40,420 nt of DNA from Cytophagales bacterium. Its GTDB lineage: Bacteria; Bacteroidota; Bacteroidia; Cytophagales; Thermoflexibacteraceae. Below, in pieces: positions 1 to 40,420 of this stretch. The notes under the pieces are model-generated. The model was not told the DNA's origin, did not search any database, and saw only the letters and a program-made list of their open reading frames with translations. The DNA is taken from the NCBI GenBank assembly GCA_013299115.1, contig JAAFKA010000039.1:1-40420 (forward strand), in the 5' to 3' direction. The translations under genes and the position numbers were made by a program. Numbering within the stretch: position 1 is the first letter of the stretch; each line of letters begins with the position of its first letter.

Positions 1-93
1 TGTTTGCGGGAGTACCAATGAAGTACCATCAATAGCCTCCAAAAAATAGCCTTGCCACTTTCTTAAACTAAGTTCAGTATTTATATTTATTGT
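1..93 (-). pseudogene. Possible remnant of an IS4-type transposase (runs off the window)
   Basis: Read on the minus strand, bases 93 to 1 are open and encode a segment containing KWQGYFLEAIDGTSLVLPQT. A Gly-Tyr-x-Leu-x-Ala-Ile-Asp-Gly-Thr-x-Leu-x-Leu-Pro pattern is what I associate with the first catalytic Asp region of IS4-family DDE transposases. A TAA at 96-94 closes the frame upstream and there is no start codon, so the N-terminal part is missing or frameshifted. The break coincides with the start of a dispersed repeat at 92-128. The rest of the gene, if any, lies outside the window. The family call rests on about 20 residues and is tentative. Confidence 0.35.
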
Positions 94-128
94 TTACTTT
101 CTTAGCTTAATAGCATTGGACTAAAGTC
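92..128 (+). repeat. Dispersed repeat, copy 1 (pair with 14288-14324)
   Basis: This 37-base stretch matches 14288-14324 at 31 of 37 positions by eye. It contains TTAGCT and a downstream CTAA that can pair imperfectly. It abuts the broken end of the possible transposase remnant. No coding content is seen from here to about 220. Confidence 0.5.
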
Positions 129-220
129 TGCTATTGATGGGACATGAAAATGAAATCAAGCCTTTTTATATTTTTGCAAAAAATATATTACCTTCTAAAA
201 TAAACTTAACATTCATTTTT

Positions 221-1654
221 TCAAATCCCGTATTTGTCTATCAAATAAACCAAAGCAGCCATGCCCGCAGCCCCCAATTTCAGTTCACGTTGGTTTACCT
301 TGTCAAATGTATCTTGGGTGGTGTGGTGCAGGTCAAAATAGCGTTGCGAATCGGGAACATAGCCTATCAGCGTAGTGCCTACTACTTTTAGCGGTGTAAT
401 ATCTACGCCAGCACCGCCTTTTTGGGCAAAATAAATGCCGTAAGGTTTGAGCAAGGGCAACCATTGGGCTACTGCCTGCACTTTGTCGGGTGTGGCATCT
501 ACATTAAAACCTCGTGGCGTAAAACCTCCTCTGTCCGACTCCAAAGCTGCCAAATGTTTTACCGAATTTTGTACTTGTTCAGCATATTGGCTATATGTAA
601 TTCCCCCACGATTGCCAAATTCCTCATTCATATACAAAATGACCCGAATGGTGCGGCGAGGGCGGATATTGAATTTTTTGAACAACTGCAAAACTTCTAC
701 GGCTTGCATACAACCTGCCCCGTCGTCATGGGCTCCTTGTGCCAAATCCCACGAGTCTAAGTGTCCACCAACTACAATGATTTCGTTTGGTTTTTCTGTT
801 CCCCTGATTTCTCCAATGACGTTGTGCGAAGTGGTGTCTGCTAATCGTTGGCAATTTGTTTGCATAAAAAACTGCAAAGTAGGGTCGGCTACCAACTGTT
901 TGCTCAACAACTCTGCACCGTTGGTGCTGATGGCTACGGCAGGTATTTGCCTCACATTGAGCTGATAAGTCATAGAACCTGTATGGGGCAAATCATCGAG
1001 GTTGGAGGCTAAAGAACGGACAACTACGCCCACAGCACCCAATTTGGCTGCTTCTGATGCTCCATTTCGGCGAGGTTTGCCAGCCTCCCCGTAGGCTTCG
1101 AAGGTGTCGAAGTAGGTAACATTGAGGGCTTGATTGAAAAATACAATTTTGCCTTTTATTTTTTCTTCGCCCAAAACTGCCAATTCCTCTATTTTTTTCA
1201 CTTCTATTACGCCAGCTTGCAAACCTTTTGCTCCTGTACCTACCGAGCCGCCCAACGCACAAATAGGAACAGCAATTTTGCCTTTTTTGCTTACCAAATG
1301 TGCTTTTTCTGCTTTGCCTCTTTTCCACTGTGGTACTTGCACAAGTTGCAACCAGACCGAATCTAACAACATAGAATCCAACAAAGATTTAGTCCAACGC
1401 ACTGCTTGTTCGGCTTGGGGTGTGGCAGTAAATCTTGCCCCTATTTTTGTGCAGAGGTAACGCAAATTTTCATAGCACTTGCCCTCCAACAAAGTTTGTT
1501 GGTAGAGTTGGCTGATGAACAACGAATCTTGCAAAAAAGGTAATGGATTGGTAGCAACAGTCACAATACCTGAATTTTCGGCTTGTTTAGTTGGTTGCTG
1601 GGCTTGGCAGGTGGCGAAAACTAACCAAGAGAGTAAGAAAAAAAGTTTTTTCAT
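221..1654 (-). CDS. Secreted M28-family zinc aminopeptidase/carboxypeptidase with PA domain
   Basis: Predicted exported metallopeptidase of 477 aa that removes amino acids from peptides in the periplasm or outside the cell. The start at 1654 is chosen because MKKLFFLLSWLVFATCQAQQ is a typical signal peptide; an upstream in-frame Met would add 14 residues that spoil it. Residues about 130-260 resemble a PA (protease-associated) insert. The M28 zinc site is complete: GGHLDS (His298), HDDG (Asp310), NEE (catalytic Glu344 and ligand Glu345), ESD (Asp374) and HH (His443/444). The order matches the carboxypeptidase Q/PGCP-like subgroup. It is a single gene, separated from queA by 282 bases holding palindromes. 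The exact substrate cannot be read from sequence. Confidence 0.9.
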   Translation of the reverse strand: MKKLFFLLSWLVFATCQAQQPTKQAENSGIVTVATNPLPFLQDSLFISQLYQQTLLEGKCYENLRYLCTKIGARFTATPQAEQAVRWTKSLLDSMLLDSVWLQLVQVPQWKRGKAEKAHLVSKKGKIAVPICALGGSVGTGAKGLQAGVIEVKKIEELAVLGEEKIKGKIVFFNQALNVTYFDTFEAYGEAGKPRRNGASEAAKLGAVGVVVRSLASNLDDLPHTGSMTYQLNVRQIPAVAISTNGAELLSKQLVADPTLQFFMQTNCQRLADTTSHNVIGEIRGTEKPNEIIVVGGHLDSWDLAQGAHDDGAGCMQAVEVLQLFKKFNIRPRRTIRVILYMNEEFGNRGGITYSQYAEQVQNSVKHLAALESDRGGFTPRGFNVDATPDKVQAVAQWLPLLKPYGIYFAQKGGAGVDITPLKVVGTTLIGYVPDSQRYFDLHHTTQDTFDKVNQRELKLGAAGMAALVYLIDKYGI

Positions 1655-1678
1655 ATAACAGAATGAGTACATTTTGAC

Positions 1679-1707
1679 GTAGTGCCACAGATGCAATGAA
1701 GTTGCAT
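1679..1707. repeat. GTAGTGCCACA repeat plus small palindrome
   Basis: GTAGTGCCACA at 1679-1689 recurs as both arms of the hairpin at 3277-3367 and, with two changes, at 32530-32546. It is followed by ATGCAA/TTGCAT arms at 1691-1707. It lies just upstream of the peptidase start and may fall in its leader. Confidence 0.4.
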
Positions 1708-1768
1708 AGCTAAGTAGTTAGACTTAAATAATCGACAGTGTTTTAATGTCTATGTATCTGATTATCAT

Positions 1769-1801
1769 AATTATCCGACACCTCAAAGGTGTTGGATAAT
1801 T
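1769..1801. repeat. Palindrome with 15-bp arms and CAA loop
   Basis: Left arm 1769-1783 and right arm 1787-1801 are complementary at 14 of 15 positions around a CAA loop. It lies between the divergent-side leader of the peptidase gene and the end of queA, both on the minus strand. It could terminate queA transcription or be a mobile palindromic repeat; no clear T-run follows on the minus strand. Confidence 0.55.
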
Positions 1802-1936
1802 GGGTTTAACTACTTATTTTTTACAAAGATAAGAAGCTAACAAAAAAACAGAGGTGATAAATATAATTTTTATCCTGAGCAAAGTTATCACAAAACCTGC
1901 ATTTCACAAGTTTTTAGTGTTTTATTGTTACAAACT

Positions 1937-3181
1937 TTAAGGCAACAACAAAGACGAATCTCCAAAACTCAAAAAACGGTAGTGATTAGCTAAGGCTTCT
2001 TGGTAAATTTTTCGCCAATCTTCGCCCACAAAAGCAGCTACCAAAAGCATCAGCGTAGTTTCGGGTTGGTGAAAATTAGTTATCAAGCCTGTGCAGCACT
2101 GAAAAACATAGCTGGGGACTATCATAATTTGCGTTTCGCCTGTGAGGTGGTTGAGTTGATGACTGTCCATAAAAGCAAGCAAATTTTGCATTACCTCTTG
2201 ACAAGTCGGCAGACCAGCAAAATCTTGTTCATAAGGTTGCAATTTGCTGATAAAAAAATAACCATTTTTCAGATTTTCTTTCACTGTTGGGTTGTTTTTC
2301 CACACCTCCAATGCCAACCAATACACACTTTCCAGAGTCCGCATAGAAGTAGTACCAACGGCACAAACCTTGCGTGCAGCCAATAAATTGCAAATATTTT
2401 CCCTCGATACAATGATTTGTTCGGTGTGCATGGCATGGGCAATGACATCTTCGGTGCGAATGGGCTGAAAAGTACCGCCACCTACGTGCAAAGTCAAAAA
2501 ATCCTCGACAATTCCCTTTGCTTGCAACCCCTCCAATACTTCGGGAGTAAAATGCAAACCCGCAGTAGGTGCAGCCACAGCCCCCTCATTTTTGGCGTAA
2601 ACAGTTTGGTAGTTTTGTTTGTCTTGGGCTACTACTTCTCTTTTTAGGTAAGGAGGCAAAGGCGTATTGCCAAAAGTTGCCAGCACTTCGGCAAAAGGTA
2701 AGTCGGCAGGAACCCACCGAAACTCTACCAACTGTTCTGCTCTGTCGGTTAAAGTTGCTTGCAAATGCCACGTTTGGTTGCCTGTTGGCGTATCTTTTTG
2801 CAAAGTTCTTTCCAAAATAATGCCCTCTTTCCATTTTTTCAACCCTCCAATGATGCACTTCCACACGCAATTTTGCGTCTGCAACATAGCCTGACTTACC
2901 ACAGCAGGTTGCACAGGATTGAGCAAAAAAATTTCTATTTCGCCACCACTTTCTTTCCTGAAATGCAGCCGAGCAGGAATAACCCTTGTGTTGTTGAAAA
3001 ACAGTGTGGTATCAGCTGTTAATTCCTCTCCAATGTGTTTAAATTGGCTATGTTTGATTTGCCCTTTTCTGTAAACCAACAAGTTAGACTCATCTCTTTT
3101 TTCCAAAGGAAAACGGGCTATCAACTCATCGGGCAAGTGATAATGAAATTGGCTGGCTGCAAGGTTTGGAAATTGATGCAT
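1937..3181 (-). CDS. queA: S-adenosylmethionine:tRNA ribosyltransferase-isomerase QueA
   Basis: Transfers and isomerises the ribosyl group of SAM onto preQ1 in the tRNA anticodon to give epoxyqueuosine, the penultimate step of queuosine synthesis, in the cytoplasm. The 414-aa protein carries the family hallmarks in order: FHYxLPxELIAxxPLxxRDxSxLLV at the N-terminus, NNTRVIPARL, the PTAGLHFT block, LHVGGGTFxPI, VGTTSxRTLES and NFHxPxxTLMLLVxAF near the C-terminus. The length is that of the longer Bacteroidota form rather than the roughly 350-aa proteobacterial form. The ATG at 3181 fits the start of the conserved N-terminus. No other queuosine gene is nearby. Confidence 0.96.
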   Translation of the reverse strand: MHQFPNLAASQFHYHLPDELIARFPLEKRDESNLLVYRKGQIKHSQFKHIGEELTADTTLFFNNTRVIPARLHFRKESGGEIEIFLLNPVQPAVVSQAMLQTQNCVWKCIIGGLKKWKEGIILERTLQKDTPTGNQTWHLQATLTDRAEQLVEFRWVPADLPFAEVLATFGNTPLPPYLKREVVAQDKQNYQTVYAKNEGAVAAPTAGLHFTPEVLEGLQAKGIVEDFLTLHVGGGTFQPIRTEDVIAHAMHTEQIIVSRENICNLLAARKVCAVGTTSMRTLESVYWLALEVWKNNPTVKENLKNGYFFISKLQPYEQDFAGLPTCQEVMQNLLAFMDSHQLNHLTGETQIMIVPSYVFQCCTGLITNFHQPETTLMLLVAAFVGEDWRKIYQEALANHYRFLSFGDSSLLLP

Positions 3182-3548
3182 GGTTTAATTCTTAATTCCA
3201 AGAAATAATAGCTATATTTTTCGGAAGCAATTTTGTGGAGAAAAATACTCTTTTACCTCTTACATAATGAAAATTTGGTAGTGCCACACAAGTAATGCTA
3301 CAAGTACGTTAGAACTAATATTTCTCAAAGAAATGTTAGTTCTGAGCATTACATCTGTGGCACTACCGAAAATTTATTAAAATTTCTCAAAGGTAAAAAA
3401 AAATTGAAAATCTTACAATTTTTTTTAGTTTGTAGCCTATTCTACACCCTTTTGCATTTTTTAACACCCTTCCTTTTCCAAAATCTCTTGTTTGTTGCGG
3501 TTTGTTTGCAAATTTGTTGTAATTTTAAGCCCGTTTTATGCAAACAAC
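3182..3548. other. Intergenic gap dominated by a long imperfect hairpin
   Basis: Between the divergently transcribed queA and VWA genes. It holds the 91-base hairpin at 3277-3367 and an A+T-rich stretch just before the VWA gene. TTTG-rich sequence at 3491-3519 followed by TAATTTTA at 3520 is a weak promoter candidate for the VWA gene. No small gene was seen. Confidence 0.5.
3277..3367. repeat. 91-base three-part imperfect hairpin
   Basis: The outer arms GGTAGTGCCACA (3277-3288) and TGTGGCACTACC (3356-3367) pair perfectly. Middle segments AGTAATGCT (3291-3299) and AGCATTAC (3345-3352) also pair. The core arms 3311-3325 and 3329-3343 pair at 14 of 15 positions around a CAA loop. The layered structure looks like a palindromic mobile repeat rather than a simple terminator. 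Confidence 0.65.
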
Positions 3549-5648
3549 ATGAACCAGCTACTTAGCGAATATTCATTTTCTTATCTTTTTTTGGGTGCAG
3601 GGCTGGCTTTGGGCTATGCTTGGTACTTATACAGGCAATCTTCTGCCACGCCTTGGAGCAAAACAACCAATTATTTGTTGGCTGCTTTGCGTTTTGTGGT
3701 GGTGTTTTTTATCTGTTTTTTGTTGCTCAATCCTTTTGTGAGGCAAATTGCCAATGAATACGAGAAACCTGTGGTGGTTTTTGCCGTTGATAATTCGCAA
3801 TCGGTGGCGTTGGGTGCAGACAGCCTGAAAAGAAAACAAGTAGCCAAAGATTTGCAACAATTAGCCACCGACCTCCAAGCCAAAGGATTTGAAACTACGA
3901 TACAAACTTTTGGGCAGTCAGCCGAGCAAAATTTGCAAGATTTTGGGGCTTTAACTTTCAATCATTTGCTAAGTCCTTTGGCGGAGTTGTTGCAAAACAT
4001 AGGGCAGAGTTATGAAAACCGCAATTTGGCTAACATTGTGCTGGTATCTGATGGCATTTACAATCAAGGCAATTCGCCACTCTACGGCAGTTACAAAGTG
4101 CCTGTGCATACCATCAGCATTGGCGACAGCACACCCAAAAAAGACATCATACTCAAAGCTATTTACCACAACGAATTGGCGTATTTGGGCAATAAATTTC
4201 CAATTAGCACCGAGTTGTATCAATCGGGGTTTGAAGGGCAGACCGTAGAGGTGCGACTAAAACAAAACGATAAGACCATTGAAACCAAAACCATTACTTT
4301 TGCAAAAAACCAAAGTTTTCAACGAATAGATTTTCTGCCTTTGGCTACCCAAAAAGGTATGCAGCACTACGTTATAGAGGTGCAAACTTTGGCGGGTGAG
4401 TTTACGACCCAAAACAACAGCCGTCATGCCTACATAGACATACTTGATGGCAAACAAAAGATTTTGCTCTTGGCAGCAGCCCCTCACCCCGACCTCAAAG
4501 CTATTCGGGCAGCCATAGAGAAAAAAGACAACTATACTTTACACCTTTTTATTCCTAATATTTCTCCCGAAGGAAGTTATTTGCCTAACGAAAAATACGA
4601 TTTGGTGATTATGCACAACTTACCAAATAGGCAAAATTTTGGTAGTGCTGTTTACCAAGAATTTGTGAATAAAAACATTCCAATTTGGTACATTGTGGGT
4701 ACAGAAACCAACTTGCCTGTACTCAACCGCCAGCTTGATTTTTTGAAAATTAACAGTAGAGGTATGCAATACGACAAGGTTACGCCTGCTTACCACGCCA
4801 ATTTTAACAAGTTTACCTTTGAGGAAAACAAAAAAAGCAAGTTCAAAAAATATCCACCTGCCACCACTTTTTTTGCCACTTACCAAGTAGGAGCAACAGC
4901 AGATGTAGTTCTCTATCAACAAGTTGGCAATGTGGTAACGCAAAATCCGCTGTTGCTTGTCAATGACAATCAGGGCAACAAAACAGGTGTATTGACAGCC
5001 GAAGGAATTTGGCAGTGGCGTATGCAAGAATTTACGCAAGACGAGTCGCAAGAGGCTTTTGATGATTTGATACAGAAAACAGTGCAGTATTTAGCAAACA
5101 AAGACGACAAACGCAAATTCAGAATAAAAACTTCGCCAACAGACGAAAACAATGGTGGCGTAACCATTTCGGCAGAAACCTATAACGATATTTACGAAAA
5201 TATTTATGGGCAAAAAATAGAATTGGAGGTCATAGACGAAAATAAAGTAGCAACCAACTACAATTTTACGAACACAACCACCAACTCAAACTATCGAATA
5301 AACGGACTGAAACAAGGAATCTACAAAGTGAGGGCAAGCATCACCATCAACAGCAAACGTGAAACTGCCCAAGCCGAATTTACTGTAACAGAACAGCAAA
5401 CCGAAGCCCTAAGCACCGTTGCCGATTTCGATATGCTTCGCCAGCTTGCCAAACAAACAGGAGGCATTGCAACCAACTACCAAAATTTGCAACCCTTGTC
5501 GGCTGTTTTGCAAGCCCAACCCGCCACTAACCTTATTCATTCGTCTGAAACTATCAAAGAATTGCTGCACCTCCATTGGTTGTTTTTCCTCCTGATGGGG
5601 CTGCTTGCTTTGGAGTGGTTTGTGCGGAAGTTTAGGGGGAGTTATTAA
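3549..5648 (+). CDS. Membrane-anchored VWA-domain protein
   Basis: A 699-aa inner-membrane protein with a likely periplasmic or cytoplasmic von Willebrand A domain. Start at 3549 (MNQLLSEYSF) gives two clean N-terminal membrane helices at about 10-27 and 42-61; an earlier in-frame start would only add a basic/hydrophobic run. The VWA metal site DNSQS (Asp81, Ser83, Ser85) follows the second helix, and LVSDG further on is the matching later strand. A long beta-rich middle region resembles Ig-like modules, and the last 28 residues contain a third helix (HLHWLFFLLMGLLALEWF). This architecture is common in Bacteroidota, often annotated only as VWA domain protein. The partner and function are unknown; it is alone on its strand until the R-M operon. 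Confidence 0.75.
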   Translation: MNQLLSEYSFSYLFLGAGLALGYAWYLYRQSSATPWSKTTNYLLAALRFVVVFFICFLLLNPFVRQIANEYEKPVVVFAVDNSQSVALGADSLKRKQVAKDLQQLATDLQAKGFETTIQTFGQSAEQNLQDFGALTFNHLLSPLAELLQNIGQSYENRNLANIVLVSDGIYNQGNSPLYGSYKVPVHTISIGDSTPKKDIILKAIYHNELAYLGNKFPISTELYQSGFEGQTVEVRLKQNDKTIETKTITFAKNQSFQRIDFLPLATQKGMQHYVIEVQTLAGEFTTQNNSRHAYIDILDGKQKILLLAAAPHPDLKAIRAAIEKKDNYTLHLFIPNISPEGSYLPNEKYDLVIMHNLPNRQNFGSAVYQEFVNKNIPIWYIVGTETNLPVLNRQLDFLKINSRGMQYDKVTPAYHANFNKFTFEENKKSKFKKYPPATTFFATYQVGATADVVLYQQVGNVVTQNPLLLVNDNQGNKTGVLTAEGIWQWRMQEFTQDESQEAFDDLIQKTVQYLANKDDKRKFRIKTSPTDENNGGVTISAETYNDIYENIYGQKIELEVIDENKVATNYNFTNTTTNSNYRINGLKQGIYKVRASITINSKRETAQAEFTVTEQQTEALSTVADFDMLRQLAKQTGGIATNYQNLQPLSAVLQAQPATNLIHSSETIKELLHLHWLFFLLMGLLALEWFVRKFRGSY

Positions 5649-5654
5649 GGTGTG

Positions 5655-5676
5655 TTTCGGTTTTGAGAAACCGAAA
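5655..5676. repeat. 22-bp palindrome, left flank of the R-M operon
   Basis: TTTCGGTTT and AAACCGAAA arms around TGAG, 6 bases after the VWA stop codon. It is the exact reverse complement, loop included, of the 22 bases at 8018-8039 on the other side of the R-M operon. It may also serve as the VWA terminator. Confidence 0.7.
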
Positions 5677-5708
5677 GTAATGTAGTGTATGCGTTATGTG
5701 TATGGTAA

Positions 5709-5737
5709 GTGCTTTTGTTGCTCACAACCAAAAGTAA
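5709..5737. repeat. Second palindrome of the GGTTkCTCAmAACC family
   Basis: The arms pair around GCTCAC. The core GTTGCTCACAACC is shared exactly with 39685-39714 and resembles the palindromes at 5655 and 8018. It lies in the leader region of the methyltransferase gene. Confidence 0.55.
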
Positions 5738-5774
5738 ATAGTAAAAATAAATGTATTTAATACTTAAAAAAGTA

Positions 5775-5782
5775 TAACTTTG
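5775..5782 (+). promoter_or_regulatory. Candidate -7 box for the R-M operon
   Basis: TAACTTTG matches the Bacteroidota -7 consensus TAnnTTTG exactly and lies 14 bases before the methyltransferase ATG, implying a very short leader. No good TTTG -33 element is seen at the usual distance, so the call rests on the -7 box. Confidence 0.4.
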
Positions 5783-5796
5783 CAAAAAAAGCCACA

Positions 5797-7089
5797 ATGG
5801 AAGCAATCATAGAATTAGAGAAAATACAAACTAATCATTCTTGGAGTTTTACAGATTATTCAGTAAAAGATACTTCATATATTACACATAATTACTACAC
5901 TTATCCTGCTAAGTTTATTCCTCAATTAGCAAGTCGTCTAATTTTGGAACATAGTCAAAAAGGAGATGTAGTAATAGACCCTTTTATGGGTAGTGGTACA
6001 ACTATAATAGAAAGCCTAGTAAATGAAAGAATTGGAATAGGTACAGATATAAATGAAATTGCTTGTTTGGTGGCACAAACAAAAACAACCCCTATTCTTT
6101 CAAAAGAATTGGTTACGGAGTTTTTGAAATTGGAAACAGAATTAAAAATTAGTATGAATGGAAAAAAAGATTTTTACTTGACACAAGTTTTTGAAAAATT
6201 TAATTTTCACGAAAGGATAGATTATTGGTATAAACCTCAACAAAAGGCTGACTTAGCTATTTTACTTTTTAAAATTTTAAGTATTGAAAATCAGGTAATT
6301 AAAGATTTTTTCTTAGTGGCTTTTTGTCAAATTCTTAAAACTTGTTCTATTTGGCTACAAAAAAGTATCAAACCTACCAGAGATTTAAAGAAAAAGGATT
6401 ATGAAATTGTGCCTACTTTTTTGCAACAAGCAAAAAAGATGATTAAAAAAAATGAGAGTTTTTATAAATTATTGCCTAAAAATGTTGTAGAAAATATTGC
6501 AAATCACAGAACTGTTGTGTGCCAAGATGCTCGCAAATTACCCTGCGAAACAGCAAAAGCTAACTTAATTGTAACAAGTCCGCCTTATGTTACAAGCTAC
6601 GAATATGCTGATTTACACCAACTTCCACTGTATTGGTTAGGTCATTTAAACGAATTAACGCAGTTTCGCAAAAAATTTATAGGTTCTTCGCACACGCAAA
6701 GAGAAATTATAGATTTGCACAGCAACTTAGCCACTGAAATTGTAAATCAGTTAGGTAATAATAAAAAAGGTCGTGAAGTGCGAAATTATTTTGCAGATAT
6801 GTATGAAACTTTTAGAGAAATGCACAGAGTGTTGCAACCAAAAGGCAAGGCTTGTATAGTAATTGGCAATACACAATTTCAAGGAGTAGCCATTAAAAAT
6901 GCAGAAGTTTTTATAGAACAAATGCAAATGATTGGTTTTCAGGTTTTTGATATTATCAAGAGGGAAATCCCCTCTAAGATGTTACCTTCTACACGAGATA
7001 GCAATACAGGGCAGTTTGCTAAAATAACAGAAGCTAATTTAACATTGGCTTATCCAACTGAATACATTTTAATTATGCAGAAATTATGA
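5797..7089 (+). CDS. DNA methyltransferase of an R-M system (probable N4-cytosine type)
   Basis: A 430-aa SAM-dependent DNA methyltransferase that should protect host sites from the endonuclease two genes downstream. SAM-binding motif I is DPFMGSGTT (61-69). Catalytic motif IV is TSPPY (260-264), the serine form typical of N4-cytosine enzymes. About 190 residues, presumably the target recognition region, separate them, so the order is motif I, recognition domain, motif IV. Before motif I lies HNYYTYPAKFIPQ (31-43), a segment seen in a subgroup of these enzymes. The stop overlaps the next start (ATGA at 7086-7089), indicating translational coupling. The gene is visibly more A+T-rich than its neighbours, consistent with transfer. 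N6-adenine specificity cannot be excluded. Confidence 0.88.
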   Translation: MEAIIELEKIQTNHSWSFTDYSVKDTSYITHNYYTYPAKFIPQLASRLILEHSQKGDVVIDPFMGSGTTIIESLVNERIGIGTDINEIACLVAQTKTTPILSKELVTEFLKLETELKISMNGKKDFYLTQVFEKFNFHERIDYWYKPQQKADLAILLFKILSIENQVIKDFFLVAFCQILKTCSIWLQKSIKPTRDLKKKDYEIVPTFLQQAKKMIKKNESFYKLLPKNVVENIANHRTVVCQDARKLPCETAKANLIVTSPPYVTSYEYADLHQLPLYWLGHLNELTQFRKKFIGSSHTQREIIDLHSNLATEIVNQLGNNKKGREVRNYFADMYETFREMHRVLQPKGKACIVIGNTQFQGVAIKNAEVFIEQMQMIGFQVFDIIKREIPSKMLPSTRDSNTGQFAKITEANLTLAYPTEYILIMQKL

Positions 7090-7316
7090 TAAAAATAGAA
7101 GATGAATGGGCTTTTATTACATACGAAGTTCACCACAACAAACCCAAAACTACACCCTACAAAGGGAATGATTTGCTAACTCGTGAATTGTTGTTTATGC
7201 TACAGGCTTTGCTTTCTACCTACAACAGAGATAAATCAGAGTTTAATCTTATGATTTATCAACTATCAAAAAAACAATATCTTAAACTAATTTCTCAAAA
7301 AAATGACAATCAATGA
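7086..7316 (+). CDS. Small protein of unknown function inside the R-M operon
   Basis: A 76-aa protein that I do not recognise. Its start overlaps the methyltransferase stop by 4 bases and its end overlaps the endonuclease start by 14 bases, so it is almost certainly translated as part of the operon. The N-terminus is mixed (EDEWAFITYEVHHNKPKTTPYKGND), followed by a Leu-rich helix (LLTRELLFMLQALL) and a basic C-terminus. No helix-turn-helix like that of C-proteins is evident, and no membrane segment. Candidate roles are a subunit or modulator of either enzyme, but nothing in the sequence decides this. Confidence 0.65.
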   Translation: MIKIEDEWAFITYEVHHNKPKTTPYKGNDLLTRELLFMLQALLSTYNRDKSEFNLMIYQLSKKQYLKLISQKNDNQ

Positions 7317-8013
7317 CCTTATTACAATATATGAAAGTAAAAAAGTCCAGTACGGTAAAAATGCGTATAAACATATTTCTAATTTACTTTCAGAGGCAAA
7401 AGAACAACATAAAATAGATTTTTTGCAAAGTGATGTGGCAAAAAAAGCCCGCAAGGAAAATAGAGAGCCAGACCATGAACAATCTTGGCGTGCTTTCAAA
7501 GGCAAAAACTTGGAAAAACTTATTGAGTACATCATCACTGACGAGATTCAAAAATTAGGTTTAAAGGTTATCAACGGCAATTCTTTGGAAAGAACCGAAG
7601 GTAAAAACCTTTCTGAAGAACTAAGCAAAGTGAAACGCAATTTGTTAGTAGATTATGGCGAATATGGTTGTCACTTGCCCGATGTAGATTTGATAATTTA
7701 TGAACCGCAAACCTCCAAAATTATTGCAGTTTTATCAAGCAAAGTTACCTTGCGAGAAAGAATAGCCCAAACAGGTTACTGGAAACTAAAATTGGTAGCT
7801 GATAAAATTACCAAACACATAAAAGTTTACTTTATCACACCCGACGAAGATGGAACTTTGACTGTAAAACAACCTACCAAAAAAGGCAGGGCTATTGTGG
7901 AAACAGATACAGACGGTTGCTATGTTTTGAGTGAAACTAATGTAGAGGAGAGCAACAAGGTAAAAATGTTTGACAAATTTATTCCAGATTTGAAAAAATT
8001 GATAGGGCAATAG
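7303..8013 (+). CDS. Type II restriction endonuclease, BsaWI/CCGG-family-like
   Basis: A 236-aa protein predicted to cut unmethylated DNA at the site protected by the upstream methyltransferase. A helical N-terminal part contains SWRAFKGKNLEKLI (61-74), resembling the N-terminal domain of BsaWI-type enzymes. The PD-(D/E)XK core is visible as PDVD (126-129) and SSKVTLRER (145-153), Lys147 being the catalytic Lys. The RER following it matches the (R/K)(D/E)R module that I recall CCGG- and CCWGG-cutting enzymes (NgoMIV, Bse634I, EcoRII) using to read C:G pairs. A target containing CCGG or a related core is therefore inferred, not shown. The start ATG at 7303 overlaps the small upstream gene. Third gene of the operon. 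Confidence 0.75.
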   Translation: MTINDLITIYESKKVQYGKNAYKHISNLLSEAKEQHKIDFLQSDVAKKARKENREPDHEQSWRAFKGKNLEKLIEYIITDEIQKLGLKVINGNSLERTEGKNLSEELSKVKRNLLVDYGEYGCHLPDVDLIIYEPQTSKIIAVLSSKVTLRERIAQTGYWKLKLVADKITKHIKVYFITPDEDGTLTVKQPTKKGRAIVETDTDGCYVLSETNVEESNKVKMFDKFIPDLKKLIGQ

Positions 8014-8017
8014 CTGC

Positions 8018-8039
8018 TTTCGGTTTCTCAAAACCGAAA
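8018..8039. repeat. 22-bp palindrome, right flank of the R-M operon
   Basis: It begins 4 bases after the endonuclease stop and is the exact inverted copy of 5655-5676. It could act as the operon's terminator hairpin, but lacks a T-run. Confidence 0.7.
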
Positions 8040-8074
8040 TAGGAGTTTCTCACCCTCCCTGAAAAGTGCTATAA

Positions 8075-8119
8075 CAGGGTTTTAAGAAACCCTGCTTTGA
8101 GATTTGAGAATCTCAAAGC
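8075..8119. repeat. Two adjoining palindromes
   Basis: CAGGGTTT-TAAG-AAACCCTG (8075-8094) is immediately followed by arms GCTTTGAGATT and AATCTCAAAGC around TGAG (8094-8119), sharing one base. Both are perfect. They resemble the GGTTT/AAACC palindromes flanking the R-M operon and lie in the leader region of the OstA-like gene. Confidence 0.65.
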
Positions 8120-8189
8120 ACGCAACATTGTCATTTGCGTTGCAAAATACTTGTGTTGCAAAATAAAAAAAATTTAATAGTAGTAACTA

Positions 8190-10199
8190 ATGCAAAAAAA
8201 CTTAGAAAATATTGTTTTTCATCATAAATTTTACTCCATTTTATTGGTATTATTTATGGTAATTTTCAACTTTGTTGGCTTTGCCCAAAACGGCAAAAAG
8301 ACAGGTATTTCTGTTGTGCCAGAGGAAAAACCGACTCCCGTTGAGTTGTTGCAGGCAGGCAAACTGCAAGGCGACAGACTGAATGGCGAGGATATTCGCA
8401 TAGTAGTCAAAGATTCGCTAATTCCCAATGTTGTCTTTCGCCAAAATGGTTCTTACCTTTATTGCGACTCAGCTTTGCAATTTTTGGCACAAAACAAACT
8501 CAATGCCTACCGAAATGTGCGAATAGTCGACTCTGATGGCACAAACATTACTGCCGATTCCTTGCTCTATGACGGCAACACACGCATAGCACGCCTGCGA
8601 GGGAGTGTGGTACTCACAGACGAAGACCAAACAGTTTATACTTGTTGTATGGATTATAACATGAACACAAAAGTTGGTTCTTACTTCAATGGTGGTACTG
8701 TCATAAGCAAACAAAACACAGTGGAAAGTGAAAAAGGCTATTACTACACCACAACCAAAATGGTTTATTTTCGGGACAAAGTAGCCTATTCCAGCCCCGA
8801 AACTTCTTTGCAATCTGATACACTGACCTATAACGTAAGGGCTAAACAAGTGCTTTTTAATGCCAAAACTTACATTAAGACCAAAGAGGGGCAAGTGGTA
8901 ACAGACAAGGGCAAATATTTTACAGAAAGTGGCAAAACAGAGTTTACAGGCAGGTCTAAGATAGATACCGAAGACTACACCATTAGCGGTGATGTATTGG
9001 ATTATAACAAAAAAACAGGCAAAGGATTGGCAAAAGGCAACGTAGAGTTTTTTGGCAAGAAAGACAACATCATTATTTTGGGAGATTTGGGCAAACACGA
9101 TGGCAGCAAAAAAAGGTCGGAGATTTATGGCAATGCAGTGATGATAAAGCCCATAGAAGACAAAAAAGTTTCCCGCAAAAACAGAGATACCTTGTTTCTT
9201 TCGGCAGATACCCTAATTTCTATTAACGATACCACAAGCAAAAACCGCCGTTTGCTTGCCTATAACCACGTGAAAATGTACCGCAATATTTTTCAGGCAA
9301 AATGCGACTCCTTAGTCTATAATTTGGTGGATTCTATCATTTACTTCAATTACAATCCGATTTTGTGGGCAAATAACTCCCAAATGACTGCCGACTCTAT
9401 CTATATCAAGTTGAAAGACAACCAGATAGACAAAATGAATATGGAAGTCAAGGCTTTTATTATTTCGCAAGACACCATAAAAAACTTTAATCAAGTGAAG
9501 GGGCGAAAGATTTTGGCAAACTTCAAGAACAACAACCTCAACAAGATAGACGTAAATGGCAATGCCGAAAGTATTTTTCACGTCTTAGAAAAAGATACGC
9601 TGATGATGGGTTTGAACTTTATTAAATCTTCTGAAATGTTTTTGTTTTTCAACGATTCGAGCAAGCTGCACGAAATCTTGTTTTTGAAAGAACCCGAAGG
9701 CAAATTTATTCCTCCTCACGAAGTCAATACAGAAAGTAGTCGTTTGCGAGATTTTAATTGGCGAAGTGCCGAAAAGCCCGAAAAAGGCGAAGTATTGGGA
9801 ATTCACAACAAAAACCGTTTTAGAAGTGGCGAATTGGCAAATGCCCTGATGATTGTAGATGACCAGTACAAGGTGTTTTTGAAAAATAACAAGCTGTTTT
9901 TCTACAAAGGAGATGCCGAAAAACGGGACATCATGCCCAAAATTTATATCAAAGCCTATCCGATAGACAAAAATGACCTGCCAATAGAAAAACGCAAGGA
10001 AGGTTATGAGGAATTATCTTTTGAGATTCCAGAGGAAAACCTCACAGGCACAGTAGCCAAATACGACATCAATTTGCCCGACTTTAAACTCAAAAAGTTG
10101 GTTATTTACCAAAAAAGCACCACCAGAGGGCAACTTTGGCAAAAAAACTATGACTATCCGCTGAAAAGGGAAGTGAAGAAAGCAAAAAAAGGAGTTTAG
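8190..10199 (+). CDS. OstA-like outer-membrane biogenesis protein (LptA/LptD N-terminal type)
   Basis: A 669-aa exported protein with repeated beta-strand units of the OstA/LptA jellyroll type, expected to bind or carry lipopolysaccharide between the membranes. A hydrophobic segment at about 13-32 ending in FAQ is the signal peptide. Units such as ADSLLYDGNTRIARLRGSVVL, ESEKGYYYTTTKMVYFRDKV and SGDVLDYNKKTGKGLAKGNVEF recur through residues 60-400, the pattern of OstA-like_N proteins common in Bacteroidota. The C-terminal part is charged and less typical. It stands alone here; no lptB, lptC or full lptD is adjacent. The role in LPS transport is inferred from the family. Confidence 0.8.
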   Translation: MQKNLENIVFHHKFYSILLVLFMVIFNFVGFAQNGKKTGISVVPEEKPTPVELLQAGKLQGDRLNGEDIRIVVKDSLIPNVVFRQNGSYLYCDSALQFLAQNKLNAYRNVRIVDSDGTNITADSLLYDGNTRIARLRGSVVLTDEDQTVYTCCMDYNMNTKVGSYFNGGTVISKQNTVESEKGYYYTTTKMVYFRDKVAYSSPETSLQSDTLTYNVRAKQVLFNAKTYIKTKEGQVVTDKGKYFTESGKTEFTGRSKIDTEDYTISGDVLDYNKKTGKGLAKGNVEFFGKKDNIIILGDLGKHDGSKKRSEIYGNAVMIKPIEDKKVSRKNRDTLFLSADTLISINDTTSKNRRLLAYNHVKMYRNIFQAKCDSLVYNLVDSIIYFNYNPILWANNSQMTADSIYIKLKDNQIDKMNMEVKAFIISQDTIKNFNQVKGRKILANFKNNNLNKIDVNGNAESIFHVLEKDTLMMGLNFIKSSEMFLFFNDSSKLHEILFLKEPEGKFIPPHEVNTESSRLRDFNWRSAEKPEKGEVLGIHNKNRFRSGELANALMIVDDQYKVFLKNNKLFFYKGDAEKRDIMPKIYIKAYPIDKNDLPIEKRKEGYEELSFEIPEENLTGTVAKYDINLPDFKLKKLVIYQKSTTRGQLWQKNYDYPLKREVKKAKKGV

Positions 10200-10566
10200 G
10201 TTTTCATTTGCAATGTGAATTGGTAATTAGAGACTGTCCGAAAAGTCAAACTATGTAGTACATTCTTATTTTTCGGACACCCTCTCCCGAATTTGCAGCA
10301 ATTTTAAGGAAAAAAGAAAACTACCAAAAAAATATTTGCTTTTTTGAAACAAAACAGCTACCTTTATCGTAGTTATTTGAAAATATTATTGAAGTATTCT
10401 ATTTGCTTTTCGTTACAAAAGTTGCAAGCAAATCAATTCAGTTAGATTGAATTTGCAACAAAACATATCAAACTACTAAATTTCACAACAGAGTTATCAT
10501 TTTTCGATGATAATTCGGTTGTGTTATTTTTTTGTTGCAATTTCGTACTAACTTTTAAAATCTACC
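10200..10566. other. Intergenic gap before the TolC-like gene
   Basis: It contains the arms GTCCGAAAA (around 10237) and TTTTCGGAC (around 10269), which could form a hairpin ending the OstA-like transcript. The rest is A+T-rich and shows no coding potential. TAACTTTT at 10549-10556 is a weak -7 box for the downstream gene. Confidence 0.45.
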
Positions 10567-12024
10567 ATGACAAACAAGTATTTTTGGGCATTTTGCTGCC
10601 TATTTATTTCCTCATTTGCCACAGCACAAGAAAAATGGACTCTACAACGCTGTGTCGAACAAGCTATTCAGAATAATATTAGCTTGAAAATCAATAACCT
10701 AAACAACAAGGCTAACGAGTCGACCTTAATGCAGTCCAAAATGGCAAGACTGCCTAACCTCAATGGACAACTTTCACAAAGTTGGAACACAGGGCGAAGT
10801 GTAAACCAAGTTACCAACCAATTTGTGGACAGAGAAGTTTGGAATAACAACTGGAACTTGTCTTCCAGTGTAACTCTGTTCAATGGTTTTGCCTTGAGCA
10901 ATACCATAAAGCAAAACGAATTGAATTGGCAGGCAAGCCAATTAGACTACGAAAGGTTGAAAAATGATGTTACCCTCAACGTGATTAATGCCTATTTGCA
11001 AATTGTGCTAAACAAAGAGCTGATTGGCGTATCGCAAATTCAGTTACAAAACACCCAAGAGCAACTCGACCGTACCCTCAAACTCATAGAAGGAGGCAGA
11101 TTGGCAGAGGCAAACAAGTATGATTTGATTTCGCAGAAGGCAACAGACGAACTCCGCATTGTGAATGCAGAAAATACCTTAGCTATTGCCGAATTGAGAC
11201 TAAAACAACTTTTGCAACTCCCAGAAGATGAGCCTTTTAGTATAGAAATTCCGCAAATAGCAGAGCCAACAGATGCAACCTTAGCCACAGCCAAAACAGT
11301 CTATGAAACAGCAGAAACTACACAACCTGTCATAAAAAATGCTGATGTACTCATTAAAAGTGCAGAGATAGGCGTGGACATCGCCAAAGCCAACCGTATG
11401 CCTACACTATCTTTCAACTTAAACTTGGCATCACAGGCTTCGAGTGTGTATTTGCCTTTGTTTGGCGAAAGACGCATCACGACAACCATAGGCAATACAG
11501 GTGCTTTTGTAGGTGGTGCTTTGCCCCCAACCAATCCTGATGACGTAAGATGGGTAAGAGCCCCACTTACGTCTGTTTCTATCGAGCAAACCAACCCTAC
11601 TGTTTTTGACCAGTGGTTTACGCAAAACCTTCGATATGGCGGCTTTTTGAGTTTGCAAATCCCTATTTTTAATCGTGGACAAGCTATCAATGCCATCAAC
11701 CAATCGAAAATTCAGGTGGAAAGAACCAAATTGCAAGCCCAAAATGTACGTAATACTTTACGCCAAACCATAGAGCAAGCCGTAGTAGATGCCAGAGCAG
11801 CCAACAAGTCGTTTTCGGCAAACCGAATCAGAGCAAATGCCCTGACCGAATCTACACGCATAGCCGAGCAACGATTTATGTTAGGGGCAGTAGATGTGAT
11901 GACCTATACGTTGAGCAAAAACAACTTAGCCATCGCCCAATCAGACATGATAAGGTCTAAATACGAATACATTTTTAGACTCAAAGTCTTAGATTTTTAT
12001 TTGGGTAGAGAAATAAAATTGTAA
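10567..12024 (+). CDS. TolC-family outer-membrane efflux protein
   Basis: A 485-aa outer-membrane channel of the TolC/OEP family, the exit duct for tripartite efflux or type I secretion. The signal peptide (MTNKYFWAFCCLFISSFATAQ) is followed by EKWTLQRCVEQAIQNN, the hallmark start of the mature protein. Two long helical repeats are visible: the first contains the QLDRTLKLIEGGRLAEANKYDLISQKA segment (about 175-200), and the second TESTRIAEQRFMLGAVDVMTYTLSKN near residue 435. A variable loop of about 40 residues rich in Thr/Pro lies around 310-345. No membrane-fusion or inner-membrane pump gene is adjacent in the window, so its partners are unknown. The next 225 bases are palindromic repeats. 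Confidence 0.9.
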   Translation: MTNKYFWAFCCLFISSFATAQEKWTLQRCVEQAIQNNISLKINNLNNKANESTLMQSKMARLPNLNGQLSQSWNTGRSVNQVTNQFVDREVWNNNWNLSSSVTLFNGFALSNTIKQNELNWQASQLDYERLKNDVTLNVINAYLQIVLNKELIGVSQIQLQNTQEQLDRTLKLIEGGRLAEANKYDLISQKATDELRIVNAENTLAIAELRLKQLLQLPEDEPFSIEIPQIAEPTDATLATAKTVYETAETTQPVIKNADVLIKSAEIGVDIAKANRMPTLSFNLNLASQASSVYLPLFGERRITTTIGNTGAFVGGALPPTNPDDVRWVRAPLTSVSIEQTNPTVFDQWFTQNLRYGGFLSLQIPIFNRGQAINAINQSKIQVERTKLQAQNVRNTLRQTIEQAVVDARAANKSFSANRIRANALTESTRIAEQRFMLGAVDVMTYTLSKNNLAIAQSDMIRSKYEYIFRLKVLDFYLGREIKL

Positions 12025-12080
12025 AAAGCTAATGTAGTTTTGCCTTAGGCGAAATACACAAACGACATGATTAAGGACAA

Positions 12081-12203
12081 AACCTATAAGTTTTAAAAAC
12101 CTTAGTAGGTTTAGTTAATAGTCAACCTTGTAAGGTTTTAAAAACCTTACAAGGTTTTGTGGATATTCAACCTTGTAAGGTTTTTAAAACCTTACAAGGT
12201 TTT
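12081..12203. repeat. Three tandem CCTTGTAAGG/CCTTACAAGG palindromes
   Basis: Units at 12124-12158 and 12169-12203 (start-to-start 45 bases) are nearly identical perfect-arm palindromes: CCTTGTAAGGTTTT followed by AAAACCTTACAAGG. A degenerate third copy lies at about 12081-12113. They fill the gap between the TolC-like gene and the ATPase gene and end 46 bases before its ATG. Confidence 0.75.
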
Positions 12204-12223
12204 CGTTTTGATATGAAAATAGT

Positions 12224-12231
12224 TATATTTG
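12224..12231 (+). promoter_or_regulatory. Candidate -7 box for the ATPase/DUF4435 pair
   Basis: TATATTTG fits TAnnTTTG exactly and lies 18 bases before ATG 12250, arguing for that start over an upstream in-frame TTG that would overlap the box. A possible -33 TTTCG lies at 12201-12205. Confidence 0.45.
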
Positions 12232-12249
12232 CCTACAAATTTAAACACA

Positions 12250-13140
12250 ATGCTTGACGAAGTCAAATACATTAAAAGAGTAGAAATATCAAAACTATGG
12301 GATAGGTTTGATATAGAATGGGATTTGCACCCCGACGTAAATATTTTGGCGGGTGGCAATGGAAGTGGAAAAAGTACAATATTGGATTGTATATATGGTT
12401 TGCTTGCAACAGGTAAAGTGGCTTCTAAGTACAATAATTTTGCCCATAGTGTAAAAATATATTTTAATAATGGTAAATCTATAAATTTTACAGACAAAAC
12501 AGAGCAAAAAATAGATAGTAAAGAAACCAATATATTTTTTGGGCTCATAAGCACCTTTGAACAAGATTTTGTACCATTAGAAGTAGCAAGAGTACTGACC
12601 TATAATAATCCTCTTGTACGCACTAACTTGGACTTGATTATTTCTGATTTGCAGAAAAAATATTTGAATTATCAGGTAGATATTGGTAAGAGGAAAGACG
12701 AATTAACTGATAAATTAGATAATCCCAAAGAAAAAATTACTCAACTAAGGTATCCACACAATAGATTTCTTGCTATCCTTGACGAATTGTTTAGCGAAAC
12801 AGGCAAAAAAGTGAATAGGGAAACCAATGAAATTTCATTTATTTTAGAAAATACGCCTATTTGGGCTTATCAACTTTCATCAGGAGAAAAACAGCTCTTG
12901 ATTATTCTCTTGTCTGTTCTTATTCAAGATAACAAACAAACTGTTTTACTGTTAGATGAGCCTGAAACTTCCTTGCATATAGAATGGCAAAAGAAGCTCA
13001 TTGGTTTTATTCCAGAATTAAACCCAAATGTACAGCTAATTATTGCGACCCATTCACCCGCCATGATTATGGACGGCTGGTTTGATAAGGTATTTAATAT
13101 AGCTGATATTGTTGTAAAATCTATCAAAATAGCAAGTTGA
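12250..13140 (+). CDS. AAA/ABC-type ATPase, candidate PARIS-like AriA or OLD-like ATPase subunit
   Basis: A 296-aa cytoplasmic ATPase of the SMC/OLD/ABC class. The motifs are complete: Walker A GGNGSGKST (35-43), ABC signature LSSGEKQ (209-215), Walker B LLLDEPE (233-239, Asp236/Glu237) and the switch histidine in ATHSP (His268). Only about 165 residues lie between Walker A and the signature, so the coiled-coil/insert is short. Its stop overlaps the start of the DUF4435 gene (TGATG), a coupled pair. ATPase plus DUF4435 is the gene order of PARIS (AriA-AriB); an uncharacterised split OLD-like system is the alternative. It appears shorter than the AriA proteins I remember. Start chosen at ATG 12250. 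Confidence 0.85.
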   Translation: MLDEVKYIKRVEISKLWDRFDIEWDLHPDVNILAGGNGSGKSTILDCIYGLLATGKVASKYNNFAHSVKIYFNNGKSINFTDKTEQKIDSKETNIFFGLISTFEQDFVPLEVARVLTYNNPLVRTNLDLIISDLQKKYLNYQVDIGKRKDELTDKLDNPKEKITQLRYPHNRFLAILDELFSETGKKVNRETNEISFILENTPIWAYQLSSGEKQLLIILLSVLIQDNKQTVLLLDEPETSLHIEWQKKLIGFIPELNPNVQLIIATHSPAMIMDGWFDKVFNIADIVVKSIKIAS

Positions 13141-14195
13141 TGACTAATAATTTTACTGATTATTTAAACTCCGATTATTTAGAGGCTTATGCTAATTCTT
13201 TGCCCAAAGATGCACCTAAATTGGTGGAAGTCTATGTAGAAAGTGAAGAAGACATTACTTTTTGGCGTAATGTTTTGCATAGTTACGAAACTCCTAAATT
13301 GAGATTTGAAATAAAATTACCTTCGCATGATACTTTGGCAAAAGGAAAAAATAAAGCCTTAGCACGCAGTAACGATATTTTTGGTGCAGTAACGGGTAAA
13401 CTTGGCAAGCTCCTGTTGATTTGTGTCGATAGTGATTACGATTATTTACTTTGCGACCTCTATGAAACAGAGGCGAAAAAAGCCGTTGCCAAAAAAATAC
13501 AAGACAGTGAATATATTTTTCAGACCTACGCCTACGCCATTGAAAACCTGAAATGTTATGCAGATAATTTGCATACAATTTGTGTGGCTGCAACTTTTAA
13601 TGACAGCTACAAAGTGAATTTCATAGCTTTTATGAAGTTGTATTCAAGCATTATTTACGATTTATTTTTGTGGAATTTGTTATTTTATAGCAAAGGGCAA
13701 GATGATAATTTTACTTTGGCAGCTTTTTGCAGTGAGATAAAAATTTTAGAAACTCCCAACCTTGCAGATTTGAATGTTACACTCAACAAAGTAAAAGAAA
13801 GAGTACAAGCAAAAATTGCAGTCTTGGAAACCAATTTTCCTGCACAAAAAGCCGAAGTGGTGTGGTTGGGCAAGCAACTAAAAGGTTTGGGTTTAGAAAA
13901 AGACAATGCCTATTTGTTTGTGCAAGGGCATACTATTTTTGATAATGTGGTGTTGATGTTGCTAAAAGCTATTTGCAAAGAACTAAAACACGAAAAAGAA
14001 GAAACTATTAAAGCATTGGCAAAGCACGATGCCGAAAAAGTAAATAATTTGAACCGATACCAAAAGCAAGTAGGAAAAATTGACGAGTCAGTTGCAAAAA
14101 TATTAGCAAACAACACCAAATTTGAAAATTGTTTTTTGTTTGCAAAACTCAAACAAGATATAGCCAATTATATGAGTAAACTTGATTTCAAGTAA
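13140..14195 (+). CDS. DUF4435/Toprim-like protein, candidate PARIS-like AriB effector
   Basis: A 351-aa protein that I assign to the DUF4435 type. Visible signatures are VYVESEEDITFW (31-42, Glu34 as the Toprim-type acidic residue), LLICVDSDYDYL (92-103, Asp97/Asp99/Asp101) and TYAYAIENLKCY (129-140), where the IEN segment is characteristic of the family. The Glu plus Asp-x-Asp arrangement fits a Toprim fold; in PARIS the equivalent protein is the toxic nuclease released when the ATPase senses a phage anti-restriction protein. Residues 150-351 are helical and charged. It overlaps the ATPase gene by one base. The family call is recognition by eye; catalytic activity is inferred. Confidence 0.75.
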   Translation: MTNNFTDYLNSDYLEAYANSLPKDAPKLVEVYVESEEDITFWRNVLHSYETPKLRFEIKLPSHDTLAKGKNKALARSNDIFGAVTGKLGKLLLICVDSDYDYLLCDLYETEAKKAVAKKIQDSEYIFQTYAYAIENLKCYADNLHTICVAATFNDSYKVNFIAFMKLYSSIIYDLFLWNLLFYSKGQDDNFTLAAFCSEIKILETPNLADLNVTLNKVKERVQAKIAVLETNFPAQKAEVVWLGKQLKGLGLEKDNAYLFVQGHTIFDNVVLMLLKAICKELKHEKEETIKALAKHDAEKVNNLNRYQKQVGKIDESVAKILANNTKFENCFLFAKLKQDIANYMSKLDFK

Positions 14196-14335
14196 TAGCA
14201 AGAATCTAACCCAGATTCTTCGCTATGCTCAGAATGACAAAATGCAAAATCGTTAGTATCTAAATCATATTTTTTTAAGTCCGTATTGTTTAGTTTCTTA
14301 GCTTGATAGTATTGAGCTAAAATCCCAAAAAAACC
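14196..14335. other. Gap between convergent genes with repeat material
   Basis: It contains AGATTCTTCGCTATGCTCAG at about 14214, a sequence I recognise as recurrent in intergenic DNA of related bacteria, then the repeat at 14288-14324. No gene was seen. Confidence 0.4.
14288..14324 (+). repeat. Dispersed repeat, copy 2 (pair with 92-128)
   Basis: Matches 92-128 at 31 of 37 positions; TTAGCT and AGCTAA can pair across a 12-base loop. It lies between the convergent ends of the DUF4435 and murF-alr genes. Confidence 0.5.
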
Positions 14336-16873
14336 TCACTCCGACAAAAACACCCTTTTCACCCTCTCCGAAACAGCCGTTAAAATTTCGTAAGGAATAG
14401 TGCCAATGGAAACAGCCAAGTCTGCAATAGGAAGTTCTTTGCCAAAAATAATGACCTCATCACCCTCTTGGGCATCTATGCCTGTAATGTCCACCATGCA
14501 CATATCCATACATACATTGCCTATAATGGGAGCTAATTGCTTGTTTATCAATACTTTGCCTTTGCCATTGCTAAACAATCTATTGAAACCATCGGCATAA
14601 CCTATGGCAATGGTGGCAATTTGTGTGTCTTTCATAGCTTTTCCTTTTCGACTGTAGCCAATGGTTTCGCCTTGCTGCACGTGCTTGATTTGCGAAATAA
14701 TAGTTTTCAACCTGCCAATGGGTCGCAGTTGGTCTTGGCGTTGTCCGTTTGCCTCCACGCCATATAGTCCGATACCCAACCTCACCATGTCGCCTATACG
14801 TGGGCTGATTCCTTGCTCGATTGCAGTGCCGTTGAGCAGGGCTTGAAAACGGACAATTCCTGCTGAATTGCAAGCATGATACACCACTTCATAGCCCAAA
14901 GCCTGTTCTATTTGCTCGGCAAGTTGGCTGAATAAACGGAGTTGGTGCAGCGAAAAATCATTAAACTCCTCCGAATCTGCCCCCGCTAAGTGAGTGAAAA
15001 TACTTGCAATTTTTAGTTGGGGGGAGGCTTGCAAAAGAGCAACCAAACGAGGTATGTCTTGGGATTCGAAACCCAAACGGTGCATACCTGTATCTATTTT
15101 GAGGTGGGCTGTTACGTTTTTTGGTGGCAAAGTTTGCAAATAATCTAAAAAACTTTGCAAAATAGCAAAACTATACAATTCGGGTGCTAAATCGTATTGC
15201 AACAACTTATCGAAAGTATCAGGCGATGGATTCATCACCATAATGGGCAAGGTAATGCCCTGTTGCCGAAGGGCTACCCCTTCATCTGTATAGGCAACTG
15301 CCAACATATCCACTTTTTGGTAAGCAAGTAATTTGGCTATTTCAAAACTGCCACTGCCATAAGCAAAAGCCTTGACCATGACCATTAATTTTGTTTCAGG
15401 TTTTAGCAAACTGCGGTAGTAGTTCAGGTTGTGGGTGAGTGCCTCCAAGTTGATTTCTAAGACTGTGCCATGAATTTTTGCTTGCAAATGCTTGACTATT
15501 TGCTCAAAACCAAAACTTCTTGCTCCTTTGACTAAAATATTTTCTTGCCTAAACTGCAAAATTTGCGGTGTATTGGGTGTAAGTTTTTCATTAAAAGTTG
15601 TTCGCAAAACTTGCAAAAATTCTTCGGTAGTATCGAAAAAAAGTTTTTCACGTTGGGTAAAGCAAGCTGCATATTGCGAAATTTCTCTGCCTATACCTAT
15701 CAATTTATCTATTTGGTGAGTAGCCAACCACTCTGCCAACTGCGGGTATAATTCATCAGCAGTTTTGCCACTTTCGAGCATATCCGATAAAATAACTGTA
15801 TTTGTCAGTTTTTGCTTGTGCTGTTGCAAAAAATTAAGAGCAACTTGCAACCCCGCCCAGTCGTTGTTATAGGTATCGTCTATGAGCAAGCAGTCGTTGA
15901 TTCCGCCTTTAATTTCGAGTCGCATACGGACAGGTTGCAAACTTTGCAGCAGTTGGGCAGCAGCAGCCCACTCAAAACCTAAGCACAACAACAAGGAAAA
16001 GCAATGTAAGGAATTTTCAATAAACGTAGCATCTATAAACGGAATACGCAAGTCTTGTGGTTGGTTGCGGAACAGCAGCTGAAAGTGGGTGTGGTCTTTT
16101 TGGGTCTTTTTTTCCAAAATTTGCATAGCAGCCAGCGGCGAATAACCCCAAGAAAACAGCGTAACATCAGGATATTGCATTTGCCAAGTAGCAATGCAGT
16201 CGTCTATTTGGGTGTGGTCTTTGCAATAAATCAGCAATTTACTTTCGGTAAATAGCTTCAATTTCTCTAAAATTTTTTGCTCTCTGTTTGCAAAACCTTC
16301 GTCATGGGCAGTGCCAATATTGGTAAAAATTCCCAAATAAGGGCAAATCATAGCTTGCAACCTCTGCATTTCGTTGGGTTTTGAGATACCAGCCTCAAAA
16401 ATTCCTATGTCGTGTTGCTGATTGATTTGCCAAACCGACAACGGCACGCCTAACTGCGAATTATAACTTTTTGGGCTTTTAACCACCTGATAATGCCGAG
16501 CCAACAACTGCCCCAACCATTCTTTGATAATGGTCTTGCCGTTGCTGCCCGTAATGCCCACCACTGGCAAAATAAACTGCCTTCTGTGCCAAGCAGCCAA
16601 GAGTTGCAACGCAGCTAAGCTATTTTCGACCACAATAAAAGTGCGTTGGGCTGTATTCAGGTTCTCAAAAGTTGCGGTTTGAGCAAAAGCAACCTCCACC
16701 ACAAAGTAATTTACGCCTTGTTCAGCAAGTGCAGGCACGTATTGGTGTCCGTCATGGTTTTTGCCTTTGATAGCAAAAAACACACTTTGGGCAGGGTTAA
16801 TTACCTGACGACTATCTGTAATAAGCTGTTTATCAAGTATTTGCGAATAAGATTTGTTAATGGGAAGTAACAT
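14336..16873 (-). CDS. murF-alr: Fused MurF (UDP-MurNAc-tripeptide:D-Ala-D-Ala ligase) and alanine racemase
   Basis: An 845-aa bifunctional peptidoglycan precursor enzyme: the N-terminal half adds D-Ala-D-Ala to UDP-MurNAc-tripeptide, and the C-terminal half makes D-alanine. MurF domain (about 1-460): DSR near residue 20, ATP loop GITGSNGKT (106-114), NSQLGVPL and later VKGARSFGFE. Alr domain (about 468-845): EINLEALTHNL, PLP lysine Lys501 in VMVKAFAYGSG, the DTGMHRLGF block, and catalytic Tyr740 in GETIGYSRKG, with the CMDMCMVDIT and GDEVIIFG blocks after it. The fusion is a known Bacteroidota arrangement. The CPBP gene ends 6 bases upstream, so the two are probably cotranscribed. Confidence 0.95.
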   Translation of the reverse strand: MLLPINKSYSQILDKQLITDSRQVINPAQSVFFAIKGKNHDGHQYVPALAEQGVNYFVVEVAFAQTATFENLNTAQRTFIVVENSLAALQLLAAWHRRQFILPVVGITGSNGKTIIKEWLGQLLARHYQVVKSPKSYNSQLGVPLSVWQINQQHDIGIFEAGISKPNEMQRLQAMICPYLGIFTNIGTAHDEGFANREQKILEKLKLFTESKLLIYCKDHTQIDDCIATWQMQYPDVTLFSWGYSPLAAMQILEKKTQKDHTHFQLLFRNQPQDLRIPFIDATFIENSLHCFSLLLCLGFEWAAAAQLLQSLQPVRMRLEIKGGINDCLLIDDTYNNDWAGLQVALNFLQQHKQKLTNTVILSDMLESGKTADELYPQLAEWLATHQIDKLIGIGREISQYAACFTQREKLFFDTTEEFLQVLRTTFNEKLTPNTPQILQFRQENILVKGARSFGFEQIVKHLQAKIHGTVLEINLEALTHNLNYYRSLLKPETKLMVMVKAFAYGSGSFEIAKLLAYQKVDMLAVAYTDEGVALRQQGITLPIMVMNPSPDTFDKLLQYDLAPELYSFAILQSFLDYLQTLPPKNVTAHLKIDTGMHRLGFESQDIPRLVALLQASPQLKIASIFTHLAGADSEEFNDFSLHQLRLFSQLAEQIEQALGYEVVYHACNSAGIVRFQALLNGTAIEQGISPRIGDMVRLGIGLYGVEANGQRQDQLRPIGRLKTIISQIKHVQQGETIGYSRKGKAMKDTQIATIAIGYADGFNRLFSNGKGKVLINKQLAPIIGNVCMDMCMVDITGIDAQEGDEVIIFGKELPIADLAVSIGTIPYEILTAVSERVKRVFLSE

Positions 16874-16879
16874 GATGAT

Positions 16880-17803
16880 TTATTGGTAATCAGTTATCTT
16901 TTTAAACAAATACAAAAAACCAACAAAAAGCAAAAAAGTAGGAAAAACCACCTCCAAAGACGTAGTTTCATTGCTCATGACGTCTATGGCTATTAGTTTT
17001 TGTTGGTAGAGATAAATCAGGAGCAGCGTAACGCCATTGTTGATAAAGTGAGCCAAAATAGGCACGTACAAATTGCCTGACCACACATATAAATAGCCAA
17101 ACAAAACACCCAACAACAGGCGAGGTACAAAACCATAAAATTGGAAGTGAACAGCACTAAACACAATACTTGCGACCAAAATAGCCCAATGAATATTTTT
17201 TACGAATAGATTAATTTTGTTTTGCAAAATTCCCCTAAACAAAATTTCTTCGCCAACGGCAGGTACTACGGCTAAAACCAACAAGGCTACCAAAAAATCT
17301 ATGAAATTGTCGAAAGTAGTGAGGAAAGTAGTCAATTCTCTGCGTTGGTCTTCCATTTCTTTTGCCCATTCTTGTATGGCACGCCAAGCATCTGGTAGGG
17401 CAATGTTTTGGTTAATTTCCAATAGCCAAGACATAAAAGGCATAGACGTTACTACCAACAAAGGCGTAAGCATTGCCCAAGGCAAATGAAAATTAGGTTG
17501 AGGATTGAGATTTACACTTACATTTGCCTCGTCAAAATATTTTACATAGAGCAAAGGGGCAACGGCAAAGGTCAGCACCGAAATTACGCCTTGCATCTGC
17601 ATCAGCACCATGCGGTACTGCGGATAGGCTAAGGGATTTTCTAAAATAGGCTCTAAAACGGTGAGGTCGAAGTTTACCAATGGCAAGGCAAGTCCCAAGG
17701 CAATGAAGTTGGAAATAAACAAGACCAGAATAACAGTGAAAAATAATTTGGCTAACGACCACCAAATATCAGTAGCTGTGTAAGAAACAGAGGAATTGGA
17801 CAT
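16880..17803 (-). CDS. CPBP-family intramembrane metalloprotease (CAAX/Abi-like)
   Basis: A 307-aa polytopic membrane protein with about eight hydrophobic segments. The CPBP motifs are intact: GEEILFRG (Glu185, Glu186, Arg190), FSAVHF (His219) and HFINN (His252, Asn256), the metal and catalytic residues of the Rce1-like fold. Family members cleave or modify membrane substrates; some bacterial members protect against bacteriocins, but the substrate here cannot be inferred. Transcribed ahead of murF-alr with 6 bases between, which hints at a cell-envelope role. Confidence 0.88.
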   Translation of the reverse strand: MSNSSVSYTATDIWWSLAKLFFTVILVLFISNFIALGLALPLVNFDLTVLEPILENPLAYPQYRMVLMQMQGVISVLTFAVAPLLYVKYFDEANVSVNLNPQPNFHLPWAMLTPLLVVTSMPFMSWLLEINQNIALPDAWRAIQEWAKEMEDQRRELTTFLTTFDNFIDFLVALLVLAVVPAVGEEILFRGILQNKINLFVKNIHWAILVASIVFSAVHFQFYGFVPRLLLGVLFGYLYVWSGNLYVPILAHFINNGVTLLLIYLYQQKLIAIDVMSNETTSLEVVFPTFLLFVGFLYLFKKITDYQ

Positions 17804-17831
17804 GAATGGGAATTTTAAGTTTTGAATAGAA

Positions 17832-17997
17832 CATTACAACCGTTGCACGTTGATGCAAGCTGTCCCCACGTTGCACGTGAGGCTATTGTTGTTTAACCCC
17901 TTCGGGGTTATAATAACAATGCAAACAACCTCGAAGAGGTTTAACAATAATAGCCCCACGTGCAACGTGAGGACAGCTTGCATCGACTGCAATGTAG
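17832..17997. repeat. Long imperfect inverted repeat, about 165 bases
   Basis: The left arm includes GATGCAAGCTGTCC, CCCACGTTGCACGTGAGGCT and ATTGTTGTTTAACC. The right arm carries the complements GGTTTAACAATAATAGCC, CCACGTGCAACGTG and GGACAGCTTGCATC. The centre carries smaller palindromes (CCCCTTCGGGG). It lies between fabI and the CPBP gene, both on the minus strand. Confidence 0.7.
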
Positions 17998-18033
17998 GAC
18001 ACCTTGCAACATTCGCCTAAAGGCGAATATACG

Positions 18034-18849
18034 TTACTTGTTTTTTGTAAACTGCTCTACCAACGCCTCTGTAATTCCCGATGCCGAAAATCCGCCATCG
18101 TGAAAGAGATTTTGCATTGTAACTTTTTTGGTAAGGTCAGAAAACAAAGAAATCACGTAGTTAGCACAATCTTCGGCTGTTGCGTTGCCGAGTGGCGACA
18201 TTTTGTCTGCATAATCCATAAAAACATCAAAACCACTTACGCCTGTGCCTGCGGTGGTAGCCGTTGGCGACTGCGATATGGTGTTTACCCTGATTCGTTG
18301 TTTCACACCCAAACGGTAGCCGTAACTGCGGGCTATTGATTCGAGCATAGCCTTTGCCTGTGCCATGTCGGAGTAATCGGGGAAGGTTCGTTGGGCAGCT
18401 ATGTAGGTAAGGGCAACAATAGAAGCCTCATCATTGAAAATGTTGAGTTTTTCGCCTACTTGCATCATTTTATGAAACGAAATAGCCGAAATGTCCATTG
18501 TCTTGAGCATAAACTCATAGTTTAGGTCGCCGTAGTCTTTCTTTTTGCGAACATTGGGACTCATGCCAATAGAGTGCAATAAAAAGTCTATTTTGCCTCC
18601 TAACTGCTCTTCCGATTTTTTGTAGAGGTTTTCAATGTCTTCTATGCTGGTGGCATCGGCAGGGACAACCACAGTGTTGCAAGCCGTAGCCAATTCGTTG
18701 ATAGCACCCATGCGGAGGGCTATGGGGGCATTGGTCAGGGTGAAAGTAGCCCCTTCGCGGTGAGCCAATTCTGCTATTTTCCACGCAATAGAGTGTTGGT
18801 CTAAAGCCCCAGAAATAATACCTCTTTTTCCTTTGAGTAAGTTATACAT
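18034..18849 (-). CDS. fabI: Enoyl-[acyl-carrier-protein] reductase FabI
   Basis: NADH-dependent reduction of trans-2-enoyl-ACP, the last step of each fatty-acid elongation cycle, in the cytoplasm. The 271-aa length fits FabI. The N-terminal GKRGIISGALDQHSIAWKIA is the FabI-type nucleotide loop. LLHSIG near 91-95 and the active site TYIAAQRTFPDYSDMAQAK follow: Tyr149, catalytic Tyr159 and Lys166 spaced Y-x6-K, as in FabI rather than ordinary SDRs. RVNTISQSPTATTAGTGV is the substrate-loop region. Single gene on the minus strand, with divergent mlaD-like gene upstream. A target of triclosan-type inhibitors in other bacteria. Confidence 0.95.
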   Translation of the reverse strand: MYNLLKGKRGIISGALDQHSIAWKIAELAHREGATFTLTNAPIALRMGAINELATACNTVVVPADATSIEDIENLYKKSEEQLGGKIDFLLHSIGMSPNVRKKKDYGDLNYEFMLKTMDISAISFHKMMQVGEKLNIFNDEASIVALTYIAAQRTFPDYSDMAQAKAMLESIARSYGYRLGVKQRIRVNTISQSPTATTAGTGVSGFDVFMDYADKMSPLGNATAEDCANYVISLFSDLTKKVTMQNLFHDGGFSASGITEALVEQFTKNK

Positions 18850-18962
18850 GATAGTAGCTAATGAATAATTGACAATGTTACAAAAATAATTGGAAAATTG
18901 GTAATTAAGAAATATTTTTTACCATTCTAAGCCCAAGATAGCAAATTATGAACAATTTTTGC

Positions 18963-18970
18963 TACTTTTG
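18963..18970 (+). promoter_or_regulatory. Candidate -7 box for the MCE gene
   Basis: TACTTTTG matches TAnnTTTG. It would place the two inverted copies of the 23-bp repeat (18984-19048) inside the 5' leader, where they could form a long hairpin. No -33 element is evident. Confidence 0.3.
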
Positions 18971-18983
18971 CAATAGCATAGAA

Positions 18984-19048
18984 TGTAGCATACGCTTTAG
19001 CGTGTGAGTATAACATAAGAAAAGCCACACGCTAAAGCGTATGCTACA
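18984..19048. repeat. Inverted pair of a 23-bp palindromic repeat
   Basis: Bases 18984-19006 (TGTAGCATACGCTTTAGCGT then GTG) and 19026-19048 are exact reverse complements, 19 bases apart. The same 23 bases recur in direct orientation at 22070-22092. Each copy is itself palindromic (ACGCTTTAGCGT). Confidence 0.8.
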
Positions 19049-19086
19049 TTTTGTATTTTGAATCTACTAACCTAAAAATAATAGTT

Positions 19087-20013
19087 GTGACTATCTCAAA
19101 AGAATTTAAAGTCGGTTTATTAGCCGTAGTTTGTTTTGTGTTGGTGTATTATGGTTTCCATTTTTTGAAGGGCGTAGATTTTTTTTCGCCTGCTCACCAA
19201 TACATAGTCGTTTATGACAAATTAGACGGCTTAGTCGAGTCTAATCCTGTGCAAATCAACGGCTTAAATATAGGCAGAGTGAGAGAAATCAGGATAGACC
19301 CCGCCTTATCTCATCGTTTGCTGGTTACGATAGACATAGACCGCAGCATAGACCTGAACGAAAAAAGTGTGGCTTATTTGTCTTCTTTGGGGGTTTTAGG
19401 TCCCAAATGTATTACGTTGGAAGTAAACAAAGGCAGTCGCACCCTCCAAAAAGGAGATACAATCTTGTCGGGCAAGGTAGATGATATGATGGGTATGATG
19501 ACAAAAAAAGCTACGCCTTTGTTAGATTCCTTAGACCAAATTATGGGCAACGTGAATGGTTTGCTTGCCGAATACAAAGGAATGAGTGTAGAAATTCGCA
19601 AAATTTTGGTTAATACCCAAAATATGACTGCTTCGTTTAGCGGAATAGCCGCCGACAACCGCCAGCAAATCAAAACGACTATGGACAATGCAGCCAAAAT
19701 TTCCTCGTCTTTGGCAGAAAGTCAGAAAAAAATAGAACCTCTACTTACCAAAATGAACACCTTTGCCGACTCTTTAAATGCCCTGAAATTGGCTGCTACG
19801 GTCAATAAAGCAAATGCTTTGGTAGGAGAACTGAACAAAACCATGACAGCTATCAACACCAAAAAAGGCAGTGCAGGCAAATTGATTTACAACGACTCTC
19901 TATACAATGGGTTAAACAAGACGTTGCTTAGTTTGGATAGTTTGTTGGTTGATTTTCGCAAAAAACCAAAGAGATATGTGCATTTTTCTCTTTTTGGGCG
20001 TAAAGACAAGTAA
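19087..20013 (+). CDS. MlaD/MCE-family lipid-transport protein
   Basis: A 308-aa single-span protein with a periplasmic MCE domain, predicted to take part in phospholipid traffic between the membranes. The GTG at 19087 is chosen because MTISKEFKVGLLAVVCFVLVYYGFHFLKG is the standard start of this Bacteroidota family (one membrane helix at about 8-25); no upstream ATG exists and upstream sequence is repeat. The MCE domain covers about 35-115 (DKLDGLVESNPVQINGLNIGRV and SVAYLSSLGVLGPKCITLEVN). The remainder to about 290 is helical, likely a coiled coil. No MlaE/MlaF ABC partner is adjacent. Confidence 0.85.
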   Translation: MTISKEFKVGLLAVVCFVLVYYGFHFLKGVDFFSPAHQYIVVYDKLDGLVESNPVQINGLNIGRVREIRIDPALSHRLLVTIDIDRSIDLNEKSVAYLSSLGVLGPKCITLEVNKGSRTLQKGDTILSGKVDDMMGMMTKKATPLLDSLDQIMGNVNGLLAEYKGMSVEIRKILVNTQNMTASFSGIAADNRQQIKTTMDNAAKISSSLAESQKKIEPLLTKMNTFADSLNALKLAATVNKANALVGELNKTMTAINTKKGSAGKLIYNDSLYNGLNKTLLSLDSLLVDFRKKPKRYVHFSLFGRKDK

Positions 20014-20037
20014 AATAATGTTAAACCAAATAAGCTG

Positions 20038-21009
20038 ATGATTATTGCCAACCCTATTTATGATGTGGTTTTCAAACGACTGATGGAAAACGAAAAGGTC
20101 GCCAAGTTTTTCATTGGTACTCTTTTGGAACAAACGATTGAAACGATTGAAGTCAAACCACAAGAATTTACGTTTATCAAAGACCTTAATCAAGACGACC
20201 CCGAAGTGATTAAGTACATTAAAGAGAAAGTGCAAGAAAGGTTATCTATCCATGTCTATCGGCTTGATTTTATTGCGACCCTCAAAACCGAAACAGGAGA
20301 ATATAAAAAAGTATTGATAGAAATTCAAAAGGCAAAAAATCCAATTGACTTGATGCGTTTTCGCAACTATTTGGGAGAACAATACAAAAAACAGGACAAA
20401 ATCAACAACGAAAACATGGTATTGCCTATTACTACCATTTATATTTTGGGTTTCAACTTGCCTGAAATAGAAACGCCATGTATTAAAGTTGAAAGAAATT
20501 ACAAAGATTTGATAAACAAAGTTACCTTAGACCAAAAAAGTGATTTTGTCGAAAAGCTCACGCATGATAGTTATGTGGTGCAAGTAGATAGAATAACTGA
20601 CCGTTACCAAACTCGTCTGGACAAATTATTGAGTGTTTTCGAACAACGTCACTTTACGGACGACAAAGAAATTACCAAACATTTTGCTCACGACCCCGAC
20701 ATAGACGAATTGAAAATGATGACCGACATCTTACGCCATGCAGGGGCTGACCCCAAACAACGCAAGGAAATAGAAGTAGAGCAAGAAGGTTGGCGAACCA
20801 TAGAGGCTATGTTTGAGGAAGCAAGAAGGGAAGTAAAAGAAGCAAAACAGCAACAGGAGAAACAACAGGAGAAATATGAGAAGGAGTTAGCAGAAAAAAA
20901 TAAAGTCTTGACTGAAAAAGACCAAGCCTTGACCGAGAAAGACCAAGCCTTGACTGAAAAAGATAGGTTGATAGCAGAATTAATGCGAAAATTAAACGAG
21001 CAAAAGTAA
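20038..21009 (+). CDS. Rpn/PD-(D/E)XK nuclease family transposase-like protein
   Basis: A 323-aa protein of the family annotated as PD-(D/E)XK nuclease family transposase (PDDEXK_2), related to Rpn recombination-promoting nucleases. The N-terminal NPIYDVVFKRLMENEKVAKFFIGTLL is the family signature. The nuclease core is DFIATL (Asp77) followed by LIEIQK (Glu95, Lys98). Residues about 260-323 form a charged coiled coil carrying short tandem repeats of (L)TEKDQA, three in a row, encoded by near-identical 21-base DNA repeats at about 20913-20963 that could expand or contract. Stand-alone; 24 bases after the MCE gene. Despite the name no terminal repeats bound it. Role unknown. Confidence 0.8.
   Translation: MIIANPIYDVVFKRLMENEKVAKFFIGTLLEQTIETIEVKPQEFTFIKDLNQDDPEVIKYIKEKVQERLSIHVYRLDFIATLKTETGEYKKVLIEIQKAKNPIDLMRFRNYLGEQYKKQDKINNENMVLPITTIYILGFNLPEIETPCIKVERNYKDLINKVTLDQKSDFVEKLTHDSYVVQVDRITDRYQTRLDKLLSVFEQRHFTDDKEITKHFAHDPDIDELKMMTDILRHAGADPKQRKEIEVEQEGWRTIEAMFEEARREVKEAKQQQEKQQEKYEKELAEKNKVLTEKDQALTEKDQALTEKDRLIAELMRKLNEQK
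20913..20963 (+). repeat. In-frame 21-base tandem repeats
   Basis: About two and a half copies of a 21-base unit (GACTGAAAAAGACCAAGCCT plus one base and variants) encode consecutive TEKDQAL heptads in the C-terminal coiled coil of the Rpn-like protein. Copy-number slippage would keep the frame. Confidence 0.6.
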
Positions 21010-21111
21010 AAATGATAATATTCTTTATTTAAACTTTTGTACTTGTTTTTCCGCCTTTTCCTTGCACAAAGGCAACTATTCTTTTGTTTTTATTACTTAA
21101 CTTGTTTCCAA

Positions 21112-22047
21112 ATGAAAAAAATAAATCACTTTCTTCTGTTTCTTTTTTTGTTGTGTGGATTGGTGGCTTGCAATGAAAAAGCCGACCAGTTGGCACAAGA
21201 AAACGAAAACCTACGCAGCAAGGTAAAAAACGACAGCCTATACATAGCAGGGTTGAGTGAGGAGATGGATATTGTCTATAACAGTTTGGACTCTGTGAAG
21301 GTAATGGCAGACAGCCTGTTGCAAACTTCGGATATGATAAGGCAGCAAAAAGTGAGCAAAAAAGAGGCAAATCTGTTTATCAATTCTACGATGAGCAACA
21401 TAGATTCGCTGATGCAAGAAAACAAGAGCAAAATAGCAGCCTTAGAATCGAAGTTGGAAAATTCGGCAATGAAAAAAGGAATTTTGCAAAAAATGTTAGA
21501 CAGATTACGCAAAGATTTGAGTGAAAAAGAGGAAATCATTGTACGTCTTAACTCGCAAATTAATCAGTTGGAGAAAGATGTAGAGGGATTGAAAATAGAA
21601 AAACGAAATATTGTTACCAAATTGGTGGAAAGTCAAAGCAAATTGCAACAAAAAGAGCAAGAAGTGGACAAAATAGCCAAAGAAATGGCTCAGAAAATAA
21701 AACAAGTAGAGGAATTGGCTCAAACCAACAATGCAGGCTATTATTTGGTAGGTGCAAAAAAGGAATTGGCAAAAAAAGGGGTTATCAAAACTCGTGGGCT
21801 GCTCAACAAAGTAGATGGGTTGGGAGATGTGCTAAACGAAGACGAAATGCACCGCTTAGATATTAGTTCGCAAACCCTCAATATAGACATTGGTGCTTCT
21901 ACTCTCAAAAGCAAAGATATTGTGTTAGTTCCCACCCGACCAGATGGTTATTACCTCATTTCGCAAGAGCATGGGCGTACTTATCTCCACATTATAAACA
22001 AAGATTTTTGGAAAAAATCGAAGTTTTTGGTAGTAGTCATACAATAA
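21112..22047 (+). CDS. Coiled-coil lipoprotein, Cbp1-like in appearance
   Basis: A 311-aa predicted lipoprotein. ATG 21112 gives the signal MKKINHFLLFLFLLCGLVAC with lipobox Cys20; a longer in-frame start would add 25 hydrophobic residues and is unlikely. Residues about 25-215 are a continuous coiled coil (heptads such as KSKIAALESKLENSAMKK). A compact C-terminal region begins at NNAGYYLVGAKKELAKKGVI (about 220) and ends FWKKSKFLVVVIQ. This layout resembles a conserved Bacteroidota family that includes proteins named Cbp1-type collagen-binding adhesins, but I am not certain of that and would not infer adhesion. Confidence 0.65.
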   Translation: MKKINHFLLFLFLLCGLVACNEKADQLAQENENLRSKVKNDSLYIAGLSEEMDIVYNSLDSVKVMADSLLQTSDMIRQQKVSKKEANLFINSTMSNIDSLMQENKSKIAALESKLENSAMKKGILQKMLDRLRKDLSEKEEIIVRLNSQINQLEKDVEGLKIEKRNIVTKLVESQSKLQQKEQEVDKIAKEMAQKIKQVEELAQTNNAGYYLVGAKKELAKKGVIKTRGLLNKVDGLGDVLNEDEMHRLDISSQTLNIDIGASTLKSKDIVLVPTRPDGYYLISQEHGRTYLHIINKDFWKKSKFLVVVIQ

Positions 22048-22069
22048 ATTTTGAATTTTGAATTTTGAA

Positions 22070-22092
22070 TGTAGCATACGCTTTAGCGTGTG
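22070..22092 (+). repeat. Third copy of the 23-bp palindromic repeat
   Basis: Identical to 18984-19006. With the pair at 18984-19048 it brackets the MCE, Rpn-like and lipoprotein genes. Confidence 0.75.
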
Positions 22093-22177
22093 TTAAAAAA
22101 ATTGCTACTTTCTATTTTACCAAAAATTTAACTTGCATTTGTCAATCCAATTTTTTAATTTTCTTGCATAGCAAACA

Positions 22178-24259
22178 ATGTTTTTTATGTTCAGGCAAAA
22201 CTTTTGGATTATTACCTTTGCATTTTTATTGGTTGGGCATTTATTAGTTGCCCAAACAAAAAACAACGACACCATTTTTACGTCGGAGGTCAGTGAACTT
22301 ATTAAATTGAGCAAACAGCAACAAGCAACTACTGAACAAACTACTTCTATTGCCAACCTCAAAGAAACCACGTTGAGAGAAACCGCAGGCATCGTTACGG
22401 TCATCACCAAAGAGGAAATTCAGGCTTCGGGTGGTCGAGATTTGATAGATGTATTGCGTTTAGTGCCAGGTATAGAGTTTAATAGTGATGTTTTTAATAC
22501 AATTTCTACTTCTGTACGAGGGAATTGGGCAAGCGAAGGCAAGTTGCTTTTCCAAATGGACGGCGTACCGCTAACTGAAACTCTATTTGGCACGACCATA
22601 CAAGGCAATCGGATACCTCTCAATCAGGTGGAAAGAATAGAAATTATTAGAGGGGCAGGCTCCGCCATTTACGGAGGTAATGCAGAGTTGGGCGTAATCA
22701 ACATCATCACACAAAATAAGCAAAAACCTAACTTATTTTCTGCCTCCACCTCCATATCACGTATGGGCAACTACACAGGCAGGAGAAATTTAGATTTTAT
22801 TATCCAGCGTCAAGTCGGCAATTTGGATTTCTCTTTGGGAGGTTTTTTGGGAACTTCCCTATTGAGTGATAGAAGTTATACGGAAGCCAACGGCAATTTT
22901 TATAAAAGCATAGCCGACTATTCTATCAATCACCAATTTATGCTCAACGGCACTTTGCGATACAAAAATTTTCAGTTTAGGGCTTTCAACGAAAATTATT
23001 ATAACTACTACACCAGAGATACAGCCAGCCTTGCCAATCCTGATTCTAAAAATGGACTACCCCGTTTTGTTTATCCCATTGTTTTTCCGCACCAGCATTT
23101 TGAGGCAAGCTACCAAGCCAAATTATCTAAAAAATTGGTGTTTACTCCCAAAATAGCTTACAAAAGAATGCAAGCTTGGAATGTAATTGCCGACAATACA
23201 AGACCAACAGGAGATTATTTAGAGCAAGTAGGTGAAAGATTTTCGCTAAATTTGCTATCAGATTATAGTTTTACGGACAATATTCACAGCATCATAGGTG
23301 TAGAAAGTTTTATAGACCGAGGTAGCACTTCGCCTGATGCCCCGTTTTTTTCTAAACTCATAGACCAAAATGGCAACAGGGTATTGGAAGTTTCCAACCT
23401 TACGATTGCACCTTTTGCCCAACTCACTGCCAATACCAAATTTGGCAATTTTACCATTGGCGGTAGGCATACTTACAACAATATTTTTGGGCATCAATTC
23501 GTCCCTCGTGCTGCCTACACCAAAGCCTTTGACAAGCTGCACTTCAAACTCTTGTATAGCCAAGCCTTTCGGGCACCGAACCTGCTCAATATTTCCTACA
23601 ATTATAACTTGAAGCCTGAAACGACCAATGTAACCGAATTGGAATTAGGCTATAAATTTTCTCCTGACCTGCAACTCACAACCAATTTCTTTGCTATGCA
23701 AATTTTCAATGCCATAGTTTATCTCAATGATGGTTCTAATGGAGGTTTTGGCTCTTACCAAAATTTGGGAGATACAGGCACAGCAGGGGCAGAAATGGAA
23801 CTAAAAATTAAGAAAAAATGGGGTTTTGTCAATGCCAATTATTCCTACTACCAATCATTGAGCAATACCGTTGGCGTATATGAAGTTAATTATCAGGGCA
23901 ATAACATAGACAAACAGCATATTGGCTCGGCTACACACAAGTTTACCCTCTTGTCAAGAGTAAAGTTAGGCAACGTATTTTCTATCAATCCCTCTTGCGT
24001 GGTCTTGTCCGAAAGATATGGGCAAGAAATTACACCCCTCACAGGCGACATTGCCATAGCCAAACAACCTGCCGTAGCCCTTTGCAACCTCAACTTTCAT
24101 TTCCAATCTTTTTTACGCAATATCAGTGCTTCGGTCAGCATTTACAACCTTTTTGATGCACCCTACAATTTTGTGCAAGGCTACCAAAGTGGCAGAGCCT
24201 CTCTCCCCGCACCCAGCCGAGAGTTTGTGCTGAAATTGTTGTATGATGTGCAGTTGTAA
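22178..24259 (+). CDS. TonB-dependent outer-membrane receptor
   Basis: A 693-aa outer-membrane transporter of the FepA/BtuB type, energised by TonB. A signal peptide ends at VAQ (about residue 25). The plug domain follows: TVITKEEIQASGGRDLIDVLRLVPGIEF, VRGNWASEGKLLFQMDGVPL, and the ERIEIIRGAGSAIYGGNAELGVINIIT block (about 150-178). The remaining 500 residues have the alternating aromatic pattern of a 22-strand barrel and include FRAPNLLNISYNYNLKPE. There is no N-terminal carboxypeptidase-like domain and no SusD partner, so a siderophore, cobalamin or similar ligand is more likely than a glycan. ATG 22178 or the Met three codons later could be the start. Confidence 0.92.
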   Translation: MFFMFRQNFWIITFAFLLVGHLLVAQTKNNDTIFTSEVSELIKLSKQQQATTEQTTSIANLKETTLRETAGIVTVITKEEIQASGGRDLIDVLRLVPGIEFNSDVFNTISTSVRGNWASEGKLLFQMDGVPLTETLFGTTIQGNRIPLNQVERIEIIRGAGSAIYGGNAELGVINIITQNKQKPNLFSASTSISRMGNYTGRRNLDFIIQRQVGNLDFSLGGFLGTSLLSDRSYTEANGNFYKSIADYSINHQFMLNGTLRYKNFQFRAFNENYYNYYTRDTASLANPDSKNGLPRFVYPIVFPHQHFEASYQAKLSKKLVFTPKIAYKRMQAWNVIADNTRPTGDYLEQVGERFSLNLLSDYSFTDNIHSIIGVESFIDRGSTSPDAPFFSKLIDQNGNRVLEVSNLTIAPFAQLTANTKFGNFTIGGRHTYNNIFGHQFVPRAAYTKAFDKLHFKLLYSQAFRAPNLLNISYNYNLKPETTNVTELELGYKFSPDLQLTTNFFAMQIFNAIVYLNDGSNGGFGSYQNLGDTGTAGAEMELKIKKKWGFVNANYSYYQSLSNTVGVYEVNYQGNNIDKQHIGSATHKFTLLSRVKLGNVFSINPSCVVLSERYGQEITPLTGDIAIAKQPAVALCNLNFHFQSFLRNISASVSIYNLFDAPYNFVQGYQSGRASLPAPSREFVLKLLYDVQL

Positions 24260-24289
24260 GTAAATTTATCATTCGCCATTTTCAAAATT

Positions 24290-24934
24290 ATGCAAATACA
24301 AAAACAAGGGCAAACTTTTAGTTTATTGCCAGAAAAAGCAATTTTTTGGCACGAAAAACAGACTCTGCTCTTGTCTGATTTACATTTGGGCAAGGCTACA
24401 CACTTCCAAAAAGCTGGCTTGGCTGTTCCTATGACAGATTTGCAGGATTTGGCACAACTTACAGCTTTGGTACAGCAATGGCAACCGCAACGGATTTTGT
24501 TATTGGGAGATTTATTTCATAGCAAAATCAATACAGCATGGCAAGATTTTGTGAATTGGCGAAGACAACTACCTGCTATTCAGATAGTTTTGGTAAAAGG
24601 CAATCACGATATTTTACCTGTGCAACGCTATGCAGAGGCTGATTTGGAGGTAATAGACCAATTAGAAGAAGCTCCGTTTATATTTACACACCAACCTCTT
24701 ACTTTGCCTCACCCTTCACTTTACAATCTTTGTGGGCATCTGCACCCTGCTGTGCTGTTGGTAGGCAAAGGCAAGCAAAAACTGACCTTGCCCTGCTTTT
24801 TCTTTGGCAGTCAAGTTGGGTATTTACCTGCTTTTGGGTCTTTTACAGGTTTTGCCAAATTGAAACCTAACCCAACAGACGAGGTGTATTGGGTTGCGGA
24901 AAACAAAGTTGGTTGTCTGACAGTTTTTGTCTAA
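24290..24934 (+). CDS. pdeM: PdeM, ligase-associated DNA damage response endonuclease
   Basis: A 214-aa metallophosphoesterase of the family found with LigD-type ligase-helicase clusters in many bacteria. The metal-binding motifs are complete: SDLHLGK (about 30-36), GDLFHS, KGNHD, THQP and CGHLHP. Length and the W-H-E-K-x-T-L-L-L-SD opening fit PdeM. The usual partners (Lhr-type helicase, exonuclease, ATP-dependent ligase) are not in the window, so only the family role in DNA repair can be stated. It follows the TonB receptor gene by 30 bases on the same strand, but functional linkage is doubtful. Confidence 0.85.
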   Translation: MQIQKQGQTFSLLPEKAIFWHEKQTLLLSDLHLGKATHFQKAGLAVPMTDLQDLAQLTALVQQWQPQRILLLGDLFHSKINTAWQDFVNWRRQLPAIQIVLVKGNHDILPVQRYAEADLEVIDQLEEAPFIFTHQPLTLPHPSLYNLCGHLHPAVLLVGKGKQKLTLPCFFFGSQVGYLPAFGSFTGFAKLKPNPTDEVYWVAENKVGCLTVFV

Positions 24935-24936
24935 AT

Positions 24937-24962
24937 GTAGGTATTTGATAAATCAAATGCCT
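24937..24962. repeat. GTAGG-TATTTGATAAATCAAAT palindrome
   Basis: Palindrome ATTTGATAAATCAAAT with GTAGG and GCCT flanks; related copies lie at 33707-33730 and 33743-33766. It starts right after the pdeM stop and may act as its terminator. Confidence 0.55.
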
Positions 24963-25206
24963 CGTGCAAATTTGGCACATTTTAGAGTTTACCTCGTTAT
25001 CTGTAACAAGCCAAAAAGAGCCAAAAACAGAGCAAAAGTAGTGTAAAATACCGACCTTTGATAAACTTTTACTATTTTTTTCCTTAATTTTGTAAAAAAA
25101 ACTTTTAAAATTTGCTGAAAAGATAAAAGAATTATAATTTTCTGCGTTTCTCTGCGTAATCTTAGCGACCTTTGCGGTGTGATTTTGGATTTTCTACCAA
25201 TATCAA

Positions 25207-25280
25207 GTGCCTAACGGCACAAAAAAGAGGAGGGAGGGGGTGCATTTTGTTTACTATAAATATTTCGTGCCTAACGGCAC
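25207..25280. repeat. Two identical GTGCCTAACGGCAC palindromes
   Basis: The 14-base palindrome GTGCC-TAAC-GGCAC occurs at 25207-25220 and 25267-25280, spaced 60 bases start to start, in a gene-free stretch. Confidence 0.7.
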
Positions 25281-25558
25281 TTAAAAAAAATATACGGCTT
25301 AAAACGTGATTTTTGGGCGTGGCGTGGAGGGCTTGCGTTGCGTTTTTCTGGGTTTTGGGTGCAAAAAAACGAAAAGAATTGCAAGCTAAATCTGTAAAAA
25401 ATACAAGTAAGATAAAAGGTTTTGCGGGTTACAAATTACAAAAGTGTATTACACGTCAAGTATCTTAATAGTTTCTTGCGTCAGCTATCCGTTAATAATC
25501 ACCGCAAACACTTAAAAAAGAGCCAATAATCTTGTGAGAAGTCGTACTACGTTGAGTT

Positions 25559-26131
25559 TTACGCTACAATTTTTTTCAACAAAGCTACCTTCAATAGCCC
25601 TGCCACGCTAATAGCATCAGTTATTTTGTTGTTCATTGCCATTTGGACAGCCTCCTGCAAAGACAATTTCCATAGTTTAAGTTCCTCTGTTTCTTCAGGT
25701 TCAGTTTCGCCTGCTTCCAAGTTTTCTGCCAAAAAAACATAACCAATTTCGTCTGTTACAGAGTTTGAGGTGTGCAGTTTCATTAGTTCTGTCCAATGGT
25801 AAGCCGTAAAACCTGTTTCCTCTTTGAGTTCTCTTTGTGCAGATTCCAAAATGGAAAGTCCCTTTTTGCCTCCACCCATCGGAATTTCCCAAGAATATTC
25901 TTTCAAGGCATAACGATATTGCCCAACGAGCCACGTATTGCCTGCCTTGTCTATGGGAATGATGCCAATGGCTATATTTTTAAAACTAACCAAACCATAA
26001 ATCCCTTTACCACCTTTGGGATTAATTACATCTTCGTGTCGCACTTGAATCCAGTTGTTTTCATAAACCACCGCAGTTTGCAGGGTCTGCCAAGGGTTAT
26101 GGTGTTCGTCTATATTAGTCATTGTTAGCAT
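25559..26131 (-). CDS. Nudix hydrolase, ADP-ribose pyrophosphatase-like
   Basis: A 190-aa Nudix protein likely to hydrolyse ADP-ribose or a similar nucleoside diphosphate derivative. The Nudix box runs from Gly86 to Phe108 and ends in the intact REL-KEETGF (Arg100, Glu101, Glu104, Glu105). The position that is usually the first Glu of the box is Leu92 (GGGKKGLS), a known kind of variation. YSWEIPMGGG before the box and SNSVTDEIGYVFLAENL after it fit the ADP-ribose group. The start could be Met1 or Met4. It follows the TPR gene by 13 bases on the minus strand, so the two probably form an operon. Confidence 0.9.
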   Translation of the reverse strand: MLTMTNIDEHHNPWQTLQTAVVYENNWIQVRHEDVINPKGGKGIYGLVSFKNIAIGIIPIDKAGNTWLVGQYRYALKEYSWEIPMGGGKKGLSILESAQRELKEETGFTAYHWTELMKLHTSNSVTDEIGYVFLAENLEAGETEPEETEELKLWKLSLQEAVQMAMNNKITDAISVAGLLKVALLKKIVA

Positions 26132-26144
26132 TTATTTTGTCTTA

Positions 26145-27497
26145 TTAATTCAACCATTTATGACGGAGTTTGTTTTCGAGAAATTGGTGGAGGGGAACTA
26201 TCAAAACCGCCAAGCAAGCATTGGCAAGTAGGGTCAAAAGAGGTTCTTTTTTTGTCAGAATATCTATGTAAGGGTCTGTGAGAATAATAATAAACTCAAA
26301 AAGCAGCAAAAAGGAAAAAAAGAGCAACTTTTCGACCCAAGTATCTGCAATTTGAAATTTACCAAAAATAAAAGCACAACTAAACAAAAGCATAGTAAAG
26401 AGCAAAATACCAGAATATTGTATGTTATTTTGCCTTTCTTTGCTTGCGTTTTGCTGCTCTATTTGCCGTTGCCTTTGTTGCATCTCAAAAGAGGCTTGCA
26501 TTTCGGCTATTTTTTTCTTGTTCTCCTGATTGTTCAGTGTGTCATTCATTCGCACTGCCCAACGGAGATATTGGTAGGCATCTTCGAATTGTTTGAGGGT
26601 GGTAAAGGTTTGTGCCAATTTTTCGCAACATTCCTTGATTTGGGGTTTGAGTTGAGCATTTTCGGCTATTTTCAGGCTTTGCAAGTACAAAACCAAAGCC
26701 TTTTTAGAGTGATTTTGTTCAAGTTGGAGGTTGCCCTTGTGTAGCGTGGCTACGCAAAGCCCGTATTGGTCGTTGATTTGTTGGCTCATTTCCAAACTTT
26801 TTTGGAAGTAGTTTTCTGCTAATACGTAATCTTTTTGCGACCAGTAAATTTGCCCTATGTAAAGAAAAGAATTGGCAAGTCCCCAAGTATCTTGTATTTT
26901 TTCTCTTATTTTCAGGGCTTCCACTTGGCAAAGCAGGGCAGAGTCCATTTGGTTGCGAGTTTTGTAGGCATTGCCTAAGCCGTTGCTCAGTAAAGTAGCT
27001 ACAAATTTTTGGTCTTTCACAAGTCTTGCCAACCGCAAAGCTTTGTAAAAATATTCTATTTGTTTGTCTGTATTGCCTTGTGCCTCATAAACAGACCCCA
27101 GATAGCCCAAAACTTTGGCTATGTTGGCAGTATCTTTTAGTTTTTCGTAAATGGGCAAGGCTTTGATAAGGTATTCGGAGTTTTTGAGCATATTGCCCTG
27201 AAAATAGCAACTCCCCGCCAACTGTTTATAAGCATCGGCTATGCCGCATTGATACGTATATTTTTCGCCTTCGGTTAGGGCTTGTTGGGCGTAGTTTGCG
27301 CCCAGCAAGGGCTGCGAGGCTATGTATTCGCCTGCAATGGCATTGAGCAAATCTATTTTAGTTGTAGGCTCTTTGGTCATTTGCAACTGCTCAAACAAAC
27401 TATCCAAAACAGTTTGGTTTTGGGCAACAGTTGTAAAAAAGATACCAAAAAAGCAAAATAAACAGCCAATCAAACGGCAGTAGTAGCAATTTTTCAT
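26145..27497 (-). CDS. Secreted/membrane TPR protein without an output domain
   Basis: A 450-aa protein: signal peptide (MKNCYYCRLIGCLFCFFGIFFTTVAQ), about six tetratricopeptide repeats over residues 30-310 (for example AKVLGYLGSVYEAQGNTDKQIEYFYKAL and ANSFLYIGQIYWSQKDYVLAENYFQKSL), a short coiled coil (about 320-350), then three membrane helices ending in a basic tail. In Bacteroidota the same TPR arrangement often precedes a histidine kinase or regulator domain; here nothing follows the helices. It may be a sensor lacking its output or a scaffold. Cotranscription with the Nudix gene is likely. Confidence 0.8.
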   Translation of the reverse strand: MKNCYYCRLIGCLFCFFGIFFTTVAQNQTVLDSLFEQLQMTKEPTTKIDLLNAIAGEYIASQPLLGANYAQQALTEGEKYTYQCGIADAYKQLAGSCYFQGNMLKNSEYLIKALPIYEKLKDTANIAKVLGYLGSVYEAQGNTDKQIEYFYKALRLARLVKDQKFVATLLSNGLGNAYKTRNQMDSALLCQVEALKIREKIQDTWGLANSFLYIGQIYWSQKDYVLAENYFQKSLEMSQQINDQYGLCVATLHKGNLQLEQNHSKKALVLYLQSLKIAENAQLKPQIKECCEKLAQTFTTLKQFEDAYQYLRWAVRMNDTLNNQENKKKIAEMQASFEMQQRQRQIEQQNASKERQNNIQYSGILLFTMLLFSCAFIFGKFQIADTWVEKLLFFSFLLLFEFIIILTDPYIDILTKKEPLLTLLANACLAVLIVPLHQFLENKLRHKWLN

Positions 27498-27578
27498 GGT
27501 TGAGAACAGGCTTAGTGAAAAGAAATAAACACTTCAAATTTTGTGCAGAGTTTTGAGGTTTTAGAAAAAATAAGAATT

Positions 27579-27586
27579 TATATTTG
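27579..27586 (+). promoter_or_regulatory. Candidate -7 box for the SDR operon
   Basis: TATATTTG matches TAnnTTTG, 61 bases before the SDR start, with TTTTG at 27551-27555 as a possible but rather distant -33 element (23-base gap). Confidence 0.35.
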
Positions 27587-27647
27587 CAGTATGGCAATAG
27601 AAAGACAATTACACAAATTAGTATATATTTAAAATTACTATCCAATT

Positions 27648-28349
27648 ATGAACGTAAGGCACAACACCATTCTCATCACAGGAGGTACTTCGGGAATTGG
27701 CAAAGCATTGGCTGATTTATTGGCAGATTACGAGAATCAGGTGATTGTGTGCGGAAAAACAATGGAAAAAACACAGCATCTTCCACCAAATGTTACAGGA
27801 TTTTGCTGTGATTTGAGCCATAGCGAAGGAGTAAAAAGCCTACAAAGCTACCTTTTAGCAAATCATTGTTCTCTCAATATACTTATTAACAATGCAGCTA
27901 CACTTACCGATTGGAATGTGGCTTCTGAGGAGGCTATTGAAGCTGAAATTTATCTTAATTTGACAGCACCGTTGCTGTTATCTCGTTTTTTTGTAAACCA
28001 AATAGACCCAAGAAAAGAAAATACAATAATCAATATTTCCTCAAAAGCAAGTTTGCAACCAATGACTAACTTTATTACATACAGTGTATCTAAAAGAGGA
28101 TTAAGTTTTTTTTCAACAGCTATGCGATGCGAAGTAAAAGATAAAGAAATTAAAGTGTTTGACATTATTCCACCCGCAGTAAAAACAAATTTGTTTGATA
28201 CTTTTCACCAAAAGCAAAATCATGGTACAAATAACATAACTTATGTAACGCCAGAAGCATTTGCTCTGTTGTTGGTAAATGCTTTGGAAAAAGGGCAAGA
28301 AAATATTAATTTTATAACTAATGAAACAAATCATAGCCCAAATACCTGA
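27648..28349 (+). CDS. SDR-family oxidoreductase (DltE-like)
   Basis: A 233-aa classical short-chain dehydrogenase/reductase using NAD(P). The cofactor loop is TGGTSGIG (11-18), NNAA is at 81-84, the catalytic Ser is near 131, and YSVSK gives Tyr145 and Lys149. The opening MNVRHNTILITGGTSGIG and overall length resemble the DltE-type group, whose substrate is poorly defined. The gene overlaps the acyl-CoA dehydrogenase-like gene by 29 bases, so they are translated from one message and may act on related substrates. Confidence 0.9.
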   Translation: MNVRHNTILITGGTSGIGKALADLLADYENQVIVCGKTMEKTQHLPPNVTGFCCDLSHSEGVKSLQSYLLANHCSLNILINNAATLTDWNVASEEAIEAEIYLNLTAPLLLSRFFVNQIDPRKENTIINISSKASLQPMTNFITYSVSKRGLSFFSTAMRCEVKDKEIKVFDIIPPAVKTNLFDTFHQKQNHGTNNITYVTPEAFALLLVNALEKGQENINFITNETNHSPNT

Positions 28350-29511
28350 GCAAATAGTAGAAAAGCTTGCTTTGCTTACTCCTAATTTTGCTGCTCGTGC
28401 CTCACAATATGAACAAGAAAAGTGCTTTCCTAAACAAAATTTTGAGGATTTGCACAAGGCTGGTCTGCTTTGTCCTGCTGTGAGTGCGGCATTTGGCGGC
28501 TTGGGTTTTGGCTCACACTTGCAACAATCTTTTGCATTGTGGGCAATGACCAAATGTATTGCAAAGGCAGATATGGCGATGGCAAGGTGTTGGGAAGGAC
28601 ACATCAACGCACAAATTATTTTGGAAATTGCAGCCAATCAAAGACAAAAAACTCTTTGGTTTGGTGAAATGATAGCAAAAGGCACTTTGTGGGGTTGCTG
28701 GAGTGGAGAGCCTTTGCAAGCTACCCCTTTTGAAAAAAGTTCAACTGGCACATTGGTTACAGAAACTTCGGAAGGTTTTTTGTTGAATGGCAGTAAAGTA
28801 TTTTGTTCAGGTGCATCAGGGGCAGATTGGGCTATTCTTTTTGTTAATACACAAGGCGTGGGCGGGGCAAGACACAGCAATAGTCCGCAAACAGTGATTA
28901 TGTTGGCTTGTCCGATGGCTGATAAAACTATTCGTTTAGACGATACTTGGTGGCAACCTATTGGTATGACTGCCTCCGTAAGTTTTAAGGTATTGTTTGA
29001 CAATACATTTATACCCAAAGAAAATTTGATAGGCTATGCAGGACAATTTATGACAGAAGAAATAGCCACTTATTTATTGCCACATTATGCCTCAAATTTA
29101 TTGGGAGGGATGGAAGCTATTGATGAGCAAGTCATACAATTTGTACAAAGACAAGGGAAAAGCAAAGACCCATACATTCAACAACATATTGGAAAGATGA
29201 AACTGAACCTGCAAACTTGCCAAATGTGGCTGCAACACGTGGCTAATCTGTGGGATTTGCAACAGCTACCAGAAGCAAAAATGGCAGGAGTTGCCTTTCG
29301 ATATCAAGTGGAAAAGTTAGGTTTTCAAAATCTGGCTACTGCTCTCGATGTCTGCGGCTCACGTGCTTTGATAAAGCCCAGCCCTATTGAAAAAATTTAT
29401 AGAGATTTTTCTTTTTATGCCAAGCACGACAATGCAGACCATTTGCTTGCCAATTTGGGCAAAACAATTCTGGGAGAGGCAAGTGATTTGGCATTTGCTA
29501 CGAGTAGATAG
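28321..29511 (+). CDS. Acyl-CoA dehydrogenase-family protein
   Basis: A 396-aa FAD-dependent enzyme of the acyl-CoA dehydrogenase/oxidase superfamily. Visible are the N-terminal helical domain (FAARASQYEQEKCFPKQNFEDLHKAGLL, AFGGLGFG), the middle beta-domain (WSGEP, SEGFLLNGSKVFCSGASGADWAI) and a C-terminal helical domain (ATALDVCGSRALIKPSPIEKIYRD). The C-terminal CGSRALxxxxPxEKIYRD block is the usual ACAD end region. Some residues look divergent from fatty acyl-CoA enzymes, so the substrate may not be a fatty acyl-CoA; the dibenzothiophene-desulfurisation/DszC-like branch is another option. Overlaps the SDR gene; purD begins 31 bases after. Confidence 0.8.
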   Translation: MKQIIAQIPEQIVEKLALLTPNFAARASQYEQEKCFPKQNFEDLHKAGLLCPAVSAAFGGLGFGSHLQQSFALWAMTKCIAKADMAMARCWEGHINAQIILEIAANQRQKTLWFGEMIAKGTLWGCWSGEPLQATPFEKSSTGTLVTETSEGFLLNGSKVFCSGASGADWAILFVNTQGVGGARHSNSPQTVIMLACPMADKTIRLDDTWWQPIGMTASVSFKVLFDNTFIPKENLIGYAGQFMTEEIATYLLPHYASNLLGGMEAIDEQVIQFVQRQGKSKDPYIQQHIGKMKLNLQTCQMWLQHVANLWDLQQLPEAKMAGVAFRYQVEKLGFQNLATALDVCGSRALIKPSPIEKIYRDFSFYAKHDNADHLLANLGKTILGEASDLAFATSR

Positions 29512-29542
29512 ACTAAAAAAAATATAAAATAAACAACAACCC

Positions 29543-30817
29543 ATGAACATTCTTATCTTAGGCTCAGGGGGCAGAGAACACGCCTTTGCCACCAAAATAG
29601 CCCAAAGTCCTCTTTGCACACAACTTTTTGTGGCTACGGGCAATGCAGGAACAGCTACCATAGCTACCAATGTGGGTATTAATCCTTTGGATTTTGAGAG
29701 AATTGGCAATTTTGCCTACGAGCATCAAATTAATATGGTCATTGTAGGCACAGAAACTCCGCTGGTGGCAGGTATTACAGATTATTTTGAGGCAAGAAAA
29801 GACTTGCAACATATCAAAATCATAGGACCCAGAAAAGCAGGGGCTATGTTGGAAGGGAGCAAAGATTTTTCTAAAAAATTTATGCAAAAATACAATATTC
29901 CTACCGCAGCCTACCAAACTTTTACCAAAGCTACGCTTGCCGATGGATTGCAATACATAGCCCAACATAGCTTGCCTGTGGTCTTAAAAGCCGATGGATT
30001 GGCAGCAGGCAAGGGCGTAATCATAGCTGAAAATCACCAAACAGCCCAAGAAACCCTGAAAGAAATGCTCAACGGCAAATTTGGAGAAGCAAGTCAAACA
30101 GTAGTCATCGAGGAGTTTTTGGCAGGCATAGAGCTGTCGGTTTTTGTCTTGACCGATGGAATTGGCTACAAATTGTTGCCTTCTGCCAAAGATTATAAAA
30201 GAATAGGCGAAGGGGACAAAGGACTGAACACAGGAGGTATGGGGGCAGTTTCGCCTGTTCCTTTTGCTACGTCTGAATTTTTGGAAAAAGTAGCGCAGCG
30301 AATAGTGCAGCCAACTTTGCAAGGTTTAAAACAAGAAAATATTGATTATCAAGGGTTTATATTCGTGGGTTTGATGAACAAAGGCGGTGAGCCTTATGTC
30401 ATAGAGTACAATGTGCGTATGGGTGACCCCGAAACCGAAGCAGTTATTCCACGTCTGCAAACAGATTTAGTAGCCTTGTTTGATGCAGTAGCCACCAAAA
30501 AATTGAGCAACTTCCCTGAACTTGCCATAGACCACAGAACAGCCACCACCATTTTTTTGGTATCAGGAGGTTATCCCGAAAATTTTGAAAAGGGCAAGGT
30601 AATTGGCAATTTAGAAAAGGTGCAAGACGTGCAAGTGTTTCACGGCGGGACTACTCGCAAAGACGACCAAGTTTTGACAGACGGAGGCAGAGTCTTGGCT
30701 ATAACAGCCTTAGCAGACGACCTGAAACAAGCCTTGCAAAAAGCCAATGCAGCAGCCAATCTCATCACTTTTGAAGGAAAATGTTACAGACGTGATATTG
30801 GGTTTGATTTGCAATAG
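29543..30817 (+). CDS. purD: Phosphoribosylamine-glycine ligase PurD
   Basis: Second step of de novo purine synthesis: ATP-dependent joining of glycine to phosphoribosylamine (GAR synthetase), cytoplasmic. The 424-aa length is standard. N-domain MNILILGSGGREHAFATKIAQSP, ATP-grasp segment VLKADGLAAGKGVIIAE (about 147-163), LNTGGMGAVSPVP, and the metal-binding EYNVRMGDPETEAVIPRL are all diagnostic. The start matches the conserved N-terminus. It lies 31 bases behind the dehydrogenase gene and could be read through from it, though no functional link is obvious. Confidence 0.97.
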   Translation: MNILILGSGGREHAFATKIAQSPLCTQLFVATGNAGTATIATNVGINPLDFERIGNFAYEHQINMVIVGTETPLVAGITDYFEARKDLQHIKIIGPRKAGAMLEGSKDFSKKFMQKYNIPTAAYQTFTKATLADGLQYIAQHSLPVVLKADGLAAGKGVIIAENHQTAQETLKEMLNGKFGEASQTVVIEEFLAGIELSVFVLTDGIGYKLLPSAKDYKRIGEGDKGLNTGGMGAVSPVPFATSEFLEKVAQRIVQPTLQGLKQENIDYQGFIFVGLMNKGGEPYVIEYNVRMGDPETEAVIPRLQTDLVALFDAVATKKLSNFPELAIDHRTATTIFLVSGGYPENFEKGKVIGNLEKVQDVQVFHGGTTRKDDQVLTDGGRVLAITALADDLKQALQKANAAANLITFEGKCYRRDIGFDLQ

Positions 30818-30846
30818 TTCTGTATGCTGCTTGTGTAAGCCCAAAG

Positions 30847-31317
30847 TTACTTAGGAATAGGTATTACCAATTTTTGGCTTTCTCGCAAGGCATCAGCTTT
30901 TTTGATTTGGTTTGCCCGCATGATGGTTTTCACTTCGGCTTGGTATTGGCGTGCTATTTTTTCTAAAAATTCGCCTTTTTGTACCTTGTGTATAGCCCGC
31001 ACACGCAAGAGCAAAGATTGCCCTTCTTTGAGGTTGTCCGTAGCCAATTCATTGAGTAGGCGAATAGAGTCAGTTTTGCAGTTAAATTTGTCTGCAATGC
31101 TACCAATAACCTCGCCTCGCTGCACTTTATAAACAAAAATGGCGGTATCAGGAAATAGGCTGCGGTCGAAACGCAAGTCGGTAAGGCTGTCGGCTGTTGT
31201 TTTTTTGCGTTTCCAAGGCGGCGTAGTTTTGCTCATCATATCCACGCTAAAATAAACCACTGCTGCCACAAAAACAGCACTGATTAAGAGAAACAAGTTT
31301 CGTTTGTCTTTGTCCAT
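30847..31317 (-). CDS. Membrane-anchored double-LysM protein
   Basis: A 156-aa protein with a short cytoplasmic N-terminus, one membrane helix (about 8-26, LFLLISAVFVAAVVYFSVDMM), a linker, and two LysM domains at about 62-107 (YKVQRGEVIGSIADKFN) and 109-155 (HKVQKGEFLEKIARQYQ). LysM domains bind peptidoglycan, so the protein is expected to sit in the inner membrane and hold the wall. No enzymatic domain is present. It converges with purD and precedes ctaA on the same strand in the other transcriptional order. Confidence 0.88.
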   Translation of the reverse strand: MDKDKRNLFLLISAVFVAAVVYFSVDMMSKTTPPWKRKKTTADSLTDLRFDRSLFPDTAIFVYKVQRGEVIGSIADKFNCKTDSIRLLNELATDNLKEGQSLLLRVRAIHKVQKGEFLEKIARQYQAEVKTIMRANQIKKADALRESQKLVIPIPK

Positions 31318-31398
31318 ATATGTAAAAAGGTTATGATTAACTGTAAATGTGTAAGAACCGACTCTATAAGGTTTTAAGTTCTTAATGGCAAAATTTTT

Positions 31399-32427
31399 TC
31401 AGTTAAAATTTTTTTCTAATCTCTTTGGGTTTAATAGCAACCACACCCAAAACTGCACACCAAAAATAACAGTGGCTAAAGTAAGGTGCAGAGGTTGCAA
31501 AAATGCTGGCATACTGCCATAAGCCATGCCTACACCTGTCAAGATTTCAAACCCAACCAATGCTAATAAGGCATAACCCCATGTTTTGAGTTGTTGTGGT
31601 TGGTGGAGAAGCAAATAAGCAAAATAACTATGCAAACCCAAAATAAGCAAGGAAAAACTACGGTGTATATAAAAACTTGCCCCTAATTGGTCTATCCAAA
31701 GTTGTCTGTCTGCTATTTGTGCAGCTATAATATCTATAGTTTCCCTCACTTGTGTCCCTAATATAATTTGTACAAGAGAACTTAGCAACCCAGCCCACAT
31801 CAAAATATTAAGTCGTTGTGAATGAACAACTTGCAAAAATTTTGGATTGTAAAAAGCTCTTGCTAACCCATAAATCAAGACCACTACAATTGCCAATGCT
31901 AACAACATGTGTAAGGTTATTAAAAAAGGAAGTAAGTTGGTAGAAACAACCAAAGAGCCTAGAAAACCCTCTATACCCACCATCACAAAGGCAGCAAAAG
32001 AAGCCACCACTATTTTTTTGTCTGTTTGGCGATAGGGTAGAGAGAAAATAAAAGTTAAAAAGATAAAAAAGCCAATCAGCACCCCTAAAACCCTATTTAT
32101 GTATTCTATCCAAGTTTTTATGGCATGAAAAGGTTCTTCTACTAACACAGAAGGGTCTTTGGTTATTCGATGACTTAAGTCCGAGAATCCAAGCAAATCG
32201 AACAACTTAGCCACTCTTTCGTTTTTGGCTATTCGTTTTTCTCTGTAAAGTTCTTTATAGTTGATGGGAAGTTCGTCTTCAGAAGTAGGCGGCACCCATT
32301 GTCCGAAACATTTAGGCCAATCAGGACAACCCATACCTGAGCCTGTGCTGCGAACTATACCACCAACTAAAATAAGCAAATAAATAGCAATGACGGTTAA
32401 AGTACCAAAAGTTTTAAAAGAAGGCAT
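31399..32427 (-). CDS. ctaA: Heme A synthase, CtaA/COX15 family
   Basis: Oxidises the C8 methyl of heme O to give heme A for cytochrome oxidase, in the inner membrane. 342 aa with about eight hydrophobic segments. The N-terminal VGGIVRSTGSGMGCPDWPKCFGQ is a family signature. Conserved membrane histidines are seen at the HMLLALA, HRSFSLLILGLHSYFAYLLLH and PLHLTLA segments. A loop of about 60 residues after the first helix is typical of the Bacteroidota type. No cytochrome oxidase genes lie in the window. Confidence 0.92.
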   Translation of the reverse strand: MPSFKTFGTLTVIAIYLLILVGGIVRSTGSGMGCPDWPKCFGQWVPPTSEDELPINYKELYREKRIAKNERVAKLFDLLGFSDLSHRITKDPSVLVEEPFHAIKTWIEYINRVLGVLIGFFIFLTFIFSLPYRQTDKKIVVASFAAFVMVGIEGFLGSLVVSTNLLPFLITLHMLLALAIVVVLIYGLARAFYNPKFLQVVHSQRLNILMWAGLLSSLVQIILGTQVRETIDIIAAQIADRQLWIDQLGASFYIHRSFSLLILGLHSYFAYLLLHQPQQLKTWGYALLALVGFEILTGVGMAYGSMPAFLQPLHLTLATVIFGVQFWVWLLLNPKRLEKNFN

Positions 32428-32529
32428 TTTGTTAAGCAGTTTCTGGTTGTAAAAGTGTTAGTACACAATCACTACTTGCGAAAGTATCACAAATAATTGA
32501 TAAGCAATCGCAAAATTAACAAAAAAATG

Positions 32530-32552
32530 GGTAGTACCGCACAAGTCGTACT
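32530..32552. repeat. Variant of the GTAGTGCCACA repeat
   Basis: Bases 32530-32546 match 3277-3293 at 15 of 17 positions. AGTAC and GTACT can pair around it. It lies in the divergent gap between ctaA and an unknown secreted protein; otherwise nothing recognisable is seen in 32428-32722. Confidence 0.4.
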
Positions 32553-32722
32553 GCTTTTTTAATGAACAACAAAAAGACAAACCAAATAAGTAATTAAGAT
32601 AAAATTTTGCAAAGATTTATTTTTTTGATAAATTTACACAACTAAAAAATAGCATAGTTTGTTTGGTACTACTCCAAAATTGGAATGGCACTATTCTAAA
32701 ATTGCATACTATTCAACCATTT

Positions 32723-33664
32723 ATGAAAATTCTCGATATTTTTTTTACGCTGTTGTTATTTTGCTTGTGTAGCCTTGCTCTCACAGCCCAAAATTCGATA
32801 ACAACCACCCTAAAAGTAGCCAATTATACACTGCACTATGAACTCAGCCCCATTGGTGGCAACAAATACAAGTTTACAGTAAAAAATATAGCCAATGCCA
32901 ATACTGATGCTGCCAATTTTTCTTTGGTTTATGCTTCGCAAGCACAGGTTTTTATGAATGGCAGCCAACTAAAAGAAGTGCGGATTTATGCAGCCAAAAA
33001 CAGCACAAGCAATGCCATTAATTGGAATATTTCCTTGACAGATTGCCTTCGTTTGCTCTTTGACAAAACCCAACCAACAGTTGCTAACCTACAAACAGCA
33101 GGAAAATTATTAGACCCTTATTTGGTTGGTACTTTGCCCACTAACCTAACTTTTGCCAAAAACCCAACAGAAAAAGAAGTTTTGCAGGCAGCAGCCAAAC
33201 AATTTATAGAAAGCTATTACAAAATAATGAGTATAGAAAAAAGCAAAACAGCCAACACCGCACTCACAGGCAACGTACAAACAGAAACCAACGGCACTTA
33301 TCAATACGAAATAGGGCAAGGAGCAGCAGCCAACGACAAGGAATTTTATGTAAGACAGGGAGAAAAAGGACTACTTTTGCGAACTATTTTGAGAATAATA
33401 GAAGATGACAAAAAATTGATTATCAGGATTTTATATGCAAAGCAAAAAGATTTTTCATGGGAGATTTACGGCAGTGATTTCTGGGAGATGACCTTAGACA
33501 AAAACACACAACAACCCACAGCCCAAAAAGAAGGATTGTTTTTGCCACCTCTTTTGACAGGGCAACAACAAGCACCAACGACTCCTTACACTAACTCCGC
33601 AGAAGGTTTGCAAAAATTAGCTGCCGAGTGGTTTATTCAGACTTATCAAGGACGGGTTTTGTAG
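32723..33664 (+). CDS. Secreted protein of unknown function
   Basis: A 313-aa exported protein that I do not recognise. ATG 32723 starts a good signal peptide (MKILDIFFTLLLFCLCSLALTAQ); 20 further in-frame codons upstream lack signal features. The mature part begins with beta-rich sequence (TTLKVANYTLHYELSPIGGNKYKFTVKNI), resembling a small Ig-like or lipocalin-like opening only loosely. It contains a helical middle with KEVLQAAAKQFIESYYKIM and a C-terminus with EGLQKLAAEWFIQTYQGRVL. Two similar AAxxFIxxYY / LAAEWFIQTY motifs suggest an internal duplication. Stand-alone gene. Confidence 0.7.
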   Translation: MKILDIFFTLLLFCLCSLALTAQNSITTTLKVANYTLHYELSPIGGNKYKFTVKNIANANTDAANFSLVYASQAQVFMNGSQLKEVRIYAAKNSTSNAINWNISLTDCLRLLFDKTQPTVANLQTAGKLLDPYLVGTLPTNLTFAKNPTEKEVLQAAAKQFIESYYKIMSIEKSKTANTALTGNVQTETNGTYQYEIGQGAAANDKEFYVRQGEKGLLLRTILRIIEDDKKLIIRILYAKQKDFSWEIYGSDFWEMTLDKNTQQPTAQKEGLFLPPLLTGQQQAPTTPYTNSAEGLQKLAAEWFIQTYQGRVL

Positions 33665-33672
33665 CTAATTGC

Positions 33673-33842
33673 GGTTATCCGACAATTTTTGTGGAATCAA
33701 AACAACGTAGGCATTTGATTTATCAAATGCTTTCTTAAAAGGGTCTTTGATAAATCAAAGACCTACGTTTTATCAAATGCTTTCTCAAAAGGGTTTTTGA
33801 TAAATCAAAGACCTACGTTTTATCAAAAATTGTCGGACAACC
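33673..33842. repeat. Nested repeat block with 18-bp terminal inverted arms
   Basis: The outer arms 33673-33690 (GGTTATCCGACAATTTTT) and 33825-33842 pair at 17 of 18 positions. Inside are ATTTGATTTATCAAAT (33711-33726) and two direct copies, about 48 bases apart, of a unit reading ATCAAATGCTTTCTyAAAAGGG then TTTGATAAATCAAAGACCTAC. It lies between convergent genes. The core relates to the palindrome at 24937-24962. Confidence 0.7.
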
Positions 33843-33864
33843 ATAATTGCTAATCAAAACCTAA

Positions 33865-34797
33865 CTATCCTATAATTTTTGCCCCTTCTTGATTAATCGC
33901 CGAAACATAGACATTGCAGCCAATTTGCTCATTTTCAAATACTTTGCTCATGGCTTTTGCCACTTTTTGGGCAGATTCCTCGCCACGACAAAGGGCAAAA
34001 ATGGAGGGACCAGCACCAGAAATGCTGCTACCCAAAGCACCCGAATCTAAGGCTGCTTGTTTCACTGCTTGAAAATGTGGAATCAGACATGCTCGCAACG
34101 GCTCGGCTACGTGGTCTTGCAAAGATTGACTGATTAAATCGAAGTTTGACGTGCAAAAACCTGCTACCAAGCCACCCACGTTGCCCCATTGCTTAACGGC
34201 AGTGCTTAGTTTTATTTCCTTTGGCAATACGCCACGCGAAACGGCTGTACTCAACTCCAAGTGTGGATTGACCACTACTGCCACCAATTCGGCAGGTACA
34301 GGTATTTTGCAGACTGCCAAAGGCGAATAACTACGCACCAACACCATGCCTCCGAGCAAAGACGGGGCTACATTGTCGGCATGGGCAGACCCACAAGCCA
34401 CTCTTTCGCCCTCCATAGCCCAAGGCAAAAGGTCTGCCGTAGGTTTCAATCTCCCTAACAATTCGTTGATAGCCACCAAACCCGCCACTGCACTGGCAGC
34501 ACTTGACCCCAAACCACTTCCCAAAGGCATTTTTTTGTGCAGCCAAATTTCTACGCCTTGCGCTAAGCCAAAAAAATTTAGATATTGCTGTACAGTTACG
34601 CTGACTGTATTTTTTTCGGCTTGCAAAGATAATTTGCCATCATCGCCTGTTATCTCCTTGATGATGACCTGCTTATGGTCTGCCAATTTCATTATCACCT
34701 CATCGCCTGGGTGGTGCAGAGCAAAACCTAAGACATCGAAACCACAAGCAACATTGGCTACGGTGGCAGGGGCAAAAACTTTGATAGAAGAAAGCAT
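33865..34797 (-). CDS. thrB: Homoserine kinase ThrB
   Basis: Phosphorylates L-homoserine with ATP on the way to threonine, cytoplasmic. The 310-aa length fits. GHMP-kinase hallmarks: the opening VFAPATVANVACGFDVLGFAL, the phosphate loop MPLGSGLGSSAASAVAGLVA (about 90-109), and the C-terminal GALGSSISGAGPSIFAL. Start ATG 34797 precedes the conserved opening directly. thrA and thrC, its usual neighbours, are not in the window, so it is a stand-alone pathway gene here. Confidence 0.95.
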   Translation of the reverse strand: MLSSIKVFAPATVANVACGFDVLGFALHHPGDEVIMKLADHKQVIIKEITGDDGKLSLQAEKNTVSVTVQQYLNFFGLAQGVEIWLHKKMPLGSGLGSSAASAVAGLVAINELLGRLKPTADLLPWAMEGERVACGSAHADNVAPSLLGGMVLVRSYSPLAVCKIPVPAELVAVVVNPHLELSTAVSRGVLPKEIKLSTAVKQWGNVGGLVAGFCTSNFDLISQSLQDHVAEPLRACLIPHFQAVKQAALDSGALGSSISGAGPSIFALCRGEESAQKVAKAMSKVFENEQIGCNVYVSAINQEGAKIIG

Positions 34798-34816
34798 ATA
34801 ATTTTGTAGTAAGTGC

Positions 34817-34894
34817 GTAGCTGTAGAACGGACTTTAGTCCGTTTATTTTATTGTAAAAAATGGTTTACTACGGACTAAAGTCCGTAGCTACAG
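34817..34894. repeat. Inverted pair of GGACTTTAGTCC palindromes
   Basis: GTAGCTGTAG followed by ACGGACTTTAGTCCG (34827-34842) faces the complementary CGGACTAAAGTCCGTAGCTAC (34872-34892). It belongs by pattern to the same family as the repeats at 18984, 22070, 39579, 39626 and 40069. It lies between dusB and thrB (both minus strand). Confidence 0.7.
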
Positions 34895-34899
34895 TTTTA

Positions 34900-35904
34900 T
34901 TAATTTATCACCTGAAACTCCTGATACACCACCGCAATTTGGTCTAAGGTTTCCCTTATTTCGGAGGGCGATGACGACTCCACCATACGCATACGAAAAG
35001 GTTTGAAGTCGGGCAAACCCCTAAAATAATTGGTATAGTGCCTACGCATCTCAAAAATGCCCAATTTTTCGCCTTTCCATTGCAGCGAAAACTCAAAATG
35101 TTTTTTGCAAGCATCTACTCTTTGTTGCAGCGTAGGCGGTGGCAATTTTTGTCCTGTTTTGAAATAGTGCTTAATTTCGTTGAAAATCCAAGGATAGCCA
35201 ATCGCAGCCCTGCCAATCATAATGCCGTCCACACCATAACGGTTGCGATATTCCAAAGCCTTTTCAGGCGAATCGATGTCGCCATTACCAAAAATTGGAA
35301 TTTTAATGTCGGGCATATTTTTTACTTCGGCTATCAGTCGCCAGTCGGCTTCGCCTTTGTAGAGTTGCTCACGTGTACGCCCATGTATGGTAAGAGCCTG
35401 AATACCAACATCTTGCAATCTTTTGGCAGCTTCCAAAATATTAAGAGAAGACGAGTCCCAGCCCAAACGAGTTTTGACAGTAACAGGACGTTTGCAAATT
35501 TTTACAATTTCTTCGGTTATTTTTTGCATCTTAGGCAAATCTTTCAACAGACCAGCCCCTGCTCCCTTGCACGCCACGTTTTTGACAGGGCAACCATAGT
35601 TGATGTCCACCAATTCGGGGTTGGTGTTGTCGGCAATGGCTGCTGCCTCCCGCATGACCTCCACCTTGTCGCCAAAAATCTGAATACCAATAGGTCTTTC
35701 ATACTCGAAAATATCCAATTTTTGTATGCTTTTGGCTGCATCACGTATCAATCCTTCGGCAGAAATAAATTCTGTGTACATCATGTCCACGCCGTTTTCT
35801 TTGCATACAGCCCGAAAAGGTGGGTCACTTACGTCTTCCATCGGTGCTAAAAGCAATGGAAAATCTCCCAAATCTATGTTTCCTATCTTTACCACGTTGC
35901 TCAA
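34900..35904 (-). CDS. dusB: tRNA-dihydrouridine synthase, DusB type
   Basis: FMN-dependent reduction of specific uridines in tRNA to dihydrouridine. 334 aa with the TIM-barrel start LLLAPMEDVSDPPFRAVC (about 17-34), YTEFISAEGL, the catalytic-Cys motif INYGCPVKNVACKGAGAGLL (Cys105), VKTRLGWDS, IHGRTREQLYKGEADW, GNGDIDSPEKA and IGRAAIGYPWIF. These identify a DusB-like enzyme; the exact uridine position modified is not predictable. Start ATG 35904. Upstream of thrB on the same strand but separated by a repeat, so probably not one operon. Confidence 0.94.
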   Translation of the reverse strand: MSNVVKIGNIDLGDFPLLLAPMEDVSDPPFRAVCKENGVDMMYTEFISAEGLIRDAAKSIQKLDIFEYERPIGIQIFGDKVEVMREAAAIADNTNPELVDINYGCPVKNVACKGAGAGLLKDLPKMQKITEEIVKICKRPVTVKTRLGWDSSSLNILEAAKRLQDVGIQALTIHGRTREQLYKGEADWRLIAEVKNMPDIKIPIFGNGDIDSPEKALEYRNRYGVDGIMIGRAAIGYPWIFNEIKHYFKTGQKLPPPTLQQRVDACKKHFEFSLQWKGEKLGIFEMRRHYTNYFRGLPDFKPFRMRMVESSSPSEIRETLDQIAVVYQEFQVIN

Positions 35905-35917
35905 TAAATTTTAGATT

Positions 35918-35998
35918 GTACCATTTTGGTTTGCAAGATGGCATCTTGCGAGTTGTCGCACCATTACAAAGATGTCATCTTGCAAACCAAAATGGTAC
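35918..35998. repeat. 81-base inverted repeat with 30-bp arms
   Basis: The left arm 35918-35947 (starts GTACCATTTTGGTTTGCAAG) and right arm 35969-35998 pair at 29 of 30 positions. Within the left arm GCAAGATGGCATCTTGC is itself palindromic. It begins 13 bases upstream of the dusB start, so it would lie in the dusB leader or promoter. Confidence 0.75.
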
Positions 35999-36174
35999 TC
36001 AATTTCTACAAAGGTAAGTATTTTTTTGTTTATAAAAAATTTGTATTCATTCAAAAACTTTGTATGCTTGGCACCGTATGTTTGCCTAAAAACTAATTAT
36101 TGTGAGTTTCAACCTAAAGAAACAAAAAAACTATTGGGCAACAGGTTTTGATTGGTAGCACTTTTTGTGGGTTG

Positions 36175-36207
36175 TTGGCAATAAGAAGGTAAAAAGCACT
36201 ATTTTTG
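36175..36207 (+). promoter_or_regulatory. Candidate promoter of the SpoIIE phosphatase gene
   Basis: TTG (36175-36177) and TATTTTTG (36200-36207, TAnnTTTG) are separated by 22 bases, close to the Bacteroidota -33/-7 layout. The predicted leader is about 85 bases. Confidence 0.4.
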
Positions 36208-36298
36208 CAGTAACAATTTACTTATCTCAAAAAAAATTGTAACATTGCAACCACAAAATTAATTGATAAAATAAGCAAAATCAATTTATCCTTTTTGA

Positions 36299-38761
36299 AT
36301 GACCAAATACCAATTTTATTTTCTTTTTTTTCTCTTGACTAACCTTTTTGGGGTTTGTAGCTTGGGTTTTGCCCAAAACACAGATAGTTTGTTGCAAGTG
36401 GCAAGGACAGAAAAAAGTAAGAAAAACTTTGCTCCTGCCCTGCGTAATTACTTGCAAGTGATGAAGTTATGGGAAAAAGAACAGGCTACCAAAACTGGTG
36501 TTGCCAACAAAAAATTAGCACCTTTGTATGTGGAGATTGGGCAAATTTATGAGCAGAGCAAACTGCACGACAACGCCATTGCCTACTTCAAAAAAGCCAA
36601 TGCCTTAGACGAACAAGCCAATACTAATGAGCTGATTGCCAATGAATTGCTAAACTCTAATAAAAACAAAGAAGCCTTAGAGTCTTATCAAAAAGCATTG
36701 GCTGTGTATCAAAAACACAACGACTATGCAGCCATTATTCGCAATTTATCGCAATTAATGACTTGCTACCAAAACCTGAACCAATACGACAAAGCCCTCG
36801 AAACAGGTACAGAAATAGTAACTCGTGCCAGACAGGTAAACGATAGCAAAACCGAAATGATAGCCCTCAATAATTTGGGCTACGTCTATCGTTATTTGCG
36901 AAATTACAGCAAGGCTTTCGAAACTCTGAACAAGGTGCTTGCCCTCAAATTTTCTTTGCAAACTTCTCCCCAAGAAAAAATAATTACTTTGACTAATTTG
37001 GGTGTGGTTTCACAAAATTTGGGCAACTATACCAATGCTTTGGAGTATTTGTTACAGGCTTTGCAGTTGGCAGAAAAGCAAAAACTGAAACCAGAAATTT
37101 GCAAGTTGCAAGACCTCATAGCCGTAGTTTACCTGAATAATAAGGACATTTACAATGCCGAATCTTCCAATGATTTCTCAATAGACCTTGCCGAAAAACT
37201 GAAAGATGCCGAACTGTTGCAAGAAGTTTACAAGACCAAATCCGATATTTTACAGGCAAAGGAGGACTACCAAGAGGCGTTGAATTTTTATAAAAAGCAC
37301 CTCAACCTCAGAGATTCGCTGACCTTAGCCCAGACCATAGCCCAGCAGGAATTGTTGCAACAGCAATTTGCCGTTGAGAGAGATGAAAAAAACACCTTGG
37401 ATGCCATTTCTAACGAGGAGGCACGCAAAGCTGCTTTGCAACAACTTCAAAACGAGGTGGAAAAACAAAAATTGGCAATAGAAAAGCAAAAAGAAACCCA
37501 ACGTGCCGATGCCGAAAGAGCCAAAGCTGCCGAAGAAAAACAGATAGCCAATCAAGAAATAGCTGAAAGAGAACTTAAAATTTTGAAACAACAAAACGAG
37601 GCGGAGCAAAGAGAAAGGCAATTTTTGGCTTTGGAAAAGGAGAAAGCTGTGCAAGCCTTAGAGTTGGAAAAACAAAAAGCACAAGAAAAAGAAACCCAAC
37701 GCCAAGTTACGCAACTGAAACAAGACAAAGAAATTCAGGATTTGCGGGTGCAACAGCAAGCCTTAGCTACTGAAAAACAGGCAAGAGAAACCCGACTGTT
37801 GTATGCTATTTTGGCTGCTGTTTTGTTGCTCATTGTTATTGGTATCATAGCTTACTTCAATATTCGCAAGAAAAACAGCCAATTAGCCCAGCAAAAAAAC
37901 GAAATTGAGCTAAAAAATGTGGAGTTAGAACAAACCCAAGAAGAAATTAAAGCCCAACGCGATGCCCTCGAAGTCAAAAAAGAGGAATTGAATTATGCTT
38001 ACAATAACATCAAAGCAAGTATTACCTACGCCAAACGGATTCAGGCTGCTATTTTGCCTCCGCTGCCTAATATACAGGTCTATTTGCCTGAAATTTTTAT
38101 CTTGTTCAAACCACGCGACATTGTGAGTGGAGATTTTTATTGGTTTGCCCCTACTTCTGAAACGTCTTGCGTGTTGGCAGCTGTAGATTGTACGGGCCAT
38201 GGCGTGCCTGGGGCTTTTATGAGTATGATTGGCGACTCTTTGCTCAATCAAATCGTAATAGAAAACCATATCACTTCGCCTGATTTGATTTTGGCAGCCC
38301 TCAACAAAGGCATTAAAAACTCCCTCCGCAAAGGAGAACAAGACGCAAAAGATGGTATGGATATGGCTATCTGTTGGGTGGACAAAGCCCAGCAACTGAT
38401 AGAATGGGCAGGGGCAATGAACCCCGCCTGTGTGGTGCAAAATGGCGAATTGCGTGAAATAAAAGCAGATAAAAAACCAATAGGAGATGTGGACACCGAA
38501 GGTTTTTGTTTTACCAAACATATTATTAGTTGCGAAGTGCCAACGACAGTTTATTTGTATTCAGACGGCTACCAAGACCAATTTGGTGGGGCAGAAGGCA
38601 GAAAATTTATGATTCGCCGTTTCAGAAACCTCCTTGCCGATATTCATACGCACCCGATGCCCACGCAAAAGGAAATTTTGGAAGACACTCTTGCCAACTG
38701 GTTAGGCACGACACACACCCAAATTGACGATATTTTGGTAATTGGTTTTAGATTAGGATAA
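36299..38761 (+). CDS. TPR / coiled-coil / SpoIIE-type protein phosphatase
   Basis: An 820-aa membrane signalling protein. A signal peptide ends near FAQ (about 26), so the TPR region (about 30-350, at least six repeats such as YVEIGQIYEQSKLHDNAIAYFKKA) is periplasmic. A long charged coiled coil (about 350-495, many EKQK and EERE runs) leads to one membrane helix (about 499-520), a second coiled coil (about 530-565), and a cytoplasmic SpoIIE/PP2C-type Ser/Thr phosphatase domain (about 575-820). The metal-binding aspartates are present: GDFYWF (Asp612), AAVDCTGHG (Asp630) and IDD (Asp810/811). Such proteins usually act in anti-sigma/anti-anti-sigma partner switching, but no such partner gene is adjacent. 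The start ATG 36299 fits the signal peptide. Confidence 0.93.
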   Translation: MTKYQFYFLFFLLTNLFGVCSLGFAQNTDSLLQVARTEKSKKNFAPALRNYLQVMKLWEKEQATKTGVANKKLAPLYVEIGQIYEQSKLHDNAIAYFKKANALDEQANTNELIANELLNSNKNKEALESYQKALAVYQKHNDYAAIIRNLSQLMTCYQNLNQYDKALETGTEIVTRARQVNDSKTEMIALNNLGYVYRYLRNYSKAFETLNKVLALKFSLQTSPQEKIITLTNLGVVSQNLGNYTNALEYLLQALQLAEKQKLKPEICKLQDLIAVVYLNNKDIYNAESSNDFSIDLAEKLKDAELLQEVYKTKSDILQAKEDYQEALNFYKKHLNLRDSLTLAQTIAQQELLQQQFAVERDEKNTLDAISNEEARKAALQQLQNEVEKQKLAIEKQKETQRADAERAKAAEEKQIANQEIAERELKILKQQNEAEQRERQFLALEKEKAVQALELEKQKAQEKETQRQVTQLKQDKEIQDLRVQQQALATEKQARETRLLYAILAAVLLLIVIGIIAYFNIRKKNSQLAQQKNEIELKNVELEQTQEEIKAQRDALEVKKEELNYAYNNIKASITYAKRIQAAILPPLPNIQVYLPEIFILFKPRDIVSGDFYWFAPTSETSCVLAAVDCTGHGVPGAFMSMIGDSLLNQIVIENHITSPDLILAALNKGIKNSLRKGEQDAKDGMDMAICWVDKAQQLIEWAGAMNPACVVQNGELREIKADKKPIGDVDTEGFCFTKHIISCEVPTTVYLYSDGYQDQFGGAEGRKFMIRRFRNLLADIHTHPMPTQKEILEDTLANWLGTTHTQIDDILVIGFRLG

Positions 38762-38786
38762 TTTTTATACTTAAATATTAACCTCA

Positions 38787-38866
38787 TTGAAAAAACTTTT
38801 CTGTTTATTTGCTGTGCTGTTTTTTGGGCTTTGGGGCAACAAAAACAAATAGACAGCCTAAATAAA
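38787..38866 (+). pseudogene. Possible remnant of a signal-peptide start
   Basis: From 38787 one frame reads KKLFCLFAVLFFGLWG and a one-base shift near 38833 continues QQKQIDSLNKK, which together look like the signal peptide and first residues of a secreted TPR-type protein such as the two intact ones in this window. It then runs directly into recombinase sequence. Interpretation as a remnant is tentative. Confidence 0.3.
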
Positions 38867-39575
38867 AAATGCAAACAAAACCAACTTACGAACCAGCCAC
38901 ACACCGAGCAAGCAGTCATTTTTATTCGTTTTTCGCCTACTCCTGAATTGATTAGGTGGGTAAAAAATCTAACAGGTGTGCGGTGGAGTCAAAGCCAAAA
39001 AGCATGGTATGTGTTGGACACTGCCTAAAAAACCGTCTATTTTGCCCAAAGTGATAGACACGAAAGACATTAAGAAACTGTTTGCAGTTACAGCCAATTT
39101 GAAACACAACACGATGCTCAAGCTTTGCTACGGAATGGGTTTGCGGGTGAGTGAAATAGTAAACCTAAAAATAACGGACATAGACAGCCAAAGAATGCAG
39201 GTTTTGGTGGAACAAAGTAAAGGCAAGAAAGACAGATATATAAACCTACCCCAAAGTATTTTGGAACAGTTGCGAGCATACTACAAACAATAAAAACCCA
39301 AAAAATATTTATTTGAGGGTCTAATTGGCGAAAAATATAGCATACGCAGTTGCCAAAAAGTATTTCAGGAATCAATGCAAAAAGCCAAAATCAACAAAAC
39401 TATTGGTATTCATGGACTTCGCCACAGTTTTGCTACACATTTACTTGAAAATGGTACAGATGTAAAGTTTATTCAAGAATTGCTGGGACACAACGACATC
39501 AAAACCACTTTGCGTTATACACACGTGAGCAAGAAAAACTTAGCAGCCATAAAAAGCCCCTTAGACAGCCTGTAA
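38867..39575 (+). pseudogene. Decayed tyrosine recombinase/integrase (frameshift, stop, internal deletion)
   Basis: Pieces of one XerC/phage-integrase-type gene survive in order. First, TEQAVIFIRFSPTPELIRWVKNLTGVRWSQSQKAWYV (to 39028), the small N-terminal region of Bacteroidota integrases. Then, in another frame, LPKVIDTKDIKKLF, GMGLRVSEI (catalytic Arg) and GKKDRYINLP (catalytic Lys). An in-frame TAA at 39291-39293 replaces a codon in what is normally YYKxYKPKxxLFEG; the same frame continues with [12 protein letters not shown] (His, Arg), [11 protein letters not shown] (His) and the Tyr nucleophile in RYTHVS, ending at 39575. The roughly 100-residue core-binding domain expected between the first two pieces is absent. 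The gene is not functional as read. Confidence 0.85.
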
Positions 39576-39677
39576 CCTGTAGTGCGGACTTCAGTCCGCA
39601 TATTTTTGTAGCATAGGCTTCTCCTGTAGTGCGGACTTCAGTCCGCACATTTTTGTAGCATAGGCTTTAGCCTGTGC
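39576..39677. repeat. Tandem 47-base unit of two palindromes
   Basis: Unit 1 (39576-39620) and unit 2 (39623-39667) agree at 44 of 45 positions. Each holds TGCGGACTTCAGTCCGCA followed by TGTAGCATAGGCTT; the last copy completes to TAGGCTTTAGCCTGTGC (to 39677). It begins immediately after the recombinase stop codon. Confidence 0.8.
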
Positions 39678-39684
39678 ATTTTAT

Positions 39685-39714
39685 GTGCTTGCGGTTGCTC
39701 ACAACCGCAAGTAA
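39685..39714. repeat. GCGGTTGCTCACAACCGC palindrome before ssb
   Basis: Perfect arms CTTGCGGTTG and CAACCGCAAG around CTCA. The core matches the palindrome at 5709-5737, near the R-M operon. It ends 21 bases before the ssb start. Confidence 0.65.
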
Positions 39715-39735
39715 TAACAAACTAAACACCAAGAC

Positions 39736-40071
39736 ATGAAAGGACTAAACAAAGTTACCCTCATTGGCAATGTGGGCAACGAACCCGAAATAAAAACTTT
39801 GGCAAACGACATAAAAGTAGCCAAATTTAGCCTTGCCACCACCGAAAGCTACAAAGACCCACAAGGGCAAACTCACGCAGAAACCGAATGGCATAGCGTT
39901 GTGTTGTGGCGAAATTTGGCTGATTTGACCGAAAAATATATACACAAAGGCAGTTTGCTCTATGTGGAGGGCAAACTCAAAACCCGCAGCTACGAAGATG
40001 AGCAGGGCAAAAAACGGTATGTTACGGAAATTATAGCCGAACAAATCTTGTTTCTGGACAAAAAACTGTAG
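39736..40071 (+). CDS. ssb: Short single-stranded DNA-binding protein
   Basis: A 111-aa SSB with a single OB fold: NKVTLIGNVGNEPEIKTLANDIKVAKFSLATTESY, TEWHSVVLWRNLADLTEKYIHKGSLLYVEGKLKTRSYED and the RYVTEIIAEQILFL end strand are typical. It stops right after the OB fold, without the flexible linker and acidic DDDIPF-type tail that recruits partner proteins in full-length SSBs. Short tail-less SSBs are known as accessory or mobile-element paralogs, so this may not be the main chromosomal SSB. It lies next to a recombinase remnant. Confidence 0.92.
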   Translation: MKGLNKVTLIGNVGNEPEIKTLANDIKVAKFSLATTESYKDPQGQTHAETEWHSVVLWRNLADLTEKYIHKGSLLYVEGKLKTRSYEDEQGKKRYVTEIIAEQILFLDKKL

Positions 40072-40089
40072 CATAGACTTCAGTCTGTG
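40069..40089 (+). repeat. TGTAGCATAGACTTCAGTCTGTG repeat copy
   Basis: GTAGCATAGACTTCAGTCTG beginning at about 40070, overlapping the ssb stop codon (TAG of TGTAGC). Same family as the copies at 39579-39677. It may double as the ssb terminator stem. Confidence 0.55.
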
Positions 40090-40114
40090 CGAATGTAGCA
40101 TTGGTGTTTATCAA

Positions 40115-40178
40115 GTACGCATTTTGTATTGTTTTCAGCCTAATTTACAACTTACAAGGTGCGTATTTTGTATTGTTT
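40115..40178 (+). repeat. Two 20-base direct repeats upstream of the terminal gene
   Basis: 40115-40134 (GTACGCATTTTGTATTGTTT) and 40159-40178 agree at 18 of 20 positions, 44 bases apart. Their starts (GTACGCAT, GTGCGTAT) resemble the arms of the palindrome at 40268-40287, suggesting several binding sites for one regulator. Confidence 0.5.
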
Positions 40179-40231
40179 AACTTTGATTTTTGGCAAAAAA
40201 TATAGGTTGAATGATTTATTTTCTATGTTTT

Positions 40232-40263
40232 TTTGTTTTTTAGAAATTGAGTTTTTATATTTG
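40232..40263 (+). promoter_or_regulatory. Promoter of the gene entering at 40335
   Basis: TTTG ending at 40235 and TATATTTG (40256-40263) are 20 bases apart, a strong match to the Bacteroidota -33 TTTG / -7 TAnnTTTG layout. Transcription would start near 40270. Confidence 0.55.
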
Positions 40264-40267
40264 GAAA

Positions 40268-40287
40268 ATATACGCAGGTGCGTATAT
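40268..40287. promoter_or_regulatory. Palindromic operator candidate at the predicted transcription start
   Basis: ATATACGC-AGGT-GCGTATAT is perfect over 8-bp arms and covers the predicted start point. AGGTGCGTAT recurs at 40157-40166. Position and symmetry fit a dimeric repressor site. Confidence 0.45.
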
Positions 40288-40334
40288 TAGATAGTTGCCT
40301 GCCATTTTAGAAACAACCATATAACCAAACAACA

Positions 40335-40420
40335 ATGCAAACCAACAGAATTACCTCAATACTCGAAAATTATTGCGAAATACAAAATCCTGAAAAAACA
40401 GGACTTTTGTTGCTCGACTT
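40335..40420 (+). CDS. 5' end of a gene cut by the window edge
   Basis: ATG 40335 opens a frame to the window end, about 28 codons: it begins MQTNRITSILENYCEI and ends with KTGLLLLD. The hydrophobic TGLLLLD run is of the kind that leads into a Walker A loop in DEAD/DEAH-type helicases, but the loop itself would lie beyond the edge, so no function is assigned. The start is supported by the promoter and palindrome upstream. Confidence 0.6.
   Translation, partial: MQTNRITSILENYCEIQNPEKTGLLLLD

What the first reader, a model, noticed from the sequence alone, without database searches (positions are those of the whole stretch)
40232..40420. Promoter plus TSS-centred palindrome driving a gene cut by the window
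TTTG-N20-TATATTTG is among the best Bacteroidota promoter matches in the window. A perfect palindrome (ATATACGC-AGGT-GCGTATAT) covers the predicted start point, and two 20-base direct repeats with related half-sites (GTACGCAT, GTGCGTAT) lie 90-150 bases upstream. This looks like a tightly repressed, cooperatively regulated operon. It follows a tail-less ssb and a dead recombinase, as accessory or defence loci often do, and the protein begins with a helicase-like lead-in.
Basis: partly seen in the sequence, partly recalled or inferred. Interest (0 to 1): 0.6.

Follow-up and report, generated by a model that had tools for sequence, protein, structure and literature searches.

The report
Plasmid-defence gene start, operator-like promoter
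The gene cut off at the edge is most likely the start of a known type of anti-plasmid defence gene (ddmD) in a Bacteroidota bacterium, and its promoter carries a perfect palindrome that may be a repressor site, which matters mildly because how such systems are switched on is not settled.

Summary
The sequence features are real. A Bacteroidota-type promoter (40232-40263), a perfect 22-nt palindrome (40267-40288) and two related direct repeats (40113-40134, 40157-40178) precede an ATG at 40335. Palindrome and repeats are each about a 0.5% event in shuffled local sequence; the palindrome is single-copy in the 5.5-Mb genome. The gene is cut because the assembled contig ends there. A second 5' end (87% identical DNA) on contig C62 reads on for 236 codons; with its relatives (Thermoflexibacter ruber, a Flexibacter MAG, cyanobacteria) it identifies the gene as ddmD, the helicase-nuclease of the DdmDE plasmid-elimination system. 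A ddmE lies at the start of contig C74. So the guess of a helicase-led defence operon is right. Tight cooperative repression is plausible but unproven: no regulator gene was found beside it, the palindrome is not enriched in 38 other genomes, and the C62 copy has a dispersed REP-like hairpin at the same place instead. A new member of a known system with an unusual promoter.

The parts
40335..40420 (+). 5' end of ddmD (28 complete codons), ends at the contig end before the Walker A motif
   Evidence: 96% identical over 28 aa to the C62 copy, 78% over 23 aa to T. ruber, E=4.1e-4; the C62 copy is 72% identical to the T. ruber protein, which matches solved DdmD 9ix4, E=3.6e-36
40232..40263 (+). 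Bacteroidota-type promoter TTTG-N20-TATATTTG
   Evidence: consensus recalled, not from a call
40267..40288 (+). perfect palindrome AATATACGCA-GG-TGCGTATATT, candidate operator over the predicted start point; as RNA a 9-bp hairpin
   Evidence: only perfect copy in the genome
40113..40134 (+). upstream repeat 1, half-site GTACGCAT
40157..40178 (+). upstream repeat 2, half-site GTGCGTAT
40290..40334 (+). 5' leader shared with the C62 ddmD copy (87% over 40290-40420)
39736..40071 (+). short ssb without acidic C-terminal tail
38976..39575 (+). tyrosine recombinase pseudogene (two pieces, stop between)
39582..39711 (+). run of palindromic repeats before ssb, three of them terminator-like; 39687-39711 is of the same family as the hairpin before the C62 ddmD copy

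Best explanation
The cut gene is ddmD, first gene of a ddmDE plasmid-elimination operon: DdmE, a DNA-guided Argonaute-like protein, finds plasmid DNA and recruits DdmD, which moves along it and leads to its cleavage (mechanism from the V. cholerae system). It is transcribed from its own promoter at 40232-40263. The 22-nt palindrome just downstream of the -7 element acts as an operator at the start point, and the two upstream repeats as auxiliary sites for the same unlinked repressor. Shown: gene family (through the C62 copy and relatives), a ddmE in the same genome, promoter-like sequence, palindrome, repeats. Inferred: that this ddmD is intact and runs into the C74 ddmE, the start point, and repressor binding.
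For: ddmD: 96% to C62 over 28 aa; C62 71-72% to T. ruber; T. ruber protein to DdmD 9ix4, 3.6e-36, and to five further sequences at about 5e-25, some from entries that also hold DdmE; C62 fragment to 9ix4, 7.8e-6; PADLOC DdmD: T. ruber 6.3e-23, Flexibacter MAG 1.6e-51. ddmE: C74:453-2150, E=6.9e-66 with a profile of second genes from cyanobacteria; profiles to solved DdmE, 3.5e-22 and 2.8e-29. Operator; the degenerate 21-nt motif, which was built from these three sites, has only 3 other hits in the genome at up to two mismatches, backwards control 0.
Against: Only 28 codons of this copy exist, stopping before Walker A; alone they match the Flexibacter protein weakly (E=0.032). The C62 fragment by itself gets PADLOC matches to Cas3 helicase models (9e-4, 6e-3), not DdmD. 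The C74 ddmE alone has no PADLOC or convincing Pfam match and by single-sequence search matches 9iw3 at 1.9e-8 but V. cholerae DdmE only at 0.3-0.4. The C62 copy has neither palindrome nor repeats. No conservation of the palindrome, no adjacent regulator found. The genome is full of intergenic palindromes and the shuffle tests were made after the site was pointed out.
Confidence: 0.55

Rival explanations
1. The cut gene is ddmD, but the palindrome works in RNA: a hairpin at the 5' end of the message that stabilises it or tunes translation, with no repressor.
For: The 27-nt stretch folds to -10.1 kcal/mol with a 9-bp stem; the C62 copy also has a hairpin at nearly the same distance from the start codon (39 versus 46 nt), of unrelated sequence, and its leader is unusually stable (z=-3.28).
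Against: The 75-nt C33 leader as a whole is not unusually stable (z=-1.33, 21 of 200 shuffles as good). The C62 hairpin belongs to a dispersed family of 79 sites, so its position may be chance. It does not explain the upstream repeats.
Confidence: 0.2
2. The cut gene is ddmD and the palindrome and repeats are neutral: leftovers of local duplication or of mobile DNA around the gene.
For: Window rich in palindromes (6 observed, 0.73 expected); recombinase remnant and palindromic repeats close by; no conservation.
Against: One perfect copy in the genome, so not a member of a dispersed family. Position over the predicted start point and half-sites shared with two upstream repeats are not expected of debris.
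Confidence: 0.22
3. The C33 gene is a partial duplicate of ddmD, not a working operon; the working copy is the one on C62 followed by C74. (Compatible with any of the readings of the palindrome.)
For: Two ddmD 5' ends but only one ddmE 3' part in the assembly; C33 ends after 28 codons.
Against: Of the two copies only C33 has a promoter match upstream; assembly gaps may account for the missing parts. Synteny in G001, G006 and G009 did not settle which contig joins C74.
Confidence: 0.3

Closest known systems
DdmDE (Vibrio cholerae VPI-2; solved DdmD 9ix4 and DdmE 9iw3)
   Same: DdmD-type helicase; in 8 cyanobacterial loci a ddmE-like gene overlaps the ddmD stop; a ddmE is present in this genome
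   Different: Distant from the V. cholerae proteins; the V. cholerae operon has a WYL/HTH gene (VC1772) upstream with a suspected regulatory role (PMC12409362, passages seen); none was found beside this gene
Bacteroidetes LexA-like SOS operators (CTAA-N5-TTAG, GGA-N5-TCC; PMC8565304, passages seen)
   Same: Palindromic sites in promoters, two or more in some promoters
   Different: Neither motif is in ATATACGCA-NN-TGCGTATAT
REP-like dispersed palindromes of this genome
   Same: Perfect palindromes of similar size; one sits before the C62 ddmD copy
   Different: The 40267-40288 palindrome is single-copy, with another sequence and a 2-nt centre

Membership tests
DdmDE | DdmD: helicase of the DdmD family | tested here: met
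   Through the close paralog and relatives. The C33 piece is only 28 aa, and the C62 fragment alone hits PADLOC Cas3 models rather than DdmD.
DdmDE | Walker A motif | tested here: met
   DLPTGFGKT in the C62 copy; the C33 piece stops just before it
DdmDE | C-terminal nuclease domain of DdmD | tested here: inconclusive
   Absent from the assembly of this genome. The Flexibacter MAG protein aligns to PADLOC DdmD 239-1175 of 1190; Pfam gave no nuclease match. In T. ruber a similar C-terminal piece lies on another contig (by eye)
DdmDE | ddmE next to ddmD | tested here: inconclusive
   ddmE at the start of C74, 5' end missing; adjacency to C33 or C62 not shown. Of 12 loci: 7 have a 702-768-aa gene overlapping the ddmD stop, 1 the start of a ddmE before the contig end, T. 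ruber has ddmE on another contig, 3 (Firmicutes-type MAGs) show no such overlapping gene among ORFs of 90 aa or more
DdmDE | Eliminates plasmids | not testable with these tools
   needs an experiment
Repressor operator | Two-fold symmetric site overlapping promoter or start point | tested here: met
   start point predicted, not mapped
Repressor operator | Conserved in orthologous promoters | tested here: not met
Repressor operator | Cognate regulator | tested here: inconclusive
   none seen among neighbours; an unlinked one was not searched for and cannot be excluded
REP-like repeat | Many copies in the genome | tested here: not met
   one perfect copy against 79 sites at up to 1 mismatch for the family before the C62 copy

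The most novel reading that the evidence does not exclude
A ddmDE operon in Bacteroidota is held silent by an unlinked repressor that binds a start-point palindrome and two upstream auxiliary sites cooperatively, so that an anti-plasmid Argonaute system is switched on only when needed; a second ddmD copy without these sites shows an alternative, read-through mode.
Probability: 0.25. Interest if true: 0.5.

Novelty: new member of a known kind. Interest (0 to 1): 0.35.

Why it matters
DdmDE removes plasmids, and its control is open: the review whose passages I saw says that a WYL/HTH gene next to the V. cholerae operon is being investigated as a possible regulator (PMC12409362). A ddmD promoter with a defined candidate operator gives a testable handle. 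The subfamily looks rare among relatives: 2 of 59 genomes, the window's own and T. ruber, and 1 of 395 genomes of the phylum, again the window's own, at E<=1e-15 with at most 2 candidates scored per genome in the rows shown.

Tried and rejected
Reading beyond the edge: impossible, contig C33 ends at 40420. Dispersed repeat as source of the palindrome: rejected. The looser pattern has 21 sites against 8 for the backwards control, but only the window's is exact, and 9 of the 21 have a CTTTAG or CTAAAG centre and look like another dispersed repeat. Intrinsic terminator: rejected, the palindrome is not among the 4 terminator-like sites. Rfam: 3 matches, all far below gathering score. SOS operator: motif differs. 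Joining C33 or C62 to C74 by synteny in G001, G006, G009: no result (the G001 contig ends soon after the SpoIIE gene). sigma-70 scan: 2 sites where 2.2 are expected. In one search five of 17 start positions were off by one to three bases, which hardly changes the 300-nt regions. The 21-nt motif was chosen after seeing the repeats. Of its three two-mismatch sites elsewhere, one (C16) is inside a 679-codon frame; two (C23, C45) are in or near gaps between frames, about 60 and 30 bases before the next start codon, so weak further sites of one regulator are possible; not followed up. NCBIfam gave no match above cut-off for the T. ruber genes or the C62 fragment.

Full report
What is there. The window is the complete contig C33 (40420 bases) of a 74-contig, 5.5-Mb genome. 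The nearest named relative met here is Thermoflexibacter ruber: G006 contig C60 is 9751 bases long, as is NZ_FONY01000076.1, which is 100% identical over the query. TTTG-N20-TATATTTG at 40232-40263 is one of 4 such matches where 0.86 are expected. The palindrome spans 40267-40288 with 10-nt arms around GG. Repeats at 40113-40134 and 40157-40178 match over 18 of 21 positions, and the right palindrome arm with its 3' flank is a third, weaker copy.

Is it more than chance? In local first-order shuffles a palindrome as good appears in 0.5% of 3000, and a direct repeat as good in 6 of 1000. Genome-wide, a degenerate 21-nt motif built from the three sites has only 3 further hits, at two mismatches; the backwards control has none. 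One of these three is inside a long frame; two lie in or near gaps shortly before a start codon. The perfect palindrome occurs once in the genome. Against this, the window has 6 perfect palindromes where 0.73 are expected, and the site was chosen before it was tested.

What the gene is. The 28 codons on C33 are 96% identical to the start of a gene on contig C62; the DNA is 87% identical over 131 bases including the leader. The C62 copy runs 236 codons to its own contig end, holds the Walker A motif DLPTGFGKT, passes the Pfam cut-off for ResIII narrowly and matches solved DdmD 9ix4 at 7.8e-6; in PADLOC it matches Cas3 helicase models weakly and not DdmD. The T. ruber relative (72% identical to it) matches 9ix4 at 3.6e-36 and five further solved sequences at about 5e-25; these are deposited as 'Helicase/UvrB N-terminal domain-containing protein', and three of their entries (8u3k, 9bgk, 9ezy) also hold DdmE. 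PADLOC calls it DdmD (6.3e-23) with a weaker Cas3c match. A Flexibacter MAG (L033) has a longer form matching the PADLOC DdmD model from 239 to 1175 of 1190, with the start of a ddmE-like gene behind it. Seven cyanobacterial loci and a Nostoc plasmid have a ddmD-like gene with a 702-768-aa second gene that overlaps its stop by 1 or 4 bases. A profile of these eight second genes matches solved DdmE at 3.5e-22, though none of those tested has a PADLOC match.

The partner gene. That profile finds one ddmE in the window's genome, at C74:453-2150. The frame is open from base 3 to 2153 and lacks about 50 residues at its start by comparison with T. ruber, whose ddmE is 63% identical. A gene that looks like malate dehydrogenase follows (by eye). 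Alone, the C74 protein matches solved DdmE 9iw3 at 1.9e-8 and V. cholerae DdmE at 0.3-0.4; a profile that includes it matches 9iw3 at 2.8e-29 and the V. cholerae sequences at about 4e-11. So the genome has two ddmD starts and one ddmE end, and the stretch between is missing from the assembly. Which ddmD start belongs to the ddmE is not known; synteny did not help.

How the promoter may work. A palindrome at the predicted start point with two half-site repeats roughly 90 to 155 bases upstream is the layout of a repressed promoter with auxiliary operators. This is inference from geometry. No regulator was seen beside it: upstream are a TPR/SpoIIE gene, a broken recombinase and a tail-less ssb. 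With up to 2 mismatches the palindrome is absent from the 12 other same-family genomes searched, and the 38 other genomes together give 5 sites where the backwards control gives 4. Of 17 upstream regions of ddmD-like genes, 3 have a perfect palindrome with arms of at least 8: the window, C62 and L043, each different. The C62 palindrome belongs to a family with 79 sites at up to one mismatch of a pattern with four free positions, 41 of them without mismatch, control 0. That copy lies 80 bases behind a PD-(D/E)XK-like gene and may be read together with it. A hairpin role in RNA remains possible.

Comparison with the known. The gene is filed under DdmDE by homology; nuclease domain and adjacency could not be tested in this genome. 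In V. cholerae a WYL/HTH gene upstream of ddmDE is suspected to regulate it (PMC12409362, passages seen). Bacteroidetes LexA-like operators have other motifs (PMC8565304, passages seen). A library search for papers holding both DdmDE and Bacteroid- gave 2, neither on Bacteroidota DdmDE by title and start of abstract (listing only); two DdmDE structure or mechanism papers that I looked for are not held, so nothing is claimed about what they report. The finding is a new member of a known kind; the operator is the only potentially new part.

Noticed in passing
L026 (T. ruber NZ_FONY01000076) 955-9424: In T. ruber ddmD follows four genes that look like an Mks/Wadjet condensin module (955-3645 SMC-like, 3638-4447, 4444-5715, 5712-6242). 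Only MksE (5712-6242, 3.5e-21) passes its Pfam cut-off; JetD_C is below it, and PADLOC gave no Wadjet match. If real, two anti-plasmid systems lie side by side.
   Followed up: partly
L026 9425-9751 and L077 1-671: T. ruber ddmD ends before its nuclease part at what looks, by eye, like an insertion sequence (no Pfam match to the 89-aa frame that follows); a nuclease-like piece and a 739-aa ddmE lie at the start of another contig.
   Followed up: partly
L020 (C62) 4871-6589 and 6620-7702: Two tandem genes, by eye nearly identical over long stretches, the second cut by the contig end; the first is AAA-ATPase_like plus PDDEXK_9.
   Followed up: no
window 39687-39711; 79 sites genome-wide: REP-like palindrome GCTTTCGGTTTCTCAAAACCGAAAG and variants with matching changes in both arms (GCTTGCGG../..CCGCAAG), some in short clusters.
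   Followed up: partly
window 12124-12156 and 12169-12201; L056 about 2395-2430: Another palindromic repeat (AACCTTGTAAGGTT...AACCTTACAAGGTT), twice in the window and a similar one behind ddmE on C74.
   Followed up: no
window 36299-38761: TPR plus SpoIIE-phosphatase protein of a very large family: 36 to 49 matches at E<=1e-60 in each of 6 relatives.
   Followed up: no
L026 6263-6373: Long imperfect inverted repeat between MksE and ddmD of T. ruber, resembling a cassette recombination site by eye only.
   Followed up: no
L039, L040, L043: Firmicutes-type MAGs with a full-length ddmD-like gene but no ~700-aa gene overlapping its stop; not searched by profile.
   Followed up: no
G000 sites with CTTTAG/CTAAAG centre, e.g. 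L013: Nine of the 21 sites share a CATACGC-TTTA-GCGTATG-like palindrome, probably another dispersed repeat.
   Followed up: no
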